Of a DNA stretch of 35,384 nt, positions 1 through 35,384 are shown in pieces. This DNA is from Vampirovibrionales bacterium (GTDB taxonomy: Bacteria > Cyanobacteriota > Vampirovibrionia > Vampirovibrionales > JAGQHJ01): positions 1 to 35,384 of the forward strand of contig JANWIO010000043.1 of the NCBI GenBank assembly GCA_025449835.1, read 5' to 3'. Made by a program: the position numbers and the translations under genes. Below the pieces are notes generated by a model, which saw nothing but the letters and a program-made list of their open reading frames with translations, was not told where the DNA came from and searched no databases. Position 1 is the first letter of the stretch. Each line of letters opens with the position of its first letter.

Positions 1-508
1 CGTAACGCTTTGCAAAATCATCCCGTACTAGCATCTGTGCCACGGTCATTTTACTCATCAGCTTCAATATATCTTGCAAATCCAGCTTAAACAGCCACTC
101 GCTATTGCGAACCACTTTGGCCTTGGAAACATTAATCACTTTGTCTGCTTGCGCTAAGTATGTCTCTGCATTTTTAACCACATCTTCATTGGTTAAGGCT
201 GGCCGGGTTTCACTTCGACCTGACGGATCACCAATCATTGCCGTGGCATCCCCAATAATCAAAATCACTTCGTGCCCCAACTCTTGAAAAGAGCGAAGTT
301 TCCGAAGCACAACCGTGTGCCCCAAGTGTAAATCTGGACGTGTGGGATCCAAACCAAGCTTTACCTTTAAGGGAACCTTGATCTGGGCAGCATGTTGCAG
401 TTTTTGCGCCAACGTCTCAACGCCGCCTGGCAAAAATTCCCCATGACGGCACAAAAATTCGGCTTGTTGGAGAAAAACCTGATCGATAGTGGGAGAGGTC
501 ATATTCAT
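1..508 (-). CDS. tyrS: Tyrosyl-tRNA synthetase, N-terminal part (runs off window start)
   Basis: Charges tRNA-Tyr with tyrosine in the cytoplasm. About 169 codons are visible. The class I HIGH signature appears as HLGH at residues 61-64, followed by the bacterial TyrRS block [13 protein letters not shown] near residues 86-98, which belongs to the tyrosine/ATP site. The KMSKS loop and the S4-like RNA-binding domain would lie outside the window. The gene continues past base 1, so it is cut by the window edge and is not broken. The start is ATG at 508; a second in-frame ATG at 502 would remove two residues. There is no Shine-Dalgarno site. A TACAAT box ends 7 nt before the ATG at 508, suggesting a leaderless mRNA. 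The upstream lipid-kinase gene ends 54 nt before this start. Confidence 0.95.
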
Positions 509-515
509 AGGTTTT

Positions 516-521
516 ATTGTA
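516..521 (-). promoter_or_regulatory. -10 box of tyrS, leaderless type
   Basis: TACAAT on the minus strand, separated by 7 nt (AAAACCT) from the tyrS ATG. Transcription normally begins 6-8 nt after the -10 box, so it would begin at or next to the start codon. The -35 element is not convincing. Confidence 0.55.
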
Positions 522-562
522 CTGAAAAAAACATCAAATTTCGAATAGAAGGCAAGATTCTA

Positions 563-1549
563 CTAAATGTGGAACAGATCCCGAATCACCAACCAGATGT
601 GATCTCCAATATGATGAAGTGACTCTGCAAGGGGATGCTGCCCTTTTAAATTGGGCACCAATACCGCAATGGCCCCTGGCAAGGCTTCAATCTCAACAGG
701 TGTTGTTCCAATCACATCCCCATCCGCCTGAACTTTAAGCTTGGGACGACTCCGAATCACAATATGCTTGGCCCGAAGGTGGCGGATCCCATCATGGGTA
801 TGGGACAGATTCCGCTTTTGCTGAGACAAAATCTGAATAACATTGGTCCAGTAGTCTGAACGATGACGCGATCCCAGAATACAAATATCAAACAGCCCAT
901 CATCCGGCTTGGCACCAGGGGTGAGGGTAAAATACCGTCCCAACAGGTTTCCGGCATTGGCCACCACCACGCCAATCCCCCTGCAACGGATGAACTCCTC
1001 ATCTGCCTGAATTTCAACAATGGCAAAGGGGGTTTGAAAAGCCCGCTTAACCCCCTGCCAAAAATATGCCAAAACCCCCATGGCCCGTTTTTCAAAAGGA
1101 TGTACACCCGCCATAATCTCAGCATCCAAACCTGCCCCTGCCATCAAGGCAAAATGTCGATCATTAATCCGCCCCACGTCAATCCGATGGGGTACACCCT
1201 TTAAAGCTGTCTCCAAAGCGCCTTTTAAATGGGTGGGAATTCCCAAATTGCTGGCCAAACGGTTGCCAGTCCCAACCGGAATAATCCCCAGTTGAAGATG
1301 AGGATAGGGGAGAATGGCCGTAATCACTTCAATCACCGTTCCGTCACCACCGGCTGCAATGACGCGATCCAATTGTTCTTGCTGAGTCGCAATTTCCTGC
1401 CGCATCGCCTCAATATCATCGGTCACCAACAATTGAACCCGCGTGCGAAGGCTGGCAGGATAATGCATCAGCTCTTCTTGAATAATTTTTTCAAGGGTTT
1501 CGCTAGAAAGGGCACCAGCCCGCTTGTTGATAATGAGCAATGCATTCAT
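563..1549 (-). CDS. Lipid kinase of the diacylglycerol kinase / YegS family
   Basis: A 328-residue cytoplasmic kinase that probably phosphorylates a lipid such as diacylglycerol. The nucleotide-binding signature GGDGT is at residues 67-71 and the family motif PVGTGNRLA at 91-99 (usually PxGTGNDxA). The N-terminal strand LLIINKRAG is typical of the DAGK catalytic domain. The second, beta-rich domain ends near residue 305 with QADGDVIGTTPVEIE. The final ~25 residues are an amphipathic tail of unknown role. Length fits the family (about 290-340). The start is ATG at 1549, without a Shine-Dalgarno site but 8 nt after a TACAAT box. Upstream is the AMIN-like gene (58 nt gap) and downstream tyrS. 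Exact substrate cannot be told from sequence; sphingoid-base kinases share the fold. Confidence 0.88.
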   Translation of the reverse strand: MNALLIINKRAGALSSETLEKIIQEELMHYPASLRTRVQLLVTDDIEAMRQEIATQQEQLDRVIAAGGDGTVIEVITAILPYPHLQLGIIPVGTGNRLASNLGIPTHLKGALETALKGVPHRIDVGRINDRHFALMAGAGLDAEIMAGVHPFEKRAMGVLAYFWQGVKRAFQTPFAIVEIQADEEFIRCRGIGVVVANAGNLLGRYFTLTPGAKPDDGLFDICILGSRHRSDYWTNVIQILSQQKRNLSHTHDGIRHLRAKHIVIRSRPKLKVQADGDVIGTTPVEIEALPGAIAVLVPNLKGQHPLAESLHHIGDHIWLVIRDLFHI

Positions 1550-1557
1550 ATGGGGTT

Positions 1558-1563
1558 ATTGTA
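1558..1563 (-). promoter_or_regulatory. -10 box of the lipid kinase gene, leaderless type
   Basis: GGGTACAAT on the minus strand, with 8 nt between the box and the ATG at 1549. Same arrangement as tyrS and the AMIN-like gene. The -35 element is weak. Confidence 0.5.
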
Positions 1564-1607
1564 CCCAGTCACCAAGAAAATGAACACTTCTTTTACAGAA
1601 ATACGCT

Positions 1608-3116
1608 TTAACTGGGACGTTTTAAAAATTGGTTAAAGTCATTCGTATTGTTGGGTGCCACAACATTGTTTCGTTTTTTGGGCTTCGGACCCCCTTGAAG
1701 GTTAGGTGCCTTGCGTGATAACGGGAATGGCGCTGAAATATACGGATTTACTCGAACAGCAAGGCCTCGTTTAACAGCAGTCGCAATAGAATCAGCTGGT
1801 TTTGCCAGCAATTCATTGGAGGGATAGGCCATTTTGGGAATTTCTCGTTGAGGAGATACCCGTGGTGGCTTTTGTGCCACTTCTAAAGCTGGTTTCGGTT
1901 GGGGTGAAAGAATTTTTTCTGGGGCCTGCGTTTCTGGAGCAGGTTTTACTCTTTCAGCGGTTAAATATTCCACAAAGGTTTCCGGCTCAGGCGTTTGGAC
2001 CACAGGTTCTTCAAAATATTCTGTGGGTTGGGCTTCTTCAGGCTCAGCAACCGCTACCCTTTGGGCCATTTTCCGTTTGACCCGAATGGCTAAAACAACC
2101 GTTATCAGAATTAAAGCGCCCAGCAAACCAATGGACACAAAGATCCATTGAATGATGGAATCCGTTAAGGTGCGGTGATGGGAGGGGGCCGGTTCTGTTA
2201 AGGGGTTGGCCTGCTGCATTTCCCTGGCTGGAGACGCTTTGGGCTGAACCGTTTCAGGTTGGGCTTTTTCCGGTGACGCCGTTTGTTGATTTTGGTTTCC
2301 AGCTTGCTCCAGGTAGTTATAGCCTTCAGACGTTTTTGTCGTTGCAATTTGAGACTTTTGGTCTTTCCCCTCAGAGGATTTTTCCTCAACAATAATGGGT
2401 TGTTTTTGCGATAAAGCTGACTGCGGCGGGGTTGTTACAGTTGTGGGCGCTGGTTGAACCGTTGCCAATTTGGAGGTTGAAGCTACCTTGGGGACCACAT
2501 AAGGGTGAGGCTTTACAGCTACTTTCCGTGGAACCGGCCGTTTGGCAGTCGCATGATGCACAACAAGGGCAGTGGCAATTCGTTTTGGTTTTGGCTTAGC
2601 AGCTATTTTCTGGGATGTTTTGGCCTTAGCTTCCACATGAGACTTTGCCGGAAGCTGGTGTTTTAATTTTGAAAATAGCGAATCAACCTCTGCTTTGGGC
2701 GGCTTTAATAAGGCCATTGGAGAGAGCGGAACCGGCAGATTTGATTGAGGCACCTGTGAGGTAAATCGAACCTCGTAAGGTGAATTAGGGTGTTTTCCCC
2801 CTTTGATTTGAATCTGAAGCCCTTGGCTTGTTTGCTGAATAATGGCCGTTGCCCCCGTTTCAGGACTTTTTAATGGTGGAATCCCATCAACTTGAAACGC
2901 CCTTGGCAAGGTAGCATTTGGCAATGTAATGTTATAGCTGTTATCAGGAAGAGTTTTAACTTCATAAGGCTGACCTGCAGGCATATCCAGAAGCACTTCC
3001 ACTTTATTGCCCACAGGCTTTATCTGAATCCCATTCAGTTGGGCTGCCCAAACCAAGCCCCCCACCATCAAGGACACTGTTAAACTAGAAGCTAGGATAA
3101 ACAATCTGCGTCTCAT
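1608..3116 (-). CDS. Exported AMIN-like single-pass membrane protein, Pro/Lys/Gln-rich
   Basis: I do not recognise a named gene. The 502-residue product begins with a positively charged signal peptide or anchor (residues 1-25, ending VWAAQ). Next comes a beta-rich domain at about 26-120 that resembles the AMIN domain used for periplasmic envelope localisation. A long low-complexity linker rich in K, P, Q, A and T follows (140-315), then one clear transmembrane helix at about 320-345 followed by RVKRK. The last ~155 residues are an acidic then basic, proline-rich tail. The layout suggests a periplasmic sensor domain joined to a cytoplasmic tail through a flexible linker, as in FimV-like or AMIN-containing envelope proteins; that comparison is inference. 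Start ATG at 3116 follows a TACAAT box by 6 nt. Confidence 0.75.
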   Translation of the reverse strand: MRRRLFILASSLTVSLMVGGLVWAAQLNGIQIKPVGNKVEVLLDMPAGQPYEVKTLPDNSYNITLPNATLPRAFQVDGIPPLKSPETGATAIIQQTSQGLQIQIKGGKHPNSPYEVRFTSQVPQSNLPVPLSPMALLKPPKAEVDSLFSKLKHQLPAKSHVEAKAKTSQKIAAKPKPKRIATALVVHHATAKRPVPRKVAVKPHPYVVPKVASTSKLATVQPAPTTVTTPPQSALSQKQPIIVEEKSSEGKDQKSQIATTKTSEGYNYLEQAGNQNQQTASPEKAQPETVQPKASPAREMQQANPLTEPAPSHHRTLTDSIIQWIFVSIGLLGALILITVVLAIRVKRKMAQRVAVAEPEEAQPTEYFEEPVVQTPEPETFVEYLTAERVKPAPETQAPEKILSPQPKPALEVAQKPPRVSPQREIPKMAYPSNELLAKPADSIATAVKRGLAVRVNPYISAPFPLSRKAPNLQGGPKPKKRNNVVAPNNTNDFNQFLKRPS

Positions 3117-3122
3117 ACATCT

Positions 3123-3128
3123 ATTGTA
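3123..3128 (-). promoter_or_regulatory. -10 box of the AMIN-like gene, leaderless type
   Basis: GAGTACAAT on the minus strand, 6 nt before the ATG at 3116. No ribosome-binding site lies between box and start, so initiation on a leaderless mRNA is expected. Confidence 0.55.
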
Positions 3129-3180
3129 CTCAAGGTCTTCTAAATCGCATAATGGATTTTAAAAATATCCACCAAACAAC

Positions 3181-3186
3181 GGAGGG
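3181..3186 (+). promoter_or_regulatory. Shine-Dalgarno site deciding the CTG start of glycerate kinase
   Basis: GGAGGG, 8 nt before the CTG at 3195. No similarly placed site precedes the ATG at 3240 apart from a purine run (GGAAAGAGAG), and that ATG would remove conserved N-terminal residues. Confidence 0.6.
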
Positions 3187-3194
3187 ACCAAAAC

Positions 3195-4352
3195 CTGCAC
3201 CCAAAGCTTCTGATCTGCTCCACCGCGTGGAAAGAGAGTATGACGCCTGGCCAGGTCAATAACATTGTGGCCAGTGTGTTAAAATCTCATTTCCCACACT
3301 GGGATATCCAGTGTCTCCCCCTCTCCGATGGGGGTGATGGTTGGCTTGAAGCAATGTCTGCGTCAAATTCAGAAGGCTATCAGGAGAAGAGCATTTCTGT
3401 TTTAGGCCCTATACCCTCTCAGCAGGTATCAGCCCAGTATTTGTGGTCAGCAAAAAACCGACAGCTTTTAATTGAAGCCGCTGAAATTCATGGAATGCGT
3501 CGTTTACCCCAGTCAAAGCGAGCGCCCTTAACGGCAACCGCTTACGGTGTTGGAGAAGCGTTTCAACAGTTGGTCCAACGTCACCCGGAAGCTGTGGAAA
3601 TTATTCTATCTGTGGGAGGGAGTGCCTCTATTGATGGGGGCTTTGGTTTCTTACAAGCCATGGGATGGCAATTTTATGATGCCTCAGGTGGCCTCCTCCC
3701 AGCGCCTTTGGGGGGTGGCAATTTACCCCATATTCAGCGGGTTGTGCCGTATGAGATGGCAAAAGACTTCCCTGCCGTAACCCTTCTGGTAGATGTGGAA
3801 ACACCCTTTGCAGATGCTCCCAAAGTGTTTGGACCACAAAAAGGCGCTTCCCCTTTAGAAGTTGAGATGCTCACCCAGGCCTTTCAGCGGGTGGGCAAGC
3901 TTGCTGATCCAGAGCAACACTTTTTTAATCAGCCCGGCACTGGGGCGGCAGGCGGTTTAAGTTTTGGTGTTTTAATGGGATGTCCAAAAGTGATGATGCT
4001 ACCTGGCATCGAATGGGTTGCACAGCAGCTTCAGCTCGACTCACACTGGGCAGATGCAGATTTAATCATCACAGGCGAAGGGCGATTTGATGAAACCTCT
4101 TTAATGGGGAAGGGAACAGGCTATTTGATTCAACAAGCTAGGCAATCTCAAAAACCCTTGATTATCCTTTGTGGACAAAATACTGCTTCCCAAAGCTTGC
4201 CGCCCAATATAACGGTTTGGGCCTTGTCATCGCCCAACGATCCGGTTAGCCAACAAGACTTGGCGGCAGCACCGGCTAAGCTGAGGCAGTTGATTTTGGC
4301 GAAGTTATCAACCATTGAACAAATGCTTGCATCGCCGCAGGCCGAAAACTAG
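3195..4352 (+). CDS. Glycerate kinase (GlxK/GarK type), probable CTG start
   Basis: Phosphorylates D-glycerate with ATP. Signature motifs of the family are all present in order: LSDGGDGW, VGGSASIDGGFGF, GPQKGAS, GTGAAGGLSFG and ITGEGRFDETSLMGKG. The first in-frame ATG (3240) lies inside the first conserved helix and would delete the opening strand. Upstream codons read LLICSTAWKESMTPGQV, which matches the family start IAPDSFKGSLSA..V. No ATG, GTG or TTG is available upstream, because a TAA stop occurs at 3150. A CTG at 3195 lies 8 nt after a good Shine-Dalgarno GGAGGG (3181-3186), so I place the start there (385 residues, normal length). The 3' end overlaps nagZ on the other strand by 77 bp. 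Confidence 0.88.
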   Translation: MHPKLLICSTAWKESMTPGQVNNIVASVLKSHFPHWDIQCLPLSDGGDGWLEAMSASNSEGYQEKSISVLGPIPSQQVSAQYLWSAKNRQLLIEAAEIHGMRRLPQSKRAPLTATAYGVGEAFQQLVQRHPEAVEIILSVGGSASIDGGFGFLQAMGWQFYDASGGLLPAPLGGGNLPHIQRVVPYEMAKDFPAVTLLVDVETPFADAPKVFGPQKGASPLEVEMLTQAFQRVGKLADPEQHFFNQPGTGAAGGLSFGVLMGCPKVMMLPGIEWVAQQLQLDSHWADADLIITGEGRFDETSLMGKGTGYLIQQARQSQKPLIILCGQNTASQSLPPNITVWALSSPNDPVSQQDLAAAPAKLRQLILAKLSTIEQMLASPQAEN

Positions 4353-5850
4353 GAAGCTGGACATGAATCCAAGGACGCGACAATACATCTCGGTCGGTGG
4401 GCATACCACAAGAGGCCAAAATCATTTTAGCCTGCGGGTGCTGAGACTTTAGCTTTTCGTAATAGGCCACTTGTTCGGGATGCAGGTGACTGTTAAACGC
4501 CACAAACACCAAGGTGTCTAAGGGTACCTGTGGCCAAGCTTCTTCGATAAAAGGCGTATCGCCCGTAACAGGATACAAGTGATGTGCCTTGGGGGAAACG
4601 CCATAATACTGGCACCAGCCTAACAGATCCCGACCTTTGATGGCATCCGGTTGATAATGACGCATGGTGTTTCGATCTGGCGCCACTAAGGCCCATTGGG
4701 ATTGGGTACTAAAAGGTAGGGGGCTGATAAACTGATGGTGAAACTCAATGAAAGCCGCTTCTGCCCATTGCAAGGCCAAAGCTGCACAAGCTTCATTTGA
4801 AACAGTCACTTCCGGATAATCATACACCGGCACCTGCGCCAAAAAAGCTTTGGTGTTCAGGATCCGTTCCAATTTTTCATCCAACAGTGCTTCAGAAAAC
4901 TTCCCTTGTTGCACCCGGCTTACCAGAGCCTCAAAGGCATAGAGGGCTTCAGGTAAGGCTCGACGGTACACTAAAATATCTGCCCCAGCCTCTAAAGCCA
5001 TTAAGGCAACTTCCAACGGATCAGAATCACCCCAAACGGCTCCCATCATCAGATCATCCGTAAAAATTAAACCCTTAAATTTAAGTTTGCTCCGAAGCAG
5101 TTGGGTTAACATCGGCTGAGAAAGAGAGGCTGGGATCTTGGGATCAGCTCCAAGAAGCTTCGCCAACTGCGGGTATAGACCATGGGCAGCTAAAACCGCT
5201 GAAAGCTGGTCTTGAATCAAGGCTTCATAAGGTGCAAGCTCTTCTTCCGACCAATGGTCAAAGGTGGGCAATGCCAAATGAGAATCAATAGTACCTGAGC
5301 CATGCCCAGGGAAATGCTTGGCCACAGGCAAAACCCCGGCCTCCAGATGGGTTTTCATCACAATCCGGGCAAAGGGCAGCACTTCATTGGCTTGGCTTCC
5401 AAAGGCCCGCACCCCAATAATGGGATTCATCACCTCTTTGTTGAGATCCACTGTCGGGGCAAAGTTCAGGGTAAAGCCAAGCCAGCGCAACCGACGGGCC
5501 ACTTCTCGATGGACCTGCTCACAAAAATGAACATCCTGCTTTAAGCCAAACACCACCGGCATAATCCCTGTGGGAAAAAGCCAATGGGGTAAGCGCTCAA
5601 CTTGTCCCCCTTCCTGATCAATCCCAACAAAGGGTGGTGGGCCACCTTGAAACCGGTGGGTCTGGTCACTTAAAAAATCTCTCAGGTCCATGGCGGTTTC
5701 AAAGGGCTGTAAATGATGGCGAAAGAGCAGTAAGCCCCCCAAACCGTAACGATAAAAGGGCTCAATCTCCTGGGTCAGGTCAGTGCTATCACTCCCCAGC
5801 ATAAAAAGCTGAGCCACTTTTTCTTCAAGTCGAAGCTGAGGCCATCTCAT
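4276..5850 (-). CDS. nagZ: Beta-N-acetylhexosaminidase, glycoside hydrolase family 3 (NagZ-like)
   Basis: Removes terminal N-acetylglucosamine from muropeptides during peptidoglycan recycling. The GH3 barrel shows the NagZ signature KHFPGHG with downstream DSH (about residues 178-191), whose histidine acts in catalysis. The FTDDLMMGAV motif near residue 264 carries the nucleophile aspartate. The early block GIDQEGGQVERL is also characteristic. At 524 residues it is longer than the single-domain E. coli enzyme (about 340), so it has an extra C-terminal domain as in some Gram-positive homologues. I use ATG at 5850, which overlaps the mnmE stop as ATGA and indicates translational coupling; a TTG four codons upstream is less likely. 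No lipobox or signal peptide is seen, so it is probably cytoplasmic. Confidence 0.9.
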   Translation of the reverse strand: MRWPQLRLEEKVAQLFMLGSDSTDLTQEIEPFYRYGLGGLLLFRHHLQPFETAMDLRDFLSDQTHRFQGGPPPFVGIDQEGGQVERLPHWLFPTGIMPVVFGLKQDVHFCEQVHREVARRLRWLGFTLNFAPTVDLNKEVMNPIIGVRAFGSQANEVLPFARIVMKTHLEAGVLPVAKHFPGHGSGTIDSHLALPTFDHWSEEELAPYEALIQDQLSAVLAAHGLYPQLAKLLGADPKIPASLSQPMLTQLLRSKLKFKGLIFTDDLMMGAVWGDSDPLEVALMALEAGADILVYRRALPEALYAFEALVSRVQQGKFSEALLDEKLERILNTKAFLAQVPVYDYPEVTVSNEACAALALQWAEAAFIEFHHQFISPLPFSTQSQWALVAPDRNTMRHYQPDAIKGRDLLGWCQYYGVSPKAHHLYPVTGDTPFIEEAWPQVPLDTLVFVAFNSHLHPEQVAYYEKLKSQHPQAKMILASCGMPTDRDVLSRPWIHVQLPSFRPAAMQAFVQWLITSPKSTASA

Positions 5851-7223
5851 TTGCCAACACAAAACCTCGAAAAAACAGAATCTAAAACCATCTCAGTGGT
5901 ATCTTGACCCAAAAGTCCTTGAAGTTCCAGCAAGGCATTGGTTAAAGGCACCGTGGCCAAATCCAGGGGAATTTCAGGCTGACTTAAGGTCTGAGCTGCG
6001 TCAGACACTTCTTGCTGTACCAATTTCAGGTGATGAAGCTGACGTTGGGACAATAAAAAACTCATTTCCGTGGGATCTGGAAGTTTTTCAACCGTCTGTT
6101 CCAACCAGCCTTGCAATTGTTCAATACCTTGGCCAGATTGCGCCGAGACCTGAAGCACCGGCCAGTTTGTTGCCGGGGGTTCTGACCCCAGATTGGATTG
6201 AAATTGTGGGGCATCCGCTTTGTTTTGAAGAATCACCCCATGGGCCGCCTGAATTTTACTCAAAAGTTGGTGATCTGCTGAGGTGAGCCCTTGGGAGCCA
6301 TCTAACACATACACCACAGCCTGTGCAGACTCAATGGCCTGCCAGCTCCGCTCAACACCTAAAATTTCAACCCGATCAGCCGTCTCTCGAAGTCCTGCCG
6401 TATCCACCAACGTAACAGGAATCCCTTTTAATGAAAGGGTCTCCCGGATAATATCCCGGGTGGTGCCCGCAATTTCTGTCACAATAGAACGTTCTGATGC
6501 CAGGAGGGCATTGAAAATGGAGGATTTTCCAGCATTGGGCAAGCCAATAATGGCCACTTCAACCCCATCTCGAAACACCTGATTACGGCGATTGAGGTCT
6601 AATTGCTGGTGGATGTCTTGTGAAAGCGCTTCTAACTGTTGTGTCAAAGGCAGCCGCTCCGGCTCTTCTACCTCTTCGGGGAAATCAATGCTGGCGGTTA
6701 AATCGGCTTGAATACGAGCGATTTGGGCTAAATAAGTCTGCAACAAAGTACTTAGGCTTCGGTAATGCAAATTGTGCGCAGAAAGCTTCACCAAAGCTTC
6801 CCCCTGGGCATGAATCAAATCCAAAACCGACTCGGCTTGGGCCAGATCAAGCCTGCCGCTAAGTAGCGCCCTCCGGGTAAACTCACCAGCTGTAGCGGCC
6901 TCGGCCCCATGAATCAAGCAGAGGTTTAAAATTGCCCTGGAGAGATACAATCCCCCATGGCAGTGAATTTCAACACAATCTTCTCCGGTATAACTGTGTG
7001 GTGCCTGAAAAGGCAAAAATAAAACTTCGTCTAAAACCTGCTGGTCCAGGGGGTCCATAATCCAATCCAAGCACACCCGGCCAGGTGTCCATTGTTTTTT
7101 CCCCTGAGAAAGGCCCTGGGCAATATCCCAACTCCTAGGGCCGCTCAGCCGAATGATTGCCACCCCACCCGTTCCGCGTGGTGTGGCAATGGCTGCAATG
7201 GTGGTTTCAGAGAAATCAGACAT
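5847..7223 (-). CDS. mnmE: tRNA modification GTPase MnmE (TrmE)
   Basis: With MnmG it makes the 5-carboxymethylaminomethyl or related modification at the wobble uridine of certain tRNAs. The 458-residue protein has the N-terminal folate-binding domain starting ETTIAAIATPRGTGGVAIIR. A helical domain follows, holding an inserted G domain with P-loop GLPNAGKS (227-234), GTTRD (253-257) and DTAGLR (274-279). The C-terminal CVGK carries the essential cysteine. Length is normal. It is the middle gene of mutS-mnmE-nagZ: its start lies 4 nt after the mutS stop and its stop overlaps the nagZ start. No Shine-Dalgarno is obvious before the ATG, consistent with coupling to mutS translation. Confidence 0.97.
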   Translation of the reverse strand: MSDFSETTIAAIATPRGTGGVAIIRLSGPRSWDIAQGLSQGKKQWTPGRVCLDWIMDPLDQQVLDEVLFLPFQAPHSYTGEDCVEIHCHGGLYLSRAILNLCLIHGAEAATAGEFTRRALLSGRLDLAQAESVLDLIHAQGEALVKLSAHNLHYRSLSTLLQTYLAQIARIQADLTASIDFPEEVEEPERLPLTQQLEALSQDIHQQLDLNRRNQVFRDGVEVAIIGLPNAGKSSIFNALLASERSIVTEIAGTTRDIIRETLSLKGIPVTLVDTAGLRETADRVEILGVERSWQAIESAQAVVYVLDGSQGLTSADHQLLSKIQAAHGVILQNKADAPQFQSNLGSEPPATNWPVLQVSAQSGQGIEQLQGWLEQTVEKLPDPTEMSFLLSQRQLHHLKLVQQEVSDAAQTLSQPEIPLDLATVPLTNALLELQGLLGQDTTEMVLDSVFSRFCVGK

Positions 7224-7227
7224 CAGG

Positions 7228-9834
7228 TTATGGGGATGCCACTTCTGTTGTTGTAAACAGACTCAGTTGATCCTCTTTAGCAGCTTCTAAAAGCGACGTT
7301 TGCCGTTTCTTTTCAATCACGGTAAATTCTTTTTCATGCATTTTATTCATCAAGCGTTCAGCCTTTTGAATCACGTTCATGGGTAAGCCTGCCATCTTAG
7401 CCACCTGAATCCCATAGCTTTTTTGGGCTGCTCCAGGGGCAACGGTATGCAGAAACTCGATATTGCCTTCAGTCTCACTCACCAGCACCCGATAATTTTG
7501 GATTTTTGGACTCACCTGCTCCAAGGTATTGAGTTCATGGTAATGGGTAGCAAAAAGGGTGCGGCAACTGTTGTGATTCACCAGATACTCGGCCACGCTC
7601 CAGGCAATAGAAACCCCATCATAGGTACTGGTACCCCGCCCCACTTCATCCAGAAGCACAAGGCTTTTGGTGGTGGCACAATTTAAAATTTGAGCAGTTT
7701 CAATCATCTCCACCATAAAGGTGGATTGCCCCATTGCCAAATCATCCACGGCACCAATTCGGGTGTAAAGTTGATCCACCAAGCCAATACGAGCATAAGA
7801 GGCAGGGACAAAACTTCCCATTTGCGCCATCACAACAACGAGTGCCACTTGTCGCATATAGGTTGATTTACCCGCCATATTGGGACCCGTGATAATCATC
7901 AATTGCGGCGTACGATAATCCCGAGGCGCTGCAGAAAGGGTACAATCGTTTCCGACAAAGGCTCCCAGAGGAAGCATCTTTTCAACCACAGGGTGACGGG
8001 CTTCATGAAGGGTTAGCTCCAAAGAGTTATCCACTTGTGGACGGGTGTAACGCTGTTCAACTGCCACTGTGGCCAAGGATTGCAAAACATCCAAGACCGC
8101 AATGCGATGGGCAACATCTTTTAAAATGGGGCCGTAAGCAATAAGCTGTTCCCGAAGTTCAATAAAAAGCTGATATTCCAGATCTGAAATTTGATTCTGT
8201 GCCTCAAACACTTCATCTTCATGGGCTTTGAGCTCTGGCGTAATATACCGTTCGGCATTAGTAAGGGTTTGTTTTCGTTGATACTCAGCAGGCGCCTGCT
8301 TAGAAAGGGCCTTGCTTATCTCAATGTAATACCCAAAGGCGCTGTTCATTCCCAGTTTTAACGTCTTAATGCCTGTTCTTTCTCGTTCCGTCCGTTCATA
8401 GGCTTCTAACCAACTTTGCTGGGTTTCAATCAACTCTCGCAGATGCGCCAGTTGAGGGTTATAGTTTGCCTGAAACAGATTGCCTTCTTTTAAGGTGATG
8501 GCTGGCGTTTCCAACAAGGCTTCTTCAATGCAATTGGCAAAAGCCTCAATCTCTGGCGGCAGGCTTTGGGCCCGACTAAGATAAAAAGCCTCCTGGCCTT
8601 GTAAAATGCGTGCAATCTGGGGCAACTTTTGGCAAGAGCGTTTCAGCGCAATCAAATCCCGTGGCTGGGCGCTAAGATTTTGAATTTTCATGCTAAGGCG
8701 TTCCAGATCATAGATGTCAGGCAGCAACTGGCGCAATTCTTCCCTAATTTCAGACCGATTCACGAGGGCTTCTACCGAGGTCAAACGACTCTCGATTTCG
8801 GCCAGATCAATAGATGGCGATTGGAGCCATTGCCGAAGCAAACGAGCCCCCATGCTGGTACAGGTTTTATCCAAAACCCATAAAAGTGAGCCTTCCATAC
8901 GTCCATCTTTCACCGTTTGGGTCAGTTCCAAATGACGGCGGGTGGATGCATTCATCTCCAACCGCTCCGACAAGCGATACACTTGAACCCGCTCAAAGCT
9001 GGGGCGAGATTCTTCCAAGTAAGTTTCTTCCAGATAACCTAAAATAACCCCAACCGCCTGAATGGCTGTTGGCACTTGGGTCAGCCCAAAGCTTTCCAGA
9101 TCCTGAACCGAAAACCATCGCAAAATCCGCTCTTCAGAGCGCCTGGGATCAAAAGCTTCTGGACGAACTGCCGTACATTGATACTGTTCATGCAGGGATG
9201 CAGGGACATCAGGAACCCATTCATCCACCACCACCCCTTTTTGGCGTTTCCCTAACACCAACACTTCTCGTGGACGGATACGATCCAATTCACTAGCAAG
9301 CTGCTCCGTGGAAAGATCCGAGGCATAGAATTCGCCCGTGGTTACATCACAAAACGCCAGGCCCCAGCGATTGTGTTTTGAGGTAAACCAGACCGATGCC
9401 AGGTAATTGTTTTCATTGGATTTTAAAAATCGCTGATCGGCCACCGTTCCACTGGAGAGAACCCGTGTGACCCGACGCTCCACCAGGCCCTTGGCCAAGG
9501 CAGGGTCTTCCACCTGCTCGCAAATAGCCACTTTAAAGTTTTTTTCTAAAAGCTTTTGCAGGTAGCTGTCTACGGATTTCACGGGGACACCGGCCATAGG
9601 AACCCGTCCTAATTTACCGGCTTCTCGGCTGGTCAGTGTGATTTCAACGGCTCTGGCGGCAATCACTGCATCTTCAAAAAAGGTTTCGTAGAAATCGCCC
9701 ATGCGGTAAAAGAGGACGACGCCAGGGTGTTCTCGTTTCACCTCTAAAAACTGCCGCATCATCGGGGTTGCATCCTCAGGGTTCACCTGAGCCGTGCATT
9801 GGAGATTCAACTCGTTTGTTTTTGCCGATTCCAT
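7228..9834 (-). CDS. mutS: DNA mismatch repair protein MutS
   Basis: Recognises mismatches and small loops and starts repair. The 868-residue protein is a MutS1 type. The mismatch-reading Phe-x-Glu motif sits in MGDFYETFF (F48, E50), so it is not a MutS2 or an archaeal paralogue. The ATPase has Walker A GPNMAGKS at 650-657, Walker B VLLDEVGRGTS at about 726, and ATHYHEL downstream. Near the C-terminus, QLSLF (about 856-860) fits a beta-clamp-binding peptide. Start ATG at 9834 has no Shine-Dalgarno but follows an extended -10 (TGCTAAAAT) by 6 nt. It heads the mutS-mnmE-nagZ operon. Confidence 0.97.
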   Translation of the reverse strand: MESAKTNELNLQCTAQVNPEDATPMMRQFLEVKREHPGVVLFYRMGDFYETFFEDAVIAARAVEITLTSREAGKLGRVPMAGVPVKSVDSYLQKLLEKNFKVAICEQVEDPALAKGLVERRVTRVLSSGTVADQRFLKSNENNYLASVWFTSKHNRWGLAFCDVTTGEFYASDLSTEQLASELDRIRPREVLVLGKRQKGVVVDEWVPDVPASLHEQYQCTAVRPEAFDPRRSEERILRWFSVQDLESFGLTQVPTAIQAVGVILGYLEETYLEESRPSFERVQVYRLSERLEMNASTRRHLELTQTVKDGRMEGSLLWVLDKTCTSMGARLLRQWLQSPSIDLAEIESRLTSVEALVNRSEIREELRQLLPDIYDLERLSMKIQNLSAQPRDLIALKRSCQKLPQIARILQGQEAFYLSRAQSLPPEIEAFANCIEEALLETPAITLKEGNLFQANYNPQLAHLRELIETQQSWLEAYERTERERTGIKTLKLGMNSAFGYYIEISKALSKQAPAEYQRKQTLTNAERYITPELKAHEDEVFEAQNQISDLEYQLFIELREQLIAYGPILKDVAHRIAVLDVLQSLATVAVEQRYTRPQVDNSLELTLHEARHPVVEKMLPLGAFVGNDCTLSAAPRDYRTPQLMIITGPNMAGKSTYMRQVALVVVMAQMGSFVPASYARIGLVDQLYTRIGAVDDLAMGQSTFMVEMIETAQILNCATTKSLVLLDEVGRGTSTYDGVSIAWSVAEYLVNHNSCRTLFATHYHELNTLEQVSPKIQNYRVLVSETEGNIEFLHTVAPGAAQKSYGIQVAKMAGLPMNVIQKAERLMNKMHEKEFTVIEKKRQTSLLEAAKEDQLSLFTTTEVASP

Positions 9835-9840
9835 AGCAGG

Positions 9841-9849
9841 ATTTTAGCA
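9841..9849 (-). promoter_or_regulatory. Extended -10 promoter of the mutS operon, leaderless type
   Basis: TGCTAAAAT on the minus strand (TGn extension plus TAAAAT), with 6 nt before the mutS ATG. The extension may compensate for the lack of a clear -35 box. Confidence 0.55.
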
Positions 9850-9911
9850 GAACCCCAAGGCAAAGAAAAAAAATTTTGCCCCTGCCTCTTAGCATTTGTA
9901 ATATTCCGCAA

Positions 9912-10045
9912 AGAACCCCTTCGAATAGGAAGCTTGCTTTCGGGGATAGGGAAAAAGCCATTGGATGGGATTTTTGGAATGGAATGGAAATATCGTTTTT
10001 TCCCGAAAGGGGCAGAGCCCCTTCGAGCAAGGAAGCTTGCTTCCC
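9912..10045. repeat. Dispersed repeat bounded by a 27-bp direct repeat
   Basis: Two imperfect direct copies of CCCCTTCGAnnAAGGAAGCTTGCTT-like sequence lie at about 9916-9940 and 10018-10043. The 80 bp between them (9942-10021) recurs inverted at 25857-25935 with about 80 percent identity by eye, sharing GGGGATAGGGAAAAAGCCAT and CCCGAAAGGGGC. No coding potential is evident. The rest of the 9835-10327 spacer holds the mutS promoter, a terminator, a hairpin and a possible small RNA. The long minus-strand open frame across it is not a gene. Confidence 0.65.
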
Positions 10046-10072
10046 AAAAAAAATCTCGGCCACCGGCCGAGA
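10046..10072 (-). terminator. Strong intrinsic terminator
   Basis: On the minus strand, an 8-bp perfect stem TCTCGGCC/GGCCGAGA with a 3-nt loop is followed directly by eight T. It lies between skp and mutS and separates the two transcription units. Confidence 0.85.
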
Positions 10073-10106
10073 AACTTAAGGAGGGGTATATAGTATTCAA
10101 GACACT
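10054..10106 (-). ncRNA. Candidate small RNA ending at the terminator (speculative)
   Basis: A possible promoter TTGACT (10130-10135) with 17 nt to TACCTT (10107-10112) on the minus strand would start a transcript of about 50-60 nt. It would end in the strong hairpin and T-run at 10046-10072. The -10 box is poor and no known RNA family is recognised, so this could simply be the tail of the skp transcript. Confidence 0.22.
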
Positions 10107-10218
10107 AAGGTAGGCGTAACAAATACAATAGTCAACCCTCACAAGGCAAAGTTTAAGAAATATAACAAAGTAATTTAGGGACGAATTTCCAAAGATTGCG
10201 GGAGAACCGATAAAATAG

Positions 10219-10249
10219 CGATACAGGGCCGAATACCAGCCCTGTATCG
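10219..10249 (-). terminator. Perfect 11-bp hairpin downstream of skp
   Basis: CGATACAGGGC and GCCCTGTATCG flank a 9-nt loop. On the minus strand it is followed by CTATTTTATC, only a weak T tract. It lies about 80 nt after the skp stop and is probably the end of the bamA-skp transcript or a 3' stabilising hairpin. Confidence 0.6.
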
Positions 10250-10327
10250 ATCTTGTTTTGGCTTCACTCCACTTCACAAGCTTCGTTCAGCCCACTTTAA
10301 TGTGGATTTTTAGTCAGCAAGCCTCAA

Positions 10328-10804
10328 TTATTTTTGAGAAGAGGCACCGCTTTGATTCAACTGATCCAAAACCTCAGTTGTGATATCTTTTCCGCCTTTC
10401 AGAACGTTTTCTTTGGGGAGGACAAGATCAATTTTGTCATTATCGGCAACGGTTTGAATAGCTTTATCCACATCGGCCCGGATGCTTTCTTCCTGGGTTA
10501 AAGTCCATTCCCGGTATTCTTTAAATTTGGAGGCAAATTGACCATTTAACTTGTCTTCCAAGTTCTTTTTCTCAACAGGCGACATTTTGGCCTTTTCTTT
10601 GGTTTTCAGTTCTTCAGCCAAGCTTGAGCGAAGCTTTTGCAGTTCTTCCTCTTTGCTTTTTACTTGGGTAGAGAGATCTTGGGCTTTCGAATATTTTTGA
10701 GAGATTTCCTGCATATCCACAACACCAATTTGCGCTGCCAAAGCAGTTCCAGTCAGCATCATTGAAACCAAGAAAACGCCAAGGGTTGCTTTTACCAATT
10801 TCAT
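10328..10804 (-). CDS. skp: Periplasmic OmpH/Skp-family chaperone
   Basis: Holds unfolded outer-membrane proteins in the periplasm on their way to the BAM complex. The 158-residue protein has a signal peptide (about 1-24, ending TALAAQ). It then has the family opening IGVVDMQEISQKYSKAQ, a long charged coiled coil (about 45-105, rich in K, E and L) and the C-terminal motif IDLVLPKENVLKGGKDIT. Size is typical of OmpH (about 150-170). The start ATG follows a clear Shine-Dalgarno AAAGGAGA by 8 nt. It lies 48 nt downstream of bamA, the usual bamA-skp order. Confidence 0.93.
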   Translation of the reverse strand: MKLVKATLGVFLVSMMLTGTALAAQIGVVDMQEISQKYSKAQDLSTQVKSKEEELQKLRSSLAEELKTKEKAKMSPVEKKNLEDKLNGQFASKFKEYREWTLTQEESIRADVDKAIQTVADNDKIDLVLPKENVLKGGKDITTEVLDQLNQSGASSQK

Positions 10805-10852
10805 TCTGTGTTTCTCCTTTCAAACAACTAATATGAAGTGAACATTGGTGAT

Positions 10853-12787
10853 TTAAAATTTGTTTCCGACACCAAAATTAAAGTGTTGCGTATGCCCACC
10901 CCGGGCACCGGTTATGGGTTGAGCCCAGTCAACCCGCATGGGGCCCACAGCCGGAATATTTACCCGCAGTCCTGCCCCAATAGAAACCCCATAGCCAGGA
11001 CGGGAGAATAAGTGGTTGCTGCTGGGTTCTTCATATAATACACCTGCATCGGTAAAAAATGCTGCTTGTAGGATATCGTATAAGGGAAATTTGTCAAAGA
11101 ATTTTAAAAAGGGGAGTTTAGTCCGAATTTCGGCACTTCCCAAAAGATAGTCCTGACCAATACCAAGACCACCTTCTTCAAAGCCCCTCACGGTGTAAGC
11201 TCCACCCAGCCTGAACATATTAAATTGAGGTACATTGCCAAACCCTTTTACGCCACCCTGAGCATTCACTGCAAACGTAATATTATCGGTCACTTTCAGG
11301 TATCGACGTAAGTTAGCGCTTAAGGTTCCATACGAACTGTTGGTGAGCCCTAAGGCTAAATGAGAGCCAAAGGTGTTGAGCCAGCCCTCGGTGGGGTTCA
11401 GCCGGTTATTTCTCGAATCATAAGAAAATCCGGGCTCAAGGAAGGTATAAGAACCATCTTTCAGTTCTTTGGCCCGTTCTGCAGGGGTTACACCATAGAG
11501 CGCCAACTGATCTTGCGTGACGCCTTCTTTTACATTGGTTTTTTCATACCCCAGGCCCATTGATACGTTTGCTCCAGGATGCGCTTCTAATGGGCGGCTC
11601 CAATCTATTTCGCCACCATAACGTTGTTCAACGGTTAAGGGGATATTAAAACTAGCCAGTTGCCGAGCATATAATGAAGTTCCCAAGGCATTATTTGTTT
11701 CCAAAAAGCTGGGAGCAGACCAGTTGGTTTCAAACTGAAACACAGCCCGACGGAGAACATCACTGGTAGACCATAAAATCCCGGTACCCAGTGAGAAGAT
11801 GGTACTCACACTATCGCCACGCCCTAAAAAGTTGGGGTCATTATACCCGACGGATCCAAAAAGGCCAGTTCCTGTATCGAGCCCGCCCCCAAGGGAGATC
11901 GCTCCGGTTTTCTTTTCATCCACCTCAATTACCAAGTCATATTCGCTAGCAGATTCGGGAGACGCTTTGACAACCCGACGAACATCTGAAAAAAGCTGTG
12001 TTGAGAAAATTCGCTTCATGTCCTCGCCAACGGTTTTTTCGTTGTATATATTCCCTTCTTTTTCCACCATGGCCCGACGAATTACGTAATCTTTGGTTTT
12101 TTTGTTGCCCGAAAAAGAAATGTTGGCAATTTTACCTTCACTCATCACAAAGGTAATGGTGCCCGGTGGATCTTCTTTGATATCCTGAACCCGAGCTAAA
12201 ATATAGCCTTTATCCTTATATTTTTTCTCCACAGCCTGGATACCACTGTTAATTTGATTCACGTTTTCAGGCATACCAACCTGGCCGGTAAAAATCTTGC
12301 CTAATTCGTCACTGGTAAAAATGGTATTGCCTTTAAAATCAATGGATTTAACAATGGCATTTTCTTCCAGTTCAAACCGCAGATGAATCCCTTCACGAGT
12401 GGCGATGGGAACAACCTTCATATGATCGGTGAAATAGCCCATATCATAAATTTTCTTTAAATCCTTTTGAAGCCTGGTTTTGCTGTAAAGGCTGCCCGGC
12501 TGGGTACTGATGGCTTTTAAAATAGATTCTGCCGGCACATCCTTGTTGCCCACAATTTCAATTTCAGTAATGGTAACACCCTTGTCATACAAAGGGGTTG
12601 CTTCTGGAATCAGTTGGTTTCCCTTGGGGGCAATATTTTTTAAGGGGGTGGGGGTTAAAGGTGTCGTCTGATCACCTTGGTTACTGGGGGTATCAATACT
12701 CTGCGCATACACCACTGAAGACGTTAAGCCAATAAGTAGCAGGACATTCAACAGGGTAAAAAAACGTTTCAGTTGTTGCCGGATCAT
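10853..12787 (-). CDS. bamA: Outer membrane assembly factor BamA (Omp85 family), three POTRA domains
   Basis: Inserts beta-barrel proteins into the outer membrane. The 644-residue protein has a signal peptide (1-28, VYA cut) and a Pro/Thr-rich linker. Three POTRA-like domains follow at about 71-143, 144-219 and 220-292, then a 16-strand-type barrel from about 295 to the C-terminal NKF. The lid-loop motif VRGF is present in YTVRGFEEGG near residue 550. Proteobacterial BamA has five POTRAs and is about 800 residues; three is the cyanobacterial Omp85 layout. Its ATG follows a good Shine-Dalgarno (AGGAGTGGAG). It is followed by skp and preceded by the UPF0104-like gene with a 57-nt gap. Confidence 0.93.
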   Translation of the reverse strand: MIRQQLKRFFTLLNVLLLIGLTSSVVYAQSIDTPSNQGDQTTPLTPTPLKNIAPKGNQLIPEATPLYDKGVTITEIEIVGNKDVPAESILKAISTQPGSLYSKTRLQKDLKKIYDMGYFTDHMKVVPIATREGIHLRFELEENAIVKSIDFKGNTIFTSDELGKIFTGQVGMPENVNQINSGIQAVEKKYKDKGYILARVQDIKEDPPGTITFVMSEGKIANISFSGNKKTKDYVIRRAMVEKEGNIYNEKTVGEDMKRIFSTQLFSDVRRVVKASPESASEYDLVIEVDEKKTGAISLGGGLDTGTGLFGSVGYNDPNFLGRGDSVSTIFSLGTGILWSTSDVLRRAVFQFETNWSAPSFLETNNALGTSLYARQLASFNIPLTVEQRYGGEIDWSRPLEAHPGANVSMGLGYEKTNVKEGVTQDQLALYGVTPAERAKELKDGSYTFLEPGFSYDSRNNRLNPTEGWLNTFGSHLALGLTNSSYGTLSANLRRYLKVTDNITFAVNAQGGVKGFGNVPQFNMFRLGGAYTVRGFEEGGLGIGQDYLLGSAEIRTKLPFLKFFDKFPLYDILQAAFFTDAGVLYEEPSSNHLFSRPGYGVSIGAGLRVNIPAVGPMRVDWAQPITGARGGHTQHFNFGVGNKF

Positions 12788-12844
12788 AATACTCCACTCC
12801 TAAGCCATTTGTTTAATTTAGCATACACTGACATTCTCATCGGT

Positions 12845-13804
12845 TCAAATTTTTTTACGCGCCGGGATCACAACTTGACGTCGTAGCATCAAGACGCCTC
12901 CAGACAAGGACGATAATACAATAATGGAAAGCCAAACCAAGCTAAAGGTAATGGCAATATTCTTAGGCACATGGGCCCAATATACCAGCAAAAATGTAAT
13001 AGCCCCTTCTCGAAAACCAATTCCATTAATGGAAACCGGTATCATGGCCAGAATACTGGAAAGCCCATAAACCAGCGCCACCAATAAAAAAGGCACTGTC
13101 ACGCCTAAAATTTGCAATAAGATAACCTGCAATAACACCAAAAAACCATGATACAGTACTGAAATACCAATGCTGATGGCGGTTGCTTTTGGCGTGGGCC
13201 AGATATACTGGGGAGGTTCATCCTCTTCAAGGCTAGGCTTTAAAATAAACCGCTGAATCAGCCAATATCCCCAGGGGTAATGTTCAATGCGGGAAAAATA
13301 AAAGGTAAACAGAAAAACAAGAATGGAAAGAATCACCAAAAGCCCCATGGTAAAAAGAGACCAATGACCTGGGCGTAATAGGTAGTACCCCACCAAAACA
13401 AACAACATTAAGCCGCTGAGTCCACAAAACCGGTCAGCCACAATGGTTAAAAAGGCAAGAGACCACTTCGCAGACTTTTCTTTTGCAAGCAGCACGGCTT
13501 TACCAAGGTCACCGCCAATGGCAGAAGGCAAAAACAAACTAAAAAACATGCCTAACAGATAAAACTCGTAAAACTGAGCGATCCCCTTGCCCAAATCCAT
13601 GGAGTCAGCCAGTTGGAGCCATCGTACACTACATAGAAACTGACAGAACAAGTTAAACAACACGGCCAGCCCTAATTGCCAAAATGAAATCATTTTAAAG
13701 GTTTGAATCAGCTGGTTTGAATTGAGATTGACCACTAAAACGGCAATAATCCCAAAGCTGATTAAAACTTTAACAAGGGTTTTTAGAAGGGTGGGTTTGG
13801 TCAT
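12845..13804 (-). CDS. UPF0104 / LPG_synthase_TM family multi-pass membrane protein
   Basis: The 319-residue integral membrane protein has about eight predicted helices. It shows the family's conserved block FLPSAIGGDLGKAVLLAK (around residues 98-115) and a second conserved segment MIPVSINGIGFREG near 257-270. Members include the transmembrane half of lysyl-phosphatidylglycerol synthase and many proteins found beside glycosyltransferases, thought to move or protect lipid-linked intermediates. No catalytic aminoacyl transfer domain is attached, so it does not by itself make lysyl-PG. It overlaps the upstream glycosyltransferase by 4 nt (ATGA), so the two are co-translated and probably act in one pathway. 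Confidence 0.85.
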   Translation of the reverse strand: MTKPTLLKTLVKVLISFGIIAVLVVNLNSNQLIQTFKMISFWQLGLAVLFNLFCQFLCSVRWLQLADSMDLGKGIAQFYEFYLLGMFFSLFLPSAIGGDLGKAVLLAKEKSAKWSLAFLTIVADRFCGLSGLMLFVLVGYYLLRPGHWSLFTMGLLVILSILVFLFTFYFSRIEHYPWGYWLIQRFILKPSLEEDEPPQYIWPTPKATAISIGISVLYHGFLVLLQVILLQILGVTVPFLLVALVYGLSSILAMIPVSINGIGFREGAITFLLVYWAHVPKNIAITFSLVWLSIIVLSSLSGGVLMLRRQVVIPARKKI

Positions 13805-14796
13805 GAATGAATATGGCGAACCTTATAGGGGGCTTTTTCCTGTGACTCAAAATAAGTCCGAATCTGGAGTTCAGCAATTAAACCAGTACTCAAGAGTTGA
13901 ATGCCGGTGAGGACCATCAAAACACCGAGTAGTAAGAGCGGTCTTGCACCAATATCCACATGATAAACCATTTTTTGAAAGGCCAATGTGAGCAATATCA
14001 AACCGCCAATGGCAAAGGAGGCAAGCCCAACACGACCAAACATATGCAAGGGACGGGTAAAAAAGCGTTTTAAGAAGAGTAACATGCCCAAATCCAAAAC
14101 CACTTTGAGGGTACGAGACAAATTATACTTGCTTTTGCCATATTGACGCGCCCGGTGATGCACCGGGACTTGCTCAATTTTTGCGCCTTCCATGCTGGCC
14201 AACACCGGAATAAAGCGATGCAGCTCGCCATACAAAGGCATTTCCTGAGCCAACTCTCGCCGATACGCTTTTAAGGAGCAGCCATAATCTTTAAACTTCA
14301 CGCCCGTCATATATCCAATAATACGATTGGCAATGTAGGATGGAATTTTACGAGAAAGCACCGCATCTTGACGGTTTTGACGCCAGCCCACCACCATGTC
14401 GCAATCGGATTCTACCAAGCGGTGAATCAGGAAGGGAATATCCTGCGGGTCATTTTGGAGATCCCCATCCAAGGTTACAAAAATCTGCCCTGAAGCATTG
14501 GCAAAACCTGCCGCCATGGCAGCCGTTTGACCATAATTACGGCGAAGTTCAACCACCTTTAAAATGCCAGGAAATTCCTGAACATATTGCTTGAGCACCG
14601 AGACGGTTTCGTCACTTGAGCCATCATCCACAAAAATAATTTCATAAGGCACTTGCAGGGATTCACCCACAGCCAAAAGTTCTCTTAAAAGAGGAAATAC
14701 ACTTTCAGCTTCGTTATAAACCGGGATAACAACAGAAACAACGGGTGTGGTTTGCTTTTCTGATGTGCGCTCAACACGATAGAGTTGTTTACTCAT
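13801..14796 (-). CDS. Polyprenyl-phosphate glycosyltransferase, GT2 family (GtrB/ArnC/DPM1-like)
   Basis: Likely transfers a sugar from a nucleotide donor to undecaprenyl phosphate at the inner face of the membrane. The 331-residue protein opens with SVVIPVYNEAESV, carries VDDGSSDET at 56-64 and the metal-binding DGDLQNDP at 110-117. It ends with two transmembrane helices (about 250-275 and 285-310) as in GtrB and ArnC. Its 8-nt overlap with the upstream ArnT-like gene and 4-nt overlap with the downstream membrane protein indicate one operon. The expected logic is that this enzyme loads the carrier lipid and the GT-C enzyme uses it outside. The sugar cannot be deduced. Confidence 0.9.
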   Translation of the reverse strand: MSKQLYRVERTSEKQTTPVVSVVIPVYNEAESVFPLLRELLAVGESLQVPYEIIFVDDGSSDETVSVLKQYVQEFPGILKVVELRRNYGQTAAMAAGFANASGQIFVTLDGDLQNDPQDIPFLIHRLVESDCDMVVGWRQNRQDAVLSRKIPSYIANRIIGYMTGVKFKDYGCSLKAYRRELAQEMPLYGELHRFIPVLASMEGAKIEQVPVHHRARQYGKSKYNLSRTLKVVLDLGMLLFLKRFFTRPLHMFGRVGLASFAIGGLILLTLAFQKMVYHVDIGARPLLLLGVLMVLTGIQLLSTGLIAELQIRTYFESQEKAPYKVRHIHS

Positions 14797-16441
14797 TACC
14801 TTTTGTCCTCAATAGTTGGGGATCGTTAACCTGAATTAAGGAATAGACAAATCCTTTTTCAACAATGCTGGCTAAATGGGCACGCCTAAAATCGGGAAGT
14901 TCCGAATTTTTGATTACAAGATACAACGCATGGGGTGTCATGGGAAGTTTTTTTAATGAGGCCGTTGAATTTTGGCCCGACTGGCCCACATGGGCAATAT
15001 GGTAAACCTTGCGCTGGGTGTAGAATACAAGACTGGGCTTTTTGATGCGATAGGTGCCAATGGGCATGTTATCGGCCACTGCACGCTGGGCAAAAGCAAT
15101 AATGTCGTGCTGCAAAAGGTTACCCGCAAACGGCAAAATATTAAGATTGATGTCGCACAACACCACAATCATTCCCAGACTAAAAGAGAAAAAGGCTTTT
15201 TTCAGCGAAAATCCACCACTAATTAAGAAAAGGATTCCCCCAAAAATAATCAGGATAAGGATGGAAAATACCTGCAAATAAGAGGGGTTGTATAGCGTGC
15301 GCAATGCGACTGGAACCACCTTATCTCCCAACTGAAAAGCCACATAGACTGCCGCCAAAATGAGCCCAACCCCCAGCCATAAGCCCCGTTTGATCCATTC
15401 CAAAGCAGGCGATTCCGTTTCTTCGACAATGCAATGCCAAGCCCACCCCATCATGATAGCAAAGGCGGGGAATGCCGGTAAAACATAGGTTAAAAGCTTG
15501 GTTCCGGCAAAACTAAAGAAAAGAAGCACTACCCAAAACCAGATGAAGGCATACCACACAATTTCAGGAAGCTTACCTTTATACTGGAACCATTTTTGAA
15601 TGAGCACCGGAATAAAAAGGCTCCAGGGAAAAGCCCCAATAAGCAAAACAGGGATGTAGTAATACCAAGGCCCTTTGTGACCAGAAACCGTGCTGGTAAA
15701 GCGATCAACATTGTGAAACAGGAAGAATTTATCCACAAACGTATTGGGATTAGCCTGGGCCGCTGCCACATACCACGGCACGGCAACAGCAAAAAACACG
15801 CCTAACCCCAGATACATCCAGTGTGAAAGCAAAACCTGCTTCCATTTTTGGCGATGATGCCAAAACAAGGCAATAAAAAATGTGATTCCGGGCAAAGCCA
15901 AAGCAACCGGCCCTTTGGTGAGGACTCCCAAGCCACTAAAAACACCCGCCAGCAAAAACCATCGGGGAGACTGAGTTAATGCCATAAAGAAGCATAACCA
16001 AGCCCCTGCCATAAAAAAGGTTAAGGTCATATCCGTAATGGACATCCGTCCCACCCCAAAAACCTCAATCATGGTCATAAAAATCAAGGCTGAAATCATG
16101 CCAGCATAGCGATTAAAGGCTTTTTTCACAAAGAAATAAATCAGAAAAACCGTGCCAATGGCAGCCAAGGCACTTACCAGACGTGCCGAAAAAGCCGAAA
16201 CGCCCAACACCTTATAAAATGCTGCAACCAACCAGTAAAACAACACGGGTTTATCAAAGCGCACCACAAAGTTAAAGTGGGGAGTAATCCAATCCCCATG
16301 AGCCATAAACATTTCCCGTGCAGCCTCTGCATAGCGGGGTTCATCCACATCAAACAGCGGATATCCCCATAAATTAAGGACAAACACCAACAAAGCAAGG
16401 CATAGCAGGCATAAAATCTCGTTGGAAAAGAAACGTTTCAA
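14789..16441 (-). CDS. ArnT-like GT-C glycosyltransferase (PMT_2 family)
   Basis: A 550-residue multi-pass membrane enzyme that probably moves a sugar from a polyprenyl phosphate to lipid A, another envelope glycolipid or a protein on the periplasmic side. The first loop carries the hallmark FDVDEPRYAEAAREM (D31, D33, E34), which holds the catalytic acid in ArnT. About 11-13 hydrophobic helices follow, and a small soluble C-terminal domain (about 445-550). The start is TTG at 16441, right at the first hydrophobic helix; no ATG is available upstream. A CTG five codons earlier is an alternative. It is divergent from dapF with only 37 bp between start codons. Confidence 0.88.
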   Translation of the reverse strand: MKRFFSNEILCLLCLALLVFVLNLWGYPLFDVDEPRYAEAAREMFMAHGDWITPHFNFVVRFDKPVLFYWLVAAFYKVLGVSAFSARLVSALAAIGTVFLIYFFVKKAFNRYAGMISALIFMTMIEVFGVGRMSITDMTLTFFMAGAWLCFFMALTQSPRWFLLAGVFSGLGVLTKGPVALALPGITFFIALFWHHRQKWKQVLLSHWMYLGLGVFFAVAVPWYVAAAQANPNTFVDKFFLFHNVDRFTSTVSGHKGPWYYYIPVLLIGAFPWSLFIPVLIQKWFQYKGKLPEIVWYAFIWFWVVLLFFSFAGTKLLTYVLPAFPAFAIMMGWAWHCIVEETESPALEWIKRGLWLGVGLILAAVYVAFQLGDKVVPVALRTLYNPSYLQVFSILILIIFGGILFLISGGFSLKKAFFSFSLGMIVVLCDINLNILPFAGNLLQHDIIAFAQRAVADNMPIGTYRIKKPSLVFYTQRKVYHIAHVGQSGQNSTASLKKLPMTPHALYLVIKNSELPDFRRAHLASIVEKGFVYSLIQVNDPQLLRTKGNE

Positions 16442-16443
16442 AA

Positions 16444-16472
16444 TTGAAGCCCTATTCAGTCTGATATATTAT
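16444..16472 (+). promoter_or_regulatory. dapF promoter, leaderless type
   Basis: TTGAAG (16444-16449), a 17-nt spacer and TATTAT (16467-16472), with 6 nt to the dapF ATG. On the opposite strand the same AT-rich core reads TATAAT (16469-16474), so it may also start the ArnT-like operon. Confidence 0.6.
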
Positions 16473-16478
16473 AAACCT

Positions 16479-17345
16479 ATGAATATCCCATTTACAAAGA
16501 TGCATGGTTTAGGGAACGATTTTGTTCTCGTGGAAGAGGATCAGCTGGCCCCGGATACGGATTTGGCTGAGCTGGCCAAAGATGCCTGTGATCGTCATTT
16601 TGGCATTGGGGCGGATGGACTGATTATTGTTGCTCCTCCCGATGATCCAGCACAAGATATTCAATTTAAATTTTACAACGCCGATGGCTCCCGAGCCGAG
16701 ATGTGTGGAAACGGTATCCGATGTTTTGCCCGTTATGTCAAAGATCAGGGGCTGATTAAACGCAATGACTTTAAAGTGGAGACCCTCGCCGGTATTGTTG
16801 TCCCCCGTGTTCAGACTGATGGAATGGTTACAGTAGATATGGGACGTCCTATCCTCAATCCCGAACGAATCCCGTTTAGTGGGACCACTGAATACCCCGT
16901 TTTAAACTTCCCCTTAGAGATTTCACCAGGATATGTTGTCCCCATTGCAGCCGTTGGGATGGGAAATCCCCACTGTATTATCTTCCAACAAGATTTGGAA
17001 ACACCTTTAGACTTTCAGCAAGTGGGCCCCACCATTGAACTTCACCCATTGTTCCCAGCTAAAACCAATGTAGAGTTTGTGACAGTGCTGGATCGGGAAT
17101 CGGTGGAAGTAAAGGTTTGGGAGCGAGGGGTTGGCCCTACGCTAGCTTGTGGTAGCGGTGCCTGTGCCGTGGCTGTGGCCGCTATTTTAAGAGGCCTGGT
17201 GGATGAAAAAGTTTCAGTGCATTTGCCCGGTGGCATATTAGAAATTCAATGGCTTGGCAGAGAAAATATTTTAATGACAGGGCCTGCGAGTTATGCGTTT
17301 GCAGGCATCTTCCCTTATGCTAAGCATAGTGTCATTGCACAGTAA
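16479..17345 (+). CDS. dapF: Diaminopimelate epimerase
   Basis: Converts LL- to meso-diaminopimelate for lysine and peptidoglycan synthesis. The 288-residue protein starts FTKMHGLGNDF, the standard family opening. Both catalytic cysteines are present: C76 in AEMCGNGIRCF and C224 in ACGSGACAVA. Length is slightly above the usual 270-280. I start at ATG 16479; an ATG-less extension to 16422 would add non-conserved residues. It is preceded by a TTGAAG-17-TATTAT promoter ending 6 nt before the ATG, so a leaderless mRNA is likely. The downstream exported-protein gene begins 10 nt after the stop. Confidence 0.97.
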   Translation: MNIPFTKMHGLGNDFVLVEEDQLAPDTDLAELAKDACDRHFGIGADGLIIVAPPDDPAQDIQFKFYNADGSRAEMCGNGIRCFARYVKDQGLIKRNDFKVETLAGIVVPRVQTDGMVTVDMGRPILNPERIPFSGTTEYPVLNFPLEISPGYVVPIAAVGMGNPHCIIFQQDLETPLDFQQVGPTIELHPLFPAKTNVEFVTVLDRESVEVKVWERGVGPTLACGSGACAVAVAAILRGLVDEKVSVHLPGGILEIQWLGRENILMTGPASYAFAGIFPYAKHSVIAQ

Positions 17346-17354
17346 ACCAACGAA

Positions 17355-19061
17355 ATGAAAGGGCTCCCAACCATGGGGTATGTCTCAAGAATAAACAGGA
17401 TAATGCTTGGGGGATTCGTGATTTGCGTCTTGACTTGGGTTGCTTTTGTATCAATGCCCTTTGCAAAGACAGAAACAGAACCTGCTTTCTCACCCTCATT
17501 AAAAGCCGCCATTGAGAAACTCGATGCAAAAGTAGACTTAAGAGACGATGGACTGGTGACATTTTCAAATGGCACCCAATACGTTTTAATTTCCCCTGAA
17601 ACCGCCCAACCAGTGGATCAGATCACGCTAAGTAAAACCCTTCCCAGCAACACACAACCACCGGATATTATCGTTTTTAATGACGGGCATTACCTTTTAC
17701 ACATTATTAAACTGAATGATGGCCGAAAAAGCTTTCCTATTTTGGATAATCTTCCACTTTCAGTCCGCAATGGGCTTTTGCCGCAGGATTTTTCTTTTCC
17801 CAAAGATTTTTTAATCCCCACGGTATGGAAAGCCTTGACCGGCGATTTGCTCATCCCCGGCTCCGAAAAAGACAAACAACAGACAAATTTCCCCCTGGCC
17901 ATCTTCAGCGCCCCTTCTCAAACACTGTTTAACTGGGATTTGGCTCAAAACGGTTCCACATCCCACGTTCCAGTCCCTTGTCATCCTGCAAAAATACTCT
18001 CTTCTGTAGATGCCAAGCAAGTTTTAGTGGGATGTTCTGATAGACCGGATGTTTATAGCATTGATTTTAACCATCCTGACAAGCCCTTGCAGACCTATAT
18101 CTTACAGGGAACGGTGAATAATATGGTTTTGGATAAAGCCACAAACCAATTATTTATTTCACATCCTAACTTGGCCCAAATTTCGGTTATCAACCTATCG
18201 CAACATTTACTGGAATCACCCATTACACTCGGAAAACCTGTGAGGCAACTAACCCTTTCCCCCTTTCGACAAGAACTATATGCCGTTTCTATTTTAAATT
18301 CATCTCCTCCAAAGAAACCCAATAACGCCGCTTCAGCAACTTCTCCAAAAGCAGAGAAACCGCTTCACTTTTGGCAAACACAAGCTCCCCAGGCAGTGGT
18401 TCAAAAACCCATGGGGAACCTTCAAATTGTAAACCTGAGCACTTTAAAGCTTGAAAAAACCATCCCCATCTTGCCACAAACCACCTTACTGACCATTCAG
18501 GATGAAAAGGTGTTGTGGATGATAAGCGATTCTGAAAAAGTGCTGTATGGCTTTGATTTGCGATGGCAGGAATTTACCCGGAAGATCCCACTGCCTGAAG
18601 TCCCCATTGCCATGGGAACAGACCATTATTGGCTGTATTTGCTCTTTCCAAAACAAAATGCCATTGGCCGCATGACGCTTAACACCCAACAATGGGGGGA
18701 GCCCATCGTCCTTCAGCAAAATGGTACCCCTCAAGGCATGGTGCTGGATAACATAAACAATGATGCCTATGTGCTTTCTTCAGATCCTGCTGGGGTTGAA
18801 GTGGTGAATTTAAATCGTGGACAATGGGTAGGTACTGAAACCATGACGTTTCAAGGCACGGGCCAAATGACCTGGCTTATTCCAGATTCGGACCTGCCGA
18901 GCGACACGGTGCGGATAAAATTTGCAAATGGCCGCTTGCTGCTTCAAAACGGGCCAAAGCCCCAATCGGAAAAGTCGCAGTCTGATCCCCATGACCAACC
19001 GAAAACCCATACCCCACCGGCACAGACAGGAAGCTCGTCAGATCCTGTAACAATGCAGTAA
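17355..19061 (+). CDS. Exported or membrane-anchored beta-propeller-like protein, unknown function
   Basis: The 568-residue protein has an N-terminal hydrophobic segment (about 17-37, then FAKTE) acting as signal peptide or anchor. The rest is beta-rich, with repeated blade-like segments such as NQLFISHPNLAQISVINLS, GNLQIVNLSTLKLEKTI and DAYVLSSDPAGVEVVNLN. These resemble YVTN/WD-type propellers that bind or scaffold in the periplasm. The tail (about 508-568) is hydrophilic, rich in Q, S, P and K, and is encoded opposite the 3' end of the LD-carboxypeptidase gene. The start is ATG 17355 or ATG 17373; neither has a strong Shine-Dalgarno. It probably shares the dapF transcript. I do not recognise a specific family. 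Confidence 0.7.
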   Translation: MKGLPTMGYVSRINRIMLGGFVICVLTWVAFVSMPFAKTETEPAFSPSLKAAIEKLDAKVDLRDDGLVTFSNGTQYVLISPETAQPVDQITLSKTLPSNTQPPDIIVFNDGHYLLHIIKLNDGRKSFPILDNLPLSVRNGLLPQDFSFPKDFLIPTVWKALTGDLLIPGSEKDKQQTNFPLAIFSAPSQTLFNWDLAQNGSTSHVPVPCHPAKILSSVDAKQVLVGCSDRPDVYSIDFNHPDKPLQTYILQGTVNNMVLDKATNQLFISHPNLAQISVINLSQHLLESPITLGKPVRQLTLSPFRQELYAVSILNSSPPKKPNNAASATSPKAEKPLHFWQTQAPQAVVQKPMGNLQIVNLSTLKLEKTIPILPQTTLLTIQDEKVLWMISDSEKVLYGFDLRWQEFTRKIPLPEVPIAMGTDHYWLYLLFPKQNAIGRMTLNTQQWGEPIVLQQNGTPQGMVLDNINNDAYVLSSDPAGVEVVNLNRGQWVGTETMTFQGTGQMTWLIPDSDLPSDTVRIKFANGRLLLQNGPKPQSEKSQSDPHDQPKTHTPPAQTGSSSDPVTMQ

Positions 19062-19845
19062 GGGAATAGTTCCAGTCTGCTTCAATTTCAATTTCTGTAA
19101 AGTCACACAACAAAAGCCCGGCAATGCCCTCAAACATCCCGGCAAGCTTAAGCTGGGTAAACTGACGATCTAAGCTGTAAAACTGCTCATGCCAATCTTC
19201 GATAAACAAAATGGCACCTTGGGTTTGAGGCTGATAAGGGGTACCACACAGACCGGATAATAGACTCAGATTCCCCCCAACCAATGGACCTTCGGCAACA
19301 CCTGATTTAAAGCATGTGTAAGGAGCGTTATTCGGAACAGTATAGGGATAGGTCACTTGGGCCATCACCTGCTTCCATAATGCATCCTGGCTATAGGTGT
19401 CACCTTCAATCAGATTGGACGTCAACATCGGGCCATGAAATCCAATGAGCCCTGTCCTCTGGTATATAGGGAGCAACAAACTGGTGAGGTCGCTAAAGCC
19501 GATAAATACTTTGGGGTTTGCCTGGATTAAATCCCAGTTGATTTGGGGCAAAAGCCGCATACAGCCATAGCCACCCCGGGCAGCCAAAATGCCTTGAACT
19601 TGAGGATCAGCAAAGGCCGCATGGAGATCGGCCAGCCGATGGCTATCTTCCCCAGCCAGATAATAGTGTTTGTTTCGGGCATGGGGCATCACTTTGGGAC
19701 GCAACCCAACCGACTCAATGTAAGCAATACCCGCGTCCATGTCTTCAACACTGCTGGGGCCAGCGGGAGAAATAATGGCAAGGGTATCCCCAGGTTTTAA
19801 GGCCTGGGGACGAATCGCATTCTGAGTTTTGAGAGAGAAGGTCAT
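18877..19845 (-). CDS. ldcA: LD-carboxypeptidase, peptidase family S66
   Basis: Cleaves the terminal D-alanine from tetrapeptides in peptidoglycan recycling; related MccF enzymes inactivate microcin C. The 322-residue protein opens LKPGDTLAIISPAGP and has the S66 triad: Ser118 in FIGFSDL, Glu216 in LFIEDWHE and His285 in SVGHGDQ. The motif LVGGNLSLL is also present. The C-terminal family block TFPIGALARF is encoded within the antisense overlap with the propeller-like gene, so that overlap is real coding sequence for this enzyme. The gene lies 15 nt behind the Tyr/Gly-rich gene and probably shares its transcript. With nagZ it gives the organism two muropeptide-recycling enzymes in the window. 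Confidence 0.93.
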   Translation of the reverse strand: MTFSLKTQNAIRPQALKPGDTLAIISPAGPSSVEDMDAGIAYIESVGLRPKVMPHARNKHYYLAGEDSHRLADLHAAFADPQVQGILAARGGYGCMRLLPQINWDLIQANPKVFIGFSDLTSLLLPIYQRTGLIGFHGPMLTSNLIEGDTYSQDALWKQVMAQVTYPYTVPNNAPYTCFKSGVAEGPLVGGNLSLLSGLCGTPYQPQTQGAILFIEDWHEQFYSLDRQFTQLKLAGMFEGIAGLLLCDFTEIEIEADWNYSLTALLQDLTSFLSVPVGYGFSVGHGDQTATFPIGALARFEAASGHLQILSAPCRSAGPNLE

Positions 19846-19860
19846 TCTAGCAGACTGTCA

Positions 19861-20694
19861 TTATTTCTTTCCGGCTGTTTTACTTTTGGTACTGGTTGAG
19901 TTTGATTTTCCGGAAGCTTGGGTGCTTTTCACGTTAACTTTTGAAGAGGTTTTCTGACCGTCAGCAGCGCTTTCAGAGCCAACCGCTTCGGTCTCAAAAT
20001 CTTCAAAATTGAGTGCCTCAGAACCATGTTCTTCTGTGGTCTGAACATCGCTCTTGGTGAGGAACACATTATTCCCGTCTCGAACACCGGCATAACCGGT
20101 TACGGTTTGGCTACCTTCTTTAAACAAGGGGTAAACAGGCTCGCCGGTTTTCTTATCAACCAGTGTTTCATCGGGTGTTAAGGCACTACCAGCAGAATCG
20201 CCTTTTCCCAAAAAGCCTTTTCCTGCACTATACAAACCAAAAGCGGCTAATGCATACAGCACACCTTTTTTCACCAAGCTAAAGGCACCACCGGATGACT
20301 TTTTGGCAGGCGCTTGCGGGGCAGGCTGCTGCTTGGACATCTCAGCCAAAATATCTTGTAAATTACCGGGTTCTGGGCCATGTTGCGCTGGTGAAGCGTA
20401 AGGCTCCGGTTCCGGTGCCGGTGGCTGCGGTGCATAAGCATCTTGTCCATACCCAGCCGGACTGGCGTACGGACTGTAACTACCTCCATACGGATTGTAT
20501 GTTGCGGAAGCGTTGTATCCACTACCATACGGACTGTATGCTGCCGTGGTATTGCTATAGCCACCGTACGGGTTGTACGATGCAGCATTATAGCCACTTG
20601 CTCCACCATAAGGGTTGTAGCTGGCTACCGGACTCTGCCCATAGGCAGAATACCCCGGATAACTGTAACCTGCGTTATATCCATAAGAACTCAT
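19861..20694 (-). CDS. Tyr/Gly/Pro-rich low-complexity protein with YNPYGG repeats
   Basis: I do not recognise a family. The 277-residue product has three parts. Residues 1-90 are almost only Y, G, S, P, A and N with repeats SYNPYGG/YSPYG/TYNPYGG about every 13-15 residues. A Pro/Glu-rich linker (90-130) leads to a short hydrophobic stretch (about 138-163, VLYALAAFGLYSAGKGFLG) that could be one membrane helix. The hydrophilic remainder ends in a Ser/Thr/Lys-rich tail. No signal peptide is seen. Aromatic low-complexity tracts of this type can self-associate, but that is only an idea here. The ATG follows GGGGAG by 10 nt. Repetition is also visible in the DNA at about 20440-20640. Confidence 0.75.
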   Translation of the reverse strand: MSSYGYNAGYSYPGYSAYGQSPVASYNPYGGASGYNAASYNPYGGYSNTTAAYSPYGSGYNASATYNPYGGSYSPYASPAGYGQDAYAPQPPAPEPEPYASPAQHGPEPGNLQDILAEMSKQQPAPQAPAKKSSGGAFSLVKKGVLYALAAFGLYSAGKGFLGKGDSAGSALTPDETLVDKKTGEPVYPLFKEGSQTVTGYAGVRDGNNVFLTKSDVQTTEEHGSEALNFEDFETEAVGSESAADGQKTSSKVNVKSTQASGKSNSTSTKSKTAGKK

Positions 20695-20861
20695 TTATAC
20701 GATTCTCCCCATTTCTGTAAGATGAAGTTTAACTGATTAATTAACCCCCCTCAAGTTTGGAATGTGCTAGCTGGACCCAAAATTGTCACAATTTGTAACA
20801 TATTAAGACAAATGTCGCAAACATGATGCTATTGTCCATGAAAAACCAAAAAGAAACAGTT

Positions 20862-20891
20862 TTGACAGTGAATTTTGATTATCGATATTCT
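20862..20891 (+). promoter_or_regulatory. Probable sigma-70-type promoter for fabI
   Basis: TTGACA (20862-20867), an 18-nt spacer and TATTCT (20886-20891). It would give a 5' leader of about 185 nt before fabI, long enough to contain the 45-codon open frame. No leaderless-type box precedes fabI. Confidence 0.45.
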
Positions 20892-20932
20892 GCTTTTTCT
20901 GTTTGACTCTGCTTGGAGATGCGTTTTAAAGT

Positions 20933-21070
20933 ATGCAGCCTAAGGATTTAAAACCTTTTTACCACGATGAAGATGACAGAACCAGGGTCGTCAAAGCCCC
21001 CCATGTTTTTTGCTTGAAATGGAGACGTATCCTCAGTATGATGGGGCGTGAGAAAAGACACAAATTATAA
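20933..21070 (+). CDS. Possible 45-residue upstream open frame in the fabI leader
   Basis: An open frame from ATG 20933 to TAA 21070 encodes a basic 45-residue peptide (begins MQPKDLKPFYHDEDD, ends GREKRHKL). It ends 10 nt before the fabI ATG and just before its Shine-Dalgarno site. No Shine-Dalgarno precedes it and no family is recognised. It could be a leader peptide or chance. Confidence 0.25.
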   Translation: MQPKDLKPFYHDEDDRTRVVKAPHVFCLKWRRILSMMGREKRHKL

Positions 21071-21080
21071 GGAGTCCCTG

Positions 21081-21902
21081 ATGAATCAGGTATTGGAAGA
21101 AGCCCCAGCGGAACAATCATTGGTTCCGAATTTATTAAAAGGCAAAACCGGTCTTGTTTTGGGTGTTGCCAACAAATGGAGTATCGCCTGGGCCATTGCC
21201 CAATCGCTTTCAAAAGCTGGTATGCGCCTTGCTTTTACCTATCAAGGGGAGCGTCTGCAAAAAAATGTGTCCAGTCTAGCGGAGACCTTAGGCCCTGACG
21301 TCCCACTTTATCCCTGTGACGTCACCGATGAACAACAAATTAAAGACCTATTTAAAAGTGTAGCCAACGATTTTGATGGCTTGGATTGTGTCATTCACAG
21401 TATGGCCTTTGCCAAACGAGAAGAGCTTGCTGGCGAATTCCTGAACACGTCCAAAGAGGGCTATTTAATGGCCCAAGAAATTAGTGCCTACTCACTCACG
21501 GCTGTTTGTCGTGAAGCATTGCCTCTGATGGAAAACCGGGGTGGTGGCAGTATCGTAACCCTCACCTATTATGGTGGCGAAAAAGTGGTTCCAAATTACA
21601 ACGTAATGGGTGTGGCCAAAGCGGCTCTGGAAATGAGTGTTCGCTACCTGGCTGAAGATTTAGGCCCCCGCAACATTCGGATTAACGCCATTTCGGCAGG
21701 CCCCATTAAAACATTGGCTGCCAGTGGGGTTTCTGGATTTTCCAACATTACAGAAGTGATGAAGGAAAAAGCCCCCTTACGGCGTAATATTGAAGCTGCT
21801 GAAGTGGGTGATACAGCTTTGTTTTTAGTAAGTCCTTTATCCCGTGGTATTACAGGCGAAGTTCTTCACGTAGACGCAGGGTATCACATCAAAGGATTTT
21901 AA
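21081..21902 (+). CDS. fabI: Enoyl-[acyl-carrier-protein] reductase (NADH), FabI type
   Basis: Carries out the last reduction of each fatty-acid elongation cycle; it is the triclosan target in many bacteria. The 273-residue SDR protein has the FabI-type nucleotide-binding start LVLGVANKWSIAWAIA. The active site has exactly the E. coli spacing: Y163, Y173 and K180 (TYYGG, then PNYNVMGVAK). Further family blocks are RINAISAGPIKTLAASG and GEVLHVDAGYH. I start at ATG 21081, which follows AAGGAG by 6 nt, and reject an upstream GTG at 21048 that adds 11 poorly conserved residues. Downstream the stem-loop repeat family begins within 50 bp. Confidence 0.96.
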   Translation: MNQVLEEAPAEQSLVPNLLKGKTGLVLGVANKWSIAWAIAQSLSKAGMRLAFTYQGERLQKNVSSLAETLGPDVPLYPCDVTDEQQIKDLFKSVANDFDGLDCVIHSMAFAKREELAGEFLNTSKEGYLMAQEISAYSLTAVCREALPLMENRGGGSIVTLTYYGGEKVVPNYNVMGVAKAALEMSVRYLAEDLGPRNIRINAISAGPIKTLAASGVSGFSNITEVMKEKAPLRRNIEAAEVGDTALFLVSPLSRGITGEVLHVDAGYHIKGF

Positions 21903-21928
21903 GTTTCAGAAAGGATAACTTTCAATTG

Positions 21929-22075
21929 CTGGACCCGTTCCCACCGCAGCCCCTGCCCCTGCCCCTGCCCCAAAAATAATTTTAAATGCAGGGCCTGTTC
22001 CTGCCCTGCACCGGCCCTGGTGAAATATTTTGTCTATTCCAGAGGCCGTTACCTCCTCTGGACTCCTCCCTGTTT
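21929..22075. repeat. Stem-loop repeat cluster downstream of fabI
   Basis: It contains a degenerate unit (TGGACCCGTTCCCACCGCAG, about 21930), a GCCCCT hexamer repeat (21949-21971), a perfect hairpin GCAGGGC/GCCCTGC (21988-22009), and CCAGAGG/CCTCTGG (22039-22061) with loop CCGTTACCT. The hairpins belong to the family described at 25946-26243, 29601-29794 and 30265-30350. About 34 bp around the GCAGGGC hairpin are identical to 30315-30348. Confidence 0.75.
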
Positions 22076-22087
22076 CTAAAAATAGGG

Positions 22088-22939
22088 TTAAAATAGGGTT
22101 TCAGAAGGGTTTTCTAAGGCCATCTTTCCTCGGGCTGTGAGCTGATAACCATCAAAGGAACACCGCACCAAATTCTTTTGCTCAAGGGTTTTTAAGCCTT
22201 CATAAATCGCCTGATTCATTTTGACCGTTGAGGTGGTTCTATCAAGGGTTGCCACTTGGGTTTCAAACAGAATGTCAGAAAAAGGAATGGTTTGTTGTGG
22301 AGAGCGAACCGTTCGATAAAGTGCCCCCAAAGGGCCTTTTCGGCCATTATATTGTTCAATATTCTGTTGAGTGATTTTACCCACGGCCTGAAGCACTTTA
22401 AACCCAAGACGTTGAACGTCTGTGCCAAAAGTGGCATTGAAAACAATGCGGTCACTGGTATCAAGGGGATGAATTAGCTCCAACGCTTCTCGGCCACGAT
22501 CGGTTACATAAAACGAGGCATAACCATTTGTTTTCAACAAATTTCGGGTTAGCAGCGCCTGAGTACCATCAGCAAGGGCACTATCCGAGAGGTTATGCGG
22601 GGCCGTTTTCTCTCTTATTTCATCAAAAAGCCGGAAAAAGGGAATACCTTTAAAATCCGTCATATCCAAATATCGACGATACAAAAACCCTTTTATCCCT
22701 GTCTTTTGATAATACTTCTGGTGATACTTTTGTTCTAAATCGGCAACAGTCGCCAGAATTTTGGCGCCCAGTTGAGGAATTTTACTGTCGTAGGAATAAT
22801 TCAGCGCATCATGATCACTAAGCGTAATGGGACCCGTAACAACCGATGGCTTTTTCCCCTGAAACCGAGCGGCTCTCGCCTGACTGGCCGAGCTGTGTAA
22901 ACCGGTATTCTGTTTTAATTGAATGGGAACGATTTGCAT
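22088..22939 (-). CDS. Unknown protein made of two homologous halves (winged-helix-like)
   Basis: I do not recognise a named family. The 283-residue protein consists of a short N-terminal region and two similar halves, residues 54-154 and 175-276. Both contain a pattern LGxKxLxxV, then GxKGxLxxLYR, IPFxxxxxE and an ending Y(V/L)T(D/A)RGxxALE. The ending resembles the wing of winged-helix domains, so a DNA-binding or protein-interaction role is possible. No signal peptide or membrane helix is seen. The start is ATG 22939, preceded by GGAGGAAGG; a TTG 21 nt upstream contains the ribosome-binding site and is rejected. Confidence 0.75.
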   Translation of the reverse strand: MQIVPIQLKQNTGLHSSASQARAARFQGKKPSVVTGPITLSDHDALNYSYDSKIPQLGAKILATVADLEQKYHQKYYQKTGIKGFLYRRYLDMTDFKGIPFFRLFDEIREKTAPHNLSDSALADGTQALLTRNLLKTNGYASFYVTDRGREALELIHPLDTSDRIVFNATFGTDVQRLGFKVLQAVGKITQQNIEQYNGRKGPLGALYRTVRSPQQTIPFSDILFETQVATLDRTTSTVKMNQAIYEGLKTLEQKNLVRCSFDGYQLTARGKMALENPSETLF

Positions 22940-23171
22940 ATCCCTTCCTCCAATTTGCACCTGATTTTTATTTCATATCATGAAAATCAACGCCCAAATA
23001 GCACTGGGCAATAAAAGTTTACGGCTGTTATCGAGCCAATGACATCTCTTTCAAAGATTTGATTGAAATGTACCATCATCCTTCTTCTTCTCCTATCCGA
23101 ACCCTTAATTATTCACCGGAAAAACGTCCCATTCTCATTGCCCGTTATTGCAAAAGACAAGGAGTATGGCC
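22940..23171. other. Spacer without a confident gene
   Basis: About 230 bp between the two-repeat protein and the possible small gene at 23172. A 46-codon open frame starts at ATG 23070 and ends near 23210, but it lacks a Shine-Dalgarno and recognisable content. No promoter or hairpin convinces me. Confidence 0.4.
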
Positions 23172-23354
23172 ATGCACATTTCAATACAGTCTTATCCACT
23201 TCACCTAAAGACCATTCTAACCTATGAGTATCGAGCTTTAGGGGATCTTCTGGGGTTTACGCAAAAGTTTCTCTTTACCCAGCAGGTTATCCCCTTATAT
23301 AGCGTCCAAAAGGTCTACAGCCATTATTCAATCTCAGTGATTAAGAGATCGTGA
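23172..23354 (+). CDS. Possible 60-residue protein of unknown function
   Basis: Begins at ATG 23172, 7 nt after AAGGAG, and ends at 23354, overlapping the end of pyrC by 14 bp tail to tail. The product (MHISIQSYPLHLKTILTYEY at the start) has no recognised domain. The good ribosome-binding site argues for it; the short length and lack of any known relative argue against it. Confidence 0.35.
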   Translation: MHISIQSYPLHLKTILTYEYRALGDLLGFTQKFLFTQQVIPLYSVQKVYSHYSISVIKRS

Positions 23355-30479: not shown

Positions 30480-33400
30480 TTATCCTAAAGAGATATTGCT
30501 AAGCGCATCGGCTGTGCCTTGTGGGTTGTTAGCCGTAATAGTGAGGCTTCCAACGCTATCGTTGTTACTTGTAATAGTATAGCTCTCACCATTTTTTGTC
30601 GTTATCTTGATGGAACCATCGGCATTACGTGCTATTGTAGCATTGGGGAGCTGTAGAGGACTACTCAGCGTATCGGTACCTGCAATAGTATTATTGCTAT
30701 CTTGAATAAACAGAGGACCATTTGTACTGCCAGTTGTTGGATTCTTCCATGCTTCAATTGTGTAGGTATCCGTGTTTCCATTAGCGTCAGTTGTGGTAAA
30801 ATTAACCAACCCAAGATCTGCTACTGCCTGAGTTGCTGTTTGGGATGGTAGATAGGCTGATAGTTCAGCATTAAGCTTGTTTCCATCACTATCAGAAACA
30901 AGCGGTATATCTCTACTGGTCGTACGATTATAAACTTTATTTGGATCGATTCCATCGAGACTAAAAACACCATTGCTCATGCTTACAGTACCATCAGCAT
31001 TTGTTGTGATGGTTGCTGCTGGCGGTGTGTTGCCAGTGCTTGCTCCACCGCTAGTTTGACCAGTGCCACTGGTGCCGGAACCGCCTAAACCAAGTGCTGA
31101 AAGAATATCAGAACCATTGGCTGCATTGTTTTGCAAAGCGGATAAAAGGCTTGCAAATAAGCCACTGAAATCTGAGCTTCCACCAGAATCAGAAGACACC
31201 CCTAAGTCACTCGCAGTGAACGTGGTGGTATCACCATCTTTTCCAGAAAACTGTTGCACGGTTGCATCTGAAATAACTTCAGGGGGCGCTGGTGTATTAG
31301 ACCCATCTGCTGGGGGCTGTGTCGCCAAAGTATCAAAGTTCTCCAGAAGGGTCCGGGCAATGACGAAATTTGTTGGAGTTCGGTCAGGCTGATTTGGAAG
31401 GGGAGAGTATCCATTGCTGGCATTATCAAAATAACTTTGAAGGGCTGCCTTCGTCACCGAGGTGCCGCCAAACTGATCGATAAAGTTTGTGACATCAGTG
31501 GTGTTAAAGCTAAATTGTTGGGCTTGTAAATTTTGTAAGTTTTGTAACTGTTGCTGTAGGTCATTGGTATAGGTATTAAGCACGTCATTATCAATTTGAT
31601 TTTCTCGCACTTTGGCGTCTGTTGTGGCTGCGGTGCCCATTTTATTCACCACAGCATCCATATCCCACCGTGTAACAGCGTTGGTGTTGGGATCCGTTTT
31701 TGAAGCAGCGGCCAAATCATCAATATTTTTGGCGGTAATGCCATCAGAAGATTTCGTATCCCCTGAAGCGGCCTGAACAATATTAAAGTTCCCTTCTAAG
31801 AATTCAGCAACTTGTATGTTCTTTTGGCCCTGCATTCCGTCCTGTATGGCCTGGAAAGGATTATTAAGTAGATTAGAAAACGGCTGAGCCACCTGAGATT
31901 GAATATATTGTTTTAGCTCATCTTGGGTTACCGGGCCAGTCCCATCGCCATTATTTACGGTTTTATCCACATCGGAGAGGACCTGTTTGAAAACGGATGC
32001 ATCCACAGGTTGGCCATTCCATGTCGCTGAGGTCGATCCGGGTCCGGGAGGTTGTAAATAAAGACTCTCAAATGTTATTTTTGAGGAATAGTTCATATCA
32101 CTTTCATTGATCCTGTTACCATTTCCATCAAGAGCAGCAAGCTCACCAACATCGGATGCTGAAATCCCCTGATCAATGGGACTGTTTTGGGGACCCAGGG
32201 AATCCAGAGAATCCTGTTTCCACGAAGCAGCATCATAATTGTTCACAAAGAACTGGGCAATACGCTTGTTATCCAAACTAACCGCTGGGAATTGAGAATT
32301 GTTGGCATCATTGCCATCTAAGAAGTCTTGCAGATCCTGCTTGTTCACATAGTTTTTTCCGGTGGCCTTGGATAATTGCTGAATAAAGCTGACTGCATCA
32401 TTTGTATTAAGGGAGGATTGTGCATTGTTCGCAGTGTTATTCACATTGGCTTCACGCTGAGCGCCATCTAAGGTAAGGGCACCACGAGCATCCAGGTTGT
32501 TATTGGCCTGATCGAGATCACCCAAGGTAACTTGGGTATTGTCTTTCCCTTGGGCAGCCATTTTATCCACATCATCGGCAGTCAAGCCAATCTGATCGGA
32601 TTTACCGGCGTCGGCAAACTGATTAAAGTCGCCCAAAAGGATTTCGGTATTGTTAATTTGTTGCTGGGTCGAATCATCAGCCTGGAGTTTGTTTTGACCA
32701 GACAGTTTTGTCAGATAATCTTGAAGTTCTTTTTTCGTGGCAATGCCGTCATGGTTGGTATCTGCATTTTGAATCACCTGTTTCAAACCCGCCACATCGG
32801 CGTCTTTAACGGTGCCAGATTGATCGCTAATCAAACTGGCATAGGCATCGGCTTGGCCATCTCGAATATCGGTTTTAGACAGCTGGGTTGCATCACCATC
32901 CTTGCCAGCGGCATCTTTTATGGAAGATTGGGTAATCTTGTTTGATGTGGAAGAACTCAAAGGCTCAGAGTTGCTGAGTAAGAAGTTGGCCATACCCAGA
33001 TTGTATTGGTCAGCCTCCGTTGCGGGATCTGCGTTTTTAACATAGTTTTGTAAGTCTTCTTTCGTAACATTGCCGCCATCCTGACTTTTCACAAAGTTAA
33101 CCACATCTTGGGTATTAAAGTTATCGGTTTGTGGAGCTGGGGCAGGGGGCAGTTTTGCTAAATCATCATTGGCCGCTTTGAGATCTGCATGGCTCACGCC
33201 AGCTTCACCATCAAGTGCGGCAATATCACTAACTTTGGTGTCATCAACGCCAAGGTTGGTATCTGCTTTAACATCCTGCCCAGCAAGTTTGGCAATTTGA
33301 TCACCATTTTGAAATGCACTAAAATTGTTCACCAGGGTTTTACCGGCATTAATTAATTTTTGGAAAGCTGGGGTTGAGGCTTGAGAATCTTTTTGCAGTG

Positions 33401-33899
33401 AATCGAGCTCTGTTTGCGCCTCATTTTTGGTAATTTGGCCATCGTTATTGGTATCGGCCTTGGTAATAAATTGATTAAAGTCATCAAGAGGCGTTGCTGC
33501 CGGCGGTGAATTGGCCGGGGGCGAGTTTGCTGGGGGTGAGTTTTCTGGGGGTGTGTTTGCAGGTGGCGTGTTTGAAGAATCTGTTGATGAACTTTTGGAA
33601 TTGTCTCCCAAGACGCTCGTTAATAGTACCACCATCAGCATCATTAGGGGCATCATACTCATGCCCCCTCCACCACCTGAAGAATCTCCTGGGGCAGACG
33701 CAGCCATGGGCAAGGCATTAGTTCCATTTCCACCAAAATTAGTACCCAAATTTGAATAATCTTGTGTGCCGTTGGTCCCGCCTAAATTCATCGTATACGA
33801 CGCGTTTCCTAAATCATTGTTTGCAGTACTCCCAGCTGAACCCTGTGAATTCATAATTGTGGGTAAATAGCTTAATAATGTCGAAATATCTAACGTCAT
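30480..33899 (-). CDS. Very large protein with six EF-hand-like repeat modules
   Basis: A 1139-residue protein of unknown function. The N-terminus is Gly/Asn/Ser-rich with a hydrophobic Met/Leu stretch (about 80-97, MSMMPLMMLMVVLL), then a PPANSPPANSPP linker. Six modules of about 110-165 residues begin near 139, 259, 368, 497, 633 and 798. Each has an EF-hand-like piece (best DTNNDGQITKNE at about 149 and DTNHDGIATKKE at about 380) ending xDLQDYL, and a second piece of the type LAALDGxxxxxxxxD. The last 240 residues are Ser/Gly/Thr-rich and beta-like. Calcium binding is likely only in the canonical loops. No standard signal peptide, so export would be non-classical. ATG 33899 follows AGAGGGAC by 6 nt; an upstream GTG (33926) is rejected. 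Confidence 0.85.
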   Translation of the reverse strand: MTLDISTLLSYLPTIMNSQGSAGSTANNDLGNASYTMNLGGTNGTQDYSNLGTNFGGNGTNALPMAASAPGDSSGGGGGMSMMPLMMLMVVLLTSVLGDNSKSSSTDSSNTPPANTPPENSPPANSPPANSPPAATPLDDFNQFITKADTNNDGQITKNEAQTELDSLQKDSQASTPAFQKLINAGKTLVNNFSAFQNGDQIAKLAGQDVKADTNLGVDDTKVSDIAALDGEAGVSHADLKAANDDLAKLPPAPAPQTDNFNTQDVVNFVKSQDGGNVTKEDLQNYVKNADPATEADQYNLGMANFLLSNSEPLSSSTSNKITQSSIKDAAGKDGDATQLSKTDIRDGQADAYASLISDQSGTVKDADVAGLKQVIQNADTNHDGIATKKELQDYLTKLSGQNKLQADDSTQQQINNTEILLGDFNQFADAGKSDQIGLTADDVDKMAAQGKDNTQVTLGDLDQANNNLDARGALTLDGAQREANVNNTANNAQSSLNTNDAVSFIQQLSKATGKNYVNKQDLQDFLDGNDANNSQFPAVSLDNKRIAQFFVNNYDAASWKQDSLDSLGPQNSPIDQGISASDVGELAALDGNGNRINESDMNYSSKITFESLYLQPPGPGSTSATWNGQPVDASVFKQVLSDVDKTVNNGDGTGPVTQDELKQYIQSQVAQPFSNLLNNPFQAIQDGMQGQKNIQVAEFLEGNFNIVQAASGDTKSSDGITAKNIDDLAAASKTDPNTNAVTRWDMDAVVNKMGTAATTDAKVRENQIDNDVLNTYTNDLQQQLQNLQNLQAQQFSFNTTDVTNFIDQFGGTSVTKAALQSYFDNASNGYSPLPNQPDRTPTNFVIARTLLENFDTLATQPPADGSNTPAPPEVISDATVQQFSGKDGDTTTFTASDLGVSSDSGGSSDFSGLFASLLSALQNNAANGSDILSALGLGGSGTSGTGQTSGGASTGNTPPAATITTNADGTVSMSNGVFSLDGIDPNKVYNRTTSRDIPLVSDSDGNKLNAELSAYLPSQTATQAVADLGLVNFTTTDANGNTDTYTIEAWKNPTTGSTNGPLFIQDSNNTIAGTDTLSSPLQLPNATIARNADGSIKITTKNGESYTITSNNDSVGSLTITANNPQGTADALSNISLG

Positions 33900-33933
33900 G
33901 ATTTTGTCCCTCTTAATCTCTATCACTCAGTTA

Positions 33934-33960
33934 AATAAAAAAACAATCATTTAATGATTG
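33934..33960 (-). terminator. Intrinsic terminator between the two EF-hand-module genes
   Basis: On the minus strand, CAATCAT/ATGATTG 7-bp stem with a 3-nt loop followed by a seven-T run. It ends the upstream gene at 34119, so the second gene needs its own promoter or read-through. The stem is AT-rich and the T-run is strong. Confidence 0.7.
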
Positions 33961-34118
33961 CTTTATATTGGGTTAAAAATAACAATTCGTTACATCTAAA
34001 AAATCTGCACTTAAAAACCATCTCGCTTACCTATCCCCTTAGCGTCGCCAATGGGGCTTAATGCAAGACAAGCTTAACCTACATTACCATTGGGGACATA
34101 ATTAATGGTGGTGGTCGT

Positions 34119-35384
34119 TTAGCCGCTTTGTGTCATTGTGTTATTTATTCCTTCGTGATAGATAATCGGCTCAGCAGCTGCTATATCTGCCTGAGAAAGG
34201 TAGCCTGTATTACCATCCTTACCTGAAATTTGCTGAACACGATCGACAGTAACATAGGATATCATGGTATTTGGTGGCAAAAGCCCCCCCATCTGGAACA
34301 TCCCAGCCGGCATTTCAATGGCAACATTCTGCTGTAAAAGCATTTCAATAATATTGGCAGTATCGGTATCAGTTGGGGGAGTCGAGCTTAATAACTCTGA
34401 AAGCTGTTCAGTTGTCGCTCCCGGCACCCGAAGCATAGAAGGAAGAGAAGAGGTACACGACCTAGCTGCACTGAGAACACTAAGAACCCTAGACACAGGA
34501 TATCCTTGTGTATTTGAAGGTGGAGGTGGCGGTGGGGTTGGCGTAATATTAACAATATTGGTCTGAGCATGGGCAAAATCCGCATCTGACACTGAATTTG
34601 GGTTTCCATCCCACGATGCACACCGGCTGGCATCGTCCACACTAAGGGTAAAGCTGGCTTGATCTGAGTTGGGATAATGGTAAACGGTTTCCGTTCCCAT
34701 GGCCTGAAAATTGTTGTAAAGCTTCGTCATAATCGCGGCTTGGTCTGCGTTTTGTGTCGTTGAAATTAGCTGGGTTAACTGCTGCATGGTCATAGAGGTG
34801 CCACCATTAGAAGCTCTCGAAATAATATCATCAATTTCAGACACTGGAATATCATCACTGGCAGGCGGTGGTGGTGGGATTGGCGTCGGCGGTGGGGGTG
34901 GAATCGGAGTAGGAACGGGTGTTGGCACTGGAACATAAACAGGTGTGGGTGCGGGTGTCGGCGTAAAATTATTATTGGTGGTGTTATTATTATTCGTCGT
35001 ATTGTTGTTTGTAATGTTAATGGTACCGCTATTCGTCCCAACGTTTGCATTGCCGCCAGAAGAATCATTGGCGCTTTGCGACTTAGAGCCCCCTGACAAG
35101 AATGACTTCAGTAGCATAATAATCATGAGCATATTGGGGTTCATACTCAACGAATTCGCAAAAGGCAATGCAGGCACTACGGCTGGCGGTGGCGGAGACG
35201 CCATCATGGCAAGAATATTTGAGGAAGGGCCATTTAATGAAGCCAGATCAGACATTGGTGACGTCCCAAAAGCATCGAGTGGATTTTGAATGTTAACTTG
35301 CGGTTGAGAAGGATCCAAGGTTAAGGTCAAATTAGAATTCCCTGGCGTCCAGTAAGGTGTACTGGATTGAAAATAGCTCCCGCC
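34119..35384 (-). CDS. Paralogous EF-hand-module protein with proline-rich hinge (5' end outside window)
   Basis: The frame stays open to the window edge, so the N-terminus is missing; at least 421 residues are visible. A TTG at 35330 is not a convincing start because open sequence (GGSYFQSSTPYW) continues before it. From the N-terminal side it has a hydrophobic Met/Leu segment (NPNMLMIIMLLKSFLSGGSK), much like the neighbour, an Asn/Thr-rich tract and a hinge of P/V/T/I residues. Two modules follow, each ending in an xWDGNPNSVSDAD or GKDGNTGYLSQAD loop. These loops match the neighbour's second half-module. Cysteines are few. It is probably an older duplicate with fewer modules. Confidence 0.8.
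   Translation of the reverse strand, partial: GGSYFQSSTPYWTPGNSNLTLTLDPSQPQVNIQNPLDAFGTSPMSDLASLNGPSSNILAMMASPPPPAVVPALPFANSLSMNPNMLMIIMLLKSFLSGGSKSQSANDSSGGNANVGTNSGTINITNNNTTNNNNTTNNNFTPTPAPTPVYVPVPTPVPTPIPPPPPTPIPPPPPASDDIPVSEIDDIISRASNGGTSMTMQQLTQLISTTQNADQAAIMTKLYNNFQAMGTETVYHYPNSDQASFTLSVDDASRCASWDGNPNSVSDADFAHAQTNIVNITPTPPPPPPSNTQGYPVSRVLSVLSAARSCTSSLPSMLRVPGATTEQLSELLSSTPPTDTDTANIIEMLLQQNVAIEMPAGMFQMGGLLPPNTMISYVTVDRVQQISGKDGNTGYLSQADIAAAEPIIYHEGINNTMTQSG

What the first reader, a model, noticed from the sequence alone, without database searches (positions are those of the whole stretch)
30480..33899. Six-module EF-hand-like giant protein of unknown function
The repeats combine two half-modules: an EF-hand-like segment ending DLQxYL and a segment LAxxDGxxxxxxxD. 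Only some loops keep canonical calcium ligands, so modules may be structural. Met/Leu-rich hydrophobic segment, no classical signal, and dual low-complexity ends suggest a surface or secreted filament-like protein. This could be an adhesion or prey-interaction factor in a predatory or host-associated lineage; that role is speculation.
Basis: partly seen in the sequence, partly recalled or inferred. Interest (0 to 1): 0.6.

Follow-up and report, generated by a model that had tools for sequence, protein, structure and literature searches.

The report
Six-unit calcium-loop surface-type protein
A bacterium related to algae-attacking non-photosynthetic cyanobacteria makes a large, highly acidic protein built of six calcium-hand-like units, one of at least nine such proteins in its genome; it is probably exported and becomes rigid in calcium outside the cell, which would make it a candidate for the cell-surface or attachment material of this little-studied group.

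Summary
The ORF at 33899..30480 (-), 1139 aa, carries six modules of about 110-140 aa. A profile built only from other genomes' modules finds exactly these six (142 bits; best of 1000 shuffles 11.5). Pfam EF-hand models match above cut-off, and AlphaFold2 gives one module EF-hand helix-loop-helix elements (pLDDT 87). New details: modules alternate between two types (A-B-A-B-A-B). Only two of six first loops keep all calcium ligands, while a shorter third loop, DG[ND]xxx[IV]SxxD, carries the family's only invariant Asp. The full module is essentially confined to one order of the class that includes Gastranaerophilales (probably Vampirovibrionales, inferred). At least nine ORFs of this genome carry it, in shuffled architectures. 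About a third of module proteins have a similar short Met/Leu-rich segment at either end. Partner domains in relatives include DUF4214, collagen-like, Fn3-like and a GDPH/DUF1521-like domain known from Ca2+-folding, type III-secreted proteins. Best reading: a Sec-independent exported, calcium-folding surface/matrix protein. Export route (flagellar-type type III or type I) and any role in prey attachment remain inference. It is a new, lineage-specific family using a known fold, not a new kind of system.

The parts
30480..33899 (-). Whole coding sequence, 1139 aa, no Cys, pI 4.1, net charge -71
   Evidence: ribosome-binding-like AGAGGGA upstream of ATG 33899
33663..33899 (-). N-terminal S/N/G/T-rich region, aa 1-79, no signal peptide
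   Evidence: only marginal similarity to the paralogues' shared N-terminus
33606..33662 (-). Met/Leu-rich hydrophobic segment, aa 80-98
   Evidence: similar segments recur in related proteins at either terminus
33501..33605 (-). S/P/N-rich linker with NSPPA repeats
33141..33500 (-). Module M1 (type A), EF-hand-like
   Evidence: profile; AlphaFold2 pLDDT 86.7 pTM 0.79; closest to paralogue on G000:C28, Z about 26
33420..33455 (-). Canonical first EF loop of M1, DTNNDGQITKNE
   Evidence: Pfam EF-hand_1
33180..33212 (-). Third loop of M1, DGEAGVSHADL
32811..33134 (-). Module M2 (type B)
   Evidence: closest to first module of paralogue on G000:C39
32865..32900 (-). Third loop of M2, DGDATQLSKTDI
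32436..32810 (-). Module M3 (type A)
   Evidence: closest to second module of paralogue on G000:C39
32727..32762 (-). Canonical first EF loop of M3, DTNHDGIATKKE
32514..32549 (-). Third loop of M3, GKDNTQVTLGDL (first Asp replaced)
32031..32429 (-). Module M4 (type B)
32094..32129 (-). Third loop of M4, DGNGNRINESDM
31587..32015 (-). Module M5 (type A), first loop with insertion
31659..31694 (-). Third loop of M5, DPNTNAVTRWDM
31152..31520 (-). Module M6 (type B), first loop lost
31203..31238 (-). Third loop of M6, DGDTTTFTASDL
30975..31151 (-). Leu/Gly/Ser-rich spacer after the modules
   Evidence: printed sequence
30483..30974 (-). C-terminal S/T/N-rich region, possibly beta-rich; no Pfam match
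   Evidence: weak match to a low-complexity paralogue only (E 3e-4)
33937..33960 (-). 17-nt perfect hairpin followed by T7, 37 nt upstream of the ATG: terminator- or attenuator-like
   Evidence: sequence; fold z -2.4
34119..35384 (-). Upstream neighbour, 5' end cut by the contig end: divergent paralogue with Met/Leu segment, PT/PP linkers and one and a half modules

Best explanation
It is a modular, highly acidic EF-hand-repeat protein of a lineage-specific family, exported without a Sec signal while unfolded or loosely folded. The N-terminal Met/Leu-rich helix then anchors it in a membrane or makes it self-associate at the cell surface. The six EF-hand-like modules become ordered by the high calcium outside the cell, giving a stiffened, calcium-dependent string of beads that displays the C-terminal region and serves as surface coat, matrix or attachment material. 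Shown: the modules, their A/B alternation, their fold class by sequence and prediction, lineage restriction, lack of signal peptide, and similar Met/Leu segments with extracellular-type partner domains in relatives. Inferred: export, calcium-driven folding, anchoring and adhesion.
For: Six modules by independent profile. EF-hand Pfam hits above cut-off. AlphaFold2 EF-hand elements, and only EF-hand neighbours by title in the VIA rows shown. Two first loops with the full ligand set, and a third loop with an invariant Asp in all 51 modules that cover it. Net charge -71, no Cys. No signal peptide in this protein and polar N-termini through most of the family; the few hydrophobic ones are mostly uncertain start sites. 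Relatives in 16 of 18 genomes of the order carry modules in shuffled architectures: with DUF4214 and with VWD/DUF1521. The Met/Leu segment is enriched in module proteins, 14 of 40 against 22 of 405 other ORFs, and also occurs in a collagen-like/DUF4214 protein. Paralogues with one shared N-terminus carry swapped C-terminal domains (EF-like, Fn3-like by eye, GDPH-type), the pattern expected of a targeting or anchoring module. Precedent: the MIIA/DUF1521 domain of a type III-secreted protein is disordered without Ca2+ and folds on binding it (PMC6506597).
Against: No secretion experiment and no genetic link to a secretion operon: module genes are scattered among other genes. The window protein's own N-terminus matches the paralogues' shared N-terminus only marginally (Z -0.4 to 3.6). 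The Met/Leu segment varies from transmembrane-grade to merely amphipathic, and the enrichment test was defined after seeing examples. Four of six first loops and two of six third loops lack key ligands. VIA Z is at most 5.0 and Foldseek E at least 0.15. Extracellular partner domains are in relatives, not in this protein.
Confidence: 0.5

Rival explanations
1. Substrate of a flagellar-type type III export apparatus, released or delivered towards prey: unfolded acidic EF-hand modules pass the narrow channel and fold in external or host calcium. Nearly every genome of the order has a second, rod-bearing FliF/FlhA system that could export it.
For: Two FlhA in 17 of 18 and two FliF in 17 of 18 genomes of the order. 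The second cluster in this genome holds FliE, FliF, rod proteins and an SLT transglycosylase, with FliH, FlhA and a T3SS-type ATPase on another contig. A module protein in G016 carries a DUF1521/VWD domain, a domain found in type III-secreted NopE proteins (PMC6506597), and a weak XopAW match far under cut-off.
Against: No module gene lies beside the export genes in the loci read. The co-occurrence is order-wide, so it is confounded by descent, and G008 and G010 have the gate but no module match. Two gates may simply be two flagellar systems.
Confidence: 0.25
2. Type I-secreted surface protein (RTX-adhesin-like route) with a C-terminal export signal.
For: RTX-type proteins exist in relatives (L070 and L074 ORFs, by eye); calcium-dependent folding outside the cell is usual in type I substrates (general knowledge).
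Against: No RTX nonapeptide repeats here. The paralogue set shares its N-terminus rather than its C-terminus.
Confidence: 0.2
3. Cytosolic calcium buffer or sensor of calmodulin type.
For: EF-hand modules, no signal peptide, high acidity.
Against: Long N/S/P-rich linkers, Met/Leu segment and partner domains of extracellular type in relatives; most loops degenerate.
Confidence: 0.12
4. Purely structural helical repeat that descends from EF-hands but no longer binds calcium.
For: Four of six first loops lost ligands; the fold is predicted without any metal.
Against: Third loop conserved order-wide with an invariant Asp, and D/N at its third position in over 80%; two complete first loops.
Confidence: 0.2

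Closest known systems
EF-hand superfamily (Pfam EF-hand_1 PF00036, EF-hand_5, EF-hand_6; calmodulin-like pairs)
   Same: 12-residue Dx[DN]xDGx[IV]xxxE first loop between two helices; profile and structure comparisons lead to EF-hand proteins
   Different: Module has one canonical loop, a remnant middle loop and an 11-residue DG[ND]xxx[IV]SxxD loop, with an extra helical insert; no Pfam or NCBIfam model found here covers the whole module
NopE / VIC_001052 MIIA (DUF1521) type III-secreted proteins
   Same: Acidic, near-canonical EF-like calcium sites, no Sec signal; a DUF1521/VWD domain is fused to these modules in a relative (L058) and a similar GDPH domain is in this genome (C142)
   Different: The window protein itself has no DUF1521 or GDPH site; autocleavage is not expected
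DUF4214 proteins
   Same: A paralogue in the same genome joins an M1-like module to four DUF4214 repeats; another joins the Met/Leu segment to collagen-like and DUF4214 repeats
   Different: No DUF4214 in the window protein
RTX adhesins
   Same: Large, acidic, Cys-free, calcium-loop-rich, signal-less (general knowledge)
   Different: No RTX nonapeptide repeats; helical rather than beta-roll units

Membership tests
EF-hand superfamily | Curated EF-hand profile match above cut-off | tested here: met
   EF-hand_1 34.2 bits (cut-off 25.4), EF-hand_6 30.5 (25.0), EF-hand_5 26.3 (25.9)
EF-hand superfamily | Helix-loop-helix geometry | tested here: met
   AlphaFold2 of M1: H5-15, loop with short strand, H25-37, and H87-94, loop, H104-114; pLDDT 86.7. 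Support from fold comparison is weak (Z at most 5.0)
EF-hand superfamily | Full calcium-ligand set in the loops | tested here: inconclusive
   First loops complete in M1 and M3 only; third loops start with Asp-Gly in four of six
EF-hand superfamily | Calcium binding | not testable with these tools
   Needs titration
MIIA / DUF1521 type III-secreted proteins | DUF1521 domain with GDPH site | tested here: not met
   No match in the window protein and none in its genome at E 0.001; present in relative L058
Type III (flagellar-type) substrate | Export through a FlhA/SctV gate | not testable with these tools
   Two gates exist in the order but no link to this gene
RTX / type I-secreted adhesins | HemolysinCabind-type nonapeptide repeats | tested here: not met
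   No such match at E up to 1
Sec-secreted protein or lipoprotein | N-terminal signal peptide | tested here: not met
   First residues MTLDISTLLSYLPTIMNSQG: no basic n-region; hydrophobic segment only at aa 80-98. By hydropathy and inspection, not by a dedicated predictor
DUF4214 proteins | DUF4214 repeat | tested here: not met
   No match in the window protein; present in paralogues
Phage-encoded structural protein | Match to phage protein families | tested here: not met
   No PHROG match for this ORF or P0002; relatives lie in chromosomal contexts

The most novel reading that the evidence does not exclude
An order of non-photosynthetic cyanobacteria uses a large, shuffled family of calcium-folding EF-hand proteins, carrying a mobile Met/Leu helix, as dedicated substrates of a second, rod-bearing flagellum-derived export apparatus that builds the pad or spikes by which such cells attach to their prey.
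Probability: 0.08. Interest if true: 0.85.

Novelty: new variant of a known kind. Interest (0 to 1): 0.45.

Why it matters
An order-restricted family that strings several EF-hand-like units together, alternates two module types and recombines them with DUF4214, collagen-like, Fn3-like and GDPH domains is not covered by any Pfam or NCBIfam model found here. Vampirovibrio chlorellavorus attaches to algae through a pad of unknown composition (PMC4451040), so a family of signal-less, calcium-loop, surface-type proteins in what is probably its order is a concrete, testable candidate set.

Tried and rejected
A five-row two-module alignment was discarded because overlapping rows aligned to themselves; a three-row version gave a weak model, pTM 0.48. 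Foldseek against PDB and the viral library gave nothing significant. Phage origin, suggested by the terminase-like neighbour, was rejected. RNA families near the gene and tRNAs in the window: none. Paper searches on Melainabacteria with EF-hand, or on DUF4214 adhesins, gave nothing specific. NCBIfam: no match.

Full report
What is there. The ORF on the minus strand from the ATG at 33899 to the stop at 30480 encodes 1139 aa; an AGAGGGA stretch precedes that ATG, while the upstream GTG at 33926 lies just after a T run and has none. The protein has no cysteine, pI 4.1 and net charge -71. Its order is: S/N/G/T-rich N-terminus without signal peptide; Met/Leu-rich segment aa 80-98; NSPPA-type linker; six modules; Gly/Ser-rich spacer; a C-terminal S/T/N-rich region of about 165 aa with no family match.

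The repeats are not chance. A profile made from 18 modules of other genomes, with none from this genome, hits the protein six times (i-E 5.7e-14 to 6.1e-8; 142 bits in all), while the best of 1000 shuffled versions reaches 11.5 bits. The repeats are old: they share about 20-30% identity. Pairwise alignment Z-scores show two types in strict alternation: M1, M3, M5 (type A; Z about 4-12 among themselves) and M2, M4, M6 (type B; 8-13), against -0.6 to 4.5 between types. The array is therefore three A-B units. Paralogues carry excerpts of it: the module on contig C28 is closest to M1 (Z 26), and the two modules on C39 are closest to M2 and M3, in that order.

Fold and loops. Pfam EF-hand models match above their cut-offs, and module profiles reach calmodulin and calbindin sequences through the first loop. 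AlphaFold2 on M1, with six window rows, gives pLDDT 86.7 and pTM 0.79 with helix-loop-helix elements at both ends and a helical insert between. The 50 VIA-aligned entries shown appear to be EF-hand proteins by title (calmodulin, NCS-1, troponin C, centrin and others), but Z is only 4.4-5.0 and Foldseek finds nothing significant, so the module is EF-hand-like rather than a textbook pair. Across the order the first loop reads D-x-[DN]-x-D-G-x-x-[ST]-x-x-E; a remnant middle loop keeps G-[IL]-[ST]-x-x-[DE]; a third, shorter loop reads D-G-[ND]-x-x-x-[IV]-S-x-x-D with the last Asp in all 51 modules that cover it. In the window protein only M1 and M3 have complete first loops.

Family. Module matches occur in 16 of 18 genomes of the order (G001 weak and perhaps generic EF-hands). 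Outside the order the matches are weaker (best E 9.6e-9) and mostly stop before the third loop, as expected of generic EF-hands. This genome has at least nine module ORFs on eight contigs. Architectures are shuffled: module plus four DUF4214 repeats (C28); N-terminal S/T/N-rich region plus modules plus C-terminal hydrophobic segment (C39, C111); three modules in a 407-aa frame, and two modules plus VWD/DUF1521 (G016). A short Met/Leu-rich helix flanked by G/N/P/S/T/Q-rich sequence occurs at one end or the other in 14 of 40 module proteins against 22 of 405 other ORFs of the same loci (the definition was made after seeing examples, and some control hits are ordinary membrane proteins or family members). 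It also sits in front of collagen-like and DUF4214 repeats (C67).

The neighbour at 34119-35384 (its 5' end is lost at the contig end) belongs to a set with a clearly shared N-terminal region: two proteins on C19, one with EF-like modules and one with a domain that looks like fibronectin III by eye (Pfam silent), and one on C142 with a GDPH domain that aligns with the DUF1521/VWD region of L058 (the 108-aa alignment includes some Pro-rich linker; blastp E 1e-10 in a one-to-one comparison). Z-scores are 30-37 between the window neighbour and the C19 pair and 14-17 between C142 and the C19 pair; the truncated neighbour against C142 is only 2.4. A constant N-terminus with exchanged C-terminal domains is what a targeting or anchoring module would look like. 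The window's EF protein resembles this N-terminus only marginally (Z -0.4 to 3.6), so this argument reaches it by architecture, not by proven homology.

How it most likely works (inference). A signal-less, acidic, cysteine-free chain of near-canonical EF-hand units would stay loosely folded at cytosolic calcium, pass an export channel, and stiffen outside. The MIIA (DUF1521) domain of a type III-secreted Vibrio protein behaves in this way (PMC6506597), and relatives of the present family carry that domain. The Met/Leu helix would anchor or multimerise the protein, and the modules would form a calcium-stiffened spacer or matrix. In Vampirovibrio chlorellavorus a pad of unknown composition attaches the cell to its algal prey (PMC4451040); a role there is possible, but nothing here tests it.

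Export route. Of the 18 genomes of the order, 17 show two FlhA and 17 show two FliF genes, the exceptions being one each in fragmented assemblies. One set is an ordinary flagellar cluster with FliG. The other has rod-type proteins, FliE, FliF and an SLT transglycosylase together in this genome, with FliH, FlhA and a T3SS-type ATPase adjacent to each other on another contig; its FlhA is 66% identical to Gastranaerophilales homologues. Literature notes partial flagellar gene sets in Gastranaerophilales (PMC4040986, PMC5877343). This second apparatus could be the exporter, but no gene linkage supports it, and type I export is a live alternative.

Lineage. The nearest named FlhA hits are Gastranaerophilales and the window's order appears to be a different one of the same class, with two flagellar-type systems and genomes of 1.7-3.3 Mb; Vampirovibrionales is the likely identity (inference).

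Verdict. Observation confirmed; EF-hand character supported; the surface/secreted reading is favoured but unproven; prey interaction remains speculation. New lineage-specific family on a known fold.

Noticed in passing
G000 loci L068, L191 (second cluster) and L192 (flagellar cluster); L070-L074 in relatives: Nearly every genome of the order has two FlhA and two FliF genes. One cluster is an ordinary flagellar one with FliG; the other has rod proteins, FliE, FliF, an SLT transglycosylase, FliH, FlhA and a T3SS-type ATPase, with an unidentified protein in the place of FliG. Its FlhA is 66% identical to Gastranaerophilales homologues, so the 'partial flagellar sets' reported there may be this second apparatus.
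   Followed up: partly
L044, L046, L050, L085, L086, L098, L190 and others, N-terminal 30-100 aa of unrelated proteins: Many unrelated proteins of this order carry a short motif such as PRFG, VRFG, ARFSG or LRFQG near the N-terminus after a polar stretch; possibly a lineage-specific signal. Seen by eye only.
   Followed up: no
window 28099-29568 (+): Terminase large-subunit-like gene (Pfam Terminase_3, PHROG 2) with no recognised phage neighbours among the window proteins scanned; perhaps a prophage remnant or domesticated gene.
   Followed up: partly
window 25948-26250, 29601-29815, 30265-30372: GC-rich dispersed intergenic repeat containing GAGGGAACGG[AC]C...; the exact 17-mer GAGGGAACGGACCCGGC occurs 10 times in the genome and its reversed control never.
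   Followed up: partly
window 33937-33960 (-): Perfect 17-nt AT-rich hairpin followed by seven T, 37 nt upstream of the EF protein's ATG; a terminator of the upstream gene or an attenuator (fold z -2.4).
   Followed up: partly
L190 (G000:C98) 4361-6019: GH5/GH39-like glycoside hydrolase domain joined by a long PAP-repeat linker to a possible Fn3-like domain; the contig ends inside it.
   Followed up: partly
L189 (G000:C142) 212-1519: Protein with the shared N-terminus, a short hydrophobic segment, PPP linker and a GDPH domain similar to VWD/DUF1521; Pfam does not reach threshold. Possible calcium-dependent autocleaving protein.
   Followed up: partly
window end 35384, L045 start, L086 end, L190 end: Several contigs of this assembly break inside PT/VG/PA-repeat genes, including members of this family, so the full number of such proteins is probably underestimated.
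   Followed up: no
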